DNA of 64,000 nucleotides from Komagataeibacter melomenusus (GTDB lineage Bacteria; Pseudomonadota; Alphaproteobacteria; Acetobacterales; Acetobacteraceae). The stretch is taken from the NCBI RefSeq assembly GCF_013155395.1, contig NZ_JABJWC010000001.1, positions 62,001 through 126,000 of the forward strand. The letters run 5' to 3'. The notes under the pieces were generated by a model that was not told where the DNA came from, did no database searches, and saw only the letters and a list, made by a program, of their open reading frames with translations. The position numbers and the translations under genes were made by a program. Positions 1 to 64,000 of this stretch are shown piece after piece; within the stretch, counting starts at the first letter, position 1; the number at the start of each line of letters is the position of its first letter.

Positions 1-177
1 CAGCACGCTGCCAATGCTGTAGGTCTCGCCAATGGTCAGGAAAAAGACCAGCAGGCCCCCTAGCTGCCCGGACGCAACAAAGAAATCACGCGCATTGCCA
101 CTGCCGCGCCGCACCCGCGCATAGACCGCCAGGGCAATGGAGGCCGCAATGACCAGCCCGAAGCTGAGGAATTCCAT
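1..177 (-). CDS. Sodium:solute symporter, N-terminal fragment (runs off the window)
   Basis: Only the first 59 codons are inside the window; the gene continues beyond base 1. The visible part starts at an ATG placed directly after the stop codon of the upstream DUF3311 gene. It reads as a first membrane helix (residues 3-17) followed by a short basic loop containing NARDFFVASGQ and a second helix ending in LTIGETYSIGS, the usual N-terminus of the SSS (solute:sodium symporter) family. Pairing with a small DUF3311 protein is a known arrangement for one branch of SSS transporters. The substrate cannot be judged from this fragment. Confidence 0.8.
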   Translation of the reverse strand, partial: MEFLSFGLVIAASIALAVYARVRRGSGNARDFFVASGQLGGLLVFFLTIGETYSIGSVL

Positions 178-414
178 TCAGTCCGCCCGCGCCCGGCCCA
201 GCCACCACGCCACCGCCATGCAGCCCGGCACCAGCACCATGCAGGCAAACAGCCACGCCACCGCCGGGGGAAAGCCCATGACCATGCCATCAACCCGCTC
301 AAACAGCACAAAGCCGCCAATAACCAACACATAAGGCAGGCCCAGCCCCACACCCAGCGTAAGCGGCGTGGTGGCGGATCGTGGTTCGCTGGCGTTATCC
401 GGGGTATCAGGCAC
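178..414 (-). CDS. DUF3311 small membrane protein, symporter partner
   Basis: About 78 residues with two predicted membrane helices (around GLPYVLVIGGFVLF and AVAWLFACMVLVPGCMAVAW), matching the short DUF3311 proteins encoded just upstream of SSS symporters. Its stop codon abuts the symporter ATG, so the two are almost certainly co-transcribed and probably translationally coupled. The start is uncertain: the open frame continues upstream into fur, and the GTG at 414 is the first plausible initiation codon after the fur stop, but no strong ribosome binding site precedes it. Function is unknown for the family; an accessory role in the transporter is inference from linkage. Confidence 0.65.
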   Translation of the reverse strand: MPDTPDNASEPRSATTPLTLGVGLGLPYVLVIGGFVLFERVDGMVMGFPPAVAWLFACMVLVPGCMAVAWWLGRARAD

Positions 415-469
415 GCGCGTCAGGCCCTGAAGGCAGCGGAGACGGCGGCAGGCAGGCGAAATGCCGCTT

Positions 470-910
470 TCAGCGCGGCTTCGCCTTCCTGCGGCCCACA
501 ACGGACAGGCGGGTGGTGACGAGGTCGTACCCCATCTCGCGCACGATATTGTCCAGCAGGGCATCGAGTTCGGGATTTTCGAACTCGATCACCTTGCCGC
601 TATCGGCGTCGATCAGGTGGTAATGATCGCCATGATCGCCATCGGCCACTTCGTAACGTGCCCGACCGCCACCAAAATCACGGCGCTGGAGAATGCCGTT
701 TTCCTCGAACAGGCGCACGGTCCGGTACACCGTGGCAATGGAAATGCGTGGATCGACCTCCACCGCGCGGCGGTACAGTTCCTCCACATCCGGGTGGTCG
801 TCACTATCCGACAGGACAAAGGCAATCGTCCTGCGCTGGCCCGTCAGCTTCAGGCCGCGTTCACGGCACAGGTCGGCCAGGGGAGAATCGGGAAAAGTCG
901 GCTCTTTCAT
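470..910 (-). CDS. fur: Ferric uptake regulator, Fur family
   Basis: A 146-residue Fur-family repressor, the usual length. The N-terminal winged helix includes the recognition helix SIATVYRTVRLFEE (about residues 57-70), and the dimerisation half carries the metal site HGDHYHLID (about 93-101) followed by EFENPELD. The CxxC pair that holds structural zinc in the E. coli protein is absent; the only cysteine is C15. That is common in alphaproteobacterial Fur/Mur proteins, so iron and manganese sensing cannot be told apart by sequence alone. A Fur-box-like element lies 74-95 bp upstream of its start, suggesting autoregulation, and bacterioferritin lies about 1 kb away. Confidence 0.92.
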   Translation of the reverse strand: MKEPTFPDSPLADLCRERGLKLTGQRRTIAFVLSDSDDHPDVEELYRRAVEVDPRISIATVYRTVRLFEENGILQRRDFGGGRARYEVADGDHGDHYHLIDADSGKVIEFENPELDALLDNIVREMGYDLVTTRLSVVGRRKAKPR

Positions 911-983
911 CGCCTCATAGCATAATGCATACAGACCGCCCCGGTCCAGTAGGGATAAGCGGTGCGGGTTGTCGATTTTAATT

Positions 984-1005
984 GCAAATGATAATCTTTC
1001 TCATT
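984..1005. promoter_or_regulatory. Candidate Fur box in the divergent fur promoter region
   Basis: The A/T-rich segment reads GCAAATGATAATCTTTCTC followed by ATT, close to the classical 19-bp Fur consensus built from GATAAT repeats. It sits in the 148-bp space between fur (minus strand) and the plus-strand gene at 1059, so it could control both. This is a motif match by eye; binding is inference. Confidence 0.6.
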
Positions 1006-1058
1006 AATAGGGTCTCATCAACACATTCAGGGAGCGGGCTCAGCCACGGCCCGAGCGG

Positions 1059-1682
1059 ATGATGACCGACACCACAGTTTTCATGAATGATCTTTCATCC
1101 AGCGAACGCCTGCTGGTCTGGTGCGTGCGCCGCCTGAGCGGGCAGGGTGACGGCGCGCGCGGCACGCCGGGGCTGGCGCTGCCGTGCTTCCGGGCTGATT
1201 TTGCTGCTGTCATCGAGGCGTTCCGCATGGCCATGAACCGGCTGCGCGCCTACCAGCGCACGCCGGTGGACGTGGCGATCTGCTCGGCCACGCACCTGAC
1301 CGGCACGGAAAACCGCTTCCTGCTCGCCGCCACCGCCGCACAGGAAGGGCGCGAGGGCGAGGTGCGCCGCATGCTGCGGCCCGTCTTCGTTCACCATCAT
1401 GTGCTCTCGCCCTTTGCCGCCGCCATTACGCAACTCGGCGCATGCCTTGCAGGGGCGGGGTACTGGCTGCCGCGGCGGGGCACCATGCTGGCAGCATCCA
1501 GCCGAGTACCCGTCGCACGACAGGTGGGGCCTGCCATGGCGCACCCTGCGCCCCATGCGCCACAGGCCCAGCCCGTGGGCGCAGGCTGCCTTGCGGCCAT
1601 GCGCTGGCACAACGGCGACATGGGCCACGCGCAGGTCATGTGGCCCGCTCCCGCTGCGGGCGTGCAGACAGGCAGCCTGTAA
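1059..1682 (+). CDS. Conserved-looking protein of unknown function
   Basis: A 207-residue protein transcribed away from fur. I do not recognise a named family. The first 150 residues look like a folded helical protein (ERLLVWCVRRL, then FRADFAAVIEAFRMAMNRL, then NRFLLAATAAQEG, then SPFAAAITQLGACLAGAGYWL). The pattern of a run-of-alanine helix around FLLAATAAQEG and a closing ALxxAGxxL-like helix resembles small Rhodospirillales proteins of unknown role. The last 60 residues are Ala/Pro/His-rich and low in complexity. Start choice is uncertain (ATG at 1059, 1062 or 1083). The upstream Fur box suggests iron-responsive expression, but nothing in the protein shows an iron role. Confidence 0.6.
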   Translation: MMTDTTVFMNDLSSSERLLVWCVRRLSGQGDGARGTPGLALPCFRADFAAVIEAFRMAMNRLRAYQRTPVDVAICSATHLTGTENRFLLAATAAQEGREGEVRRMLRPVFVHHHVLSPFAAAITQLGACLAGAGYWLPRRGTMLAASSRVPVARQVGPAMAHPAPHAPQAQPVGAGCLAAMRWHNGDMGHAQVMWPAPAAGVQTGSL

Positions 1683-1726
1683 AAACACCAGAGGGCCGCA
1701 CTTTCGCGCGGCCCCCAGCAGGGCGG

Positions 1727-1909
1727 ATGACAGGAATGCCACCCATCGTATCAATCCGGCAGGCGCGCCGGTTCATGGAAAATGCTTTCCTCGACCTGCT
1801 CGACATCCTGGCCTGGCAGGAAGGCGCGCCACCGGCCACCGGCCATGACCGGCCGGCAACCCCGCAGCCGGGCGGGGTTACTCCTGATCGGGGGCAGGGG
1901 CGGAGTTGA
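1727..1909 (+). CDS. Possible 60-residue small protein
   Basis: A short frame after the 1059 gene encodes a basic amphipathic stretch (IRQARRFMENAFLDLLDIL) and then a Pro/Gly-rich tail that runs 32 bp into the antisense 3' end of bfr. The start is ATG at 1727 or 1736; neither has a well-spaced ribosome binding site. The first 35 residues look protein-like and the rest does not. It may be a real small gene or chance coding in G+C-rich DNA. Confidence 0.2.
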   Translation: MTGMPPIVSIRQARRFMENAFLDLLDILAWQEGAPPATGHDRPATPQPGGVTPDRGQGRS

Positions 1910-2366
1910 GCTTGATGTATTGCGGCAGGCCCAACTGCTTGATGAGGTCGAACTGGCGGTCGAGGAAGTCCTCGTGCTCTTCCTCGTTCACAAGGATGCG
2001 CAGCAGCAGGTCACGCGAGACGTAGTCGCGCACGCTCTCGCAATAGGCGATGCCCTCGCGCAGGTCGCCAATCGCCTTTTCTTCCAGCTTCAGGTCGCAT
2101 TTGAGGATTTCCTCAACGTCCTGGCCCACAAGGATCGTGTTGTAGCGCTGCACGTTGGGCAGGCCACCGAGGTAGAGGATACGCTCGATCAGCCAGTCGG
2201 CGTGCTTCATCTCCTCGATGGATTCCTCGTATTCCTTCTTGCCCAGCAGGGTCACGCCCCAGTGGCGCAGCGTGCGGGCGTGCAGGTAATACTGGTTGAT
2301 CGCCGTCAGCTCGTTGGTCAGCTGGGTGTTCAGGTGCTCAATGACCTTGGGGTCCTTGATGGGCAT
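1878..2366 (-). CDS. bfr: Bacterioferritin
   Basis: A 162-residue bacterioferritin, which forms 24-subunit shells that oxidise Fe(II) and store iron. The di-iron ferroxidase ligands are visible at E19, E52, H55, E95, E128 and H131 (motifs IEEMKHAD and NEEEHEDF), and M53 is the haem-binding methionine. Translation starts at the ATG at 2366, preceded by AGGAAG at suitable spacing; the frame upstream of it is not conserved-looking. A TATAAT hexamer (plus-strand 2391-2396) lies about 25 bp upstream of the ATG and could be the -10 box. Closeness to fur fits an iron-homeostasis cluster. Confidence 0.95.
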   Translation of the reverse strand: MPIKDPKVIEHLNTQLTNELTAINQYYLHARTLRHWGVTLLGKKEYEESIEEMKHADWLIERILYLGGLPNVQRYNTILVGQDVEEILKCDLKLEEKAIGDLREGIAYCESVRDYVSRDLLLRILVNEEEHEDFLDRQFDLIKQLGLPQYIKLNSAPAPDQE

Positions 2367-2529
2367 GTCCGTCTTCCTGTTCTGCAAATTATTATACCCC
2401 TCACGGGTTACTGCGTGGCAGGCGGCAACGCAATTATAAAAAAGCGTTGCATAACCATGCCCTGCGCGCGACCCTGCGCCCGCGCCGCACGCCAGGGCAC
2501 GGCCACCACGCAGGGCAGGGATACGCCAC

Positions 2530-3762
2530 ATGGACCAGACCAGCTACCGCACGCTTGATGCAGGCGGCATCCGCGCATTCCTTGCCGGTCTGCCCGCCAT
2601 TGCCACCCGCCTTGGCGGCCTGCCCGAACAGTGGCAGGTGCGTGAGGTCAGTGATGGCAACCTCAACAACGTATTCCTCATCACCGGGCCTGCGGGGGAG
2701 GTATGCCTCAAGCAGTCGCTGCCGCATGTGCGCGTGGACCCGAGCTGGAAGATGCCGCTCGACCGCACATATTTCGAGGCCGCATGGCTTGCCGCCATCG
2801 GCCCGCTGGTGGGGGGACTGACCACCGAATACCTGCATTTCGACCCCGAACTCTATGTTCTGGTGGTCGAGAGCCTGTCCGGCCACACCGTGCTGCGCAC
2901 GGCGCTGATGGAAGGGGCGGACTGGCCGGAGGTCGCGCCCCGCATTGGCGCCTTCGTGGCCCGGGCCTGTTTTGGCACCTCACTGCTCGCCCGCCCGTTC
3001 GAGGATGTGTTTGACGCCCGCCGCCTCTTTGCCGCCAACCAGGCCCTGACCCGCATCACTCTCGACCTGGTGTTTGACGACCCGTACCGCGACCACCCGC
3101 GCAACCACTGGCATGATACCGCCCTGAGCCCCATCGTGCAGGACATCCGCACCAGTGCGGCAGCCCTTCTGGCGGTGGAAAACCTGCGGCGGCGCTTCCT
3201 GTCGCAGCCCCAGGCGCTGCTGCATGGCGACCTGCATACCGGCTCGATCATGAGCACGGCGGATGATACGCGCGTGATCGATGGCGAGTTCGCGCTTTAC
3301 GGGCCGATCGGGTTTGACTGCGGCATGTTCGTGGGCAACCTCGTGCTGCATTTCTTCGCAACACCCGACCTTGCGGCCCGGCGGGCGGCGCTGCGCGACA
3401 TCGCCAGCTTCTGGCGCAGCTTTCATGAGCAGTTCATGGCGCTATGGAACGCCAGTGACGCCCCGCCACCGGGCACCCTGCGCCCGCTGGCCTATGGCCC
3501 GGCGGCCCATGTGGCGCAGCAGGCCTTCATGGATGAGATGATGGGCGATACCATCGGCTTTGCCGCCATCGAGATCATCCGCCGCATCATCGGCTACGCC
3601 CATACGGCGGATTTCGATACCATCATTGATCCCCGCCTGCGCGCCACATGCCGCGCGGGCGCGCTGGCCTTCGCCTATTACGTGCTCGACCATCTGGCTG
3701 ACATGCGCACGATCTCGGATTTCCTGTCCTGCCTGGGCGAGAATGAGGGGAAGGGGCTGTAG
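2530..3762 (+). CDS. mtnK: S-methyl-5-thioribose kinase
   Basis: A 410-residue small-molecule kinase of the choline/aminoglycoside kinase fold that phosphorylates 5-methylthioribose in methionine salvage. Diagnostic features are the N-terminal nucleotide loop VSDGNLNNVFLI, the catalytic HGDLHTGS beginning at residue 232, and the metal-binding DGEFALYGPIGFD about 20 residues later; this HGDLHTGS/DGEFAxxGPxGFD pair is specific to MtnK. Length matches the family (about 400). No other salvage gene (mtnA, mtnB, mtnC, mtnD) is adjacent. It converges on hsdM with only 6 bp between the stop codons. Confidence 0.93.
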   Translation: MDQTSYRTLDAGGIRAFLAGLPAIATRLGGLPEQWQVREVSDGNLNNVFLITGPAGEVCLKQSLPHVRVDPSWKMPLDRTYFEAAWLAAIGPLVGGLTTEYLHFDPELYVLVVESLSGHTVLRTALMEGADWPEVAPRIGAFVARACFGTSLLARPFEDVFDARRLFAANQALTRITLDLVFDDPYRDHPRNHWHDTALSPIVQDIRTSAAALLAVENLRRRFLSQPQALLHGDLHTGSIMSTADDTRVIDGEFALYGPIGFDCGMFVGNLVLHFFATPDLAARRAALRDIASFWRSFHEQFMALWNASDAPPPGTLRPLAYGPAAHVAQQAFMDEMMGDTIGFAAIEIIRRIIGYAHTADFDTIIDPRLRATCRAGALAFAYYVLDHLADMRTISDFLSCLGENEGKGL

Positions 3763-3768
3763 AACCTT

Positions 3769-5397
3769 TCAGTCCATGCCGCCGGGCATGAGGGCTGCCA
3801 GCCGGGCCATGGAGGCGCGCAGGTCGGCCTCGATTTCTGGCAGGGGGCGACTGGGTTCGGGGGTATCGAAATACCGGGCAAATGAAATGGCACACCCAAT
3901 GCCCGCCCGCGCATGGTCCAGCCGGGCAGTGGGGTCATGGGGGGCGACCAGGTGGTCAAACCACGCCTGCGGATCGGTTTCCATGCCGGTGGTGAACACC
4001 ATGCGGGTGGGGGCGCCTGCGTGATCCATACAGGTCACGCTCAGGCTACGATATAAAAACCCCCGCGCTGGCACCTGGCGTGCAAAACCGGTGCGCCGCC
4101 CCAGCGGCACGCCCCCTTCAGGCGGTACGAGGCGCCATGAAGCCGGTGCGCCATCCGGACCATCGCGCACATCAAGATCGCATTCCGCGCCTTCAAGCGC
4201 CGCCTGCACCACGGCGGTCACGTGGGCCTGCGTCATCTCGCGCCGTTTCTCGCCCTGGCTGCGGCCGCACCGCCGCCACAGCGCTGCCGCATTGACCAGG
4301 CTGACCAGACCACGGCGGGCAGCGGGCTTGCTGTTATCCAGCACCCACACATAGGTGCCGATGCCGGTATTGATGAACATGTCCTGCGGCAGGGCTATGA
4401 CCGTATCGATCAGGTCATGCTCGACAAGATAGCGGCGAATGGCGGATTCCCCGCTCTCCACACCGCCACCGTTCAGGGCGGCGCCATGCGTCACCACGCC
4501 AATCCGGCTGCCGCCGTGGCGGGGGGCGCGCATCTTGGCCAGCAGGTGCAGCACGAACAGCATCGATCCATCAGACACGCGCGGCAGCCCCGGCGCGAAG
4601 CGCCCCTGCGCGCCCTGCGCGTGTTCCGCCTGTACGGCGGCGCGGATGGACCGCCAGTCCAGCCCGAAGGGGGGGTTGGCCAGCATGCGGCCAAAACGCT
4701 GGCGGGCATGGCCATCGGCCAGCAGCGTATCGCCCTGCACCACCTGCCGGGGCCTGAGCCCGCGCAGCAGCAGGTCGGCACGCGCCAGGGCACAGGACTG
4801 CGCGTTGAGTTCCTGCCCGTACAGATCCGCCATAACCCCGCGCGCGCGCAGCCGGTCAGCCGCCCGGGCAAGCAGGGCGCCGGTTCCGGCGGCGGGGTCG
4901 TAAAGCGCAAGGCGGGTGCCCGGCGCATCCGCAGCGCAGACGAGATCGACCATCAGGTCAGCCACCTCCGGCGGCGTGTAATGCGTGCCGGTGCCCTGCG
5001 TGGTGGTGAAATGGCTGACCAGTTCCTCGAACAGTTGCGCCATGGCTTCGCTGCCGTACAGGGCAGGAGAGAGGTCAAGGGCTGCGAAATGCGCGGCCAG
5101 CGGCCCCAGCATGCCAACTGCCGCCAGCCTGCGCGCAAGCCCGTCCACCTCAAGCTGCGCCATGATGGCGCGCATGGCGGCGGGCAGGCGCTCAAGCTGC
5201 CGCGCCATTACCCTGAGCGGGTCGGCCGCGCAGGCGATGGCCGCAAGCCCCCCCTTGGCGGGCGGCCGTGCCTGCTCGAGCCGCCGCAGCATGGTAAAGG
5301 CCAGTATCGCGGGCCCGTATTCAACCGGCGGCAGCACGCGGCGCAACTGGCCTGCAATGCGCCATATGGCAGTTGCTGACAGCAGGGGCGCGGTCAT
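3769..5397 (-). CDS. hsdM: Type I DNA methyltransferase, modification subunit (HsdM-like)
   Basis: A 542-residue N6-adenine DNA methyltransferase. The N-terminal helical HsdM domain is followed by motif X (GTHYTPPEVA, residues 137-146), S-adenosylmethionine motif I (DPAAGTG, 167-173) and catalytic motif IV (NPPFG, 241-245). The C-terminal helix (EIEADLRASMARLAALM) is the usual subunit contact. All catalytic motifs are intact, so the enzyme should work if a specificity subunit is supplied. An HsdS gene lies 1.8 kb away on the same strand, separated by two unrelated genes; no HsdR is present in the window. It sits 6 bp downstream of the AI-2E-type gene and may share its transcript. Confidence 0.88.
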   Translation of the reverse strand: MTAPLLSATAIWRIAGQLRRVLPPVEYGPAILAFTMLRRLEQARPPAKGGLAAIACAADPLRVMARQLERLPAAMRAIMAQLEVDGLARRLAAVGMLGPLAAHFAALDLSPALYGSEAMAQLFEELVSHFTTTQGTGTHYTPPEVADLMVDLVCAADAPGTRLALYDPAAGTGALLARAADRLRARGVMADLYGQELNAQSCALARADLLLRGLRPRQVVQGDTLLADGHARQRFGRMLANPPFGLDWRSIRAAVQAEHAQGAQGRFAPGLPRVSDGSMLFVLHLLAKMRAPRHGGSRIGVVTHGAALNGGGVESGESAIRRYLVEHDLIDTVIALPQDMFINTGIGTYVWVLDNSKPAARRGLVSLVNAAALWRRCGRSQGEKRREMTQAHVTAVVQAALEGAECDLDVRDGPDGAPASWRLVPPEGGVPLGRRTGFARQVPARGFLYRSLSVTCMDHAGAPTRMVFTTGMETDPQAWFDHLVAPHDPTARLDHARAGIGCAISFARYFDTPEPSRPLPEIEADLRASMARLAALMPGGMD

Positions 5398-5403
5398 GGC
5401 CGG

Positions 5404-6453
5404 TTAACGGGCGCGTTCTTCCGCCGCCGCCGTGCGCCATAGCGACAGGGCAACCGCAATGACCGCAGGCCCGATGAACAGCCCGAGCAGGCCAAACACA
5501 TGCAGGCCACCCAGAATGGCCGTCAGCACCGCAAGGAAGGGAATGCTGGTGCTGCCGCTGATCAGCTTGGGCCGCACGAAGTGATCGCCCGCGCCATAGG
5601 CGATGGTGCCGATCCCCCCCACGATCACCGCCTGCATCACGCCATTGGCCGCAAAGGTCATGAGCGTGGTCACGCATAGCAGGATCGGCCCGCAGAAGGG
5701 GATGACACTGACCACCGCCGTCACCAGTGTGAGCAGGGCGGGGTGGGGGGTGCCCGCAATGAAGTAGCCAATGCCCACCAGCACGCCCTGGCCCAGCCCC
5801 ACCAGCACCAACCCCGCCACCGTGCCGCGCACGGCGCCCACGGTGTTGCGGATCACGTCCCGCGCGCGCGCACCCAGAAAATGCTGCCCGACCGCGCGGA
5901 TATCGGCAATGAGCGTTTGCGAGGCATGGAGATAGAAATAGACCGACAGCGTGGCGATGACGAAGGTTTCGGTCATTTCCATCAGGCGGTGCGGCAGTTC
6001 GCGCCCGTCGCCGGTGGCCACCATGCGCGACACCACGCCGGTCCAGTGCCGCAGTTCATCGGGGTCGGACAGGTAGCGCCGCCACAGCCCGGCCAGCCTG
6101 GGGCCAACACGCGGAATGTCATCGACCTGCGGCGAGACGGGAATGCCATCATGCAGCGCGGTCCGCCCCCATGCCATGAGCGAGGGAATTTCCAGCCCCG
6201 CCCGCACGGCCATGGCAATCATGGGCACGGCCAGCAGCGCGAAGATACCCGCCGCGATCAGCCCTGCGGCCACCCCACGCCCCATGCCGCGCCCCACCAG
6301 CCGCGTATAGAGCGGGAAGGTGGTGATGGTGAGGATACCACCCCACACGAAGGCAAACAGGAATGACTGTTCGATCCATGCGGAAAACAGCAGGACCGCG
6401 CAGACGAACATGAAGGTACCGATATACTGGGTCCGGCTCCGGTTTTCTTCCAT
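5404..6453 (-). CDS. AI-2E family membrane transporter
   Basis: A roughly 349-residue membrane protein with N-terminal helices (CAVLLFSAWIEQSFLFAFVWGG), a long soluble segment in the middle, and a C-terminal block of helices with the family signatures GPILL, GAGDHFVRPKLISG and FGLLGLFIGP. Members of this family have been linked to autoinducer-2 export and to sodium/proton antiport, so the substrate cannot be assigned. The start is taken as the ATG at 6453, where family-like sequence begins; a TTG at 6504 would add 17 residues. The gene ends 6 bp before hsdM. Confidence 0.85.
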   Translation of the reverse strand: MEENRSRTQYIGTFMFVCAVLLFSAWIEQSFLFAFVWGGILTITTFPLYTRLVGRGMGRGVAAGLIAAGIFALLAVPMIAMAVRAGLEIPSLMAWGRTALHDGIPVSPQVDDIPRVGPRLAGLWRRYLSDPDELRHWTGVVSRMVATGDGRELPHRLMEMTETFVIATLSVYFYLHASQTLIADIRAVGQHFLGARARDVIRNTVGAVRGTVAGLVLVGLGQGVLVGIGYFIAGTPHPALLTLVTAVVSVIPFCGPILLCVTTLMTFAANGVMQAVIVGGIGTIAYGAGDHFVRPKLISGSTSIPFLAVLTAILGGLHVFGLLGLFIGPAVIAVALSLWRTAAAEERAR

Positions 6454-6655
6454 AGGGCGTGTTCTATCCTGCTGGGGTTCATCAAAGGCTGCACCATAAC
6501 GCAATAACGCACAGGCCGCCCATTGTGGCAGGTGGCGCGTGCCCCGTGGTCATGTCAGCACAGGGTAGAGGCCCGGCTTATAAAAAACACCACCCATCTT
6601 GCCCATGCAGGCACAAGCTGGTCCATTGGTAGCCCTTTTCCGACCCGGACACGAC

Positions 6656-7186
6656 ATGCCCCGCTCTCCCAGGACCTTTTTTACCGCCGACACCCATTTC
6701 GGCCATGCCAACATCATCCGCTACACGAAACGACCCTTTGAAACGGCAGCCGAAATGGATGCGGTACTGGTCAGCAACTGGAACGCCACCGTCGGCCCCG
6801 ATGATGACGTGTGGCACCTGGGCGACGTGGCCCACGGCACACAGCGGGCAGAGGCGATCCTGCCGCGGCTGAATGGCCGAAAGCACCTGATCTGGGGCAA
6901 CCATGACAGTGAAGCCGTGCGGAACTGGCAGGGGTGGGTGTCCTCGCAGGCCTATGCCGAACTCAGGCTTGATGGCCGCAGGGTGGTGCTGTTTCATTAT
7001 CCCATCGCGGAATGGAATGGCTTCTGGCACGACAGCCTGCATTTTTATGGGCATGTGCATGACAGGCTCACGCCCACCAGCCTGTCATGTGATGTGGGGG
7101 TGGATGTGTGGGATTACCGGCCCGTGGCCTTCAATGACATCGTGGAAACCATCAGCGCCCTGGCCCCGCCCGCACGCCCTGCCTGA
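6656..7186 (+). CDS. Metallophosphoesterase
   Basis: A roughly 176-residue calcineurin-like phosphoesterase. The metal motifs are in order: FFTADTHFGHANI (the DxH site with a second GH), DDVWHLGDV (GD), WGNHD (GNHD), and FHYPIAEW and YGHVHD near the end (H and GHVH). The compact size and the FGHANII sequence match the small YfcE-like or phage-associated phosphoesterase group, and the natural substrate is unknown. The ATG at 6656 is chosen because the metal-site strand starts a few residues later; an ATG at 6605 would add 17 residues. It is the only plus-strand gene between hsdM and hsdS, and it converges on hsdS. Confidence 0.87.
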   Translation: MPRSPRTFFTADTHFGHANIIRYTKRPFETAAEMDAVLVSNWNATVGPDDDVWHLGDVAHGTQRAEAILPRLNGRKHLIWGNHDSEAVRNWQGWVSSQAYAELRLDGRRVVLFHYPIAEWNGFWHDSLHFYGHVHDRLTPTSLSCDVGVDVWDYRPVAFNDIVETISALAPPARPA

Positions 7187-7231
7187 TACGGGCGGGCCGC
7201 AACGCGCCGCCAGGAATGCGCCGCCTGCCCA

Positions 7232-8398
7232 TCACGCGCCCATCGCAGATCGCCGCACGGCAATGCGGTATTCATGCAACAGGCCACGCAGTCGGGCCCG
7301 TTCTCCAGCCTGTGCCGCAACATGCTCCAGTCGTGCCCACGCCGCCTGCGCCACCTGGCGCTGGCCTGCCAGCGCCGGAAAGGTCAGTTCCAGCGAGGCC
7401 AGGGTGAGGGTATCCACCTCGGGGAACACGCTGCCCCCCGCGCGGCGGCGCAGTTCCGGCCCTGCCGCCCATAACGCCAGCGCCGCGTAGCGCAGGTCCA
7501 CCCCACGCCCGCGCGGCACCAGCGCCTTGCACCCCTGGCTGACGGCAAGCGGGCCGCATCCCAGCCCCACCCGGCCCACAGGGGCGCGGGTTGATACCAC
7601 CAGCGCGCCCGCAGGCACCAGCGTGGCCCGGCACGCCGCCAGCCCCGCCGCCGAGAGGCCGCGCAGCCCGCGCGCCACCACCGCAGGCGGCCCGGATGGC
7701 AGGTCAGCAGGGGTTATCCACGCCACGTCATCGCCCCAGTAGGCGGCGTGGGTCGTGGCGGGTGTGCCCCCGCCGGTAATGTCAAACACATGCCCCAGCA
7801 ACCGCCGCGTGCCGCCTGCCGCCCCGATGGCCTGCGTGATGATGGCCCGGACCTGCTCCGGACCCAGCGCGTCAAGCCTGTCCAGCACGCGCAACTGCCC
7901 GTCAATGCGTTGCAGGCGGCCCTCGAGCCGGTCGGCCACAAGGCGCTGGCAGGCAAGGGAAGGACAGGGAACCGGCAGGCTGTTCATGCGCGCGCGCGTG
8001 AGCTTGGTGCGGGTCGCCCCCTCCACATACGGACCGTAGGACAGGGTATTGAGGGCATGCGCCACGAAGCGGCCATCCACGCCCGCGCGCGGGCGCAGCA
8101 CATGCACGTGGTTGCCCGCCCATAGCGGCCCTTCATGAAAGAACGCGACATCACGCGATGGATCAGAAAACGGCGCGCCGTCTTCCCCCAGCAGCACGAG
8201 CGCGCCATCAAACAGTGCCTGATCGACATGCCCGGTCACGCCACTGGCCCCATGATAGGGCACAGGCCCCGGACGCTGCGCCCGCTGCGCGCGGTTAAGG
8301 GGCACGCGGGCCGCATCAAGGCATTCCACCAGGGCGCCCAGCGGCACCACGGGCCATGCCCGGGGCGGGGGTGGAGGCGGGCGATCATGGCACGTCAT
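7232..8398 (-). CDS. hsdS: Type I DNA methyltransferase, specificity subunit (HsdS-like)
   Basis: A 388-residue protein with the two half-repeats of HsdS. Target recognition domain 1 runs from WPVVPLGALVE to ARMNSLPVPCPSLACQRLVAD, followed by a helical spacer (LQRIDGQLRVLDRL). Target recognition domain 2 starts at LLGHVFDITGGGTPATTHAAYWG and ends in LELTFPALAGQRQVAQAAWARL. The repeated phrase (LPVPCPSLACQ and LTFPALAGQ) is the central conserved region where HsdM docks. The recognised sequence cannot be read from the protein. AAGGATGAGGC precedes the ATG. It probably partners the HsdM at 3769-5397. Confidence 0.88.
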   Translation of the reverse strand: MTCHDRPPPPPPRAWPVVPLGALVECLDAARVPLNRAQRAQRPGPVPYHGASGVTGHVDQALFDGALVLLGEDGAPFSDPSRDVAFFHEGPLWAGNHVHVLRPRAGVDGRFVAHALNTLSYGPYVEGATRTKLTRARMNSLPVPCPSLACQRLVADRLEGRLQRIDGQLRVLDRLDALGPEQVRAIITQAIGAAGGTRRLLGHVFDITGGGTPATTHAAYWGDDVAWITPADLPSGPPAVVARGLRGLSAAGLAACRATLVPAGALVVSTRAPVGRVGLGCGPLAVSQGCKALVPRGRGVDLRYAALALWAAGPELRRRAGGSVFPEVDTLTLASLELTFPALAGQRQVAQAAWARLEHVAAQAGERARLRGLLHEYRIAVRRSAMGA

Positions 8399-8580
8399 GC
8401 CTCATCCTTTACTGTTGGGCCGGACCGGGCCGCCACATGAAAAATACATCATGACAGGCGTTTGCGCGGCATGGCTGCTGGCCGTGCGCCATCGGGTCGT
8501 ATAAAACCCCACCCCCGAGCACCATACCGCGTGCCGCACATGACCATGGCCCGGCGGGGCATGGGTGAAGCAGGGGGTTC

Positions 8581-9942
8581 ATGACGCGTCCAACCACATC
8601 CTTCGGGGCGGAATTCCGTTCCATCCTTGCCATTGCCGGACCGATGGGCCTGTCACAGTTCGCCCAGATGCTGATGGGGCTGACCGATGACGTCCTGCTC
8701 GGCAGCCTGGGGGCGGCGGCCCTTGCCATTGGCGGGCTGGCCACGGGCACGTTCTTCACGCTCAACGCCATCCTTGCCGCCATGATCGAGGCAGGCGGCA
8801 TCCTGCTCTCGCAGGCGCGCGGGCGGCAGGACCATGCAAGCCTCGGCACCACAATCACCTCCATGCTCGTGGTCGCCATCATGCTGTGCGGGCCGGAACT
8901 GTTCTGCCTGTACCACATCGACCGGCTCCTGGCATGGCTGCACGAGCCCGAGGCCATCCGCGCGCCGGTAACCGCGTTCGTGCATATCCTGATGTGGGCG
9001 GTGCCGCCTGCGTTGCTGGGCCAGGGCGTGCTGACCACGGCGCTGCCGGTCATGGGGGCACAGGGCATTCTCATGCGGGTCATGCCGTGTGTTACGGTGG
9101 TGAACGGGGTGCTGAATGCAACGCTCATCCACGGCTGGTTCGGCCTGCCCGCGCTGGGGCTGCACGGGTCGGCGGTGGCGACGGTCATCACCCTGTGGTG
9201 CATGCCCCTCATCCTGCTGGCGTTCATGGCGCGCAGGCCCGAGCTGCGCACCGCCCTGCGCCCGCGCGCGCATGACTGGAAGCATACCGCCGCCCTGCTG
9301 CGCACCGGCCTGCCCATGCTGGCCGCCGCGATGGCGGAGGTGACACTGTTCCAGGCCAACAGCCTCGAGGCCGCCAGGCTGGGCAATGCGGGGCTTGCGG
9401 CATTCCAGATCATGCTGGGCATCGGCATGCAGTGCTTCGTGCTGTACCTGGCCATGGCGCAGGCAAGCAACATACGGGTGGCCTACTGGACGGGACGCAA
9501 CGACCCGGCCATGGTCCGCCGCGCCGCCGGTGCGGGCATGGCGCTGGGCATGGGGGTGGCCTGCCTGGCCACGCTCGTTCTGGCCGCAGGGCGGCAGACC
9601 ATCATCGGCTTCTATCTTGATGCGGCCCTGCCGGAAAACGCGCAGGCGGTGCATCTCGCACTCGCCCTGCTGATGGCGGGCGCAATCTTTCAGGTGCCTG
9701 ATGCCCTGCAGGCCATCGCCACAGGCATCCTGCGCGGGCAGGGCGATACCACCATCCCCATGGTGCTGGCGGTTATCGGCTACTGGGGGATTGGCTTTCC
9801 CGCTGGCATCGTCCTAGCCTTTGACCGCGGCATGGGCGTGCAGGGCCTGTGGTACGGCATTGGCATGGGGCTGGTGGCGGTATTCGTGCTTCATGGCACC
9901 CGCATCGCGTGGCGCATGAAGCAAGTGGTGCAAAAAGGGTAG
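8581..9942 (+). CDS. MATE family multidrug/metabolite exporter
   Basis: A 453-residue integral membrane protein with about 12 predicted helices in two pseudo-repeats, characteristic of NorM/MATE cation-coupled exporters. Family marks include an N-terminal AxPMGLSQFAQMLMGLTDDVLLG and the second-repeat TGLPMLAAAMAEVTLFQAN, plus DALQAIATGILRGQGDT in the tenth-helix region. Start ATG at 8581 is preceded by GGGGG at short spacing. The substrate is unknown. It ends shortly before one of the dispersed hairpin repeats. Confidence 0.9.
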   Translation: MTRPTTSFGAEFRSILAIAGPMGLSQFAQMLMGLTDDVLLGSLGAAALAIGGLATGTFFTLNAILAAMIEAGGILLSQARGRQDHASLGTTITSMLVVAIMLCGPELFCLYHIDRLLAWLHEPEAIRAPVTAFVHILMWAVPPALLGQGVLTTALPVMGAQGILMRVMPCVTVVNGVLNATLIHGWFGLPALGLHGSAVATVITLWCMPLILLAFMARRPELRTALRPRAHDWKHTAALLRTGLPMLAAAMAEVTLFQANSLEAARLGNAGLAAFQIMLGIGMQCFVLYLAMAQASNIRVAYWTGRNDPAMVRRAAGAGMALGMGVACLATLVLAAGRQTIIGFYLDAALPENAQAVHLALALLMAGAIFQVPDALQAIATGILRGQGDTTIPMVLAVIGYWGIGFPAGIVLAFDRGMGVQGLWYGIGMGLVAVFVLHGTRIAWRMKQVVQKG

Positions 9943-9997
9943 GAAAAGCCCCGCCCGGTCGCGCCGGTTTTGAAAATAAATATGGGCCGAACACAAT

Positions 9998-10077
9998 AAA
10001 AAGTTTCTGGATGCCGCCTTTTTTTAAAAAAGCGGCGTTCCTTGAAGCTTTTTGAAGAAAGCTTCACCAAAAACTTC
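9998..10077. repeat. Dispersed convergent-junction hairpin repeat, copy A
   Basis: An A/T-rich element with two adjacent stem-loops inside outer inverted arms (AAAGTTTCTGG on the left, CCAAAAACTT on the right). The inner hairpins are GCCGCC/GCGGC around a T/A tract (about 10013-10035) and GAAGCTTTTTGAAGAAAGC closing with TTC (10044-10065). It lies between the MATE gene and the minus-strand membrane gene ending at 10114. Five related copies occur in the window. Likely role, by inference: a bidirectional terminator. Confidence 0.8.
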
Positions 10078-10113
10078 TTTTAATTCCAATAATTCCAGGG
10101 CGCCATCGTGGCC

Positions 10114-10620
10114 TTACAGGCGCTTGTGCATTTCCTCGCGGATGGAATTGCATTTCTTGGTAAACACGCCCGCCTGCGACGCGGTCATGAAATTGATCAG
10201 GAACGCGCCAAGCAGCGAACAGAAAGACAGGATGATCAGCACCCGCCCCATGAGCGAGATCACCCCGCTATAATGCACCGCCGAATACCACAGCAGGCCA
10301 AGGCTCAGCACGGCGCCAAACACGCCGAGCACGCCGGTGGAGCGGATGAGGGATTCCTCCTCACGGATGAAGGTGGAGGATTCCTGCCATAACATGAACA
10401 GCTTGCGGTCCATTTCCTGCACGGCAGCGGCATACTCGTCGGCATCATCGGGATGCTGGTGGTCGGTGCCGCTACGGTGCAGTTCAAGTTCCTGCCGGGC
10501 CTTGGCAAAGACCCGCCTGCGTTCCTTTATGGCAGGCAGGCTGATATCGACAAAGCTGAGAATGGCCACGTTCAGTCCAGCCGAGAGCTGGATTACCGCT
10601 TGGAAATCACCCCAGATCAC
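10114..10620 (-). CDS. Small membrane protein with coiled-coil loop, unknown function
   Basis: A 168-residue protein starting at a GTG with an excellent ribosome binding site (AGGGGGT, five bases upstream), which makes it a confident gene despite no recognised family. It has one hydrophobic N-terminal segment (VIQLSAGLNVAILSFVDISL), a long charged helix (residues about 32-90, rich in K/R/E with EMDRKLFMLWQESS) and two C-terminal helices (LGVFGAVLSLGLLWYSAV and RVLIILSFCSLLGAFLINF), then a basic tail. The layout recalls small sensor or scaffold membrane proteins. No neighbour suggests a role; it is convergent with the MATE gene and follows the empty region next to serA. Confidence 0.7.
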   Translation of the reverse strand: MIWGDFQAVIQLSAGLNVAILSFVDISLPAIKERRRVFAKARQELELHRSGTDHQHPDDADEYAAAVQEMDRKLFMLWQESSTFIREEESLIRSTGVLGVFGAVLSLGLLWYSAVHYSGVISLMGRVLIILSFCSLLGAFLINFMTASQAGVFTKKCNSIREEMHKRL

Positions 10621-11012
10621 AGGTTACCCCCTGAGGGTCCACATAACCGTGCACTGTAGCAAACCCTGACAAATACAAAGCCACCCGGCATGCAAGGACT
10701 GCACGCCAGTTCCCAACGCACCACGCAATATGGCGGCACGCCTGCTTCTAGCGTTAGCACGAAGCGGGATGAATATCCATGTTCCCTCCACCTATGAGGT
10801 CTACCATGGCAGGCAGCCCATGCAGGGCACCGGGCTGAAGATCGACCCGCGCGTGCCTGTCGGGGCCGTGCCGGTTCTGGCCTGCTGCGCGGCGCATGGC
10901 CTGCCCCGCTCCAGACCGATACAGGCCGCCGGAGGTCCGTAGAAGAGTGGCGTCCACGCCCTTGATGAGGAAACCCGGTGCCGCATCGTCCGGCTTTCCC
11001 CCCCAATCATAT
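10621..11012. other. Region without a convincing gene
   Basis: About 390 bp between the small membrane protein and the serA terminator. Short frames exist on both strands (for example plus 10730-10942 and minus 10754-11032), but none has a ribosome binding site, a recognisable domain or clear codon bias. It may hold the promoter of the 10114 gene near 10621-10700 and a decayed gene in the remainder. Confidence 0.4.
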
Positions 11013-11048
11013 AAAAAAAGGGAGCAGGCCAACTGGCGCGCTCCCTTT
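11013..11048 (-). terminator. Rho-independent terminator of serA
   Basis: On the minus strand a stem GGGAGC/GCTCCC (extended by AAA/TTT pairs) with a 14-base loop is followed by an unbroken T tract, about 60 bp after the serA stop codon. On the plus strand there is no T tract, so it acts for serA. Confidence 0.8.
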
Positions 11049-11106
11049 GTCGTGCAATCATCAGGCTGTTTTCAAGACCCTGGATGCGGTGTGTTCAAAC
11101 GCCCGG

Positions 11107-12372
11107 TTACTGCTGCTTGTACAGCAGGCGCGCGCGCAGCGTGCCCTTGAGTTCACGCAGGCGGTCAAGGATGCGGTTGTCCTTTTCCACATCGCGGCCG
11201 GTATCGGCCTCGACCACCACGTAGCCCAGTTCACCCGCCGTCTGCAGGTACTGCGCGGTCACGTTGCAGGATTCCCTGGAGAAGATCTCGTTGATCTGCA
11301 GCATGATGCCCGGCACGTTGCGGTGCACATGCATGAAGCGCGTGCCGTGCGGGTTTTCGGGCAGTTGCACGGTAGGGAAGTTCACCGCACCCAGCGTGGA
11401 GCCGATATCGGAGTATTCCACCAGCTTGCGCGCCACTTCCACGCCGATGCGCTCCTGCGCTTCCGCTGTCGAGCCACCGATATGCGGGGTCAGGATCACG
11501 TTATCCAGCCCGCGCAGCGGGGTTTCGAGCGGCTCGCCCGCCTGCTTGGGTTCCTTGGGGAACACGTCGATCGCCGCACCGAGCAGGTGGCCATCCTTGA
11601 GGGCGGCGGCCAGCGCATCAAGGTCGACCACATTGCCGCGCGCGTTGTTGATGAGGAAGGAGCCCTTCTTCATCGCGCGGATCTGCGCCTCGCCAATCAT
11701 GCCCGCGGTCTCGGGGGTCTGGGGCACATGCAGGCTGACCACGTCGCTCTGGGCCAGCAGGGTCTCGAGCGTATCGACCGGTGTTGCGTTGCCGTGCACC
11801 AGCTTGTCGATCACATCATAATAGAACACGCGCATGCCAAAGGCTTCGGCCAGCACGGAAAGCTGCGAGCCAATCGAGCCATAGCCCACGATGCCCAGCG
11901 TCTTGCCACGCACTTCCCAGCTATTGGTGGCGGATTTTTTCCAGATGCCCGCATTGCATTCCTCCGACTTGGGGAAGATGCGGCGCATCAGCATCACGAT
12001 CTCGCCCATGACCAGTTCGGCCACCGAGCGGGTGTTGCTGTAGGGTGCGTTGAAGACGGGAATACCGGCCTCACGCGCAGCGTCGAGATCGACCTGGTTG
12101 GTGCCGATGCAGAAGCAGCCGATGGCGATCAGGCGGTCGGCCTTCTCGATCACCTCGCGCGTGAGCTGCGTGCGCGAGCGGATGCCCACGATATGCACGC
12201 CTTCCAGCGCCTTCTGCAGGGCTTCGCCTTCCAGCGCGGTCTTGAGGCGGGTGACGTTCTCGTATCCGTTTTCCTTCAGCAGGTTGACGGCACTGTCATG
12301 GATGCCCTCAAGCAGCAGGATGCGGATCTTGTCCTTGGGAAGGGAAAGGTGGCCGGTGGATGGGCTGGTCAT
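11107..12372 (-). CDS. serA: D-3-phosphoglycerate dehydrogenase with ACT domain
   Basis: A 421-residue enzyme that oxidises 3-phosphoglycerate to 3-phosphohydroxypyruvate, the first step of serine synthesis. The NAD-binding loop is GYGSIG (residues 163-168), the catalytic arginine is in NNARGNVVD (R245) and the catalytic histidine in LTPHIGGST (H297). The C-terminal 75 residues form an ACT domain (RNVPGIMLQINEIF), the regulatory site that binds serine in the E. coli-type enzyme. Length matches the E. coli class (about 410), not the longer mycobacterial form. A terminator follows, and hisN and a cytochrome gene lie upstream on the same strand. Serine made here can feed the glyA enzyme encoded at 56.7 kb. 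Confidence 0.96.
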   Translation of the reverse strand: MTSPSTGHLSLPKDKIRILLLEGIHDSAVNLLKENGYENVTRLKTALEGEALQKALEGVHIVGIRSRTQLTREVIEKADRLIAIGCFCIGTNQVDLDAAREAGIPVFNAPYSNTRSVAELVMGEIVMLMRRIFPKSEECNAGIWKKSATNSWEVRGKTLGIVGYGSIGSQLSVLAEAFGMRVFYYDVIDKLVHGNATPVDTLETLLAQSDVVSLHVPQTPETAGMIGEAQIRAMKKGSFLINNARGNVVDLDALAAALKDGHLLGAAIDVFPKEPKQAGEPLETPLRGLDNVILTPHIGGSTAEAQERIGVEVARKLVEYSDIGSTLGAVNFPTVQLPENPHGTRFMHVHRNVPGIMLQINEIFSRESCNVTAQYLQTAGELGYVVVEADTGRDVEKDNRILDRLRELKGTLRARLLYKQQ

Positions 12373-12465
12373 GTCGCGTGCTCCCGCTCTGATACGGTCA
12401 AGAAGGTAGGTCGTCCCTATCCGATTGGCCGCGCCATCGCTAGGGGGAAAGATGAATTCGTGCCC

Positions 12466-13281
12466 TCAGCCCGCGCGGGCATCCGGCACGAGCAGGCTGC
12501 TTGCACGCGGCAGGAGGCCAGCATCACCCAGCGCAAGCACCGTGCCATCGCCATCGGCGCGCAGGGGCCGGCCTGCCCAGTCGGTCATAGAGCCGCCAGC
12601 ACCTTCCACCACCGGCACGAGGGCGGCCCAGTCCCATATCTTCATGGTGCATTCGGCAATGATGTCGATCTGTCCCAGTGCGAGCAGGCCATAGGCGTAG
12701 CAGTCGCCCCCCCAGCTTGTGCGCCGGGCTGCCTGCGCCAGCGCGTCAAAACCGGGGCGGTGCGGCGCATCAAGGATTTCAGGCGCCGTGCAGGAGAGTT
12801 CGGCCCGCCCCACGTCAGCGCAGGCCCGCGTGCGCGGCGTGCCGGGCAGGGTGGAGAGAAAGCGCGTCGCCTCGCCCCGCAGACCAACCCAGCGCTCGCC
12901 CGTGACCGGCTGGTCAATGATGCCGAGCAGCGGCACCTCATTGTGCAGCAGCGCGATGAGTGTGCCGAAGGTGGGCCGGCCGGTCAGGAAGGCGCGGGTG
13001 CCATCAATCGGGTCGATGACCCAGCGATACGGGCTCTCGCCCCCTTCAAGGCCGAATTCCTCGCCCATGATGCCAAAACCGGGCAGGCGCTCGGACAGGA
13101 CCGCCCGAATCGCGCGCTCCGCCGTGCGGTCGGCAATGGTGACGGGGCTGGCATCGGCCTTGTCATCCGCCAGGACCCCACGGCGGAAGAAGGGCAGCAC
13201 CACGCTGCGGGCCACATCGGCGGCGGCAAGGGCGGCCTCGAGCACCGCATCACGCGCGAAACCGGCGGGCAGGGCGGCCAT
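12466..13281 (-). CDS. hisN: Histidinol-phosphatase, inositol-monophosphatase type
   Basis: A 271-residue Mg-dependent phosphatase of the inositol monophosphatase superfamily. Metal ligands are GEE (73-75) and DPIDGT (90-95), and the third site is WDWAALVPVVEGAGG near residue 215. The phrase RAFLTGRPTFGTLIAL after DPIDGT is typical of the HisN group that supplies histidinol-phosphatase in Actinobacteria and many Alphaproteobacteria. A general inositol-phosphatase or CysQ-like role cannot be fully excluded. Its ATG overlaps the stop codon of the upstream cytochrome gene by one base, so translational coupling is likely. Confidence 0.85.
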   Translation of the reverse strand: MAALPAGFARDAVLEAALAAADVARSVVLPFFRRGVLADDKADASPVTIADRTAERAIRAVLSERLPGFGIMGEEFGLEGGESPYRWVIDPIDGTRAFLTGRPTFGTLIALLHNEVPLLGIIDQPVTGERWVGLRGEATRFLSTLPGTPRTRACADVGRAELSCTAPEILDAPHRPGFDALAQAARRTSWGGDCYAYGLLALGQIDIIAECTMKIWDWAALVPVVEGAGGSMTDWAGRPLRADGDGTVLALGDAGLLPRASSLLVPDARAG

Positions 13282-13787
13282 CAGGGCGCCTCCGGCCTGA
13301 GCGAGCGCAGATAGGCGATCACGTCCGCGCGGTCGGTTTCCGAGGCGATGCCGGGGAAGGACATCTTGGTGCCCGATGCATAGTCGGCAGGCCCCTTGAG
13401 CCAGGCGGAAAGGGTGGCGTTGGTCCAGGTCTCGTCCTTGTGCGCCTTGAGCGCATCCGAGAAGTCATAGCCCGGAATATCGCCCACATGCGTGCCAAAC
13501 ACGCCAAACAGGCCCGGCCCGATGATGGAGGGGCCATTGGGCGCCATGCTGTGGCACATGGCGCACTGCCTGTCGGCCAGGGCATGGCCCTTTTCAACGC
13601 TGGCCCTGGCGACCAGATCATCAATGGAATTGCCCGGCGCCGGGGCGGCCGGGCGCGGTATGGCCACGCCAGCCTTCGCGGGCAGGGGCTCGGGCACGGC
13701 CGTGCGGGCAATGCCCCAGCTTGCGCCAAGCACCCCCACGGCAATGAGGCAGGCAACCCCGATCTGGTTAAGGCGTGTACTGTCCAT
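13281..13787 (-). CDS. Membrane-anchored class I cytochrome c
   Basis: A 168-residue c-type cytochrome. A single N-terminal hydrophobic segment (GVACLIAVGVLGASWGIA) is followed by a Pro/Ala-rich linker, then a haem site CAMCH (C75, C78, H79) and a distal axial methionine in GTKMSFPGI (M142). The pattern KGPADYASGTKMSFPG is the cytochrome c552/CycM type that carries electrons to terminal oxidases from the periplasmic face. The ATG at 13787 follows GGAAGGA; an in-frame GTG lies 21 bp further upstream. The signal segment lacks a clear cleavage site, so it is probably anchored. It is coupled to hisN by a one-base stop/start overlap. Confidence 0.9.
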   Translation of the reverse strand: MDSTRLNQIGVACLIAVGVLGASWGIARTAVPEPLPAKAGVAIPRPAAPAPGNSIDDLVARASVEKGHALADRQCAMCHSMAPNGPSIIGPGLFGVFGTHVGDIPGYDFSDALKAHKDETWTNATLSAWLKGPADYASGTKMSFPGIASETDRADVIAYLRSLRPEAP

Positions 13788-13924
13788 GAAGTCGGGCGTC
13801 CTTCCCACGGTTGCATGTAAACCGCTCCTTACCTAGACTGCCGCGCGCCCTGTGTGAAGCATGCACGGGCGGCGTGCGGCCCGTGCCGCCGCGACAGATT
13901 ACGGATGGCCCAGACCCAGACCCC

Positions 13925-14668
13925 ATGAACCCTATTGTCCTGATTCCGGCCCGGATGGCCTCGACCCGTCTGCCGGGCAAACCGCTTGCCGATATCGCGG
14001 GCCGCCCCATGATCGTGCATGTGCTCAAGCGCGCGCAGGCTGCCTGCATCGGCCCGGTTGCCGTTGCCACCGCCGACCGCGCCATTGTTGATGTGGTGGT
14101 CCACGCGGGCGGCACCGCCATCCTGACCGACCCGGACCTGCCCTCCGGCTCGGACCGCATCTGGCACGCACTCGGCGCGCTTGACCCCACGGGCAGGCAT
14201 GACACCATCATCAACCTGCAGGGCGACCTGCCGGGCATTGACCCCGAGAGCCTGCGCGCCGTGCTGCGCCCGCTGGCTGATGGCGCGGTGGATATCGCAA
14301 CCCTTGTCGCACCCGTGCGTGATGAAGCGGAGGCGAAAGCGGCCTCGGTGGTGAAGGTAGCCTGCGCCTTTGGCAGCGAGGCGCCGGATGCCGTGGCGCG
14401 CGCGCTGTATTTTTCCCGCATGCCCATACCGTGGGGGGAGGGGCCGCTGTGGCACCATGTGGGGCTGTACGCCTATCGCCGCGCGGCACTGGCCCGTTTT
14501 GTCAGCCTGCCCGAAAGCGGGCTGGAACAGCGCGAAAAACTTGAACAGCTCCGGGCACTCGAGGCGGGCATGACCATTGGCTGCACCCGCATCCCCACGG
14601 CGCCGTTCGGCGTTGACACCCCCGCCGATCTTGAGCGCGCGCGCCAGATGCTCGGAGCCGTGGCATGA
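13925..14668 (+). CDS. kdsB: 3-deoxy-manno-octulosonate cytidylyltransferase
   Basis: A 247-residue CMP-Kdo synthetase that activates Kdo for lipopolysaccharide inner-core assembly. The N-terminal nucleotide-binding sequence [15 protein letters not shown], the [11 protein letters not shown] region and the [13 protein letters not shown] metal site are family hallmarks, and [10 protein letters not shown] marks the C-terminal half. The ATG at 13925 directly precedes the conserved NPIVLIPAR strand; the upstream open frame is not coding-like. It overlaps pheA by 4 bp (ATGA), so the two form an operon although their pathways differ. Confidence 0.95.
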
Positions 14669-15510
14669 GTGGCGCACGCATCATCGCCTTCCAGGGCCGG
14701 CCGGGCGCCTATTCCGACCTGGCCTGCCGCACCGCCCGGCCCGGCTGGACCACGCTGCCATGCCAGACCTTTGCCCAGACCATCGCCGCCGTGCATGACG
14801 GGCAGGCCGAACTGGCCATGCTGGCGTGCGAAAACAGCCTTGCGGGCCGCGTGCCTGACATCCACGCCCTGCTGCCACAGGCGGGGCTGTTCATCGTGGG
14901 CGAGCATTTCCAGCGCGTGGAGCATTGCCTGCTGGGCATTCCCGGCACGAAGCTGAGCGATGCGAAGCGGCTGCACACCCACCCGGTCGCCATGGCGCAG
15001 GTGCGCGGCGTGGTGAGCGAACTGGGGCTGGAGCCGGTTGTGGAGTTCGATACCGCAGGCGCTGCCGAGATGGTGCGCGACTGGGGCCGCAAGGAAGACG
15101 TGGCCGTGGCATCCGAACTGGCGGCCGAACTCAACGGGCTTGAAATCCTGCGCCGCAACGTGGAGGACGCCGCCCACAACACCACGCGCTTCTACATCGC
15201 ATCGCGCAGGCCCGACACCCTGCCGCCACCGGGGCCCGGTTTCATGACCACGCTGCTGTTCAGGGTCAGCAACCAGCCCGGCGCGCTGTACAAGGCGCTG
15301 GGCGGGCTGGCCACGACGGGCGTGAACCTGACCCGGCTGGAAAGCTACATGCTGGAAGGCTCGTTCTCGGCCACGCAGTTCCTGATGGATGTGGAAGGTC
15401 ACCCGCAGGCGCCCCCGCTGGCCGAGGCGCTGCGCGAGCTTTCATTCTTTTCGGAACGCCAGGAAATCCTGGGCGTCTATCCCGCATCCCCCTTCCGGCA
15501 GGGGGCGTGA
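14665..15510 (+). CDS. pheA: Prephenate dehydratase
   Basis: A 281-residue monofunctional enzyme that converts prephenate to phenylpyruvate for phenylalanine synthesis. The N-terminal [12 protein letters not shown], the ENSLAGRV segment and the catalytic NTTRFYI triad region (around residue 172) define the catalytic domain. A C-terminal ACT domain ([27 protein letters not shown]) is the phenylalanine feedback site; the family's ESRP appears here as ESYM. There is no chorismate mutase domain, as is usual in Alphaproteobacteria. Translation is coupled to kdsB through ATGA. Confidence 0.95.
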
Positions 15511-15672
15511 AGGACAGGGCAGGGCAGGGCGGCCATGTTTTGCCCCCCGGCCCGCATTGCCTGTATGATACCCTGCCTGCCCGCGCCGGGACACGGCAGG
15601 GCACATGAAAACGATGGTGCCGGACAACCGGCGCACGCATAGCCAAGACACAGGATCCAGGTGGAAACAACC

Positions 15673-16551
15673 ATGTTCAAGGGTTCCATGACCGCCCTTA
15701 TTACCCCCATGAATACGGATGGGTCACTTGACCTGCCTTCCATGGGCCGCTTCATCGACTGGCAGATCCAGCAGGGCACATCCGCACTGATACCCGTCGG
15801 CACCACGGGCGAAAGCCCGACACTGACGCATGATGAGCATGCCAAAGTCGTTGAATTCACCATAAAATCCGCAGCCGGGCGCGTGCCGGTCATTGCCGGA
15901 GCCGGCTCGAACAGCACGGCCGAGGCCGTGGGCATGGCCCAGCAGGCGCAAAAGGCCGGGGCCTCAGCCGTGCTGGTGGTCACGCCCTATTACAACAAGC
16001 CCACGCAGGAAGGGGTGTACCGCCACTTCATGGCCGTGGCCGATGCCATCAGCATTCCCGTCATCCTGTACAACATTCCGGGCCGCTCGGTCATCGACAT
16101 CTCGGTCGAGACCATGGCGCGCCTGGCGCTCCACCCCAACATCATCGGGGTCAAGGATTCGACGGGCGACCTGCTGCGCCCGCTGCTCGTGCGCCGCGCG
16201 GTGAAGAAGCCGTTCAACCAGATCTCGGGCGAGGATGGCACTGCGGTCGCGTTCCTCGCCGCTGGTGGCGATGGCTGCATCAGCGTTACCGCCAATGTCG
16301 CCCCGGCTTTGTGCGCGCAGGTGCAGCAGAGCTGGAATGATGGCAACGTGATGGACGCCATGGAACTGCAGGACCGGCTGCTGCCGCTGCATGATTCCCT
16401 GTTCTGTGAAAGCAATCCCGTGCCGGTCAAGTTCGCCGCAAGCGTATTGGGGCTGATGGGCGAGACCTGCCGCCTGCCCCTGGCCCCCCTGGCCGATGCC
16501 AGCCGGGCCAAGGTAAAGGCAGCGCTCGATGCCGTCGGGCTACTGGACTGA
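15673..16551 (+). CDS. dapA: 4-hydroxy-tetrahydrodipicolinate synthase
   Basis: A 292-residue TIM-barrel aldolase that condenses pyruvate with aspartate semialdehyde for lysine and diaminopimelate. The Schiff-base lysine is K161 in IGVKDSTGDLLR; T44/T45 (GTTGES), Y133 and R138 complete the active site. The ATG at 15673 is preceded by AGGTGG, eight bases upstream, so the in-frame GTG at 15661 is part of the ribosome binding site rather than the start. Length equals the E. coli enzyme. It is followed after 3 bp by smpB, a common alphaproteobacterial pair. Confidence 0.97.
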   Translation: MFKGSMTALITPMNTDGSLDLPSMGRFIDWQIQQGTSALIPVGTTGESPTLTHDEHAKVVEFTIKSAAGRVPVIAGAGSNSTAEAVGMAQQAQKAGASAVLVVTPYYNKPTQEGVYRHFMAVADAISIPVILYNIPGRSVIDISVETMARLALHPNIIGVKDSTGDLLRPLLVRRAVKKPFNQISGEDGTAVAFLAAGGDGCISVTANVAPALCAQVQQSWNDGNVMDAMELQDRLLPLHDSLFCESNPVPVKFAASVLGLMGETCRLPLAPLADASRAKVKAALDAVGLLD

Positions 16552-16554
16552 ATC

Positions 16555-17049
16555 ATGGCCAGCAAGAACAAGGGCAGCGGCATGATCTCGACCGGGATCG
16601 CAGCCCAGAACCGCAAGGGCCGCTTCAACTACTCCATCCTTGAAACGGTGGAAGCGGGGCTGGTGCTCAAGGGGCCCGAGGTCAAAAGCCTGCGCATGGG
16701 GCGGGCCACCATCAACGAGGCCTATGCCGGTGAACGCAACGGGGAATTGTGGCTGATCAACAGCTACATCCCCGAATATCAGGGCGGCGTGCTGTCACGC
16801 TTCGAGCCACGCGCGCCGCGCAAGCTGCTTTTGCACAAGAAACAGGTGGACAAGCTGCTGGGCGAGACCGCGCGTAACGGCGTGACCCTGGTGCCGCTGG
16901 ACATTCACTTCAACAGCCGTGGCCTTGCCAAGCTGACGCTGGGCGTGGGGCAGGGCCGCAAGAAGGAAGACAAGCGCCACGCCATAGCCGAGCGTGACTG
17001 GGCGCGCGACAAGGCCCGCCTGCTGCGCAACAAGGGCCGTGAAGACTAA
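16555..17049 (+). CDS. smpB: SsrA-binding protein
   Basis: A 164-residue SmpB, the tmRNA partner that rescues stalled ribosomes. Conserved stretches are AQNRKGRFNYSILE, EAGLVLKGPEVKSLR, RKLLLHKKQ, and the C-terminal basic tail with KRHAIAERDWARDKAR, which inserts into the mRNA channel. It starts 3 bp after the dapA stop codon and is almost surely co-transcribed. No tmRNA gene (ssrA) is seen in the window. A dispersed hairpin repeat follows about 25 bp after the stop. Confidence 0.96.
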   Translation: MASKNKGSGMISTGIAAQNRKGRFNYSILETVEAGLVLKGPEVKSLRMGRATINEAYAGERNGELWLINSYIPEYQGGVLSRFEPRAPRKLLLHKKQVDKLLGETARNGVTLVPLDIHFNSRGLAKLTLGVGQGRKKEDKRHAIAERDWARDKARLLRNKGRED

Positions 17050-17073
17050 ACAGCGGATTGATAGAAAATCAGA

Positions 17074-17148
17074 CGTTTTTGGTGAAGCTTTTTTCAAAAA
17101 ACTTCAAAGAATGCTGTCCTGTTAAAACCGCAGCATCCAGAAACTTTT
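17074..17148. repeat. Dispersed convergent-junction hairpin repeat, copy B
   Basis: Inverted relative to copy A: left arm CGTTTTTGG, hairpin GAAGCTTTTTTCAAAAAAC closing with TTC, a second stem ATGCTG/CAGCAT, and right arm CCAGAAACTTTT. It lies between smpB and the cold-shock gene, two genes that face each other. The second stem has diverged from the GCCGCC version yet keeps pairing. Confidence 0.75.
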
Positions 17149-17226
17149 GATACGCCACGCAGGGTAGCGGGCAAGGCAGGCTCTATTCGCCACTACTGGC
17201 TGAACATACCTGGCATGATACCCAAC

Positions 17227-17266
17227 AAAAAACAGGGCCAACCCGTGCGGGATGGCCCTGTTTTTT
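17227..17266. terminator. Strong bidirectional terminator between smpB and the cold-shock gene
   Basis: A perfect stem AAAAAACAGGGCCA/TGGCCCTGTTTTTT encloses an inner CCCG/CGGG hairpin. A and T tracts on opposite flanks give a U run in both directions. On the minus strand it lies about 55 bp after the cold-shock stop codon; a second G/C-rich inverted repeat (CCACGCCAGC/GCTGGCGTGG) lies between them. Confidence 0.85.
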
Positions 17267-17320
17267 ATCCATTCCCCCAACCACGCCAGCCAGAAGCTGG
17301 CGTGGGGCAGGGGAAAGTCT

Positions 17321-18004
17321 TCAGTCGACCGACAGGGCGGCTGCCTCGGGGCCTTTCTGGCCTTCAACAACCTGCACGTTTGCCGTCTGGCCTTCCGTCA
17401 GGCCGGACAGGCCCGAACGCTCAAGGGCGGAAGCGTGGACAAAGATGTCCTTGCCGCCATTCTCGGGCGTGATGAAGCCGAAGCCCTTGGTCGCGTTGTA
17501 CCACTTGACCGTGCCGCGCATGTCCTGCGCGTGCGACAGGTCAGGGGCGGGGCGGCCGGAGCGCGAGAAACCGGCGCGTGCGCCCGGAGCCGCGCCAAAG
17601 CCACCGCCACGGGGGCGCTCGGGCTGTGCCGTGCTCTCATCAACGGAAAGGACGCTGGCGACCTGCCGGCCCTTGGGGCCCTGGCCGATCTGCACAACCA
17701 GCGTGGTGCCCGGCGAAACCGTGGCATGCCCGGTGGGGTTCAGGGCATTGGCGTGCAGGAACACGTCACCCGACCCATCGGACAGCTCAACGAAGCCGAA
17801 GCCCTTTTCGCTATTGAACCACTTTACAGTGGCGCTGATTTCCGGCCCGGATGCGACGATCTGGGGACCACCACCTCCACCACCAAAGGAGCGGCGCGGC
17901 GGCGGGGCGCCGCGATCACCAAATGAAGGCGACGACATGAAATCATCGTCAAACCCGCCGCGGCGCGGGGAGCGGGAGCTGCGGTCGGTCCTGTTACTTC
18001 TCAA
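17321..18004 (-). CDS. Cold-shock protein with two cold-shock domains
   Basis: A roughly 227-residue protein with two oligonucleotide-binding cold-shock domains, a form typical of Alphaproteobacteria. Domain 1 (about 57-122) has the RNA-binding motifs KGFGFVEL and DVFLHA; domain 2 (about 162-227) has KGFGFITP and DIFVHA. A Gly/Arg/Pro-rich segment precedes domain 1 and another links the two. It probably melts RNA secondary structure in the cytoplasm. The frame opens at a TTG (18004) giving a serine/arginine-rich N-terminus; the first ATG in frame is at 17938 and would remove 22 residues, so the start is unsettled. Confidence 0.88.
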   Translation of the reverse strand: MRSNRTDRSSRSPRRGGFDDDFMSSPSFGDRGAPPPRRSFGGGGGGPQIVASGPEISATVKWFNSEKGFGFVELSDGSGDVFLHANALNPTGHATVSPGTTLVVQIGQGPKGRQVASVLSVDESTAQPERPRGGGFGAAPGARAGFSRSGRPAPDLSHAQDMRGTVKWYNATKGFGFITPENGGKDIFVHASALERSGLSGLTEGQTANVQVVEGQKGPEAAALSVD

Positions 18005-18383
18005 CGGTCGTAATCCCGAGGTCTAGGTGGCGGATGTTCCGTTGTGGAACACCACCGAATGAAAGCACGTTTGCAGGATGGAGGCTGGCCTGTCTGACCC
18101 TGGGCCGGTGTTCAGGCGGCGGGCGGCTCAGGAAAACTTTTTCCATCCTACGGTGACCCTAGCATAAATCGCATCGGCATCAACAACACCAAAGCATATT
18201 CCCGCCTTTGGTTGCCACACGAATTTTCATCCTGACCTGTTTGTGAGGGGCAGGAATGCAAAAAGGGGGGAACGCAAAGATATAAATTAAATGCACGATT
18301 GTCCTTGATTTCTAGACGCAGTCGCACATTATCGAGGCCAGTACCTGATTCATCTGCCCCTTGCCGAGATAAGAAAAAACGCC
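18005..18383. other. Divergent regulatory region, cold-shock gene / TetR gene
   Basis: A 379-bp non-coding gap between divergent genes. Next to the cold-shock start is a small palindromic stem TGTTCC/GGAACA (18035-18051), and further away a palindrome GGAAAACTTTTTCC (18131-18144). The centre is A/T-rich (around 18280-18300, ATATAAATTAAAT). A long untranslated leader with hairpins is common for cold-shock genes; no promoter hexamers stand out clearly enough to call. Confidence 0.4.
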
Positions 18384-19118
18384 ATGCCCGATACATCTCC
18401 CCCCCGGCGCGGTCGGGGCCGACCGCCCAAGACCGCCCGCGCGCCAGAGGGCACACGCGCCATGCTGGTCCGTGCAGGCGTTGATTTACTGACAGAAAAA
18501 GGCTTTTCCGCCACCTGCGTGGATGATGTGCTGCACGCTACGGGCATCTCGAAGGGATCATTTTATTACTGCTTCAGCAGCAAGGAGGATTTCGGGCAGG
18601 TCCTGATCGAGGACTACGCCAGATCCTTCAACGCCCGGCTGGAGCTGTGGCTGCACGAGCCAGATACGCCCCCGCTGCAGCGCCTGCTCAACTTCGTGCA
18701 TGATGCACGCGCCAACATGCAGCATCATGGTTTCCGCCGGGGCTGCCTGATCGGCAACCTCGGGCAGGAAATCGACATGCTGCCCGATTCGTTTCATGGA
18801 CTCCTGCTCACGATCATGAACGGGTGGGAAAAGCGCGTGAATGCCTGCCTGCTCGCAGGCTTTGGCACCCGGGCCACCGCTGCGCAGAAGCGCACCAGCA
18901 TGCAACTCGCCCGCTATTTCTGGATCGGGTGGGAAGGCGCGGTGCTGCGGGCGCGCATGGAGCATGCGCCCGAACCGCTGGACCTGTTCACGACCTTCTA
19001 CATGGCGCAGGCGGCAACATCCCTGGGGATCAGGCCGCCCGCGTGCCAGCCCCCTGCTACCCCGCGCGTATCGCCCGCACAGCCTGCGCCCGCGCAAACA
19101 GCTCAAGCAGCAAACTGA
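18384..19118 (+). CDS. TetR/AcrR family transcriptional regulator
   Basis: A 244-residue repressor-type regulator. The N-terminal helix-turn-helix includes TEKGFSATCVDDVLHATGISKGSFYYCFSSKED, with SKGSFYYCF as the recognition helix. The C-terminal ligand domain contains RRGCLIGNLGQE, the mark of the AcuR-like subgroup (TetR_C_13), whose members often respond to small electrophiles. The last 30 residues are Pro/Ala/Gln-rich. It is divergent from the cold-shock gene, and its 3' end overlaps the 3' end of recG by 62 bp on the opposite strand. The regulated genes are unknown; no efflux or detoxification gene is adjacent. Confidence 0.87.
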   Translation: MPDTSPPRRGRGRPPKTARAPEGTRAMLVRAGVDLLTEKGFSATCVDDVLHATGISKGSFYYCFSSKEDFGQVLIEDYARSFNARLELWLHEPDTPPLQRLLNFVHDARANMQHHGFRRGCLIGNLGQEIDMLPDSFHGLLLTIMNGWEKRVNACLLAGFGTRATAAQKRTSMQLARYFWIGWEGAVLRARMEHAPEPLDLFTTFYMAQAATSLGIRPPACQPPATPRVSPAQPAPAQTAQAAN

Positions 19119-21240
19119 CCGCCTGCCTGCGCGCGCGCAGCGCGGGGGGAGTCTTTTCGGGCGGGGTATCGACCAGCCTGCGGGCATCCTGCGCTGCAAG
19201 GCGGAGCAGCATGTCAACATGCAGCGGGCTGGCCAGCCGCAAATCAGGCAGGCCGGACTGGCGCCTGCCGGTCAGGTCGCCACCGCCACGCAGGCGAAAA
19301 TCCTCATCGGCAATCAGGAATCCATCTTCCGTCTCGCGCAATAGCGCCAGCCTGCGCCGCGCGGTCTGGCCAAGCGCACTGTCATGGAGCAGAAGGCAGT
19401 AGGATTCCGCCTGCCCACGCCCCACGCGCCCGCGTAGCTGGTGCAGTTGCGCCAAGCCAAAGCGCTCGGCGTGTTCGATCACCATCACCGTGGCATCGGG
19501 AATATCCACCCCCACCTCGATCACGGTGGTGGCGACCAGGATGCGCGTGCGCCCGGCGGCAAAATCGGCAATGGCCTGCTCGCGCAGCGCAATATCCTGC
19601 TGGCCGTGCGCCAGCCCCACGGCATCCGGGCCAAAATGGGCGGCAAGGGCATGGTGCCGGGCCTCGGCTGCGGCAATGTCAACGGTTTCGCTCTCGCTCA
19701 CCAGCGGGCAGACCCAGAAGATCCGCGCGCCGCGCGCCAGCGCCCGCTCAAGGCCCGCCAGCAGGTCGTCCATGGCCGAGAGCGCATGCAGCGAGGTGCG
19801 CACCGGCTTGCGGCCAGCAGGCTTCACATCGAGCCGGCTGACCAGCATGTCCCCCCACTGGGTCAGCAGCAGCGAGCGGGGAATGGGGGTGGCGGTCATG
19901 ACCAGCACATCGGTCTGGTGGCCTTTCTCGCCCAGCATGGCGCGCTGCTCCACGCCAAAACGATGCTGCTCGTCAATCACGGCCAGGGCAAGATCCTCAA
20001 ACACCACGCTTTCCTGAAACAGGGCGTGGGTTCCGATCACCATCCGGGCCGTGCCATCGGCAATACTGGCCAGTGCCGCGCGCCGGGCCTTGCCCTTCAC
20101 GCTGCCGCTGAGGAACGCCACCGGCACGGGGGAGAGTTTTTCAAACGTGGCCAGATGCTGGCGGGCGAGGATTTCGGTCGGTGCCATCAGGGCGGCCTGG
20201 TGGCCTGCCTCCACCGCGCCCAGCATGGCCAGAAGCGCCACCAGTGTCTTGCCCGCGCCTACGTCACCTTGCAACAGGCGCGTCATCTGGCGGGGGGCGG
20301 CAAGGTCGGCATCGATTTCGGCCAGCGTGCGGGTCTGGGCCGTGGTCGGCTCGTGGCCGAAGCGCGACAGCGCCACCGCGCGCAGGCTGCCATCGCTCAC
20401 GATGCTGCGCCCCGGCCGCAGGCGGTTGAGCCTGCGCGCCTGCGCCATGGAAACCTGCTGGGCCAGCAGGTCATCACAGGCAAGCCGCGCCCGCGCCCGC
20501 TCGGACGCGCCGACCAGGGCCTCGCCCTCCATCAGTTCTGGAAAGTCGCACGGGCGGTGCAGCGTGCGCAGCGCCTGCTCGAAGCCGGGCCATTTGCGCT
20601 GCGCCAGCACGCTGGCATCCTGCCATTCCGGCAGGGCGGGAAAGACCGCGAACGCCGCCCGGATGGCGCTGCGCACCTGGCTGGGAAACAGCCCCGCCGT
20701 AAGCGGCCAGACCGGGTCGAGCAGCGGAATTTCGGCCAGTCGCGCCTGCAGCACCAGATAATCGGGGTGCGCCATGCTCAGCCGCTCCCCAAAGCGCTCC
20801 AGCGTGCCTGACACGGCAATATCCTGCCCGGCCTCAAGCCTGCGCACCTGATGGGGGGAGAAGAACACCAGTTCCGCCTCCGCCGTGCCGTCACTCACCA
20901 CCACGCGCCACGGCCGCCTGCCGCGCCCGCCGCCCGGCGCGGGCGGCACCACGCGCATAATCGTGACCAGCAGCGTGCACACCCGCCCGGTTTCCACCGC
21001 GCGCAGGGCAGGGCGGTAGCGCCGGTCCACCACCGATTCCGGCAGGTGGAACAGCAGGTCGATCACCCGCCCGCCCCCGGCCACCCGCGCCAGAAGCTTC
21101 GCGGTGGCCGGTTTCACGCCCTGCAGGCTTTCAATCCCCGCAAGCAGCGGGGCAAGAACGGAATTGGCGGGCGGGGGTGGGGTATCGGACACGCGGCGGT
21201 TCATCCTGCGGGGTGGCATGCTTGTCATGCGGGCTGACAT
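19057..21240 (-). CDS. recG: ATP-dependent DNA helicase RecG
   Basis: A superfamily 2 helicase of about 727 residues that regresses stalled replication forks and processes Holliday junctions. The N-terminal wedge/OB region (LLFHLPESVVDRRYR, VVVSDGTAEAELVFF) is followed by helicase motifs: Walker A GDVGAGKT (325-332), motif II DEQH (near 420), motif III TATPIPRS, and the C-terminal VGVDIPDATVMVIEHAERFGLAQLHQLRGRVGRG. The start may be the ATG at 21240, 21228, 21219 or 21204; the first is used. Its 3' end overlaps the TetR gene by 62 bp. sdhE and mfd are divergent from it. Confidence 0.95.
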   Translation of the reverse strand: MSARMTSMPPRRMNRRVSDTPPPPANSVLAPLLAGIESLQGVKPATAKLLARVAGGGRVIDLLFHLPESVVDRRYRPALRAVETGRVCTLLVTIMRVVPPAPGGGRGRRPWRVVVSDGTAEAELVFFSPHQVRRLEAGQDIAVSGTLERFGERLSMAHPDYLVLQARLAEIPLLDPVWPLTAGLFPSQVRSAIRAAFAVFPALPEWQDASVLAQRKWPGFEQALRTLHRPCDFPELMEGEALVGASERARARLACDDLLAQQVSMAQARRLNRLRPGRSIVSDGSLRAVALSRFGHEPTTAQTRTLAEIDADLAAPRQMTRLLQGDVGAGKTLVALLAMLGAVEAGHQAALMAPTEILARQHLATFEKLSPVPVAFLSGSVKGKARRAALASIADGTARMVIGTHALFQESVVFEDLALAVIDEQHRFGVEQRAMLGEKGHQTDVLVMTATPIPRSLLLTQWGDMLVSRLDVKPAGRKPVRTSLHALSAMDDLLAGLERALARGARIFWVCPLVSESETVDIAAAEARHHALAAHFGPDAVGLAHGQQDIALREQAIADFAAGRTRILVATTVIEVGVDIPDATVMVIEHAERFGLAQLHQLRGRVGRGQAESYCLLLHDSALGQTARRRLALLRETEDGFLIADEDFRLRGGGDLTGRRQSGLPDLRLASPLHVDMLLRLAAQDARRLVDTPPEKTPPALRARRQAVSLLLELFARAQAVRAIRAG

Positions 21241-21309
21241 CTGCCCGCATGAGGGCTATAGGACACCTGCGTTACGGAACAAAACACAACCATACAGGGG
21301 TGGAACGCA

Positions 21310-21621
21310 ATGGAAGCCAGAACGCCTGATCTCTCCCGCCTCGATACGCGGCGGCGCAAGATCTATTACCGTGCCACACATCGCGGCACGCATGAAACCG
21401 ACGTGCTGATCGGCGGGTTCGTCGCCCCCCGGCTCGAGGGCATGACCGAAGCCGAGCTTGACGCGCTCGAGGCGGTAATGGACCTGCCCGATGCCGACCT
21501 GGCCGACTGGCTGAGCGGCCGCCGCCCGGTGCCGCCCGAACTCAACACGCCCATGATGCGGCAGATCATGGCCGATGCCACCGATCCCGCCCGCCTTGCC
21601 GCGATCCGGGGCGGAAAATGA
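21310..21621 (+). CDS. sdhE: FAD assembly factor for succinate dehydrogenase (SdhE family)
   Basis: A 103-residue member of the SdhE/YgfY (DUF339) family, which promotes covalent attachment of FAD to succinate dehydrogenase. The family signature appears as YYRATHRGTHETD, where RGxxE is the functional motif; it is followed by the GMTEAELDALEAVMDLPDADLADWL helical region. Slightly longer than the E. coli protein. It overlaps mfd by 4 bp (ATGA), and sdhE next to mfd and recG is a conserved alphaproteobacterial arrangement. No sdh genes are in the window. Confidence 0.9.
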   Translation: MEARTPDLSRLDTRRRKIYYRATHRGTHETDVLIGGFVAPRLEGMTEAELDALEAVMDLPDADLADWLSGRRPVPPELNTPMMRQIMADATDPARLAAIRGGK

Positions 21622-24600
21622 CCGATACGGCAGGTTTCTCGCTCGCACCCGGCGCCCCCGTTCCCGTATGGGGCGTGCCGGATGGGTATGACGCCTTCCT
21701 GCTCGCCCGCCGCCTGGGCGAGAACGAAGGCCCCGTGCTGCATGTGTGCCGTGATGATGCCTCCATGGCGCGCATTGCCGACCAACTGGCCTTTGTCGCA
21801 CCCAGAGCGGAAATCCTGCGCTTTCCGGGCTGGGACTGCCTGCCGTATGACCGTGTCTCCCCCAACCCCGCCATCATCGCGGAGCGGGTGGCCACCCTGA
21901 CCCGCCTGCTGGAAAAGGCCGCCGCGCCGCGCATCGTGCTGACCACGGTAATGGGCGCCATCCAGCGCGTGGCCCCGCGCGCGGCCTTTGCCGGGCAGTC
22001 GATCACCATAAAGACCGGCGAAAGCCTTGACGCGCCTTTCCTGATGGAGCTGCTCATCGCCCATGGCTACAACCGCACCGACACGGTGATGGAGCAGGGC
22101 GAGTTCGCCACCCGTGGCGGCATTTTCGATATTTTTCCCGCAGGCGAGGCCGAGCCCGTGCGCCTCGACCTGTTTGGCGACGAGGTGGAGAACATCCGCC
22201 GCTTCGACCCCGGCACCCAGCGCTCGACGGCGAAGATCGACAGCCTGACCATGCGCCCGGTGGCCGATTTCAGCCTCGACCCGGCCAGCATATCGCGTTT
22301 TCGCACCGGTTGGCGCGACCTGTTCGGTCCGGCTGCCGCCAATGACCCGCTGTACCAGCACATCTCCGATGGCAGGCGGCACGCGGGCATGGAGCACTGG
22401 CTGCCCCTGTTCCATGAACACATGGAAACACTGGTGGACTACCTGCCCGGCGTGACCATCTCGCTCGCCAACCAGGCCGGGGAGGTGCTGGCCACCCGGC
22501 TGGAAATGATTGCCGACCACTACGACGCCCGCAAGCAGCCAACGCGGGAAGGGGAAGTGCCCTACCGTCCGCTGCCGCCGCACCTGATGTATCTCGACCG
22601 CAAGGGCTGGGATGCAATGATTGCGGGCAAGAAGGCCGTGGTGTTCATGCCCTTCGCCCAGCCCGATGGCGCGCCGGGCATGGATGCGGGCGGCAGGCCG
22701 GGCCAGATATTCGCCAAGACCGTGACTGAGGGGCGCGAGAACGTCTTCCCCATGCTGCATACACGCGTTGAGGAATGGGCGCAGACCGGCAGGCGCGCCT
22801 ATGTCACGGCCTGGACGCGTGGTTCATGCGAGCGCATTGGCGTGCTGCTGCGCGAATACCGCCTGCCGGTGCAGACCTTTGCCACATGGAAAGAAGCGCA
22901 GAAGCTCAGGCCCGGCACGGTGGGGCTGCTCACGCTGGGGCTGGAGCGCGGCTTCGTTGCCGACAATTTCGCCTTCATCTCCGAGCAGGACCTGCTGGGA
23001 GAGCGCATCTCGCGGCCGCCCCGGCGGCGCAAGAAGGCGGACCAGTTCATCTCCGAAGCCTCCGAGATCGCCGAAGGCGACCTGATCGTCCATCAGGATT
23101 ACGGCATTGGCCGTTATGACGGGCTGGAGACCATCGGGGTCGGCACCGCGCCGCATGACTGCCTGCGCCTGATCTATGATGGCAACGAGAAGCTGTTCCT
23201 GCCGGTCGAGAACATCGAACTGCTCAGTCGCTTCGGCTCCGACCAGGCGCATGTGGCACTCGACAAGCTTGGCGGCGTGTCGTGGCAGTCGCGCAAGGCG
23301 AAGATGAAGCAGCGCATCCGCGACATGGCGGGCGAACTCATCCGCACCGCAGCCGCCCGCGCCTTGCGTGAAGCCCCGGCACTGACGCCCGAAGAGGGGC
23401 TGTGGGATGAATTCTGCGCCCGCTTCCCCTTCATCGAGACCGAGGACCAGTCCCGCGCCATCGCCGATGTGCTGGACGACATGGCATCTGGCAAGCCGAT
23501 GGACCGGCTGGTGTGTGGCGATGTAGGCTTTGGCAAGACCGAAGTGGCGCTGCGTGCCGCCTTTGTTGCCGCCATGTCGGGCGCGCAGGTGGCGGTGGTG
23601 GTACCGACCACGCTGCTGGCCCGCCAGCATTACCGCACGTTCTCGGCCCGCTTTGCCGGGCTGCCGGTCAATGTGGCGCAGCTTTCGCGCATGGTTACGG
23701 GCAAGGAGGCGACTGCCGTGCGCAAGGGCCTGGCCGATGGCACGGTCAATATCGTGATCGGCACCCATGCCCTGCTGGCCAAGACGGTCAAATTCGCTGA
23801 CCTCGGCCTGCTGATCGTCGATGAAGAGCAGCATTTTGGCGTAGCCCACAAGGAAAAGCTCAAGGCCCTGCGCGAGGACGTGCATGTGCTCACCCTTTCC
23901 GCCACGCCGCTGCCCCGCACGCTGCAACTCGCCCTGACCGGCGTGCGCGAGATGAGCCTGATCGCAACCCCGCCCACCGACCGGCTGGCGGTGCGTACCT
24001 TCATCATGCCGTTCGACAGCGTGGTGATCCGCGAGGCGATCCAGCGCGAGCGCTTCCGCGGCGGGCAGGTGTTCTGCGTGGTGCCGCGCATCGAGGATCT
24101 CGACCGCATGGCCGCGCGCCTGCACGAGATCGTGCCCGATGCCAGGCTGGTGCAGGCCCATGGTCGCCTCAGCCCCACCGAACTGGAACGGGTGATGACC
24201 GAATTCAGTGATGGCAAATATGACATCCTGCTCTCCACCAACATCGTGGAAAGCGGGCTGGACATGCCTGCGGTCAATACGCTCATCATCCACCGCGCCG
24301 ACATGTTTGGCCTGGGCCAGCTCTACCAGTTGCGCGGGCGCGTGGGGCGCGGCAAGCAGCGCGGCTATGCCTACCTGACCTGGCCGCAGACACATGTGCT
24401 CTCGGCCGCAGCCCAGAAGCGGCTGGAAGTGATGCAGACACTCGACACGCTGGGCGCAGGCTTCACACTCGCCTCGCACGACCTTGACCTGCGCGGGGCA
24501 GGCAACCTGCTTGGTGATGAACAGTCGGGCCATATCCGTGAAGTGGGCATCGAGCTGTACCAGCAGATGCTCGAGGATGCCGTGGCCGACCTGCGCACCG

Positions 24601-25100
24601 AAAAGGGGCGGCGCAAGCTGCAGGACCGCGACTGGACACCCAACATCATCCTTGGCCTGCCGGTGCTCATACCCGACAGCTACGTGACCGACCTGCCGGT
24701 GCGCCTTGGCCTGTACCGCCGCATCGCGGCCCTGGCCAATGATACCGAGGTCGAAGCCATGGAGGCCGAACTGGTCGACCGCTTCGGCACGCTGCCCGAT
24801 GAGGTGCGCAACCTGCTTGATGTGGTAACGCTCAAGCGCCTGTGCCGCGAGGCCGGGGTGGAACGGCTCGAAGCAGGCCCCAAGGGCATGGTCATTCAGT
24901 TCCGGGGCAACACCTTCGCCAACCCGGCGGGGCTGGTGGCATGGATCGGCAGGCAGAAGGACGCCAATGTGCGCCTGCGGCCCGACCACAAGCTTGCGAT
25001 CATACGCGAGATGACCAACGCCCAGCGCATCACACAGGCGCGCAAGGTGCTTGGCGCACTGGTGCGGATGGTGCATGAGGAGGCAGGCGTCTCGGCCTGA
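21618..25100 (+). CDS. mfd: Transcription-repair coupling factor Mfd
   Basis: A 1160-residue translocase that removes stalled RNA polymerase and recruits UvrABC. In order: UvrB-like N-terminal domains (RFPGWDCLPYDRVSPNP, ATRGGIFDIFPAGE), the RNA-polymerase interaction domain (GDLIVHQDYGIGRYDGLE), and the RecG-like motor with Walker A GDVGFGKT (634-641), DEEQH (735-739), TLSATPLPRTL and LYQLRGRVGRGKQRGYAY. The C-terminal TRCF domain includes LGDEQSGHIREVG. Length is typical. Translation couples to sdhE through ATGA. A truncated copy of the hairpin repeat starts at its stop codon. Confidence 0.97.
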   Translation: MTDTAGFSLAPGAPVPVWGVPDGYDAFLLARRLGENEGPVLHVCRDDASMARIADQLAFVAPRAEILRFPGWDCLPYDRVSPNPAIIAERVATLTRLLEKAAAPRIVLTTVMGAIQRVAPRAAFAGQSITIKTGESLDAPFLMELLIAHGYNRTDTVMEQGEFATRGGIFDIFPAGEAEPVRLDLFGDEVENIRRFDPGTQRSTAKIDSLTMRPVADFSLDPASISRFRTGWRDLFGPAAANDPLYQHISDGRRHAGMEHWLPLFHEHMETLVDYLPGVTISLANQAGEVLATRLEMIADHYDARKQPTREGEVPYRPLPPHLMYLDRKGWDAMIAGKKAVVFMPFAQPDGAPGMDAGGRPGQIFAKTVTEGRENVFPMLHTRVEEWAQTGRRAYVTAWTRGSCERIGVLLREYRLPVQTFATWKEAQKLRPGTVGLLTLGLERGFVADNFAFISEQDLLGERISRPPRRRKKADQFISEASEIAEGDLIVHQDYGIGRYDGLETIGVGTAPHDCLRLIYDGNEKLFLPVENIELLSRFGSDQAHVALDKLGGVSWQSRKAKMKQRIRDMAGELIRTAAARALREAPALTPEEGLWDEFCARFPFIETEDQSRAIADVLDDMASGKPMDRLVCGDVGFGKTEVALRAAFVAAMSGAQVAVVVPTTLLARQHYRTFSARFAGLPVNVAQLSRMVTGKEATAVRKGLADGTVNIVIGTHALLAKTVKFADLGLLIVDEEQHFGVAHKEKLKALREDVHVLTLSATPLPRTLQLALTGVREMSLIATPPTDRLAVRTFIMPFDSVVIREAIQRERFRGGQVFCVVPRIEDLDRMAARLHEIVPDARLVQAHGRLSPTELERVMTEFSDGKYDILLSTNIVESGLDMPAVNTLIIHRADMFGLGQLYQLRGRVGRGKQRGYAYLTWPQTHVLSAAAQKRLEVMQTLDTLGAGFTLASHDLDLRGAGNLLGDEQSGHIREVGIELYQQMLEDAVADLRTEKGRRKLQDRDWTPNIILGLPVLIPDSYVTDLPVRLGLYRRIAALANDTEVEAMEAELVDRFGTLPDEVRNLLDVVTLKRLCREAGVERLEAGPKGMVIQFRGNTFANPAGLVAWIGRQKDANVRLRPDHKLAIIREMTNAQRITQARKVLGALVRMVHEEAGVSA

Positions 25101-25124
25101 AGCTTCTTGAAAAAAGCTTCACCA
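25098..25124. repeat. Dispersed hairpin repeat, truncated copy C
   Basis: Only one stem is left: GAAGCTT and AAGCTTC around CTTGAAAA, followed by ACCA. It begins at the mfd stop codon and lies between mfd and the minus-strand gene ending at 25210, again a convergent junction. The outer arms are missing. Confidence 0.6.
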
Positions 25125-25142
25125 TTCGTGGCGCGCACTCGC

Positions 25143-25178
25143 AAAAAAACCTGACAGGCCGATACTGCCTGCCAGGTT
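25143..25178 (-). terminator. Rho-independent terminator of the exported-protein gene
   Basis: On the minus strand a 12-bp stem (AACCTGGCAGGC with GCCTGTCAGGTT, one mismatch) with a 7-base loop is followed by a run of seven T. It lies about 30 bp after the stop codon at 25210. Confidence 0.8.
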
Positions 25179-25209
25179 CCTGATCCGTCCGGAGTGGGGC
25201 TGCTGCCCT

Positions 25210-26142
25210 TCAGCGAATGGGCAGCGGGATGTGATTGACGGTCATGACGCCGCCCTCCCAGCTGACATCCCACCCCGTTCCGCCCGAGGCCGATTTGTGG
25301 CCAAACAGCTTGGCCAGGATCAGGGCGGCGCTGGCACGGGTCTGGCCCGCATTGCGCAGGGTCTCGATCACGGCATCAAGGTTCTGTACCTGAATATGGC
25401 CATTGGCGGATGAGGCATCGGTATTGCCGGTCAGGCTGGCATCGCCATTGCCGGTAATCTGCATGGTGCCGCGCTGGGCAGTAAGCGATGAGACATGCAG
25501 CGGCACCATCACAGCCTCGGTCGGGTGGCCGGTAATGGCTGTGGCAAGCGGCACGAGCGACGCGCCGGGCACCGAGGCATTGGCCGTGGCCTGCTGGGGC
25601 AGGGCATTGACTAAAAGCGTGTTGTGCGAGCCGGTTATGCCAAGGCCCTGCGTATCAAGCGTAAGGGTGGCGGGGGCGGTATCGCCCCTGGCGCCGGCCA
25701 GGTGCAGGTGCGCACGGTGGAAGGAGAGCTTCGTCTCCCCGCTGCTCAGCAGCCCGTCCTGCCAGATCAGGTCATAGCTGCGGCCCGCGCGCAGCCCGTC
25801 CATGATGGGGGTGGCGGCGGACACGAAATAATCCTGCGCGCAGCCCTGCGAATGATGGCCGGTAAGGGTGGCCAGCAGCACGAGCGAGGCCACATCCTCC
25901 ATATCACGCAGGGCCTGCGGCCCCAGCCCCGTGCCGCTGGCGGCAATATCGCCTGCGTGAAAGGTCTGGTGCACGTTCCCCGCCAGGGCCAGGTCATAGT
26001 TATGGCCTGCCAGCGCGTTGTCGCCATGCGGCTGGGTACTGGCCAGCCGGGCGCTGGCGCAGGTATCGGGCAGGGCAGTCGCCTGCGCCGGACCCGCGCA
26101 CGCCAGGGCGGCGAGGACCGTTGTGATGAATATGTTTTTCAT
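25210..26142 (-). CDS. Exported protein of unknown function
   Basis: A 310-residue protein with a clear signal peptide (MKNIFITTVLAALACAGPAQA, cleavage after AQA). The mature part is rich in T/S/A/G and looks like repeated beta strands (TLTLDTQGLGITGSHNTLLV, GTMQITGNGDASLTGN), with one helix (LDAVIETLRNAGQTRASAALILAKLFG) before a final strand pair ending in GVMTVNHIPLPIR. The repeated strands followed by a DAVIETL-type helix vaguely recall DUF2125 periplasmic proteins of Alphaproteobacteria, but I cannot claim membership. A dedicated terminator follows it. It is divergent from the symporter-like gene at 26234. Confidence 0.75.
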   Translation of the reverse strand: MKNIFITTVLAALACAGPAQATALPDTCASARLASTQPHGDNALAGHNYDLALAGNVHQTFHAGDIAASGTGLGPQALRDMEDVASLVLLATLTGHHSQGCAQDYFVSAATPIMDGLRAGRSYDLIWQDGLLSSGETKLSFHRAHLHLAGARGDTAPATLTLDTQGLGITGSHNTLLVNALPQQATANASVPGASLVPLATAITGHPTEAVMVPLHVSSLTAQRGTMQITGNGDASLTGNTDASSANGHIQVQNLDAVIETLRNAGQTRASAALILAKLFGHKSASGGTGWDVSWEGGVMTVNHIPLPIR

Positions 26143-26233
26143 TTGCAGTACAAACTGGCGTGAATAGGCAGCGGATGCAATCCGGTATAGTCTCCGCTTC
26201 CTTTCCCCATAGCATCAGGTGCCCTGCTTCACC

Positions 26234-27187
26234 ATGCTCCGCAGACTTGATTCCTTTCTGGTATGCCTGCTGGCCACCGTTGGCATAGCCAGCGTGCTTC
26301 CCTGCCGGGGGATAGGGGTGAGCGTGTTCAATATCCTCGCCATCATCATGATTGCGAACATGTTTTTCCTCCAGGGGGCACGCCTTTCGCGCCGGGCGGT
26401 AATGGAGGGGCTGACCGGGTGGCGCATCCATCTTGCCATCCTGCTCTGCACGTTCGTCATGTTCCCGCTGCTGGGCGTGGGGCTGCATGCGGTCTTTCCA
26501 CGCCTGCTTGATGCCCCGATGTGGACCGGCGTGCTGTTCCTGTGCTGCCTGCCTTCCACCGTGCAGTCCTCCATCGCGTTCACCTCGATTGCGCGCGGCA
26601 ACGTGGCGGCGGCCATCTGTTCGGCAACGCTGTCCAACATACTGGGCATTTTCATAACACCCGTGCTGGTGGGCATCGTGTTCAGCCGCCATGCCAGCGG
26701 CGGCGGGGGCGGGATCATGCCCATCGTGGGGCAACTGCTCGTGCCCTTCATTGCAGGGCAGGTGCTTCAGCCATGGATCGGGGGCTGGGCGCACCGCCAC
26801 AAGAAGCTGCTTTCCTTTTCCGATCGGGGGTCGATTCTGGTTGTCGTCTATACCGCCTTCAGCGAGGCGGTGACGCAGGGGCTGTGGCACCGCCTGCCTG
26901 CCAGCCAGCTTGGCCGCGTGGCGCTGGCCGATGCGGGGCTGCTGGCCCTGGTGCTGGGGCTGACAATGCTGGTGGGGCGCATAGGCGGCTTTGCCCGGGC
27001 TGACCGGATCGCCATACTGTTCTGCGGCTCCAAGAAGTCCCTGGCCTCGGGCGTGCCGATTGCCAGCGTGCTGTTTGCCCCCACCGAAGTGGGGCTGATC
27101 GTGCTGCCGCTCATGATCTACCACCAGATCCAGCTTTTTGCCTGCGCCACGCTGGCGCGGCGTTTTGGCGCCGGGAAGGTGGATTGA
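26234..27187 (+). CDS. Bile acid:sodium symporter-like permease
   Basis: A roughly 317-residue integral membrane protein of the BASS superfamily, SBF-like/YfeH branch (PF13593 type). About ten helices are visible; diagnostic parts are FFLQGARLS in the first repeat, PSTVQSSIAFTSIARGNVAAAICSATLSNILGIFITP in the middle, and FCGSKKSLASGVPIASVLF in the second repeat. Some family members import small organic acids; the substrate here is unknown. The ATG at 26234 is preferred over the GTG at 26219 because the first helix follows directly. The downstream PLP decarboxylase starts about 98 bp later on the same strand and may be co-expressed. Confidence 0.85.
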   Translation: MLRRLDSFLVCLLATVGIASVLPCRGIGVSVFNILAIIMIANMFFLQGARLSRRAVMEGLTGWRIHLAILLCTFVMFPLLGVGLHAVFPRLLDAPMWTGVLFLCCLPSTVQSSIAFTSIARGNVAAAICSATLSNILGIFITPVLVGIVFSRHASGGGGGIMPIVGQLLVPFIAGQVLQPWIGGWAHRHKKLLSFSDRGSILVVVYTAFSEAVTQGLWHRLPASQLGRVALADAGLLALVLGLTMLVGRIGGFARADRIAILFCGSKKSLASGVPIASVLFAPTEVGLIVLPLMIYHQIQLFACATLARRFGAGKVD

Positions 27188-27284
27188 CCCCATCTTCCCC
27201 CTCGCGCATGGCGGCCCGGGCCGGTATGTAGGCAGGCCGACAATGCCCGCCGGGCATGACAACCGCACGAAATGGTGGAGAGAA

Positions 27285-28718
27285 ATGACAGGACTGGACC
27301 CGGATAACTGGGATGCGCTGCGGGCCTTGGGCCACCAGATGGTCGATGACATGATGAACCGCCTGTCCACCCTGCGCGAGCGCCCGGTGTGGCAGCCCAT
27401 GCCCGCAGCGCTGCGCGAACGGCTGCACACCGGCCTGCCGCATGCGCCCACCCCGCCGGAAGAACTGTACGCCCGCTTTCGCGAACTGGTTGAACCCTAT
27501 TCCACCGGCAACGTGCATCCCGGCTTCATGGGCTGGGTGCATGGCGGCGGCACGGCTGTTGGCATGCTGTCGGAACTGCTGGTGGGCGGGCTGAACGCCA
27601 ATTGCGGCGGCCGCGACCATGCGCCCATCGAGGTCGAGCGCGAGGTGATCCGCTGGGCTGCCGAGATGTGCGGCTTCCCGGCTGAAACAACGGGGCTGCT
27701 GGTCACCGGTTCCTCCATGGCCAACATGATTGCCGTCATCACCGCCAGCCGCGCCGTGCCCGACGGGCTGAAGATGCGCACCGAGGGCGTGCGCAGCCGC
27801 AAGCTGGTGGGCTACGCCGCCGCCACCGCGCATGGCTGCATTTCACGTGCATTCGACCTGACCGGGCTGGGCACGGACAGCCTGCGCGTGATCCCGGTTG
27901 ATGAACATAACCGCATGGTCCTGCCCGCACTCGAGCAGGCCATCGCGCGCGACCGGGCCGCCGGGCTTGAGCCTTTTATGGTGATCGGCACGGCTGGTAC
28001 GGTCGATACCGGCGCGATCGATGACCTGAACACCCTGGCCGACATCGCCGCGCGCGAGAACATCTGGTTCCATGTCGATGGCGCATTCGGCGCGCTGGCC
28101 ATGCTGTCTGACACGCTGCGGCCGCAGTTGCGCGGCCTGGAACGGGCCGATAGCGTGGCGTTTGATTTCCATAAATGGGCGCAGGTCCAGTACGATGCGG
28201 GCTGCATCCTCGTCCGCCGCCCCGGAGCCCAGGTTGATGCCTTTGCCCAGTCCCGCGCCTATCTTGCGCGCGAGGACCGGGGCCTTGCCACCAATGGCCC
28301 GTGGTACTGCGACCTCGGCCCCGACCTGTCACGCGGGTTCAGGGCGCTGAAAGTGTGGATGACGCTGGGTACCTATGGCGCCGATGGCATGGGCGACATG
28401 ATTGCCAATTGCTGCGCCATCGCCCGCCACCTTGCCGCCCGCGTGGAGGCCAATCCCCGGCTGGAACTGCTGGCCCCCGTGACGCTGAATATCGTGTGCT
28501 TCCGCATCATCGCCCCCGTGGAGGACCTGGACCACTTCAATGGCGAGGTGGTGAAAGACCTGCATGAAAGCGGGATCGCCGCCCCCTCGACCACCATCAT
28601 CAACGGCCACAAGGCGGTGCGGGCGGCCATCGTCAACCACCGCACCACCAATGCGGATGTCGACCGCATGCTCGACGCCCTGCTCGAACTTGCCGACCGC
28701 AGACTGGTCGCAGCCTAA
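27285..28718 (+). CDS. Group II PLP-dependent amino acid decarboxylase
   Basis: A 477-residue enzyme of the aromatic-L-amino-acid/glutamate decarboxylase fold. The PLP lysine is K297 in FDFHKWAQ, preceded by the cofactor aspartate in WFHVDGAFGA; the N-terminal HPGFMGWVHGGG and TGSSMANM segments line the active site. Closest in feel to the tyrosine/tryptophan (DDC) group, but the substrate is not provable from sequence. The ATG at 27285 follows GGAG at suitable spacing; an ATG at 27243 would add 14 residues. Pairing with the permease upstream suggests an uptake-decarboxylation module (inference). Confidence 0.88.
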   Translation: MTGLDPDNWDALRALGHQMVDDMMNRLSTLRERPVWQPMPAALRERLHTGLPHAPTPPEELYARFRELVEPYSTGNVHPGFMGWVHGGGTAVGMLSELLVGGLNANCGGRDHAPIEVEREVIRWAAEMCGFPAETTGLLVTGSSMANMIAVITASRAVPDGLKMRTEGVRSRKLVGYAAATAHGCISRAFDLTGLGTDSLRVIPVDEHNRMVLPALEQAIARDRAAGLEPFMVIGTAGTVDTGAIDDLNTLADIAARENIWFHVDGAFGALAMLSDTLRPQLRGLERADSVAFDFHKWAQVQYDAGCILVRRPGAQVDAFAQSRAYLAREDRGLATNGPWYCDLGPDLSRGFRALKVWMTLGTYGADGMGDMIANCCAIARHLAARVEANPRLELLAPVTLNIVCFRIIAPVEDLDHFNGEVVKDLHESGIAAPSTTIINGHKAVRAAIVNHRTTNADVDRMLDALLELADRRLVAA

Positions 28719-28757
28719 AACACCGTTTAAAAACAACCCATTGATAAGAAATGATAA

Positions 28758-28831
28758 AAGTTTTTGGGTGCCGCCTTTTTTCAAAAAGGCGGCGTTCTTC
28801 GACGCTTTTTGAAAAAAGCTTCACCAAAAAC
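28758..28831. repeat. Dispersed convergent-junction hairpin repeat, copy D
   Basis: A full-length copy: left arm AAGTTTTTGG, a long perfect stem GCCGCCTTTTT/AAAAAGGCGGC, then the weaker second stem ACGCTTTTT/AAAAAAGC and right arm CCAAAAAC. It lies between the decarboxylase and cobT, which face each other. Confidence 0.8.
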
Positions 28832-28933
28832 ATCCTTATGATTTCTGGATGTTTTCCGGGCTGACTTTTCACACAGCCCCTAAAAAAAGCCCCGCACCAA
28901 TGACAGGGCGCGGGGCAGGGAAGCGGGAAGCCT

Positions 28934-30847
28934 TCAGCGGCTGCGCCGCGCGCCCCGCGCTGATTCCTCGCCAAACAGTTCGGACAGATTCTTCATCATC
29001 GTGCCGCCAAGTTCCTCGGGGTCGGTAATGGTCACGGCGCGACGGTAATAGCGCGTCACGTCATGGCCGATGCCGATGGCCAGCAGTTCGGTCGTGGTCC
29101 GCGTCTCGATATGGGCGATCACCTCGCGCAGGTGGTTCTCGAGGTAGGAGCCGGGATTGGCCGACAGCGTGCTGTCATCCACCGGCGCGCCATCGGAAAT
29201 CACCATCAGGATGCGCCTGCCTTCCGGCCGGGCGGCAAGGCGGCGCTGGGCCCAGAGCAGGGCCTCGCCATCAATGTTTTCCTTGAGCAGCCCCTCGCGC
29301 AGCATCAGGCCAAGGTTGCGCCGCGCGCGCCGCCACGGCATGTCGGCCGCCTTGTAGATGATGTGGCGCAGGTCGTTCAGCCGCCCCGGGTTTTCAGGCT
29401 TGCCCGCCTGCACCCATGTCTCGCGGCTGCGACCGCCTTTCCACGCCCGGGTAGTGAAGCCGAGCACTTCCACCTTCACCGCGCAGCGCTCGAGCGTGCG
29501 GGCCAGGATATCGCCGCACATGGCCGCCACCGAGATGGGGCGGCCGCGCATGGAGCCCGAATTGTCGATGAGCAGCGTGACCACCGTATCGCGGAAATCC
29601 GTATCACGCTCGCGCTTGTAGGACAGCGAGAGCATGGGGTTGACCACGATGCGCGACAGCCGCCCGGCATCGAGCATGCCTTCCTCAAGGTCGAACTCCC
29701 ACGCGCGGGTCTGCTGCGCCATGAGCTTGCGCTGCAGGCGGTTGGCCAGTTTGGAAACCACGCCCTGCATGCTGATAAGCTGCTGGTCGAGCGTCTGGCG
29801 CAGGCGGAACAGTTCTTCCGCGTCGCACAGGTCCTCGGCAGCAATTTCCTCATCAAAAACGGTGGTGAAGGCATGGTAGCCGCGCTGCGGTTCGGCCTCC
29901 TCCGCTTCCCCCTCGGCCGGGCCACCGGCCTCTTCCGACCCGCTGGCCGAGCCACCCTGTTCGCCATCATCAGGTTCGTCATCGCTGGCGCCAGTCCCCT
30001 GCGACATCTGCATGGGCTGGTTGTTGTCATCCTCCTCCGGGCCGTCCTCCTGGGCGTCGGGGGTGGTGTCGTCAGCGGGTTCCTCATCGTCGCTGCTGGC
30101 GGCCTCGGCATCGTTCGTGCCGTCATCCGCCTCTTCCTCGGGCGTGGTTTCCTGCTCGAGCAGATCACACGCCATGAGCAGCCTGCGCGCGGCCTGGGCA
30201 AATTCCTGCTGGCTGTCCTGTCGCGCCGCCATCTCGTCAAGGGCGCGACGGGCCGCGGGCGGCAGGTCATCGGCCCAGCGCGCCATGAGTTCACGCATGG
30301 ATTGCGGCACCGGATGGCCCGACATGCGCTCACGCGCCAGCAACCCCAGCGCAAAGGGGGTGGGCAGCTTGGTGTGGCTGGTCAGGCGGTCAAGGCCCAT
30401 ATCGGCACATTCCTGCGCCAGGCGGGCATCAAGATTGGCGGCCACACCGGCCATGTGCCGTGCGCCAAGGCTTTCCACCCGGGCCTGCTCGAGCATGTCA
30501 TACACTTCACGCGCTTCGCCCGCGGGGGGGCTGGCACTTTCATGCAGGGTGGCGTTGTGGTGGCGCAGGCGCAGGGCGGCGGCATCGGCGGCACCACGCA
30601 TGCGGGTCATTTCCGCCTCGGTCATGCGGCGCGAGGGGTGGGGCAGGCGCACATGCGTGCCGGTAACCGACACACCGGACGGCACGGGGCCATTAAGGAA
30701 CGAGACCTCGGTCTGGGCCTGCCCGCCCACGGCCCGCACGGCGCCCACCGTGGCGCGCTTGAAGCGCTCGGCGGTGCGGGCTTCGTCCTCGGCCTGGGGG
30801 GCGGGGGTCTTTTTCCGGTTCTCGCGCATGCGTGCCTGCCCTGTCAT
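28934..30847 (-). CDS. cobT: Cobaltochelatase subunit CobT
   Basis: A 637-residue subunit of the aerobic cobalt chelatase that inserts cobalt into hydrogenobyrinic acid diamide. The N-terminal helical domain is followed by a very acidic linker (about residues 225-330, mostly D/E with T, P, S) and a C-terminal von Willebrand A domain with an intact metal-ion-dependent adhesion site ([10 protein letters not shown]) plus [13 protein letters not shown]. Together with CobS (AAA+ ATPase) it forms the ring that drives CobN. cobN is not in the window. Its ATG overlaps the cobS stop codon by one base, so the two are coupled. Confidence 0.95.
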
Positions 30848-31872
30848 CAGCCCCGTGGCGCCAGCGGACTGGCGTTGAAGCAGCGCTGGTAGTACTCCGC
30901 CACCGTGGGGCGCTCCGCCTCATCGCACTTGTTGAGGAAGGTAACGCGGAAGGCAAAGGCAAGATCATTGAAAATACGGAAGTTCTCTGCCCAGCTGATG
31001 ACCGTGCGCGGCGACATGACGGTGGAAATGTCACCCGCGATGAAGCCCGAGCGCGTGAGGTCGGCCAGCGCCACCATGCTTTCCACCCGCTTGCGACCGG
31101 CTTCGTCCTTTTGGGGGTCGATGCCCATCTTGGCCAGCACGATGGCGGTCTCCTGCGCGTGGGGCAGGTAGTTGAGCGTGGTCACGATGTTCCAGCGGTC
31201 CATCTGGCCCTGGTTGATCTGCTGCGTGCCATGGTACAGGCCCGTCGTGTCACCCAGCCCCACCGTGTTGGCCGTGGCGAACAGGCGGAAGAAGGGGTGC
31301 GGGCGGATCACGCGGTTCTGGTCAAGCAGCGTCAGGTGGCCTTCCACCTCCAGCACGCGCTGGATCACGAACATCACGTCGGGACGGCCAGCATCATATT
31401 CATCAAAGACCAGCGCACAGGGGTGCTGCAGGCCCCATGGCAGCAGGCCCTCGCGGAATTCGGTGATCTGCTGGCCATCCTTGAGCACGATCGCGTCCTT
31501 GCCAATCAGGTCGATGCGCGAGATGTGGCTGTCGAGGTTGATGCGCACGCTCGGCCAGTTGAGGCGGGCGGCAACCTGCTCGATATGCGATGACTTGCCG
31601 GTGCCATGATAGCCCTGCACCATGACGCGGCGGTTGAAGGCAAACCCCGCCAGGATGGCCAGCGTGGTGTCGTGGTCGAATTTGTACGACGGGTCGATAT
31701 CAGGCACATGATCCGTGCGCACCGAGAAGGCGGGCACCTTCATGTCGCTGTCGATGCCGAACACATCGCGCGCCGAAACCTGCAGGTCTGGCGCATTGAC
31801 GGCCGAAATGGCGGGGAGTGGCGTGCCGTTGGCATCCACGGCGGCAGTTGTCAGGTCTGCTGGTTCGTTCAT
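30847..31872 (-). CDS. cobS: Cobaltochelatase subunit CobS (AAA+ ATPase)
   Basis: A 341-residue MoxR-like AAA+ ATPase powering the cobalt chelatase. The N-terminal part contains [17 protein letters not shown]; Walker A is [13 protein letters not shown], Walker B is [10 protein letters not shown], sensor 1 is RLFATANT, and the C-terminal [13 protein letters not shown] carries the arginine finger region. The ATG at 31872 is chosen because conserved CobS sequence follows; the frame extends upstream through sequence with no family likeness. Gene order J-domain protein, cobS, cobT is conserved in many Alphaproteobacteria. CobS overlaps cobT by one base. Confidence 0.95.
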
Positions 31873-31993
31873 CGGCTTTATCTCGTCCGTCACTTCGTCT
31901 GTTAGGGCCCACCATGACAGCGCAGGGCGGCATATCAGGCCTGGAGTATAAACATATCTGTAACAGGTCGGCCATATGATGGCGCGGCCCGTT

Positions 31994-32623
31994 TCAGGCG
32001 CGCCGGGCCACGTCCTCGCGCGCGCTGGTGGCCACCAGATGGGCGCGCACCGTAGTATAGGCGATGTTGATGCCCTTGAAGCGCTCTTCGGCCTTGCGGT
32101 CGCCGCCATTCGCATCGGGGTGATGCTGGCGGGCGAGCAGCTTGTAGCGGGTCTTGAGTTCCTCCATCGACACGGGCCAGCCCAGGTCGAGCACGCCAAG
32201 CGGGTAGCGCAGGGCGGGGGGCGCATCGGCCCGGCGGTCTTCATCGTGCTGGCGGCGGGTGCGGCTGCGCGCGCGCGCCTTGGCGGCCCCCCTGAGCAGG
32301 TCGAGCGGGTCGATCACGTCATCTTCGCTGAAGGCGCGGGCAGCGCTGCCCTGGCCGAGCTTCCATGAAGGGCGGTCCCATGAGGCATCGGCGCGGATAT
32401 GCGCCTCGATCTGGCCGGGTGACATGCCGCGATAATAGTCCCACCGTGAATTGTATTCACGCACATGTTCAAGGCAGAACCAGAAATACTTGTTCAGCGC
32501 ATCACGCGAGCGCGGGGCCCGGTAGCCTGCGGGCTGGTCGCAGCCATGCATGTCGCAGCAGCGGTCCGGCGCATCGGGATCGGGGTCAAAGGCGCGGTGC
32601 CGGGTGTTCCTTCTCTTCATCAT
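31994..32623 (-). CDS. J-domain (DnaJ-like) protein
   Basis: A roughly 209-residue cochaperone-like protein with its J domain at the C-terminus ([36 protein letters not shown]), including the HPD tripeptide that stimulates Hsp70 ATPase. The N-terminal 60 residues hold cysteine/histidine pairs (CCDMHGC, and [10 protein letters not shown]) that could bind zinc, then a WDYYRGM sequence typical of this alphaproteobacterial group. The start is one of two adjacent ATGs (32623 or 32620). It lies upstream of cobS on the same strand and is divergent from bolA; a role in assembling the chelatase is possible but unproved. Confidence 0.88.
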
Positions 32624-32702
32624 TCCCGTTATGTGCGCCTGTCCATGCTTCGTGCAAGAGCGAAGCTGTGCAATGAATGATCCCGCTATCATGGAGCCGC
32701 CA

Positions 32703-33017
32703 ATGGAACAGCACGCAACCGGCCGGGCCGGACGGATCGACCGCATCATACGCGAACATCTCGCCCCGGTGGAAATCACCATCCACGATGACAGCGCCCG
32801 CCACGCCCACCACGTGCATGTGCGCGACAACGGCGTGCAGGCAGGCGAAAGTCACTATAACGTGCTGATCGTCAGCCCCGCCTTCGAGGGCGTGGGCCGC
32901 GTGCAGCGCTCGCGCCTGGTGCATGACCTGCTGGCGGGTGAATTCGCAGGCGGCATGCATGCGCTCTCGCTTGTACTGCGCACGCCCGCCGAGCACGCCC
33001 GGATGGCCACGGCATGA
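32703..33017 (+). CDS. bolA: BolA family protein
   Basis: A 104-residue BolA-type protein, a class that works with monothiol glutaredoxins in Fe-S cluster transfer or iron signalling. The core is present: ITIHDDSARHAHHVHVRDNG, the helix-strand part ESHYNVLIVSPAFEGVGRVQRSRLVHDLL, and HALSLVLRTPAEH near the end. The ATG at 32703 has GGAG six bases upstream; two further ATGs (32673, 32691) lie in frame. It overlaps lolA by 4 bp. Placement divergent to the J-domain/cobS/cobT operon is conserved among Alphaproteobacteria. Confidence 0.92.
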   Translation: MEQHATGRAGRIDRIIREHLAPVEITIHDDSARHAHHVHVRDNGVQAGESHYNVLIVSPAFEGVGRVQRSRLVHDLLAGEFAGGMHALSLVLRTPAEHARMATA

Positions 33018-33640
33018 AACCCGCCTTTCCCTTCGCCACGCGGCGGCTGATGATGGGGGGGCTGCTCACGCTGCTCGCCGCGTGCGCGGGCACGCCTGCC
33101 ACCACCGCGCCCAACCAGGCCGAAGACATTGCCCGTGTCGAGACCTATCTCAACACCTCACAGGGGTTGCAGGCCAATTTCGTGCAGACATGGCCCGATG
33201 GCGGCAAGGGGCAGGGGGTGATGCATTACGACCCCGGCCGCCTGCGGCTGGACTACGCAACGCCGGGCTCAATGAAGCTGGTGGCCGCGAACGGGCACCT
33301 GCTGTTTGTCGATCACCGGCGCGAATCGGTCACCCGCATGTCGCTTGGCCGCCAGCCGCTCGGCCTGCTGCTCGACCAGCCCGTGCACCTGTCCGGCCAG
33401 ATTACCGTGACAGCGGTGCAGCACGGGCCGAACAGCCTGCAGGTCTCGCTGGGGCGGCGTGACAGCGAATCGCAGGGCATCCTGACCCTCGGATTCGCGG
33501 ATATCGGGGGGAAGCTGTCGCTGCTGGTCATTGAAATGACGGATGTGGAGCGCCAGCACATCCGCCTCGACCTGACCGATACGACGGTCAGCGGCCAGCC
33601 CTGGCCTGACGCAATGTTTACCCTCAGCGCCAGCAACTGA
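33014..33640 (+). CDS. lolA: Outer-membrane lipoprotein carrier protein, LolA family
   Basis: A 208-residue periplasmic carrier for lipoproteins. Core features are VETYLNTSQGLQANFVQTWPDG, GVMHYDPGRLRLDYATPGSMKLVANG-like strands, SVTRMSLGRQPLGLLLDQP, and the closing DTTVSGQPWPDAMFTL strand. The N-terminal signal has RR at 10-11 and ends in a lipobox LLAAC with C24, so the protein itself may be lipid-anchored, unlike soluble E. coli LolA. Coupled to bolA by ATGA. It converges on lipB with a 20-bp gap. Confidence 0.88.
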   Translation: MKPAFPFATRRLMMGGLLTLLAACAGTPATTAPNQAEDIARVETYLNTSQGLQANFVQTWPDGGKGQGVMHYDPGRLRLDYATPGSMKLVAANGHLLFVDHRRESVTRMSLGRQPLGLLLDQPVHLSGQITVTAVQHGPNSLQVSLGRRDSESQGILTLGFADIGGKLSLLVIEMTDVERQHIRLDLTDTTVSGQPWPDAMFTLSASN

Positions 33641-33660
33641 CCGCACGGCGGCGCGCGGCC

Positions 33661-34335
33661 TTACCCCCGCGCGCCGCGAATCGGGCCGAGACAGGGTGCC
33701 CATGTCTCGGCCAGCGCGGCATCCACGTCCGCCATGCGCACCCGTTTGCCCAGCTTCGCCAGGCTGGTCACGCCGTATTCGCTGATGCCGCAGGGCACGA
33801 TTCCCCCAAAATCGCTCAGCTCGGGGTCAACATTGATCGCGATTCCGTGCCAGCTCACCCAGCGCGAGACCCGCACGCCAATCGCCGCGATCTTTTCCTC
33901 CCGCCCCGTGACGGGGTCGACCACCCACACGCCAATACGCTCCGCCCGCCGCTCGCCCGTCACCCCGAAGCGGGCGAGGGTGCGGATGATCCATTCCTCC
34001 AGCGCATGGACATAGGCCCGCAGGTCGCGCGGGGGCACCATGGCGCGCGGGCGGGTCAGGTCGAGCATGGCATAGGCCACGCGCTGGCCCGGGCCATGAT
34101 AGGTCCACTGCCCGCCACGCCCCGCAGGGTAGGTGGGGTAGCCGCGCGGGTTGAACAGGTCCGAATCCTTTGCCGATGTTCCGGCGGTATAGGTGGGGGG
34201 ATGCTCGAGCAGCCACACCCGCTCGGGGGCACTACCCGCCCGAATTCCGCGGGCCTGGGCCTCCATTTGCGCCAGTGCGTCAGGGTAGGGCACCTGTCGG
34301 GGTGCTTTATCCCATAAAAATTCGTTTTCGGTCAT
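33661..34335 (-). CDS. lipB: Octanoyltransferase LipB
   Basis: A 224-residue enzyme that moves octanoyl groups from acyl carrier protein to lipoyl domains, the first step of lipoate synthesis. Marks are [52 protein letters not shown] and the catalytic cysteine in [15 protein letters not shown]. The ATG at 34335 is preferred because family sequence begins soon after; an ATG at 34353 adds six residues. lipA is not in the window. It is transcribed away from the tRNA gene. Confidence 0.94.
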
Positions 34336-34413
34336 TGCCCGTTCGTCTTTCATCAGCTATACGCCCATTCATCGTCATGACGGTATCGCTCACTCGATGC
34401 TCGTTGTCACGTT

Positions 34414-34499
34414 GCGGCCATGGCGGAATGGTAGACGCGCAAGCTTGAGGTGCTTGTGGGGGCAACCCCGTGGAAGTTCGAGTCTTCTTGGCCGCACCA
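34414..34499 (+). tRNA. tRNA-Leu (GAG anticodon)
   Basis: An 86-nt class II tRNA. Acceptor arms GCGGCCA (34414-34420) and TGGCCGC (34489-34495) pair perfectly; discriminator A at 34496 and an encoded CCA at 34497-34499 follow. The anticodon stem is CAAGC/GCTTG with loop TTGAGGT, giving anticodon GAG at 34447-34449. A long variable arm (GGGGGCAACCCC) confirms the leucine class, and the T loop reads GTTCGAGTC. A short T tract follows at 34503-34508. Confidence 0.96.
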
Positions 34500-34925
34500 C
34501 TTATTTTTCCTGAAAACTGATGCGACATGAAACACATCACCCCAGGCGGGGCAGGTGTATTTCCGCATGCGCGGCATTCAGACCGGATTTTAATTGCCCC
34601 CGCCCGCAACCTTCCAGCGGGAAGGGCGTTCGGGTTCATGTCATAAAAAAGTCACAATTATTCCTCATTGAATGCCTCACTCTACAGCAAGGTCATGTTC
34701 CCCGCAGAACAGCAGTTCAGGTAGGCCCGTACGTTACAAATGATGTCGATTGCGCCGTCATTTGCAATGAGGCGTGGCAATAGTGATTTAAATCATGTTT
34801 GGTCCTGATGAGGCACGCTATATCCTGGTTCATCTGGCAACACCCTGATCCCTGTCATCATTATCAAAGTATGGGCGGTCAGCCGGGATTGTCTGTTCCT
34901 GTCATGCATCTTGAGGTAAATATTA
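34500..34925. other. Intergenic region upstream of galU
   Basis: A 426-bp stretch that is richer in A/T than its surroundings. An open frame at 34520-34783 has neither a ribosome binding site nor coding bias. It holds an inverted repeat CAAATGA/TCATTTG (34737-34764) and a palindrome GTGATTTAAATCAT (34783-34796); the galU promoter is presumably here, though I see no clear -35/-10 pair. The ribosome binding site of galU is TTGAGG at about 34911. Confidence 0.5.
34783..34796. promoter_or_regulatory. Candidate Fnr/Crp-type operator upstream of galU
   Basis: The sequence GTGAT-TTAA-ATCAT is a palindrome matching the Fnr/Anr half-site pair (TTGAT-N4-ATCAA) except for the outermost base on each side. 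It is about 130 bp before the galU start codon. Identification is by eye, and which regulator would bind is unknown. Confidence 0.4.
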
Positions 34926-35795
34926 GTGATCAAGCCCCTTAAAAAAGCCGTATTGCCGGTTGCCGGCCTTGGCACCCGTTTCCTGCCCGCAACCAAGTGC
35001 GTGCCCAAGGAGATGCTCACCGTTGTCGATCGCCCGCTGATCCAGTACGCCATCGACGAAGCGCGTGAAGCCGGGATCGAGGAATTCTGCCTCGTGTCCA
35101 GCCGGGGCAAGGATTCCCTGATCGACTATTTCGACATTTCCTATGAACTTGAAGACACGCTGAAGGCCCGCAAGAAGACCTCCGCGCTGAAGGCACTCGA
35201 AGCCACCCGCGTGACCCCGGGCTCCATGCTGTCCGTGCGCCAGCAGGAGCCGCTCGGCCTTGGCCATGCCATCTGGTGTGCGCGTGAGTTCATTGGCAAC
35301 GACCCCTTCGCCATCCTGCTGCCCGATGACGTGGTGCAGAGCGAGAAGTCCTGCATCGGCCAGCTGGTTGAAGTCTACAACAAGACCGGCGGCAACGTGC
35401 TGGCCGTGACCGAAGTGCCGCGCGAGCAGACCGGCAGCTACGGCATTCTCGACGTCGGCGCGGATGACGGCAAGACGGTTGAAGTCAAGGGCCTGGTTGA
35501 AAAGCCCGACCCCAAGGATGCGCCCTCGACCCTGTCGGTCATTGGCCGTTACGTGCTGACGGCGGACGTGCTCAAGCACCTCGCCAAGCTCGAAAAGGGT
35601 GCTGGCGGCGAAGTGCAGCTGACCGATGCCATGGCCAAGACCATTGGCCACGTGCCGTTCCACGGTTACCGCTACGAAGGCAAGCGCTTCGACTGCGGCA
35701 GCAAGCCGGGCTTCCTTGAGGCACAGATCGCCTTCGCCCTCGCACGCGAGGACCTGGCGGGCGACGTGCGGGAATTCCTCAAAAAGTATAAATGA
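34926..35795 (+). CDS. galU: UTP-glucose-1-phosphate uridylyltransferase
   Basis: A 289-residue nucleotidyltransferase that makes UDP-glucose, precursor of cellulose, exopolysaccharides and lipopolysaccharide. The N-terminal VLPVAGLGTRFLPATKCVPKEML loop, the LPDDVV metal site, GLVEKPDP with the catalytic lysine region and the YRYEGKRFDCGSKPGFLEA ending are all intact. Translation begins at a GTG (34926) with TTGAGG upstream. It overlaps the phosphohexomutase by 4 bp, and together they convert glucose 6-phosphate to UDP-glucose. Confidence 0.96.
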   Translation: MIKPLKKAVLPVAGLGTRFLPATKCVPKEMLTVVDRPLIQYAIDEAREAGIEEFCLVSSRGKDSLIDYFDISYELEDTLKARKKTSALKALEATRVTPGSMLSVRQQEPLGLGHAIWCAREFIGNDPFAILLPDDVVQSEKSCIGQLVEVYNKTGGNVLAVTEVPREQTGSYGILDVGADDGKTVEVKGLVEKPDPKDAPSTLSVIGRYVLTADVLKHLAKLEKGAGGEVQLTDAMAKTIGHVPFHGYRYEGKRFDCGSKPGFLEAQIAFALAREDLAGDVREFLKKYK

Positions 35796-37201
35796 GCTTC
35801 AGGCACCGCTTTGACCCCACAAGCCTGCGGGAATACGACATCCGCGGGATTGTGGGCGAAAGCCTGACGCAGGACGACGCCTATGCCATCGGCCGCACCT
35901 TCGGCTCCATGGTGGCACGGGCTGGCGGCTCGACCGTCACGATCGGTTATGACGGACGCCTGTCATCCCCCGCCCTTGAGCACGCGCTCGGGGCAGGGGC
36001 CATGGCGTCCGGCATGACCGTGCTGCGCATCGGGCGTGGCCCTACGCCGATGCTTTATTTTGCCGCGACCACGCTGGGGGCTGACGGCGCGATCATGGTA
36101 ACGGGCAGCCATAACCCGCCCGACCATAACGGCTTCAAGATGGTTCTTGGCCACAGGCCGTTTTTTGGCGAGCAGATCCGCGAACTCGGGCGGCTGGCGG
36201 CAAGCGGCGATGTCGTGGCCGAGACATCCGGCACCATGCGCGATGTAAACGTGATCCCCGCCTATGTGGACCGCCTGCTGCGTGACTGGAACGGCACGGA
36301 TCGCCCCCTTGATGTGGTATGGGACAGCGGCAATGGCGCTGCGGGTGAAATCCTCTCGCTGCTGGTCAAAAGGCTGCCGGGGCGGCACCGCCTGCTCAAT
36401 GCTGAAATTGACGGCACTTTCCCTGCCCATCACCCTGACCCGACCGTCCTGGCCAACCTCGGGCAACTCATTGCCGCAGTGCGGGAAGAGGGGGCCGATC
36501 TGGGTCTGGCGTTCGATGGCGATGCCGACCGCCTTGGCGTGGTGGACAATACCGGCACCGTGCTGTGGGCTGACCAGCTTCTGGTCATTCTGGCGCGTGA
36601 CATCCTGCGCGACCATGCGGGTGCCACGGTCATTGCCGACGTCAAGGCCAGCCAGACCCTGTTTGAAGAGATTGACCGCGCGGGCGGCACGCCGCTGATG
36701 TGGAAAAGCGGCCATTCTCCCATCAAGATGAAAATGGCCGAGACCGGCGCACCGCTGGCAGGCGAAATGTCAGGGCATTTCTTTTTTGCCGATCACTGGT
36801 ACGGATTTGATGACGGGCTGTACGCAGCACTCCGCCTGCTGGCCATAGTCTCGCACCTTAAGGGTCCGCTCTCGGATGTGCGGCTGAGCCTGCCTGCGGC
36901 TGTCTCCACGCCGGAACTGCGTTTTGCCTGCCCCGATACGCGTAAATTCGCGGTTATTGCCGAAGTGGCTGCCCGGCTCGAACGCAGCGGGGCATGTGTC
37001 TCCACCATTGATGGCGTACGCGTAACCACGCCGGATGGCTGGTGGCTGCTCCGCGCCTCCAACACGCAGGCGGTTCTTGTCGCCCGGGCAGAAGGCACGA
37101 GTGCTGCCGGACTAGAGCGGCTGAAGACCGCGATCACGGCGCAACTGGAAGCCTCGGGGCTTCGCGCGCCTGATTTTTCCGGCACGGCCGCCCTGCATTA
37201 A
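35792..37201 (+). CDS. Phosphoglucomutase/phosphomannomutase
   Basis: A 469-residue alpha-D-phosphohexomutase of the bifunctional PMM/PGM (AlgC-like) group. The phosphoserine is S106 in TGSHNPPDHNGFK, the magnesium loop is DGDADRLG (near 246), the sugar-binding loop is GEMSGHFFF, and the phosphate-binding segment near the end is RASNTQAVLVARAEG. Coupling to galU (ATGA overlap) suggests its main duty is glucose 6-phosphate to glucose 1-phosphate, though mannose activity for GDP-mannose-containing polymers such as acetan is also likely. It ends at a junction containing a hairpin repeat. Confidence 0.92.
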   Translation: MSFRHRFDPTSLREYDIRGIVGESLTQDDAYAIGRTFGSMVARAGGSTVTIGYDGRLSSPALEHALGAGAMASGMTVLRIGRGPTPMLYFAATTLGADGAIMVTGSHNPPDHNGFKMVLGHRPFFGEQIRELGRLAASGDVVAETSGTMRDVNVIPAYVDRLLRDWNGTDRPLDVVWDSGNGAAGEILSLLVKRLPGRHRLLNAEIDGTFPAHHPDPTVLANLGQLIAAVREEGADLGLAFDGDADRLGVVDNTGTVLWADQLLVILARDILRDHAGATVIADVKASQTLFEEIDRAGGTPLMWKSGHSPIKMKMAETGAPLAGEMSGHFFFADHWYGFDDGLYAALRLLAIVSHLKGPLSDVRLSLPAAVSTPELRFACPDTRKFAVIAEVAARLERSGACVSTIDGVRVTTPDGWWLLRASNTQAVLVARAEGTSAAGLERLKTAITAQLEASGLRAPDFSGTAALH

Positions 37202-37239
37202 TCAACGCTGCCGGGCGAACTGCTTAAAGCTGGAATGAT

Positions 37240-37318
37240 GAAAGTTTTTGGTGAAGCTTTTTTCAAAAAGCTTCGAAAGACGTCGCCTTTTTTAAAAAGG
37301 CGATACCCAAAAGCTTTT
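37240..37318. repeat. Dispersed convergent-junction hairpin repeat, copy E
   Basis: Full-length, in the orientation of copy B: left arm AAAGTTTTTGG, stem GAAGCTTTTTTCAAAAAGC closing with TTC, second stem TCGCCTTTTTT/AAAAAGGCGA, and right arm CCAAAAGCTTTT. It lies between the phosphohexomutase and the DUF934 gene, which face each other. Read as protein, it gives the spurious peptide KVFGEAFFKKL. Confidence 0.8.
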
Positions 37319-37352
37319 CTTGTTTATCAACGACTTGTTTTCAAACAGTCTC

Positions 37353-37844
37353 TTATTTGCCCAGAAAACGGCGCAGCCCCAGCCCCTGCGCGCGCTCATG
37401 CAGCACGGAAGGCTGGTAGGCGATGGAAATGATCTCATGTGCCTGCTGCCACACCGCCACGTCTTCCGCCCGGTCGGTCTGCACGGTCGTCACGCCACAG
37501 CGCAGCAGGAACTCGTACTGATCGGGCAGCGGCGTGCCGGTGGCGCGGATCTCGCCGGTAAAGGACAGATGCTCGCGCAGGGCGCGGGCCTGCGTAAACG
37601 CCCGCCCATCACGGAAGGTGGGGAAGGTTACCGCAACCAGCGCCAGCCGCGGCAGGGCAGCGCGCAGCACGGCCACATCCACATCCGGCCCGATGGCAAC
37701 GCCGAGCGGCGCATCCTTCGGGCGGGCCAGCCCTTCCTCCAGCCGGTCAAGCGGCACGATCACGGCGCCAGCGGGCAGGGCCTCGCCTGCGGTGGCCTGC
37801 ACCCAGCGGTCTTCGGTCACATGACCATTTTCAAGCAGGGGCAT
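37353..37844 (-). CDS. DUF934 protein linked to sulfite reductase
   Basis: A roughly 163-residue DUF934/COG3749 protein. Members are found almost only next to cysI-type sulfite reductases in Proteobacteria and have been annotated as putative oxidoreductases in sulfate reduction, without proof. Visible marks are LPRLALVAVTFPTFRDGRAFTQARALRE and the ending TGTPLPDQYEFLLRCGVTTVQ, both diagnostic. The ATG at 37844 follows AAGGATG at eight bases and overlaps the cysI 3' end by 14 bp; the frame extends further upstream without support. It is last in the DUF2849-cysI-DUF934 operon. Confidence 0.87.
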   Translation of the reverse strand: MPLLENGHVTEDRWVQATAGEALPAGAVIVPLDRLEEGLARPKDAPLGVAIGPDVDVAVLRAALPRLALVAVTFPTFRDGRAFTQARALREHLSFTGEIRATGTPLPDQYEFLLRCGVTTVQTDRAEDVAVWQQAHEIISIAYQPSVLHERAQGLGLRRFLGK

Positions 37845-39519
37845 AGACGGCATCCTTGAAGCTTGCGGCACCAAGGCGCCGATAGGTATCGATAAACGCC
37901 TCGCCTTCATTGCGAAGCACCAGATAGGTGTCGATCAGCCGGGCGATGGCATCGACCGTCTCGTCCTCCGGCAGGGCCGGGCCGATGATCTGGCCAATGG
38001 CCACGTCATTTTCCGCCGAGCCGCCAAGGGTGAGCTGGAAGAACTCCTCGCCGCGCTTGTCCACGCCCAGAATGCCGATATGGCCCGCATGGTGGTGCCC
38101 GCAGGCATTGATGCAGCCCGAGATGTTGATGCGCAGGGTGCCAATGTTTTCCTGCAATTCAGGGTTGGCGAAGCGTGCGCTCAACTTCTGGGCAATGGGA
38201 ATGGAGCGCGCATTGGCCAGCGCGCAGTAATCCAGGCCGGGGCAGGCGATGATATCACCCACCAGCCCGATATTGGGCGTGCCCAGCCCGGCGCCATCAA
38301 GCCTGAGCCACAGGTCGCGCAGCCGGTCCTTGCGCACATGGCCAAGCACCACGTTCTGCATGTGGGTGACACGGATCTCGCCAAACGAAAAATCATCGGC
38401 CAGCGCCGCGATCAGGTCCATCTGGTCGGCCGTGACATCACCGGGAATGCCACCATCGGGCTTGATGGACACCACCGCGCTGATGAAGCCTTCATGCCGG
38501 TGGGCATGGGTGTTGGTGCGCACCCAGCGGTCAAGACGGGCATCGGCCCTGCGATCGGCCTCAAGCGTCTGCGCCGCGTCAGCTGGCGCATCAAGATCAG
38601 GAATGCCGAAGCGGGCGCGGATGCCCTCCACAATCGCGGGGTCAAGCCGGTAGTCCGCGCGGTTCATCTGGGCGAATTCGGCATCGACCTTCTCGCGGAA
38701 CTGCTCCACACCCAGCGCCTGCACGAGGATCTTGATGCGCGCCTTGTACATGTTGTCGCGCCGCCCATAGGCGTTGTACACGCGCACCACGGCCTCAAGG
38801 TAGGCCAGCAGGTCTTCCTCGGGCAGGTTGTCCCGCAGGTGCACGCCAATGATGGGCGTGCGGCCAAGCCCGCCGCCCACGAACACGTCGAACACTGCCC
38901 GCCCGTCCGGGCCGGGATGGGCGACGAGGCCGATGTCATGGAAACGGGCGGCCACGCGATCATGCGGGCTGCCGCTGATGGCGATCTTGAACTTGCGCGG
39001 CAGGAACGAAAATTCCGGGTGCAGCGTGGACCACTGGCGCAAGATCTCGGCGTGGATGCGCGGATCGAGCAGTTCATCAGCGGCGGCACCGGCAAACTCG
39101 TCACACGTCACGTTGCGGATGCAGTTGCCGCTGGTCTGGATGGCATGCATGTTCACGCCCGCCAGCCGCTCAAGGATATCGGGCGTATCTTCCAGCCGTA
39201 TCCAGTTGAACTGGATGTTCTGGCGCGTGGTGAAGTGACCGTAATCACGGTCATAGGTGCGGGCGATATGCGCGAGTTCGCGCATCTGGTCCGACCCCAT
39301 CATGCCATAGGGCACGGCCACGCGCAGCATGTAGGCATGCAGTTGCAGGTACAGGCCGTTCATCAGGCGCAGGGGCTTGAATTCGTCCTCGGTCAGGTCG
39401 CCCGCCACGCGGCGGCCCACCTGCTCGCGGAACTGGGCCACGCGCTGCGACAGGAAGGTGCGGTCCACCTCGTCATAGGCGTAGCGGCCAACCGGCAGGG
39501 GTGCGGTATCAGTGGACAT
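37831..39519 (-). CDS. cysI: Sulfite reductase haemoprotein subunit (ferredoxin/NADPH type)
   Basis: A 562-residue nitrite/sulfite reductase that takes sulfite to sulfide with six electrons. Two ferredoxin-like repeats are visible (FTTRQNIQFNWI; TSGNCIRNVTCDEFAG). The C-terminal half has the ligands for the [4Fe-4S]-sirohaem centre: CPGLDYC and ISGCINACGHHHAGHIG. The ATG at 39519 has GGAG seven bases before it. It overlaps DUF2849 at its start and DUF934 at its end, a compact operon conserved in Alphaproteobacteria. No separate flavoprotein (cysJ) is present, so electrons probably come from ferredoxin or an unlinked reductase. Confidence 0.94.
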   Translation of the reverse strand: MSTDTAPLPVGRYAYDEVDRTFLSQRVAQFREQVGRRVAGDLTEDEFKPLRLMNGLYLQLHAYMLRVAVPYGMMGSDQMRELAHIARTYDRDYGHFTTRQNIQFNWIRLEDTPDILERLAGVNMHAIQTSGNCIRNVTCDEFAGAAADELLDPRIHAEILRQWSTLHPEFSFLPRKFKIAISGSPHDRVAARFHDIGLVAHPGPDGRAVFDVFVGGGLGRTPIIGVHLRDNLPEEDLLAYLEAVVRVYNAYGRRDNMYKARIKILVQALGVEQFREKVDAEFAQMNRADYRLDPAIVEGIRARFGIPDLDAPADAAQTLEADRRADARLDRWVRTNTHAHRHEGFISAVVSIKPDGGIPGDVTADQMDLIAALADDFSFGEIRVTHMQNVVLGHVRKDRLRDLWLRLDGAGLGTPNIGLVGDIIACPGLDYCALANARSIPIAQKLSARFANPELQENIGTLRINISGCINACGHHHAGHIGILGVDKRGEEFFQLTLGGSAENDVAIGQIIGPALPEDETVDAIARLIDTYLVLRNEGEAFIDTYRRLGAASFKDAVYAPA

Positions 39520-39808
39520 GGGGCGTCTCCACGGGGGCGAAATCAGGGTGCACACTCGGCCCGAACGCACGGATGCGCTCGCGCACGGTCAGGGGGGTGA
39601 TCTGCGTGGCGCCAGGGTCAAGCTGCACGCCATAGATGCCCACCACGGTGTTCGCATCTGCTGCCCTGGCCTGCTTTATGGCGTCTTCCACCGCTGCATT
39701 GTCAAACACGCGGGCCTGGCCGATCGCCTCCGACCAGCCCTGCGGCGCGAGCCACACAATGCGGCCATCAAGCAGCCGGTTGGCGGTAATGACGCTGGCG
39801 CCGGTCAT
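39509..39808 (-). CDS. DUF2849 protein linked to sulfite reductase
   Basis: A roughly 99-residue DUF2849 protein. It opens with VITANRLLDGRIVWLAPQGW and continues VEDAIKQARAADANTVVGIYGVQLD, the family pattern. These proteins occur just before cysI in alphaproteobacterial sulfate-assimilation operons; the biochemical role is unknown. Its stop overlaps the cysI start by 11 bp, which implies coupling. ATG at 39808 is used, though a GTG at 39835 with AGGAT upstream would add nine residues. It begins the operon downstream of cysNC after a hairpin-rich gap. Confidence 0.85.
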   Translation of the reverse strand: MTGASVITANRLLDGRIVWLAPQGWSEAIGQARVFDNAAVEDAIKQARAADANTVVGIYGVQLDPGATQITPLTVRERIRAFGPSVHPDFAPVETPHVH

Positions 39809-39873
39809 GTCCCGGCGGTTGTTCCTGACATCCACTTCTGAACCGATCCTTTTCAGGCAACCTTAACTGCTGT

Positions 39874-39910
39874 AAATGGGTGCGCGATCAAGGCCCGCGC
39901 ACCCATTTTT
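39874..39910. terminator. Hairpin between cysNC and the DUF2849-cysI operon
   Basis: A perfect 13-bp stem AAATGGGTGCGCG/CGCGCACCCATTT with a 9-base loop. A T tract follows on the plus strand (to 39910); on the minus strand an A tract precedes it and ACAGCAG follows. It can terminate in the plus direction; on the minus strand it may only slow polymerase or stabilise RNA ends between the two cys operons. Confidence 0.55.
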
Positions 39911-39928
39911 CCAATCCGGTACTGCAAT

Positions 39929-39958
39929 ACCGGCATGCCTGCAACAGGGCATGCCGGT
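39929..39958. repeat. Inverted repeat just downstream of cysNC
   Basis: A perfect 11-bp inverted repeat ACCGGCATGCC/GGCATGCCGGT with an 8-base loop, 9 bp after the cysNC stop codon on the minus strand. It has no T tract, so it is not a standard terminator; RNA 3'-end protection or a protein site are both possible. Confidence 0.5.
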
Positions 39959-39966
39959 TACCACAT

Positions 39967-41853
39967 TCAGGATGTCTGACGCTGTGCCGCCGCATCCAGA
40001 CGGATGGCATCCGTGATGTAGGTCGCCAGGCGGGCGGCCGTCTCATCCCGCGATGCATCCGTCGTTCCGACCCGCAGGTCGGGCTTCAGCGGGGCTTCGT
40101 AAGGCGCATCCACGCCGGTAAAGCCTGCGATCTTGCCCGCGCGGGCGGCGGCATACAGCCCCTTGGGGTCGCGCTGCTCGCAGGTGGCCTGCGGCGTGTC
40201 GATGAAGATTTCATGGAAACCCTCACCCACGATCTGGCGCGCCAGTTCGCGGTCCGCCACGGTGGGCGAGATCAGCGCCACGATCACGACCTGCCCGCTC
40301 TCGGCCAGAATGCGCGCGACGGCTGCGGCACGGCGCACATTCTCGCGCCGGTCGGCTTCCGAGAAGCCAAGGTCGGCGCACAGGCCAGCGCGCAGCGTAT
40401 CGCCATCGAGCACCGACACGTCGATGCCACGGGCAAACAGGCGGCTCTCCGCCTCACGCGCCAGCGTGCTCTTGCCCGCACCCGGCAGGCCGGTCATCCA
40501 GAACACGCCACCACGATGCCCCTTGGCCTGCGCGCGGTCCCACAGCGAGACGGCGCTGCCGGTGGGGTGGATGGCGTTGCGGCCTGCAACGCTCTCGGCC
40601 ACCCCGATCAGCGGCGCGCCGCCCACGATCTGCTGGTTGCGGTCCACCAGCACGCCACGGCCGTCCGCCGTGCCGGACACGAACGGGTCGAACAGCATGG
40701 TTTCCGACACGGCCAGCGTAATCTCGGCAAAGCCCTCGGGGGGCACTTCCTCGGCGGGGTGTTCGGTCAGGTCTTCGAGCCGCACGACCGAGTCAATGGC
40801 GGCAACCGTGACCTGGTGCTCGGCCGTGGCGAGGCGCAGCTTGAAGCTCTCGCCCACGCGCAGCGGCTCCTGGCGCAGCCAGAACAGGCGGGTGCGGATG
40901 CGCGCAGCCCGCAGCGGCGCGTGGTCGGCAGGGAACAGGAAGTCGCCCCGGTCGGGGATCACGTCCGGCTCAAGCGTCACGGCCACGGACTGGCCGGCAA
41001 CGGCGGCAACCTGCGGGGCGGTGTGCCAGCTTTCGATGGTGGCGATGCGGGCTTTCGCGCCATGCACGCCAATCACCACCTCATCACCCACGCGGATGCG
41101 CCCGCGCTCGATGCGGCCCACCACGATGCGCTTGGTGTCAAAGCGGTAGACATCCTGCACCGGCAGGCGCAGCGGCAGGTCGGCCCGTGATGACGGGGCC
41201 GGGACGGCGGCCAGCGCCTCGGTCAGGGTCGGGCCCTTGTACCATGGCATCTTGTCCGAGCGCGAGGCCATGTTGTCACCCTCGCGCGCGGATGCGGGCA
41301 CGAACACGGTCGGCTCGATTTCAAGCTGGTGCAGCAGCTTGGTGATGTCGCGCTCGGCGGCCTCGATCTTCTTCTGGTCGTAGTTGAAGATATCGACCTT
41401 GTTCATGAACACGATCACATGCCGGATGCCGATCAGGCGCAGCAGCATGGCGTGGCGGCGGGTCTGCTCCTGTGCGCCCTCATTGGCGTCAACCACCAGC
41501 ACGGCGGCTTCGGCATCAGCGGCACCCGTGATCATGTTGCGCAGGAACTGGCGGTGGCCCGGCGCATCCACGATCACGAACTGGCGGTTGCCCAGCTTGA
41601 AGGGGATGCGCGTGGAATCAACGGTCACGCCCTGGTCGCGCTCGATCTGCAGGCTGTCGAGCAGGAAGCTCCATTCAACCGTCAGCCCGCGCTTCTTGCT
41701 GGACTCGATGATCTGCGCCACGCGCCCTTCGGGCAGGCTGTCGGTATCATACAGCAGGCGGCCGATCAGCGTGGACTTGCCATGATCGACATGGCCCACG
41801 ATCACGATGGGGGTGGCGGCATCCTGCGGGGCAGGGGTCGGGATTGTATTCAT
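39967..41853 (-). CDS. cysNC: Bifunctional sulfate adenylyltransferase subunit 1 / APS kinase (CysN-CysC fusion)
   Basis: A 628-residue fusion. Residues 1 to about 440 are the CysN GTPase (P-loop GHVDHGKST near residue 20, [15 protein letters not shown]) that drives ATP sulfurylase with CysD. From about residue 450 comes an APS kinase domain ([57 protein letters not shown]). The usual kinase motif ISP(F/Y)R is ISPTVADR here, so the conserved aromatic and arginine are changed. GGAG lies nine bases before the ATG. cysD is 24 bp upstream. The fusion is the NodQ-like arrangement found in Alphaproteobacteria. Confidence 0.94.
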
Positions 41854-41877
41854 TGTCTGTAACTCCGTCCTGTCCGC

Positions 41878-42672
41878 TCAGAGGTAGCCGGCCACGCGCA
41901 GGCGCTCGAAGGCATCCTCGGATTCATGGTCCATGGCGCGGCCCGCGCGCTCGGATGTGCGCGAGGTTTCAAGCTCGGCAATCACTTCGGCCACGGTCGA
42001 GGCAGTGCTCTCGATCGGGCTGGTAATGTCCTGATCGCCCAGCGAGCGGTAGCGCTTGCCCTCTTTCGAGAAATACAGGTCCACCAGCGGAATGCCCTCG
42101 CGCTCGATATAGCGCCAGATATCGATCTCGCGCCATGACAGCAGGGGGTGAACGCGCACATGCACGCCCGCCTCGTGCGGGGTGGCGTACTGGTCCCAGA
42201 ATTCGGGGGGCTGGTTGCGCACATCCCATTTATGGCCCGAACCGCGCGGGCTGAACACGCGCTCCTTGGCGCGGGTGGCCTGTTCATCACGCCGGATGCC
42301 CGCAATCACGCCTGCCAGCTTGTATTTGTCGATCATCGCGGCAAGGCCCGCGGTCTTGCGCGCGGCAGAACGGGCGGCAGGCGGCAGGGTGGGGTCGATT
42401 TCCTCAACCGGCGGGCAGTCGCCCAGCAGCAGCTCAAGGTTCCACTTCTTGGTGTATTCATCGCGGAACTTGTACATTTCCGGGAATTTCTTGCCGGTAT
42501 CGACATGCATGACCGGGAACGGCACGCGCCCGAGGAAGGCCTTGCGCGCCAGCCAGAGCATGACGTTCGAGTCCTTGCCCAGCGACCACAGCATCGCCAG
42601 CGGCTTCAGCTTGCGATAGGCTTCACGCAGAATGAAGATGCTCTGGGCCTCGAGTTGGTCGAGATCGTCCAT
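41878..42672 (-). CDS. cysD: Sulfate adenylyltransferase subunit 2
   Basis: A 264-residue PP-loop ATP pyrophosphatase that, with CysN, activates sulfate to adenosine phosphosulfate. The PP-loop appears as LWSLGKDSNVMLWLARKAF (normally SxGKDS), followed by PVMHVDTGKKFPEMY, GIRRDEQATRAKERVFSPRG, and the C-terminal LGDQDITSPIESTASTVAEVIAELETSRTSERAGRAMDHE region. Slightly shorter than E. coli CysD (302). GGAAGG precedes the ATG by 11 bases. It lies between cysH and cysNC on the same strand. Confidence 0.95.
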   Translation of the reverse strand: MDDLDQLEAQSIFILREAYRKLKPLAMLWSLGKDSNVMLWLARKAFLGRVPFPVMHVDTGKKFPEMYKFRDEYTKKWNLELLLGDCPPVEEIDPTLPPAARSAARKTAGLAAMIDKYKLAGVIAGIRRDEQATRAKERVFSPRGSGHKWDVRNQPPEFWDQYATPHEAGVHVRVHPLLSWREIDIWRYIEREGIPLVDLYFSKEGKRYRSLGDQDITSPIESTASTVAEVIAELETSRTSERAGRAMDHESEDAFERLRVAGYL

Positions 42673-42750
42673 GGAATTACAGACCTTCCGTAACAGGAAA
42701 GAAAACGGGAGAAACCGGCACCCCCGGCACGGGGGATGCGGAAAAAGGAA

Positions 42751-43455
42751 TCATGCGCCCTGACCGGCCGGCTTGCGCATGTGTATGCCGCATTCAGTCT
42801 TGGCTTTTCCAGCCCAGCGGCCCTCACGCGGGTCGGCCCCCTCGGTTACGGGGCGCGTGCAGGGCGCGCACCCGATGGACGGGTAGCCACGCAGCGTAAG
42901 TGGATGGCGCGGCAGGTTGCGCCGTGTCATCTCCGCATCGAGTTCGCGCGGGGTCCAGGCAATGAGGGGGTTGAGCTTGATCTTGCCACCTGGCGCATCC
43001 TCAACCACGGGCAGGCCCTGACGGGTGGCCGCCTGCGTGCGCTTGCGCCCCGTAATCCACGCATCGAACGGGATCATGGCTTCATCCAGCGGCTCGACCT
43101 TGCGCAGGGCGCAGCAGGCATCGGGGTCAAAGGCCCAGAGTTCCGCCGTGGGGTCGCGCTTTTCAAGCTGCGTGGGGTTGGGGTGCAGGTCACGCACATC
43201 GCGCAGGCCCAGAACGCGGGCGAGTTCCGCGCGGTAGGCCAGTGTCTCGGGGAAGTGCTGCCCCGTCTCGAGGAACAGGACCGGAACCGCAGGATCGATT
43301 TCCGCCGCAAGGGCCAGCATGACAGCGGATTCCGCCCCGAAGGACGACACCAGCGCGATCCGGCCGCGTAGCCGCGTCAGGGCCACGCGAAGCACGTCGG
43401 ATGCGTTTTCACCCGCCTGCTTCAGTTCAGCCACAATGTCCGCATCGATACGCAT
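42751..43455 (-). CDS. cysH: Assimilatory APS (adenylyl-sulfate) reductase, CysH family
   Basis: A 234-residue thiol-dependent reductase that yields sulfite. It has the four iron-sulfur cysteines: CC in DPDACCALRKVEPL and CxxC in GCAPCTRPV; the catalytic cysteine is in KTECGIH. The paired CC...CxxC motif marks the [4Fe-4S] APS-reductase type rather than the cluster-free PAPS reductase of E. coli. The PP-loop-like SSFGAESAVML begins the nucleotide site. GGGGAAG precedes the ATG closely. It appears to be the first gene of the cysH-cysD-cysNC operon. Confidence 0.93.
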   Translation of the reverse strand: MRIDADIVAELKQAGENASDVLRVALTRLRGRIALVSSFGAESAVMLALAAEIDPAVPVLFLETGQHFPETLAYRAELARVLGLRDVRDLHPNPTQLEKRDPTAELWAFDPDACCALRKVEPLDEAMIPFDAWITGRKRTQAATRQGLPVVEDAPGGKIKLNPLIAWTPRELDAEMTRRNLPRHPLTLRGYPSIGCAPCTRPVTEGADPREGRWAGKAKTECGIHMRKPAGQGA

Positions 43456-43471
43456 AATCTTCCCCGCACCC

Positions 43472-43533
43472 GATTTACACTAGGTCATGGCGTTCTTTTC
43501 ACGCCACACCTACTCTCGGCGGAGTGTAAAATC
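43472..43533. promoter_or_regulatory. Spaced inverted repeat in the cysH promoter region
   Basis: Two copies of one motif in opposite orientation: GATTTACACT (43472-43481) and AGTGTAAAATC (43523-43533), with about 51 bp, close to five helical turns, between them. They flank the expected promoter between cysH and the universal stress gene. This could be a pair of operator sites for a sulfur regulator, but the pairing is by eye. Confidence 0.4.
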
Positions 43534-43621
43534 AAGGGAAAGGCATGATTTATACATCTTCTGATGCGTATTTCATATATGTCCCCCCGGCATGACCGTG
43601 CCGGGGCGGGCCGCAGCGGGG

Positions 43622-44503
43622 CTAACGGCTCATGAGCACCACGATATCGCTGTTTTCCAGCATATGGCGCGTCACGCCACCCAGGATCATCTGCCGCAGG
43701 CGGGAGTGGGAATAGGCGCCCATCACCAGCATGTCGGCATTGAAATCATGGGCTGCGGCCAGCATTTCCTCGCCCACGGGGCGTGTATCACTCCCGAATT
43801 CGTGAATATTGGCCTCGATGCCGTGCAGCGAGAGGAAAGAGCGCACATGCCGCGCCTCCGGCCCGGGCCGCTGGTAGGCGGGGCTGTAGAGGATGCACAC
43901 CGCCTCCGCCCGGCGCAGCAGGGGCAGGGCGTGATGGATGGCCGATGCCGCCTCCGATGTGCCATTCCAGCCGATGCAGATGCGCTTGCCTATGGTGGGC
44001 GGCGCTACGGGCGGGGCAATAATGACCCCGCGCCCGCTTTCAAACAGGATGGCGTGCAGCGTTTCGGATGAGGACACATCGCCTTCCGGGTTGGGCTGGC
44101 GCAGCACCACGATATCGGACAGCCGCGCCTGAAACGACACCACGCTGCGCGTATGCCCGCTATGGGCGATGAAACTGGCCGAGAGCGCATGCATGTTGCC
44201 CGGCGAAAGGGGGGAATCAACCGCCACGACGGGAATGTTCTCACGCCGCGTAAAGGCATCGAACAGGCCACGCACTTCATGCAGGCGTTCCGCACTTTCC
44301 TTCAGCGCGGTGGAAATCATGTCCTGCACCATCACGCCGGACATGCCTTCGCCCACCAGCGGGCCGACTTCCTGCATGTCGGTGCCGACATGCAGCACGG
44401 CAAGGTGCGCATCGAACATGCGCGCGATCGCACCCCCTACATGCAGCGCACTCTGCGCGTGGCTTGCGCCACCAAGCGGCAGCAATATCCTGCGCACACA
44501 CAT
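43622..44503 (-). CDS. Universal stress protein, tandem UspA-type
   Basis: A 293-residue protein in which a full C-terminal Usp domain is clear (KRICIGWNGTSEAASAIHHALPLL, then DMLVMGAYSHSRLRQMILGGVTRHMLENSDIVVLM, where GxYxHSRLRxxxxGG binds ATP) and an N-terminal half (RRILLPLGGASHAQSALHVGGAIARMFDAHLAVLHV) resembles a second, degenerate domain. A textbook AGGAGG lies eight bases before the ATG, predicting strong translation. Likely a cytoplasmic stress protein. A G/C inverted repeat (CCCCGGCA/TGCCGGGG, 43585-43606) lies after its stop without a T tract. Confidence 0.9.
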   Translation of the reverse strand: MCVRRILLPLGGASHAQSALHVGGAIARMFDAHLAVLHVGTDMQEVGPLVGEGMSGVMVQDMISTALKESAERLHEVRGLFDAFTRRENIPVVAVDSPLSPGNMHALSASFIAHSGHTRSVVSFQARLSDIVVLRQPNPEGDVSSSETLHAILFESGRGVIIAPPVAPPTIGKRICIGWNGTSEAASAIHHALPLLRRAEAVCILYSPAYQRPGPEARHVRSFLSLHGIEANIHEFGSDTRPVGEEMLAAAHDFNADMLVMGAYSHSRLRQMILGGVTRHMLENSDIVVLMSR

Positions 44504-44602
44504 ATGATGGGCCTCCTGATCCGTTCATGGGTGCCAGCACGCGCAACGGGCGCAGGCACCCCTTGTCGGGTGAAACGGATCAGGCGGCGTTAAGTTCTGC
44601 CC

Positions 44603-45208
44603 TCAGGGATAAAGACGTTCGGCCTGCCAGCCGTCCGGCGTGCGGTCCCACACCGCGCGGTCATGCAGGCGGTAGGGGCGGTCCTGCCAGAATTCGAAGT
44701 GCCGGGGCACGAGGCGGAAGCCGCTCCAGTTGGCGGGGCGGGGAATGACGGCATCGGGGTCGGGGTAGCGGGCCTCAAGCTCTGCCACCGCCTTTTCAAA
44801 CACGGCGCGATCCTTGAGCGGATGCGACTGGTTCGAGGCAATGGCGCCAAGACGCGAAATCCTGCTGCGGCTGGCGAAATAGGCATCGGCCTCGGCCGGC
44901 GTAACAGGTTCGACCGGCCCCTCGATGCGGATCTGGCGGCGGATGCTCTTCCAGTGAAACAGCAGGGCAGCGTGCGGGTTCGCCTTGAGTTCGGCAGCCT
45001 TGCGGCTGTTGAGGTTGGTATAGAACACGAATCCCCGCCGGTCCGCGCCCTTGAGCAGGATCATGCGCACCGAGGGCAGCCCCCCGGCAGTGGCGGTGGC
45101 CAGGGCCATGGCGTTGGGGTCGTTGGGTTCATGGGCTTTGGCATCCGCCATCCAGGCCGTGAACAGGTCGAACGGGTCGGCGGCAAGGTCGATCAGGGGA
45201 GAGGTCAT
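44603..45208 (-). CDS. pdxH: Pyridoxamine/pyridoxine 5'-phosphate oxidase
   Basis: A 201-residue FMN enzyme that completes pyridoxal 5'-phosphate synthesis and salvage. Typical parts are [50 protein letters not shown], the QIRIEGPVE strand, [21 protein letters not shown], and the C-terminal [16 protein letters not shown] with the FMN/PLP-binding arginine. The ATG at 45208 follows GGAG; the frame runs 32 codons further upstream through sequence that is not family-like. It supplies the cofactor for the GlyA and decarboxylase enzymes in this window. An inverted repeat (GGGTGCC/GGCACCC, 44529-44561) lies after the stop. Confidence 0.94.
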
Positions 45209-45290
45209 GGGCTCCAGGTTCCGCGGGGCGTTTCGCGCCTGCCGCCCGGCCGGGAGACAGGATGCGAAACATATGGAAACATAAGGTAAG

Positions 45291-45318
45291 TTACCGTGTG
45301 ACAAATATTAGCTACAAT
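45291..45318 (+). promoter_or_regulatory. fabI: Candidate fabI promoter with small palindrome
   Basis: A TACAAT hexamer (45313-45318) preceded by TTACCG (45291-45296) at 16-bp spacing, about 92 bp before the fabI start. The -35 is weak. GGTAAGTTACC, a perfect 5-bp inverted repeat (45285-45295), overlaps the -35 and could be an operator. Confidence 0.35.
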
Positions 45319-45409
45319 TACGGCACGCGGCATCTTGTCCGAAACGGCAGCTTGTGCAACCACGAGGCCGAAAATTTCATCCGTCATTTACCAGTTTAAG
45401 GATAGCAGC

Positions 45410-46249
45410 ATGTCAGACGGCGCACCCAAAATCGCCATCAAGGGTTCATTGATGCAAGGCAAGCGGGGCCTTGTCATGGGTGTTGCGAATGACCGCTCCA
45501 TTGCCTGGGGCATCGCGCGCGCCGTGGCCGAGCAGGGGGGCGAACTGGCCTTTACCTATCAGGGGGAGGCGCTGGGCAAGCGCGTGCGCCCGTTGGCCGA
45601 GACCGTGGGCTCGACGCTGGTGCTGCCATGCGACGTGACCGATGACGCGGCGATGGACGCAACCTTTGCCGCCATCGAGAAGGCATGGGGCAAGATCGAC
45701 TTCCTCGTTCACGCCATTGGCTGGGCGGACAAGCAGTTCCTGCGCGGGCGCTATGTCGATACCCCGCGTGATGCCTTCCTCAAGGCGATGGACATCTCGT
45801 GCTACTCCTTTACCGCCGTTGCCCGCAGGGCGGCGGCCATCATGAACCCGAACGGCTCGCTGCTCACGCTCACCTACCTGGGCGCCGAGCGCGTGATGCC
45901 GCATTACAACGTGATGGGCGTAGCCAAGGCGGCACTCGAGGCCTCGGTGCGCTACATGGCGGTTGACCTGGGTGGCGATGGCATCCGCGTCAACGGCATC
46001 TCGGCAGGCCCGGTCATGACGCTGGCCGCCAATGGCATTGGCGATTTCCGCTACATCCTGAAGTGGAACCAGTACAACTCCCCGCTCGAGCGCAACGTGT
46101 CGCTTGAGGAAGTGGGCGGGGCAGGGCTGTACATGCTCTCCGACCTGTCGGGTGGTGTGACGGGCGAGATCCATCACGTTGATTCCGGCTACCACATCGT
46201 CGGCATGAAGAACCCCACCGCACCGGACATTACGGTCGCGGGCAACTGA
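45410..46249 (+). CDS. fabI: Enoyl-ACP reductase (NADH), FabI
   Basis: A 279-residue short-chain dehydrogenase that finishes each round of fatty-acid elongation. NAD site [11 protein letters not shown] (residues 24-34), catalytic Y156 and Y166 with K173 in YNVMGVAK: the Y-x6-Y-x6-K spacing typical of FabI, including the substrate tyrosine. The C-terminal YHIVGMKNP is conserved. AAGGA lies seven bases before the ATG at 45410; the upstream frame is not coding. FabI is the target of triclosan and isoniazid-type inhibitors. It is followed by aroC 19 bp later, probably in one transcript. Confidence 0.96.
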
Positions 46250-46268
46250 TCGCGGGAAGTCTGCCCTC

Positions 46269-47342
46269 ATGTCGTACAACACCTTCGGCCACATGTTTCG
46301 CGTCACCACCTGGGGGGAAAGCCATGGCCCCGCCATTGGCTGCGTGATTGATGGCTGCCCGCCGCGCATCCCGCTGGATGCAGGCGATATCCAGCCCTGG
46401 CTGGACCGTCGCAGGCCGGGGCAGTCAAAATTCACCACCCAGCGCCAGGAGGCCGATCAGGTCGAGATCCTGTCCGGCGTGTTCGAGGGGCAGACAACCG
46501 GCACCCCCATCTCGCTGCTGATCCGCAATACCGACCAGCGCTCGCGTGATTATGGCGATATCGCCACCCGCTACCGCCCCGGCCATGCGGATGTGGCGTA
46601 TGATACCAAATACGGCATTCGCGACTACCGGGGTGGCGGCCGTTCCTCGGCGCGCGAGACGGCCATGCGGGTCGCCGCTGGTGCCGTGGCGCGCAAGGTG
46701 CTCGGCGCAGGCGTGCGCATTCGCGGCGCCATGGTGCAGGTCGGCCCGCATGCCATCAACCGTGCGCGGCTGGAGTGGGATCTGGTGGATACCAACCCGC
46801 TCTTCTGCCCCGATGCGCAGGCGCTGCCGGTGTGGGAAGAATATCTGGCCGATATCCGCAAGAAGGGCTCATCCATCGGTGCCGTGGTCGAGGTGATGGC
46901 CGAGGGCGTGCCCGCGGGCCTTGGCGCGCCGATCTATGGCAAGCTTGATTCGGACCTTGCCATGGCGCTCATGAGCATCAATGCCGTCAAGGGCGTGGAA
47001 ATTGGCGAGGGCTTTGCCGCGGCCAGTCTGACGGGCGAGGAAAATGCCGACCCCATGCGCATGGAAGATGGCCAGCTCCGCTTTGCCTCCAACCATGCAG
47101 GCGGCGTGCTGGGCGGTATTTCAACCGGGCAGCCGCTGGTGGCGCGGTTCGCGGTCAAGCCCACGAGTTCGATCCTGACACCCGTGCCTTCCGTCACGCG
47201 GGAAGGGGAGAATGTGGATGTGATGACCAAGGGGCGGCATGACCCCTGCGTTGGCATCCGTGCCGTGCCGGTGGGCGAGGCGATGATGGCCTGCGTGCTG
47301 GCCGATCACCTGCTGCGCCACCGGGGGCAGGTGGGAAGCTAG
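46269..47342 (+). CDS. aroC: Chorismate synthase
   Basis: A 357-residue FMN-dependent lyase that makes chorismate, the last common step of aromatic amino acid synthesis. Signature segments are [20 protein letters not shown] at the N-terminus, [30 protein letters not shown] in the middle, and [29 protein letters not shown] in the second half. It begins 19 bp after fabI. Its product feeds the phenylalanine branch enzyme PheA encoded at 14.7 kb. Confidence 0.96.
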
Positions 47343-47361
47343 GCTCCCCACCACAGGCTGT

Positions 47362-47793
47362 TCAGCCTTTCAGCTTCGCATCCAGCGTAATGGTCGCGTT
47401 GAACAGCTTGGAGACGGGGCAGCCCGCCTTGGCTTTTTCGGCCAGTTCCCTGAACTGGGCTTCGGTCGCGCCCGGAATCTCGGCTTCCAGCGTCAGCTTG
47501 GCATGGGTGATGGCAAAGCCTTCGCCCTGCTTGTCGAGCACGATCTCGGATTTTGCATCGAGCGACTTGGCCGTAAGCCCCGCGCCGCCCAGAATGCCCG
47601 ACAGCGCCATGGCAAAGCAGGCGGCATGGGCCGCACCCAGCAGTTCCTCGGGGTTGGTGCCGGGCTTGTCCTCAAAGCGGGTGTTGAAGCCGTAGGGCTG
47701 GTTCCTGAGCACGCCGCTCTGGGTCGAGATTTCGCCCTTGCCGTCCTTCAGGCCGCCCGACCAGTGAGCGGTCGCAAATTTCGTAATCGCCAT
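47362..47793 (-). CDS. OsmC/Ohr-family thiol peroxidase
   Basis: A 143-residue OsmC-like protein, most like the OsmC subgroup rather than Ohr. The two redox cysteines are in AHAACFAMALSG (about C60) and KAGCPVSKLFNATITLD (about C125), and the PEELLGAAHAACFA helix is diagnostic. The family reduces organic hydroperoxides with a reactive cysteine pair. AAGGA precedes the ATG by 10 bases. It converges on aroC, separated by 19 bp. Confidence 0.92.
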   Translation of the reverse strand: MAITKFATAHWSGGLKDGKGEISTQSGVLRNQPYGFNTRFEDKPGTNPEELLGAAHAACFAMALSGILGGAGLTAKSLDAKSEIVLDKQGEGFAITHAKLTLEAEIPGATEAQFRELAEKAKAGCPVSKLFNATITLDAKLKG

Positions 47794-47924
47794 TGCAGTT
47801 CAGTCCTTCATGCAGTTGCAGTGCAGGTGCATCCGGCACCCTTGGGTGACAGTCATCCCTAGCACCGGCCAACCGGCCTGTGACCCCAAAGTTGCATCAC
47901 GATGCATTTGCCGCCGGTTGGGTC

Positions 47925-47953
47925 TTGCAATATGCGCCCAAAACGGCCATATC
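47925..47953 (+). promoter_or_regulatory. rpsB: Possible rpsB promoter
   Basis: TTGCAA (47925-47930) and CATATC (47948-47953) with a 17-bp spacer could be a weak -35/-10 pair about 115 bp before rpsB. A TGCATC/GATGCA inverted repeat lies just upstream. The leader of ribosomal S2 genes often carries an autoregulatory structure; none is obvious here. Confidence 0.25.
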
Positions 47954-48066
47954 CCGCCACGGTCCCACGTTGGGGCCAATTCGCACGTGAAGCCGAGACC
48001 TCTGGTGTCCTTGCAATACAGGGCGTGCTTCACGGAGGATAAACCAGACATAAGGATCTAGCCGAC

Positions 48067-48852
48067 ATGGCGATGCCTGAATTCACCATGCGCCAGCTGC
48101 TCGAAGCCGGCGTGCACTTCGGTCACCACACCCGCCGCTGGAACCCGCGCATGGCGCCGTTCCTGTTCGGTGTGCGCAACCAGGTCCACATCATCGACCT
48201 GCAGCAGACCGTTCCCATGCTGGACCGTGCACTCAAGGCGATCCGTGACACCGTGGCCGGTGGCGGTCGCGTGCTGTTCGTGGGCACCAAGCGCGCTGCT
48301 GCCGACCAGGTGGCCGAAGCCGCCAAGCGTTGCGGCCAGTATTACGTCAACCACCGCTGGCTCGGCGGCATGCTGACGAACTGGAAGACCATCACCGGTT
48401 CGATCAAGCGCCTGCGCGGTATTGACGAGATGCTGGAAAACGGCACCCAGGGCCTGACCAAGAAGGAAGTCCTGGACATCACCCGCGACCGCGAGAAGCT
48501 TGAGCGTTCGCTCGGCGGCATCAAGGAAATGGGCGGCCTGCCCGACATCCTGTTCGTGATCGACACGAACAAGGAAAAGCTGGCGGTTGAGGAAGCCAAC
48601 AAGCTGGGTATCCCGGTTGTAGCCGTGCTGGACAGCAATTCCGACCCGCGTGGCGTGACCTTCCCGATCCCGGGCAATGACGACGCCATCCGCGCCATCG
48701 CGCTGTATTGCGAACTGGTTTCCTCCGCCGTGCTCGATGGCATCTCCGCCGAGCTGGGCGCGTCTGGCGAGGACTTCGGTGCCTCCGAGGAACTGCCGGT
48801 CGACCCCGCCGTGGAAACGGCCGTGACGGAAGCCGCCGCAAGCGCGGAATGA
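48067..48852 (+). CDS. rpsB: 30S ribosomal protein S2
   Basis: A 261-residue S2. Opening [30 protein letters not shown], central [16 protein letters not shown], and [36 protein letters not shown] are all canonical. The C-terminal extension (after about residue 225) is acidic and Ala/Glu-rich, as in other Alphaproteobacteria. AAGGA lies 10 bases before the ATG. It is followed by tsf, the universal arrangement; a stem-loop sits between them. Confidence 0.97.
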
Positions 48853-48905
48853 AAACGGGCGCCGGCGTGGCCTGGCCCCGCTGGCGCAACTGACACAGCA
48901 AGGAC

Positions 48906-48929
48906 ACGCCCCGCCCGCTTGCGGGGCGT
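48906..48929 (+). terminator. Stem-loop between rpsB and tsf
   Basis: A perfect 9-bp stem ACGCCCCGC/GCGGGGCGT with a 6-base loop in the 105-bp rpsB-tsf gap, with no T tract after it. It probably acts as a transcript processing or partial attenuation site that sets the S2 to EF-Ts ratio rather than a full terminator. Confidence 0.5.
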
Positions 48930-48957
48930 GCGCCTGTCGTGATGGAGTATCAGCATA

Positions 48958-49863
48958 ATGGCGCAAATTACCGCAGCGCTCGTCAAGGAACTTCGCGAGA
49001 AGACCGGCGCGGGCATGATGGACTGCAAGAAGGCCCTCAACGAAGCCGAAGGCGACATCGAGGGCGCGATCGACTGGCTGCGCAAGAAGGGTCTCTCCGC
49101 CGCCGCCAAGAAGTCCGGCCGTGTAACGGCTGAGGGTCTGGTGGGCGTGGCGCAGACCGATCTGAAGGCCGCCATGGTCGAGATCAACGCCGAGACCGAC
49201 TTCGTTGCCCGCAACGAGCATTTCCAGAACTTCGTGTCCGAAGTGGCGCATGCCGCACTCACCGTGGGCGACGATCTGGAAAAGCTCAAGGGCGCCGTGC
49301 TGAAAAGCGGCCGCACCGTGGCCGATGAACTGACGCACCTGATCGCCACCATTGGCGAGAACATGTCCATCCGCCGCGCACGCGTGCTGAGCGTGCCCTC
49401 GGGCGTGGTCGCCACCTACGTGCATGGCGCGGTCAGCCCCGGCCTGGGCAAGATTGGCGTCCTGGCCGCTGTCGAAGCCCCGAGCGCAAGCGAGGCGCTG
49501 GAAGACCTGGGCCGTCGCATCGGCATGCATGTCGCCGCCACCCGTCCGGCAGCACTCGATGTTGACAGCGTTGACCCGCAGGCGCTCGAGCGCGAGCGCG
49601 CGGTGCTGGTGGAGCAGGCCAAGGCTTCGGGCAAGCCCGATGCCATCATCGAGAAGATGGTCGATGGCCGTATCCGCAAGTTCTATGAGGAAGTCGTGCT
49701 GCTTGAGCAGATCTGGGTGCATGATGGCGAAAGCCGCGTGCGCAAGATCGTTGAGAAGGCAGGCGCCAAGCTGAAGGGCTTCGAGCGCTTCCATCTGGGC
49801 GAAGGCATCGAGAAGGAAGAAAACGACTTTGCCGCTGAAGTGGCGAAGGCTGCCGGCAACTGA
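48958..49863 (+). CDS. tsf: Elongation factor Ts
   Basis: A 301-residue guanine-nucleotide exchange factor for EF-Tu. The N-terminal UBA-like part [37 protein letters not shown] and the next [15 protein letters not shown] segment with TDFVA (contacts EF-Tu) are intact; the coiled-coil and C-terminal [24 protein letters not shown] follow. GGAG lies 9-10 bases upstream of the ATG. It belongs to the rpsB-tsf operon; recO starts 49 bp after its stop. Confidence 0.97.
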
Positions 49864-49912
49864 TCACGTTGCCGGTTTCCGGTTTTCTTTTGGCAAGGGC
49901 GGGGGCTTCCTG

Positions 49913-50704
49913 ATGGAATGGGAGGCACCCGCCCTTGTGCTTTCTGCCGCACCCTATGGCGAGGGCAGCGCCATCGTGCATGTGCTGACCGGCGAGCACG
50001 GCCTTTATCACGGCCTTGCCCGTGGCGGCTCGTCAAGCCGGGGGTGCGCGGTCTGGCAGACCGGCAACCTGGTGCGCGCGCGCTGGGTGGCGCGGCTGTC
50101 CGAGCAGCTGGGCAATATCTCGGCCGAGGTGGTGCATGCATCCGCCGCGCGCATTCTTGATGACCCGCTGCCGCTGGCCATGCTGGCGTCGCTATGCGCG
50201 CTGGCCGATGGCTGCCTGCCCGAGCGCGAGCCGCATCCCGCCATCTTTCAGGGGCTGGCCAGCCTGCTGGCGCGCATCAGCCTCGACCCGCACTGGGCCG
50301 TGGCCGAGGCCATGCCTGAAATCGTGCGCTGGGAACTGATGCTGCTCTCCGATCTGGGCTTCGGCCTCGATCTGGGCCACTGCGCCCTTGGTGGCCCGGA
50401 TGATGACCTGCGCTGGGTCTCGCCGCGCACGGGGCGCGCGGTATCGGACGACCGGGCAGGGGAATGGCGCCACCGCCTGCTGCCGCTGCCCCGCTTCGTG
50501 CAGCACCCGGGTGAAATCGGCACCCCGCAGGACTGGTATGACGGCCTGCGCCTGACCGGGCATTTCCTGCAACGCGATGCGTTTGGCCAGCGCCACCGCC
50601 CGGTGCCCGAGGCCCGATTCAGGCTGCAAGACCTGATCGCGCGCGCAGCCGGTATTGCACCCTTAGCACCCCCGGCAGAGACCCCGCCCGCCCCGCCGGG
50701 CTGA
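49913..50704 (+). CDS. recO: DNA repair protein RecO
   Basis: A 263-residue RecO that loads RecA with RecF/RecR at gaps. It starts [39 protein letters not shown], the N-terminal OB-fold, and continues with a helical domain that includes [23 protein letters not shown]; in many homologues this region has four zinc-binding cysteines, but only one (C-A-L) remains here. The C-terminal 15 residues are Pro/Ala-rich. The ATG at 49913 fits the family; the frame starts earlier, inside the tsf 3' end. Downstream lies parC, 59 bp away. Confidence 0.9.
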
Positions 50705-50763
50705 TACACCATTGGACAAACCGTAAAGTTTCGCTATCTGTTCACCTGCGGGAGGAAGATTGC

Positions 50764-52980
50764 ATGCCTGTGGACCCAACAGTCGGCCATATTGAAGATA
50801 CCAAGCTGGCCGATGCGCTGAGCCAGCGCTACCTGGCCTATGCCATGTCGACCATCATGTCGCGCTCGCTGCCCGATGTGCGCGACGGGCTGAAGCCCGT
50901 GCACCGGCGCATGATCTACGCCATGCAGCAGCTCAAGCTTGACCCCACGGCGGGCTTCAAGAAATGCGCCCGCGTGGTGGGTGACGTGATCGGTAAATAC
51001 CACCCGCATGGCGATGCCTCGGTCTATGAGGCGCTGGTAAGGCTGGCGCAGGATTTTGCCGTGCGCTACCCGCTGGTGGAAGGGCAGGGTAATTTCGGCT
51101 CGATCGATGGCGATAACGCCGCCGCCATGCGCTACACCGAATCCCGCCTGACTGCCGTGGCCAAGGCCCTGCTTGAAGGCATTGACGAGGACAGCGTCGA
51201 TTTCCGCCCCACCTATGATGGTGAGGAGCAGGAGCCGGTCGTGTTGCCCGCTGCCTTCCCCAACCTGCTGGCCAACGGGGCGGCGGGCATTGCCGTGGGC
51301 ATGGCCACCTCCATCCCGCCGCATAACGTAGGCGAGATCTGTTCGGCAGCCCTTGCGCTGATCCGCAAGCCATCCACCACCACGCTTGAGCTGCTTGAGC
51401 ACATGCCGGGACCGGATTTTCCCACCGGCGGCGCCATTGTGGAGGATCGCGACGCCATCGCCCGCGCGTATGAGACCGGGCGCGGCTCCTTTCGCATCCG
51501 CTCGAAGTGGGACGTGGAACAGGGCCGGTTCGGCACATGGCATATCGTGGTGACCGAGATCCCGTATCAGGTGCAGAAATCACGCCTGATCGAGCAGGTG
51601 GCCGACCTTATGGAGCAAAAGAAGCTTCCGCTCCTGGCCGATATCCGTGATGAAAGCACCACCGACATCCGCCTGGTGCTCGAGCCCAAGTCACGCGGCA
51701 TCGAGCCTGCCGTGCTGATGGAAACGCTGTTCCGCGCCACCCAGCTTGAAAGCCGCTTTGGCCTGAACATGAACGTGCTCGGCGCCGATCAGGTACCCGG
51801 CGTGCGCAGCCTGAAGGACGTGCTGCAGGCCTGGCTCGACCACCGCCATGACGTGCTGCTGCGCCGCAGCACCAACCGGCTGCAGGCGGTCAACCGGCGG
51901 CTGGAAATTCTTGATGGCTTCCTTGCCGTCTATCTCAACCTTGATGAGGTCATCCGCATCGTGCGCGAGGAGGATGATGCCAAGGCAGCGCTGATGGCTA
52001 CTTTCAGCCTGACGGAACTGCAGGCGGATTCCGTGCTCAACATGCGCCTGCGCAGCCTGCGCCGGCTGGAGGAAATGGAAATCCGCGCCGAGCATGCCAA
52101 GCTGAGCGCGGAAAAGCAGTCCCTGCAGGACCTGCTGGGCCAGGAAGGGCTGCGGTGGAAGCGCATCGCAGCCGAAATCAGGGACATCCAGAAGAACTTT
52201 GGCAGTGGCGCGCTTGGTGCCCGGCGCAGCACGCTGGCCGAGCCGCCGCCCGAGATCGATGTGGAAGCCGCCCTGCCGGTCGAGCGCGATCCGCTGACGG
52301 TCATCCTGTCACAAAAGGGCTGGATCCGCACCGTGCGCGGCCACGGGCAGGACCCGCAGGCCCTCAAGTTCAAGGAAGGCGACGGGCCGGGCATGGCGGT
52401 GGAATGCCACAGCAACGACCGGCTATGCGTGTTCGCCACCGATGGCCGCGCCTTTACGCTGCGCGTGGCCGACCTACCGCGTGGCCGGGGCGATGGCCAG
52501 CCGCTGCGCCTGCTGATCGACCTGTCGAATGACGAGGACATCATCACCATGTTCCCGGTTGATGACAGCGCAAAGCGCCTGCTGGCCTCAAGTGCCGGGC
52601 GCGGCCTCGTGGTGACGGAATCCGCCATGACGGCGGAAAAGCGCACCGGCAAGCAGGTGCTGAACCTCAAGGAAAACGAAAGCGCGCTGGTCTGCGCGCC
52701 TGCTGGCGGCGATCATGTGCTGGTACTGGGGCAGAACAGGCGCATGCTGGTCTTCCCGCTTGATCAGTTGCCCGAAATGACGCGCGGCCTTGGCGTGATC
52801 TTGCAGAAATACAAGGAAGGTGGCCTGCGTGACGTTGTGGTGTTCACGGCGGCAACCGGCCTGGCCTGGCCCGACCCCAACCGTACCCGCCCCTTTGCTG
52901 ATGTAAAGGAGTATCTGGGCAAGCGCGCCGATACCGGCAAACCGGCCCCCACCTGGGCCACCCGCAAGCCAAAGGGCTGA
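50764..52980 (+). CDS. parC: DNA topoisomerase IV subunit A
   Basis: A 738-residue type IIA topoisomerase subunit that decatenates daughter chromosomes with ParE. Catalytic tyrosine Y124 sits in [10 protein letters not shown]. The quinolone-determining region reads [15 protein letters not shown], with Ala (A85) at the position of E. coli S80 and Glu (E89) at E84. The C-terminal domain lacks the GyrA-box of gyrase (QRRGGKG), which supports ParC over GyrA. Length is close to E. coli ParC (752). A strong terminator follows the stop codon. Confidence 0.94.
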
Positions 52981-53001
52981 AAAGAGAACAGCTTCAGGGA
53001 A

Positions 53002-53039
53002 CGCCGCCTGTGCCCAAACAGGCGGCGTCTTACTTTTTA
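53002..53039 (+). terminator. Rho-independent terminator after parC
   Basis: An 11-bp stem ACGCCGCCTGT/ACAGGCGGCGT with a 6-base loop, then CTTACTTTTT. It begins about 20 bp after the parC stop and reaches into the last codons of the opposite-strand transferase gene, so the two convergent genes share it. Confidence 0.8.
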
Positions 53040-53839
53040 TCCATACCCGGTTGCGGCGGATGGAACAGGTCATCGGGCAGGAAGGCGCTGTCCTGCGGCT
53101 GCGCGGCATCAGGCTGGCTCAGGTCCAGGTCATGCCACACGCCGCGCGTCATGATCTGGGCGGGGCGGAAACGGGCCTTGTAGGCCATCTTGTGGCTCTC
53201 GCTGATCCAGTAGCCCAGATACAGATAGGGCAGGCCCAGCGCGCGGGTATATTCGATCAGTTGCAGCACCGCGAACGTGCCCAGCGAGCGCGCGGGCATG
53301 CCGGGCTCAAAAAAATCGTAAACGGCGGACAGCCCATCATCAAGCTGGTCGACAAGCGCCACGCAGACCAGTCGGGCCGCCGCGTCACGGAACTCGATCA
53401 TGAAGGTCTCGACCGTCGTATCCTCGATCATGGCGCGGTAATCGGGGAAGGTCATGGAGGCCATGTCGCCGCCGTCATGCCGGGTGGCCTGATAGGCGCT
53501 GAACAGGTTGAACTGCTCGGGTGTGGCATGGGGCGGCACGCGTGCGCTGCATAGCCCCTTGTTGCGCGCGAGCACACGGCGCTGCGTGCGGCCGGGCGCA
53601 AAGCGGGCCACCGGCACGCGGATGGGCGTGCAGGCGGTGCAGTTGGCGCAGACTGGGGCATAGGCAATGGTGTGGCTGCGCCTGAACCCCGCGCGTGACA
53701 GCCGGTTATGGAACGGCACGGCCTCGGGGCCGCCAATTTCGGTCACGACCTTGCGCTCCATGCGCCCCGGCAGGTAGGGGCAGGGCATGGGGGCGGTGGT
53801 ATAGAACAGTTGTGGGTGCCGTGGCGATGTGTAGGTCAT
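53030..53839 (-). CDS. Aminoacyl-tRNA-protein transferase (Ate1/Bpt family)
   Basis: A 269-residue transferase that adds Leu or Arg to N-terminal residues and so marks proteins for the ClpS/ClpAP N-degron pathway. The N-terminal half carries the cysteine motifs PCPYLPGR and CANCTACTPIRV; the C-terminal GNAT-like half has FMIEFRDAAARLVCVALVDQLDDGLSAVYDFFEP and YLGYWISESHKMAYKARFRP. In Alphaproteobacteria Bpt (Leu) and Ate (Arg) proteins are hard to separate by sequence, so no symbol is given. Its stop codon overlaps the parC terminator. Confidence 0.9.
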   Translation of the reverse strand: MTYTSPRHPQLFYTTAPMPCPYLPGRMERKVVTEIGGPEAVPFHNRLSRAGFRRSHTIAYAPVCANCTACTPIRVPVARFAPGRTQRRVLARNKGLCSARVPPHATPEQFNLFSAYQATRHDGGDMASMTFPDYRAMIEDTTVETFMIEFRDAAARLVCVALVDQLDDGLSAVYDFFEPGMPARSLGTFAVLQLIEYTRALGLPYLYLGYWISESHKMAYKARFRPAQIMTRGVWHDLDLSQPDAAQPQDSAFLPDDLFHPPQPGMDKK

Positions 53840-53984
53840 GCGCTCTCCACCAGCCGGAAAACGGAAAAAAGGCAGCCCCGCAACCGGAAAGACAGACTGC
53901 CCGTATGCTTATACGGTTACCATATCTCCCCGGTTGCAGGCATCAACTATCCGGCGGCAGGCAAAAGAGCGCTTTCCGGCCGGA

Positions 53985-55040
<1,056 letters not shown>

Positions 55041-55057
55041 TTATGATGCGGTAACAC

Positions 55058-56527
55058 TCACTCGCCATCATGCATGGCAGGCATGTCCCGGCCCAGCCTG
55101 CTGTGCCGCATGCCGTACAGCCCATAGACCACCAGCCCGATCGCCAGCCACACCACCAGCCGCAGCCAGGTCAGCCCATCAAGCGAGACCATGACCGCCA
55201 GGCAACTGGCAATGCCCGCAACCGGCACGACCATGCCACCGGGCACGCGGAACACGCGCGGGCGGTCGGCCTCGCGCACGCGCAGCACCATCACGCCCAC
55301 GCACACGATGACAAAGGCCAGCAGCGTGCCGATCGAGGTCATGTTGGCCAGTTGCGTAATGGGCAGGAAGGCGGCCATGATCCCGGTCACCACCATGAAG
55401 AACAGGTGGCAGGCCACCGGCGTGCCCCAGCGCGCATGCGTGCGGCCGAACATGGGCGGCAGCAGCCCGTCGCGTGACATGGCGAAGAACACCCGGCTCT
55501 GCCCCAGCAGCATGAGCAGCATGACCGACAGGAACCCGCAGATCACCCCCACCTTCACGGCGGCCTTGAGCCAGACAAAGGGGGTCTGGTCGATGGCGGT
55601 GGCCACGGGGGCGGCATCACCTGCAAGGTCGCGGTAATTGACCAGCCCCGTCAGCACGAACGAGAAGGTGATGTAGACCAGCGTGCAGATGGCCAGCGTG
55701 CCCATGAGGCCGATGGGCATGGCGCGGCCGGGGTTGCGGGTTTCCTGCGCCACGGTGGAGATCGCGTCGAACCCCAGATAGGCGAAGAACACCAGCCCCG
55801 CGGCCCGCATGATGCCCGACAGCCCGTAATGCCCGAATTCGCCGGTGTTGGGGGGGATGAAGGGCGTGTAGTTCGCGGTCCTGATATAGGGCAGGCCAAA
55901 GCCGATCACGGCGGCGATGATGACCAGCTTGACCACCACGATCACGCCGTTGAGCCGCGTGGATTCGGAAATGCCGCGCATGAGCAGGGCGGAAAGGGCC
56001 ACGATGATGAACACGGCAGGCAGGTTGGCCAGGCCATGCACCGGCTGGCCACCCGCCATGCCCACCACCTCGAACGGCGAGGCCATGAAGCGGGGATCGA
56101 TATGGATGCCCCAGCCCTCCAGCAGCGAGCGCATGTAGCGCGCCCAACTGACCGACACGGCAGAGGCGCCAACCGTATATTCAAGCACCAGATCCCAGCC
56201 GATGATCCAGCCCGCCAGTTCCCCCAGCGCGGCATAGGCATAGACATACGCACTGCCTGCCGAGGGGATCATGCCCGCAAGCTCGCCGTAGCACAGCCCC
56301 GCAAAGGCGCAGGCAATGGCCGCAACGGCAAAGGACAGGATCACCGCAGGCCCCGCATTGTTGCCCGCGGCAATGCCGGTAAGCGAGAACAGGCCCGCCC
56401 CGATGGTGCCGCCCACGCCCAGGGTCAGCAGGCTGCCAATCCCCAGAACACGTTTCAGCCCCGCGTCACGCACCGGGGCGCCGACAGGCAGCCTGCGCAG
56501 CAATGCGCGCCTGATGTCCGCGTTCAT
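55058..56527 (-). CDS. APC-superfamily amino acid permease, cationic type
   Basis: A 489-residue transporter with about 12 to 14 helices. The N-terminal cytosolic stretch (RRLPVGAPVRDAGLKRVLG) leads into helix 1 GVGGTIGAGLFSLTG, the unwound-helix substrate motif of the APC fold; YGELAGMIPSAGSAYVYAY and FVFFAYLGFDAISTVAQETRNPGRAMPIG-like stretches match the CAT/YfnA group of cationic amino acid transporters. The substrate is not provable. It lies alone on the minus strand, divergent from glyA. Confidence 0.9.
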   Translation of the reverse strand: MNADIRRALLRRLPVGAPVRDAGLKRVLGIGSLLTLGVGGTIGAGLFSLTGIAAGNNAGPAVILSFAVAAIACAFAGLCYGELAGMIPSAGSAYVYAYAALGELAGWIIGWDLVLEYTVGASAVSVSWARYMRSLLEGWGIHIDPRFMASPFEVVGMAGGQPVHGLANLPAVFIIVALSALLMRGISESTRLNGVIVVVKLVIIAAVIGFGLPYIRTANYTPFIPPNTGEFGHYGLSGIMRAAGLVFFAYLGFDAISTVAQETRNPGRAMPIGLMGTLAICTLVYITFSFVLTGLVNYRDLAGDAAPVATAIDQTPFVWLKAAVKVGVICGFLSVMLLMLLGQSRVFFAMSRDGLLPPMFGRTHARWGTPVACHLFFMVVTGIMAAFLPITQLANMTSIGTLLAFVIVCVGVMVLRVREADRPRVFRVPGGMVVPVAGIASCLAVMVSLDGLTWLRLVVWLAIGLVVYGLYGMRHSRLGRDMPAMHDGE

Positions 56528-56715
56528 TGGGGCACGCCGGTCATGGCGCAGGGGGATGCATGGGGTGCAACAACAGTCAAATCAGCCTCTCCCGGTCATT
56601 TTGGCGTTGTCTAAACGCCACGATATGGCGCACATAGCAGGCCTGTCCCCATAGGTGTCATGTCCGTTTGCCCAGCCGGAAATGACAGACGATAAATTGA
56701 TGGAGAACCATACCG

Positions 56716-58017
<1,302 letters not shown>

Positions 58018-58025
58018 GCATGGGG

Positions 58026-58052
58026 CCCGCCCCGGTCAATGGGGCGGGTTTT
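58026..58052 (+). terminator. Rho-independent terminator after glyA
   Basis: A perfect 8-bp stem CCCGCCCC/GGGGCGGG with a 7-base loop, then TTTT. It lies in the 33-bp gap between glyA and the opposite-strand hydrolase and reaches its stop codon, so it acts for glyA. Confidence 0.8.
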
Positions 58053-59070
58053 ACTCCGGGCTGCGGGCAGCGTGGGCAAAGCGCACCGCCGTATGTCCGC
58101 GCGCGGGGCGCAAATTGGGCATGACCAGCATGCACCGGTCATAGGGCGTGCGGATCTCGTCACGCCCGTCATGCGCGACCAGCGTGCCCCGTGCCGGCAG
58201 CACCTGCCCACCATGGAACGGCGCGACGAACCGGAACGCCCCGGTGCGCGCCGTGACCACATTGGTCACCACCATAGTGCGTCGCGCCGTGGGCGCATCC
58301 GGCACGGGCACTCCGCAGCATGGCCCGATCAGGGAGAGCACGGCCTGCATGGCGCGGGCAACCGTGCTGTCATGCCAGTGCTGGCCGGCCTCAAGCAGGC
58401 AGGCGGCGGCGGGACCATCATCGCTGAAGCGGGGGTGGTCGATCAGCCTGCAACCGCTGCGGTGCCCCTGATCGGCCACGGCTGTTTCCACCCCGCTGAC
58501 ATGCCGCGCCATCTGCCGCCCCGGCGCGGACAGCCCCGACAGGATCAGCGGATCGCCCGGCCACAGCATGGAATGCAGGTCGAGCAGCCTGTCCGCCGTC
58601 AGGATAACGGGCAGCAGCATCCGCGCGCGGTCGATTTCATGGGCGGAGCGCGAACCGGCCAGCGTGGCGGGCGACCAGACGCGGTTCATGTCTTCCTCTA
58701 CGCAGCGTGCCCTTACGGGGTCGCGCGGGTCGAAGAGGTCCATGGCCTCGGGGTTGGCGAATATGAAGGACAGGCGGCCCGAGCGCGGGCGGATGCGCAT
58801 GCGCAGCAGGCGGTCGAGCACGATGGCGCCCGAGAACTCATTGCCGTGAATGAGGCTGACGCACACGATATGCGGCCCCGGCCTGCGCCCCTCGTAATGC
58901 ATGACGCCGGGAATGCCGCAATTGCCCGCCCGCCATGGCGTGATGTCGGGCGGAGCAAGGTCAACCCGCCACCGGGGCAAGGGCTGGGCTGGCGGGGGAA
59001 GGCGATCAAGGAACAGGCTCGGACGCGCCACGCGCACCGGCAGCGGCGTTTCATCCGGCCCGCATGTCAT
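58051..59070 (-). CDS. Succinylglutamate desuccinylase/aspartoacylase-like zinc hydrolase
   Basis: A 339-residue M14-type metalloenzyme. Zinc ligands are H75 and E78 in LIHGNEFSG and H166 in LLDLHSML; NR in EDMNRVW (residues 129-130) is the substrate-carboxylate motif. After residue 250 a small beta domain (GAFRFVAPFHGGQVLPARGTLVAHDG) fits the succinylglutamate desuccinylase/aspartoacylase family. The substrate is probably an N-acyl amino acid; no arginine-succinyl pathway genes are near. Its 3' end shares the glyA terminator region. Confidence 0.85.
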   Translation of the reverse strand: MTCGPDETPLPVRVARPSLFLDRLPPPAQPLPRWRVDLAPPDITPWRAGNCGIPGVMHYEGRRPGPHIVCVSLIHGNEFSGAIVLDRLLRMRIRPRSGRLSFIFANPEAMDLFDPRDPVRARCVEEDMNRVWSPATLAGSRSAHEIDRARMLLPVILTADRLLDLHSMLWPGDPLILSGLSAPGRQMARHVSGVETAVADQGHRSGCRLIDHPRFSDDGPAAACLLEAGQHWHDSTVARAMQAVLSLIGPCCGVPVPDAPTARRTMVVTNVVTARTGAFRFVAPFHGGQVLPARGTLVAHDGRDEIRTPYDRCMLVMPNLRPARGHTAVRFAHAARSPE

Positions 59071-59232
59071 GCCCAGTGCAGCCCGCCGGGGCGCAGGCTG
59101 GGCCCTTTACGGTACAGGCCGGAAACGGGCATGGCATCGTGCTTCATCATGCCAGCAGTTTATCCGGCCCGCCTGCCACGGCAAGGCCACCACCACGCCC
59201 GGAGCATGACAAATGCATGACGGCGCGCAGAC

Positions 59233-60378
59233 TTACTCCGGCAGTGTTGCGATACGGATACGCTGGCCGGTCAGGCGTTCGATGTCCTTGAGTGCCTGCC
59301 GTTCCTCGGGTGCGCACAGGGCCACGGCCATGCCGCGCCGGCCCGCGCGCGCCGTGCGGCCGATGCGGTGCACATAGGCTTCGGCCGGGGCGGGGATGTC
59401 ATGATTGATGACCAGGGCGATGTCATCAATATCGATTCCACGCGCCATTACGTCGGTTGCCACCAGCACGCCCACGCGGCCCTGACGGAAATCACGCAGC
59501 ATGCGCTCGCGCCGGGCCTGCGAATGATCGCCATGGATGGCGACGGCGGGCGTAAGCGCCGAGACCGCGCGGGCAATGGCATCCGCCTCGTGGCGCGTGC
59601 GCACGAAGATCATCACGCGCTGCATGCCGTATTGCCGCAGGCAGGCCAGCGTGGCCTCCGCCTTGTGGCGCATCGGCACGAAAATGGCATATTGCGCAAT
59701 GCGGGGCGCTGGGGCCTGTTCGGCCTCCATGCTCACGCGCACGGGCTTGTGCAGCAGGCGGGCGGCAAGGTCGGCCATGGCGGGTGGCAGCGTGGCCGAA
59801 AAAAGCAGCGTCTGGTGGCGTGGGGGCAGGGCTGTGGCGAGGGCCAGCATGTCCTCGGCAAAATTGGGGTCGAGCATGCGATCGGCCTCATCGAGCACGA
59901 ACTGCGTGATGGTGGACAGGTCCAGCTCACCCCCGCGCGCAAGGTCGATCACCCGCCCCGGCGTGCCAACCACGATGGCGACGCCCTCGGCCAGCGTCTT
60001 CGCCTGCGCTGCGCGCGCCGTGCCGCCGGTGGCCTGGAGCGCGCGCAGCCCGCTGCCGCGCGCAAGGCCACGCAGCACGCCTGCCGTCTGGCCCGCAAGC
60101 TCACGCGTGGGCGAAAGGATCAGGCAGCGCACGCGGCTGTTATCGGCGCTGCCCTCCACGCCGCCGCCGTGCATCAGCGCGGACAGGAGCGGGGCGGCGA
60201 AGGCGATGGTCTTGCCGCTGCCGGTGCTGGCGAGGGCCTCCACATCCCGGCCCGCCACGATGGGGGGAATGACCGCGTTCTGGATCGCGGAAGGTTGGTG
60301 CAGGCCCATGCGGGCCAGTGCTGCCACCACGCGGCCATCAAGCCCCATGCCGGAAAATGTCGGTTCTGTCTCGCTCAT
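59233..60378 (-). CDS. DEAD-box RNA helicase (RhlE/DbpA-like)
   Basis: A 381-residue ATP-dependent RNA helicase core. Motifs in order: Q motif GLHQPSAIQNAVI, Walker A ASTGSGKT (50-57), PTRELAGQTAGVL, TPGRVIDL, DEAD in VLDEADRML, SAT in LFSATLPP, and HRIGRTARAGRRG near the end. There is no RNA-binding C-terminal extension, so it is a minimal helicase; ribosome assembly or RNA decay is likely. The ATG at 60378 begins just before the Q motif. It is divergent from the ELM1-like gene, 81 bp apart. Confidence 0.9.
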   Translation of the reverse strand: MSETEPTFSGMGLDGRVVAALARMGLHQPSAIQNAVIPPIVAGRDVEALASTGSGKTIAFAAPLLSALMHGGGVEGSADNSRVRCLILSPTRELAGQTAGVLRGLARGSGLRALQATGGTARAAQAKTLAEGVAIVVGTPGRVIDLARGGELDLSTITQFVLDEADRMLDPNFAEDMLALATALPPRHQTLLFSATLPPAMADLAARLLHKPVRVSMEAEQAPAPRIAQYAIFVPMRHKAEATLACLRQYGMQRVMIFVRTRHEADAIARAVSALTPAVAIHGDHSQARRERMLRDFRQGRVGVLVATDVMARGIDIDDIALVINHDIPAPAEAYVHRIGRTARAGRRGMAVALCAPEERQALKDIERLTGQRIRIATLPE

Positions 60379-60459
60379 TGCTGCCCCATAGCGCGGGTAA
60401 GCCCGCGACAAAAGGGGCAGGGCATTGACGGCCTGCGCCTTGTCGCGCCAGATGAGGGC

Positions 60460-61419
60460 ATGCAAGCCCCCTTACGCCCCGCAACCGTCATCGCACCAGA
60501 CCTTGCGGGCATGCGTTCGCAAACCTTTGGCCTGGCGCAGCGCGCGGGCCTTGCGCCCACCCTGCATGCCCTGGCGCCACGCGGCCTGTGGCGGCACCTG
60601 CCCGCCGCCTGGTGGCCCGTACCCCTGCGCGCCATACAGCCGCTCGGCCTGCCCGATACGTATCGCGACAACCCGGTCATCACCATAGGCGGCAGCGGGG
60701 GCGCGGTGGGGGCGGCGCTCAAGCGCGAAGGGGCCTGCGTGATCCAGGTGCAGAACCCCCGCCTTTCACCCGCGCGGTTCGATCTGGTCATTGCCAACCA
60801 CCATGACCGGCTGCGTGGCCCCAATGTCGTGCTGACGCGCACGGCGCTGCATGGCGTCACCCCGGCGCTGCTGGCGCAGGCGCGGCAGGAATGGGCCCCC
60901 CGGCTGGCGCACCTGCCCCGCCCGCTGGTCGCGGTGCTGGTGGGTGGCGGCAACGGGCGTTTCCGCCTTGGCCCGGCGGAAGGGGCTGCCCTGGCGGCTG
61001 ACCTTGCCGCCATGATGCGACGCGACCGCGTGGGCCTTGCACTCACCCCCTCGCGCCGCACCGACCCGGCCGTGTGCCGTGAACTGCAACGCGCCCTTGC
61101 CGGCCCCGATGCATGGGTGTGGGACCAGACCGGCCCCAACCCCTATCTGGGCCTGCTGGCCTGCGCCGATGCGATTGTGGTGACGACGGACAGCGTTTCC
61201 ATGATATCAGAGGCAGTTGCGACCTCCGTGCCGGTCATGGTGGCGGCACTGCCGGGCCGGTCGCGGCGCATCGGGCATTTTGTGCGTGAACTCGAACTGG
61301 CCGGCCGCATCCGCCCCTTTGCCGGGCGGCTGGAAACATGGGGGGTCACGCCCCTTGACGATACCGAACTGGCGGCGCAGGCCGTGCGGCAGTACTGTGG
61401 CCTGCCACCCCTAGCCTGA
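60460..61419 (+). CDS. ELM1/DUF1022-family protein
   Basis: A 319-residue protein of the DUF1022 family, named after plant ELM1, which recruits a fission dynamin to mitochondria; bacterial function is unknown, but the fold resembles GT-B glycosyltransferases. Marks are RSQTFGLAQRAG, ITIGGSGGAVGAAL, VIQVQNPRLSPARFDLVIANHHDRL, VLVGGGNGRFRLG, and the C-terminal VVTTDSVSMISEAVATSVPVMV, which reads like a nucleotide-sugar site. The ATG at 60460 is the first in-frame start after the DEAD-box gene promoter region; AGGG precedes it closely. Confidence 0.85.
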   Translation: MQAPLRPATVIAPDLAGMRSQTFGLAQRAGLAPTLHALAPRGLWRHLPAAWWPVPLRAIQPLGLPDTYRDNPVITIGGSGGAVGAALKREGACVIQVQNPRLSPARFDLVIANHHDRLRGPNVVLTRTALHGVTPALLAQARQEWAPRLAHLPRPLVAVLVGGGNGRFRLGPAEGAALAADLAAMMRRDRVGLALTPSRRTDPAVCRELQRALAGPDAWVWDQTGPNPYLGLLACADAIVVTTDSVSMISEAVATSVPVMVAALPGRSRRIGHFVRELELAGRIRPFAGRLETWGVTPLDDTELAAQAVRQYCGLPPLA

Positions 61420-61460
61420 ACACCCTCCCGCCCGCACCAAAGTGGAACAAGACGGCACCC

Positions 61461-63347
61461 ATGCTTGGCATTCGTACCTTTGACCCGCGCACCGGCGGCA
61501 ATATGGCCTACCGGGCCCTGACCCATCCGCTCGCTGCCGGAAAACTGACCACCCTGAACCGCGAACTGGCCCAGGCCGGTCTCGTGGCGATCTATGACCC
61601 GCATGGCATGGCAGAAACCATTCTGCCCCTGCTGCCCGTGCTGCTACAGGTTGCGGGGCTGTATACCCATGATTCACTCAGGGTGGGGCAGCCCTGCTGC
61701 GGGCAGGAGCTGCGCGCGCTGGCCGACCTGCCCGCCAGCACGGCCACGACCGTGTGGGCGCTGGATTTTGCATCTGGCGTAATGGAGAACCGCCTGGCGG
61801 GCCTCATGCCGCCCGGCGGCACGCTGCACACGCTGGCCCCGGTGCGCCTGCCGCAGGATATGCTCTCGGTCGGGCATCATTATCTTGACCGGCTCAATTT
61901 CGGCACCAATTTCGCTTTCTTCCGCGAAACAGGGGAATTTTCCACCCGTCTGGTCACGGCCAATTACTGGGCCCGCTATGGCGCGCGCAATGTCAGGCTG
62001 TGGTTGCGGCTGTTTGATGAGAACGGCTGCGTGCTGCACACCTGGGAGCAGCCCGTGCCCAAGGGCGAGCAGGCCATCGTGCTTGATAGCGCCGAGATCC
62101 GCCAGCGCTTCGGCCTGCCCGCGTTTACCGGCCAGCTTTTCATCCACGCCATCGGCATCGCAGGCCACGACGTGGTGAAATACGCGCTGGAAACACGGGG
62201 CAAGGGGGCCAATGCCAGCCTGTCGGTCACGCATGATGCCAATGCCTGGCCTGCCAACCGCTATGCCAACCTGCCTGCCCCCACACCGGGCGAGGACGTG
62301 GTGCTCTGGGTGCAGAACAGCCACGACCTGAGCATTCCTGCAGGCGCCATGACGCTCAACCGCATGGGGTGTGATGAACAGGTAGCCATCGACCGGACGC
62401 TGGCTCCATACCAGACGCTGGCGGTGCATGTGCGCGACATGCTGCCCGATCTGGCCTGGCCGGCACAGGTTGAATTCCGCGCAGGCGGCTATGTGGTGCG
62501 CCCGCGTTATGAGGTGACGCGGGCTGCCCGCACCCGCATCGCGCACCTCAACGTACAGCGCGCCGATTTGCAGCCCGATCCCGGCATTGCGGAACTGGAC
62601 CCGCGTTTTTTCGGGCGGGGCTATCTGCTGCCATTCCCCGTGCCCGACCCGGCGCGTTACCGCACGCTGGTCGTGCCCGCCCCCATGGCGGAAAGCCTGA
62701 CAAGCCTGCCCGTGCGCGTGGACTGCTTTGACCGGCGCGGGCAGGCCGGGGCCGCGCGGTTCATGGGCAATCTGGGGCGCGACCATGCCAGCGTGCTGGA
62801 TGCGGGCGAACTCGCAGGCGGGGCGGGACATGCCGAACTCGTCTATGATTTCCGCGAAGGCGGGCAGGCGGATGGCTGGCTGCATGCCCTGATCCGCTAT
62901 GAGGACCGCATGAGCGGCCATGTGGCCGAGACCAGCTTTGGCGCGCATATCTTCAACACCGCCATGACCTATCGCGGGGAGCCGCAATCCTATGCCGGGC
63001 CGCCGCCGGGGCTTTCCACAAGGCTGTTCCTGACGGCAGCGCTGCATGAACCCTACAGTTTCTGCATGCTGATCTATCCGGCATCGGGGTTGTGGCATGC
63101 CGTGTCGGACACGCGGCTTACGCTCCATGCCGCCCATGGCGCGATCATGGCTCAGGAACACGTCGCCATTCCCCAATCCGGCTCGTGCGAAATCTGGCCG
63201 CATGAAGTATTCGGGCGCGCCGCGCTGGAAATTGCGGGCGAGGGGGCCTATGTCATCATCCGTGACACGACCTGCCGCCTGTTTGGCTATCATGGCCGCA
63301 GGACCGGGGACGGACGGTTTTCAATCGACCATATGTTCGGGTTCTGA
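61461..63347 (+). CDS. Protein of unknown family with repeated beta-rich blocks
   Basis: A 628-residue protein I cannot assign. There is no signal peptide or membrane helix. The first 130 residues look like an alpha/beta part (GLVAIYDPHGMAETILPLL). After that, four beta-rich blocks seem to repeat at roughly 105 to 125 residues: VRLWLRLFDENGCVLHTWEQ with VLDSAEIRQRF; VVLWVQNSHDLSIPAGAMTLNRMG with APYQTLAVHVRDMLP; LPVRVDCFDRRGQAGAARFMG with VLDAGEL; and TRLFLTAALHEPYSFCMLIYP ending in WPHEVFGRAALEI. Shared features are a turn such as DENG/DRRG and a V-L-D-A/S-x-E-like stretch. The start ATG at 61461 is 42 bp after the DUF1022 gene. Confidence 0.75.
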   Translation: MLGIRTFDPRTGGNMAYRALTHPLAAGKLTTLNRELAQAGLVAIYDPHGMAETILPLLPVLLQVAGLYTHDSLRVGQPCCGQELRALADLPASTATTVWALDFASGVMENRLAGLMPPGGTLHTLAPVRLPQDMLSVGHHYLDRLNFGTNFAFFRETGEFSTRLVTANYWARYGARNVRLWLRLFDENGCVLHTWEQPVPKGEQAIVLDSAEIRQRFGLPAFTGQLFIHAIGIAGHDVVKYALETRGKGANASLSVTHDANAWPANRYANLPAPTPGEDVVLWVQNSHDLSIPAGAMTLNRMGCDEQVAIDRTLAPYQTLAVHVRDMLPDLAWPAQVEFRAGGYVVRPRYEVTRAARTRIAHLNVQRADLQPDPGIAELDPRFFGRGYLLPFPVPDPARYRTLVVPAPMAESLTSLPVRVDCFDRRGQAGAARFMGNLGRDHASVLDAGELAGGAGHAELVYDFREGGQADGWLHALIRYEDRMSGHVAETSFGAHIFNTAMTYRGEPQSYAGPPPGLSTRLFLTAALHEPYSFCMLIYPASGLWHAVSDTRLTLHAAHGAIMAQEHVAIPQSGSCEIWPHEVFGRAALEIAGEGAYVIIRDTTCRLFGYHGRRTGDGRFSIDHMFGF

Positions 63348-63378
63348 ACGGGGCCGTCATCGTAGGTGGATGGACAGG

Positions 63379-63410
63379 CGTGGGGCGTAGGGCGTGGGGC
63401 GTGGGGCGTG
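63379..63410. repeat. Heptanucleotide tandem repeat (CGTGGGG)
   Basis: Four tandem heptamers plus a partial fifth: CGTGGGG, CGTAGGG, CGTGGGG, CGTGGGG, then CGTG. One unit carries G to A at the fourth base. It sits between the 628-residue gene and the gene at 63479, about 70 bp before the latter's ATG. Such repeats can change copy number by slippage; whether this one does is unknown. Confidence 0.7.
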
Positions 63411-63478
63411 CGCCTGCCTGAGCGGCCCGTATGCAATGAACCGGCCCATCGCCGGCATGGAGGAAGACCGACCGCACC

Positions 63479-63859
63479 ATGATCGTACAGGACACCAATT
63501 TCTTCTGTGACATGCCCAACGACATGAAATACCTGCGCGACCGCAACCCGCCGCAGAATTTTCTTGAGCAGAACATGATCTTTGTCCTGCCCGAGCGGCT
63601 GCGCAAGTTCCGCCGCAACCTGTTTCATGTCCGGCGCACCCAAGCCGATGCCACCGCCTATGCGCCGCTGTTCAGGGTGCGCTGCATCACCGAACGCGAA
63701 CCGGTGCCCGAAGGGTATGACGGCCCGTTTGATGTCTTTCCGTTCTACACCAACCCCACCCGCAAGCGCCGCCGCACGCTTGATTACTACGTGCTGTTCC
63801 TGTTTCAGGACAAATTATCTTACGTGAAATGCCGGGATGCGTTGGGGCAGGTGCCGTAA
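63479..63859 (+). CDS. Small protein of unknown function
   Basis: A 126-residue protein of no family I recognise. It is basic and aromatic-rich, with cysteines at the start (FFCDMPNDMKYL) and near the end (YVKCRDAL), and a Y/F-rich segment (GPFDVFPFYTNPTRKRRRTLDYYVLFLFQDKLSYV). The N-terminal MIVQDTNFFCDMP and the ERLRKFRRNLFHVRR region look like a folded soluble protein. GGAGGAAG lies about 13 bases upstream of the ATG, and codon use matches neighbours. It follows the 628-residue gene after a spacer containing the heptamer repeat; a functional link is only suggested by proximity. Confidence 0.6.
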   Translation: MIVQDTNFFCDMPNDMKYLRDRNPPQNFLEQNMIFVLPERLRKFRRNLFHVRRTQADATAYAPLFRVRCITEREPVPEGYDGPFDVFPFYTNPTRKRRRTLDYYVLFLFQDKLSYVKCRDALGQVP

Positions 63860-63864
63860 GACAG

Positions 63865-63908
63865 CGTTTTCAAAGCTTTTTGAAAAAAGCTTTACCAAAA
63901 ACTTTTAT
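63865..63908. repeat. Dispersed hairpin repeat, partial copy F
   Basis: One stem, CAAAGCTTTTTGAAAAAAGC closing with TTTA, with a right arm CCAAAAACTTTT; the second hairpin is absent. It starts 6 bp after the 63479 gene. The next feature, an inverted repeat AGACAGG/CCTGTCT (63927-63945), is the last thing visible; the following gene is outside the window. Confidence 0.65.
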
Positions 63909-64000
63909 TTCCCGGGGCAGGCGGCCAGACAGGGTCGGCCTGTCTGTATGGCAATGCGCTGCGTGTGCCTTGCCCATCAGGTGAGAAGCGCAACGCAGTA

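Follow-up and report, generated by a model that had tools for sequence, protein, structure and literature searches.

A split hsdM-hsdS pair of Komagataeibacter as a probable orphan type I DNA methyltransferase

Does a pair of type I methyltransferase genes that stand apart from each other, with no hsdR nearby, encode a working enzyme, or is it what is left of a restriction-modification (R-M) system? This question is raised by a 64,000-nucleotide stretch of the Komagataeibacter melomenusus genome (contig NZ_JABJWC010000001.1, positions 62,001 to 126,000; hereafter the window), for which a preliminary description left both possibilities standing. The locus was compared across the genus and with complete type I systems.

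The locus and its two subunits

The hsdM gene (3769..5397, minus strand; PF02384, E 2.4e-44) encodes a type I N6-adenine DNA methyltransferase subunit of 542 aa, and hsdS (7232..8398, minus strand) encodes a specificity subunit of 388 aa with two PF01420 stretches (E 5.7e-18). The pair is parted by a gene for an AI-2E family membrane protein (5404..6504, minus strand; PF01594, E 7.8e-26) and, on the opposite strand, by a metallophosphoesterase-like gene (6599..7186, plus strand), whose Metallophos_2 match of 25.0 bits falls below the 27-bit cut-off. All four coordinates and strands agree with the preliminary description. The AI-2E gene likely starts at 6453 (MEENRS) and stops 6 nt before the hsdM start; the likely start of the metallophosphoesterase-like gene is 6656, its relatives carrying stops upstream. 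A convergent mtnK gene for S-methyl-5-thioribose kinase (2530..3762, plus strand; TIGR01767, 355 bits, cut-off 275) marks the syntenic place on one side, and a divergent MATE transporter gene (8581..9942, plus strand; TIGR00797, above cut-off) marks the other. A scan for a sigma-70-like promoter, a weak test in a GC-rich genome, found none.

HsdM had been described as intact, and the window copy indeed carries DPAAGTG (residues 167-173; 4879..4899, minus strand), which resembles the SAM-binding motif I, and NPPFG (residues 241-245; 4663..4677, minus strand), which resembles the catalytic motif IV. DPxxGTG and NPPFG are each kept in all 17 orphan HsdM proteins compared. The copy of one further genome (G151) was left out of this comparison; reading it as a broken gene was rejected, as an N in the assembly shifts its frame. 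HsdM matches the PADLOC MTase_I model PDLC03029 with an E of 1.5e-121, and its PDB relatives include EcoR124II HsdM (7bst_D, E 5.6e-19). Membership of a MADS system finds no footing here: the match to mad2 (NF047738) scores 22.6 bits, far short of the 720 required by its curated cut-off, and the PADLOC mad2 and mad5 models score lower than the best type I models. The N-terminal domain of orphan HsdM is shorter by about 35 residues than that of its R-M relatives, a gap that could matter for activity. The segments that the orphans lack correspond to R-M residues about 58-96 and 511-532 in the numbering of L096.

The two-domain architecture proposed for HsdS is borne out by the two PF01420 stretches and by a conservation profile with two blocks. 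HsdS matches the structures 1yf2 (E 1.2e-21) and EcoR124II HsdS (7bst_A, E 2.7e-06). For both subunits, sequence similarity to EcoR124II, a restricting system with HsdR and with solved structures (7bst and others), is low. The pair has the features of a type I methyltransferase, namely an N6_Mtase domain with intact motifs in HsdM and two target-recognition domains (TRDs) in HsdS.

Both genes are found in 18 of 19 Komagataeibacter genomes, a share above the half of the genus taken as the mark of a Dam- or CcrM-like role, always at one syntenic place and in the order hsdS-AI-2E-hsdM. mtnK adjoins hsdM in 17 of the 18 carriers; in the remaining one (G151), the 8.3 kb contig with the locus stops short of mtnK. 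The MATE gene adjoins hsdS in all 18, although the contig of G159 breaks off after the first 44 residues of the transporter. Among 397 genomes sampled across the family, 13 have an HsdS match at E<=1e-40, and these fall in one of 102 genera, the sample holding only part of Komagataeibacter. In the single non-carrier (G155), hsdM and hsdS have been lost at two separate spots, while AI-2E, phosphoesterase, mtnK, and MATE genes are retained.

Target recognition, selection, and probable role

The domains of HsdS differ widely in how well they are conserved. With limits that we drew from Pfam hits and the conservation profile, and with values given as means between two groups of the genus, TRD1 (residues 16-150; 7949..8353, minus strand) is 82% identical with a dN/dS of 0.13 and TRD2 (residues 201-345; 7364..7798, minus strand) 72% identical with a dN/dS of 0.23. 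The central spacer (residues 151-200; 7799..7948, minus strand) has an identity of 40% and a dN/dS of 0.57, and the C-terminal region (residues 346-388; 7235..7363, minus strand) 45% and 0.58. The TRDs are the best conserved parts of orphan HsdS and the spacer is the least conserved. The complete systems compared display the reverse pattern: in nine control pairs drawn from 12 loci of five such type I systems and split by domain, the spacer is 73-91% identical and TRD1 16-34%, while TRD2 is 14-33% identical in seven pairs and 84% and 99% in the other two. HsdM and HsdR of these controls are 90-96% and 89-97% identical, respectively. The complete systems compared swap TRDs and keep the scaffold, whereas the orphan keeps its TRDs over the scaffold. 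The orphan TRDs are nevertheless no better kept than nearby genes (mtnK, 79%; MATE, 78%; AI-2E, 86%), which leaves room for a changed target in some species.

Median dN/dS values of 0.19-0.28 for hsdM and 0.23-0.28 for hsdS place both genes under purifying selection. Constraint on the pair is moderate, since hsdM distances increase at 2.4 times, and hsdS distances at 2.1 times, the mean rate of four flanking genes, and no other cleanly compared gene reaches the dN/dS of these two (values for AI-2E, with G163 dropped, and for the metallophosphoesterase-like gene were computed from later starts; bfr was not used). HsdM and HsdS distances correlate at 0.967, little above the values of each against the flanks (0.944 and 0.957), and co-evolution beyond common descent is therefore not supported.

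The explanation that best accounts for these features as a whole is that hsdM and hsdS encode a functional type I adenine methyltransferase, an orphan that belongs to the genus core and reads one shared target; we assign this reading a probability of roughly 0.8. That the pair is an active orphan methyltransferase, taken as a claim by itself, appears very likely. HsdM and HsdS would assemble, probably as M2S1, and the enzyme would place 6mA on one asymmetric bipartite sequence, predicted to be the same across Komagataeibacter. Such an enzyme probably marks the DNA of its own cell instead of fighting invaders, given that it has no cutting partner of its own and that its target-reading parts are kept over the scaffold. 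A housekeeping or gene-regulatory role may follow, as in other genus-conserved orphan methyltransferases, and regulation or chromosome maintenance is somewhat favored over protection.

Protection is the most durable of the competing explanations, though an unlikely one: the methyltransferase would shield the chromosome from same-specificity restriction systems on plasmids or phages and would not regulate genes. Methylation by an orphan type I enzyme would prevent cleavage directed at the motif it modifies, and an HsdR-type SWI2_SNF2 match in 15 of the 18 carriers indicates that restriction enzymes of type I are in circulation within the genus. However, a single genus-wide specificity guards against one enzyme only, and the TRDs of the compared complete systems differ strongly. 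Moreover, the HsdR type of the branch with the closest HsdM relatives (L108) occurs at high identity in only two of 19 genomes, each time with its own M and S subunits.

Intervening genes, HsdR, and origin

Both intervening genes had been named as what splits the pair. This holds for AI-2E, which lies between hsdS and hsdM in every carrier, but not for the plus-strand gene, which is not constant there. Among seven xylinus-group loci, the metallophosphoesterase-like gene is intact in four, disrupted in two, and not found in one; searches of the 12 remaining loci of the genus did not detect it, and a GNAT acetyltransferase gene occupies its position in six other genomes. On these grounds it was rejected as a working part and is regarded as a clade-specific passenger.

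The constant presence of AI-2E and the 6-nt spacing in the window could suggest that the three genes hsdS, AI-2E, and hsdM work as one unit, with a part for the membrane protein in, for example, tethering or the coupling of methylation to the envelope state. This is improbable. An AI-2E gene 95% identical persists in G155 and is kept there after the loss of both methyltransferase genes, which argues that AI-2E is probably a neighbor and not a subunit. AI-2E distances, computed with untrimmed starts, track those of HsdM and HsdS at 0.79 and 0.77, against 0.97 between HsdM and HsdS, and the nearest AI-2E matches outside the genus (g73, 60-61% identical) lie in surroundings without matches to the compared neighbors. 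The g73 surroundings were uninformative as to how the site looks without the pair, as AI-2E is located elsewhere in that genus.

HSDR_N and SWI2_SNF2 searches give no match in the window, in line with the earlier observation that it lacks hsdR. In the whole genome, each finds one match at E<=0.001, on contig C11. A candidate partner of the kind whose search had been proposed formally exists, yet it does not appear to serve the orphan pair: this hsdR (L038:6791-10186) belongs to a separate hsdM-hsdS-x-hsdR locus, and its type is found in three of 19 genomes. A linked cognate hsdR was found neither in the window nor through the C11 locus. The single encoded HsdR leaves some room for the pair to use HsdR in trans from another type I system, for instance that on C11, and so to be a true restriction system with scattered genes. 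The chance of this is very small, considering that the C11 HsdR has its own HsdM and HsdS, that the C11 HsdM is only 23% identical to the orphan over 242 residues, and that three carriers (G135, G162, and G164) keep both orphan genes with no SWI2_SNF2 match and no HsdR-sized HSDR_N match.

Orphan HsdM proteins form one clade (100/100) nested among R-M relatives, most of which lie in complete hsdM-hsdS-hsdR loci. The closest HsdM relatives found, from family loci around L091-L109, are 35-42% identical over long stretches (L094, with broken frames, was left out of this range). These loci are akin to the orphan in HsdM but, unlike it, nearly all keep hsdR, and their subunits are mostly longer, with HsdM of 611-679 aa compared to 538-584 aa in 17 orphan copies and HsdS of 425-494 aa compared to 383-404 aa in 18. 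Descent of the pair from a complete hsdM-hsdS-hsdR system is supported by these phylogenetic relationships. The ancestor would have become a core chromosomal pair around the AI-2E gene, with no cognate HsdR.

Gene order is M-S-R in all 17 related loci in which all three genes were found. The adjacency of hsdM and hsdS expected of a complete type I R-M system is found in none of the carriers. Recent insertion into an hsdM-hsdS operon was rejected in view of the constant S-AI-2E-M order, which is also reversed relative to that of the relatives. Judged by synteny and gene order, the layout is neither recent nor a product of decay; the placing of the two genes on either side of AI-2E is common to the genus, and their separation is by itself no pointer to decay. 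A decaying remnant with nonfunctional hsdM and hsdS, to which the missing hsdR, the separated genes, their faster evolution than neighbors, and the double loss in one genome might point, is highly improbable. All 17 hsdM copies that could be read have open frames and catalytic motifs, dN/dS lies well below 1, and within HsdS the TRDs are under the strongest constraint; the phosphoesterase gene, by comparison, is the local example of true decay. Of the alternatives in the preliminary description, the orphan methyltransferase is upheld by synteny, purifying selection, TRD conservation, the missing cognate hsdR, and the three carriers in which no HsdR was detected; former completeness is also upheld, by HsdM nesting, and ongoing decay is not.

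Relation to known systems and significance

Intact M and S subunits kept under selection without R are what characterizes an orphan type I methyltransferase of the MamC/MamS kind. The host of MamC/MamS belongs to another phylum than Komagataeibacter, and the likeness is one of arrangement. MamC/MamS of the Mycobacterium tuberculosis complex (Rv2756c/Rv2761c, formerly HsdM/HsdS) has been described as an orphan methyltransferase, some of whose sites are variable or hypomethylated; its type I-like M and S genes are non-adjacent by locus numbers and have no functional HsdR (PMC7591249). It differs in an extra specificity-subunit fragment, Rv2755, and in that methylation was measured there, while that of the Komagataeibacter pair is predicted.

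Type II enzymes of the Dam and CcrM kind have short, mostly continuous targets, whereas the Komagataeibacter pair is a two-gene type I enzyme for which a bipartite target is expected. What it shares with Dam, CcrM, and other orphan type II methyltransferases is conservation at the genus level without a restriction enzyme, a level reached by 57% of orphan and 9% of R-M methyltransferases, a type II figure (Blow et al. 2016, PMC4752239). Domestication may tentatively be placed once, at the base of Komagataeibacter, with HsdR lost, HsdM and HsdS trimmed, and the target frozen, yielding what would now be a regulator comparable to CcrM or Dam that reads a long bipartite sequence in these cellulose-producing bacteria.

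Searches by title and abstract start in the open-licence literature on methylation and R-M in the genus and on orphan type I methyltransferases found no paper describing the Komagataeibacter enzyme. TRDs that are kept over the scaffold provide an evolutionary sign of domestication visible without a methylome, which could be used to screen other genera. If the orphan methyltransferase reading is true, one shared bipartite 6mA motif would occur genus-wide and would be missing in the natural double-loss lineage (G155). With this pair, bacteria used in industry to make cellulose may carry an epigenetic layer that has not been described before.

Architecture of the split locus across Komagataeibacter

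The orphan pair consists of hsdM (3769-5397, minus strand; Pfam N6_Mtase), whose product has two intact catalytic motifs, and hsdS (7232-8398, minus strand), which carries two Methylase_S stretches (Pfam). As the preliminary description had it, and as gene positions and Pfam matches bear out, the two lie on the same strand and are split by a gene for an AI-2E family membrane protein (5404-6504, minus strand; Pfam AI-2E_transport) and an opposite-strand metallophosphoesterase-like gene (6599-7186, plus strand, between hsdS and AI-2E; Pfam match just under the cut-off). Only 6 nt separate the AI-2E end from the hsdM start, and a further 6 nt the hsdM end from that of the convergent mtnK (2530-3762), a methionine salvage kinase gene. 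Methionine salvage thus adjoins a SAM-using enzyme, but a functional link is unlikely because G155, the one genus genome lacking the pair, keeps mtnK without hsdM.

Comparison of the locus, which the preliminary description had proposed, finds the pair syntenic in 18 of the 19 genus genomes. Orthologues of HsdM (63-89% identity) and HsdS (66-87%) occur in the same 18 genomes, in the order mtnK - hsdM - AI-2E - hsdS - MATE transporter and in the same orientation, with two loci cut by contig ends (before mtnK in G151 and inside MATE in G159). The gap between hsdS and AI-2E (window 6505-7231; the same gap in loci L112-L128) differs in content among genomes and is a small insertion spot. Within the xylinus group, the opposite-strand phosphoesterase is intact in the source genome (G000), G163, G135, and G155, disrupted in G164 and G165, and not found in G162. 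In six genomes (G150, G161, G152, G156, G159, and G151), the gap holds a same-strand GNAT acetyltransferase, an assignment made by profile for one of the six ORFs (PF00583, E 2.9e-16) and by sequence similarity for the other five. Six other genomes have a gap of 94-227 nt with neither gene. Because gap content varies among loci, the phosphoesterase is a passenger and AI-2E the constant element. In the HsdM tree, the phosphoesterase and GNAT groups each form one clade (100/100), and the six genomes with neither split into two; the tree omits G151 and G155, the latter being assigned to the xylinus group because most of its flanking genes match that group at 92-99% protein identity.

G155 yields no match to HsdM at E ≤ 1e-10 or to HsdS at E ≤ 1e-5. 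Its locus retains mtnK, AI-2E (95%), phosphoesterase (87%), MATE, serA, and hisN; hsdM is missing between mtnK and AI-2E, and hsdS between phosphoesterase and MATE, where an HsdS-like scrap of 19 residues (E 0.009) is left. Two separate partner-gene losses, albeit in a single case, are consistent with a unit that is useless if incomplete.

Restriction subunits and the origin of the pair

The source assembly, in 146 contigs with completeness 100 and contamination 1.31, contains, at E ≤ 0.001, N6_Mtase at two places, Methylase_S in two genes, and one match each to HSDR_N and SWI2_SNF2. A whole-genome search for hsdR, also proposed earlier, does recover one HsdR, on contig C11, but with its own hsdM and hsdS. 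This second type I set is complete (hsdM, hsdS, a 332-aa ORF, and hsdR with a 1131-aa product), and since its HsdM shares only 23% identity with the orphan across 242 residues, it is a different system. The extra 332-aa ORF between hsdS and hsdR recurs in three genomes (L038:2897-10186 in G000, L164, and L165), in which HsdM and HsdR are >91% identical, HsdS 33-36%, and the extra ORF ~77%.

HSDR_N matches occur in 18 of the 19 genus genomes. The sole matches in G135, G164, and G155 lie in frames of 387-392 aa, and genome-wide searches of these three gave no SWI2_SNF2 match; G162 has neither domain. One such frame, inspected in L141 (380 aa), is too short to include the HsdR motor part. With short HSDR_N frames only, or no match, the carriers G135, G162, and G164 therefore keep the pair without detectable HsdR, which upholds the orphan reading first put forward. 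Frames of 380-392 aa with a partial HSDR_N match are found in G135 (L141:1327-2469), G155 (two), G156, G152, G160, G163, and G164, and represent a stand-alone nuclease-like protein. Only G152 and G161 encode HsdR of the branch accompanying the closest HsdM relatives at 90-100% identity; remaining matches to it are at 23-33%, plus one short 58% piece in G160.

HsdM matches (E ≤ 1e-30) occur in 33 of 150 sampled family genomes, three of them in the genus. Of the other 30, which lie outside the genus, 18 each supplied one related locus, and two second copies from genus members brought the set to 20 loci. Seventeen hold hsdM, hsdS, and hsdR in the order M-S-R; only hsdM is seen in L101 and L110, and hsdM with hsdS in L105. 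One of the 17, L094 (G126, outside the genus), has both hsdM and hsdR broken into two frames, through decay or assembly error. In the HsdM tree (17 orphans, 18 relatives, and 7 outgroup HsdM, without L094 and L098, which were too short), the orphans form one clade (100/100) inside the relatives, a placement to be taken with caution given their long branch (1.62) and compositional differences. The group enclosing them within the relatives is supported at 98/99 and excludes L110 and L102. Relative to these relatives, orphan HsdM is missing ~35 N-terminal-domain residues and ~19 near the C-terminus. HsdS orthologues (E ≤ 1e-40) occur in 1 of 102 genera and 13 of 397 sampled family genomes. According to a 2026 review, some comparative analyses suggest that certain orphans arose by restriction-enzyme loss (PMC13076061).

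Selection on the methyltransferase and its recognition domains

Median dN/dS within group A (six xylinus-group genomes), within group B (eleven others, not a clade, G151 left out), and between them is 0.19, 0.27, and 0.28 for hsdM and 0.23, 0.28, and 0.28 for hsdS, values that are approximate because between-group dS is near 1. Neighboring genes give 0.10-0.18 (mtnK), 0.14-0.24 (MATE), 0.13-0.16 (hisN), and 0.02-0.05 (serA), and, after trimming, 0.08-0.14 (AI-2E) and 0.16 (phosphoesterase). Distances of hsdM and hsdS track those of the flanks (r 0.944 and 0.957; 15 genomes with all seven genes), as expected under vertical inheritance.

Between groups (G151 in B), the target-recognition domains of orphan HsdS are 82% (TRD1; dN/dS 0.13) and 72% (TRD2; 0.23) identical, versus 40% (0.57) for the central spacer and 45% (0.58) for the C-terminus; the TRDs are thus kept while the scaffold drifts. 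The control comprises nine pairs from 12 loci representing five further type I systems, 11 from the genus and one (L099) from another genus, g73. HsdM is 90-96% and HsdR 89-97% identical in these pairs, and HsdS, split at the orphan's domain limits with an alignment that is rough for such dissimilar TRDs, gives 73-91% for the spacer, 41-84% for the C-terminus, 16-34% for TRD1, and 14-33% for TRD2 in seven pairs. The other two pairs are half-swapped, with TRD2 at 99% and TRD1 at 26% (L175/L176) or 84% and 17% (L108/L109). Complete systems therefore keep the scaffold, with at least one TRD exchanged in every pair. Orphan TRDs are not better conserved than neighboring genes; nonetheless, the order of constraint is reversed relative to complete systems, which points to selection acting on the methylated sequence itself.

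Precedents and proposed role

Orphan methyltransferases are a known kind. MamC/MamS of M. tuberculosis is likewise a pair of non-adjacent M and S genes without functional HsdR (PMC7591249), as the Komagataeibacter pair is without a cognate one, and orphan type II enzymes are typically conserved at genus level (57% versus 9% for restriction-modification systems; PMC4752239). Searches of open-licence papers, judged by title and abstract start, found no genus-wide Komagataeibacter case.

The pair could possibly protect against a matching restriction system. HsdS with two HsdM most likely binds an asymmetric bipartite sequence, adding a methyl group to an adenine in both halves; beyond homology, we infer these steps. 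Sites covered by proteins and thereby left unmethylated are a known route to regulation, and in the absence of restriction such sites could stay unmethylated in Komagataeibacter, which would open this route to the orphan pair.
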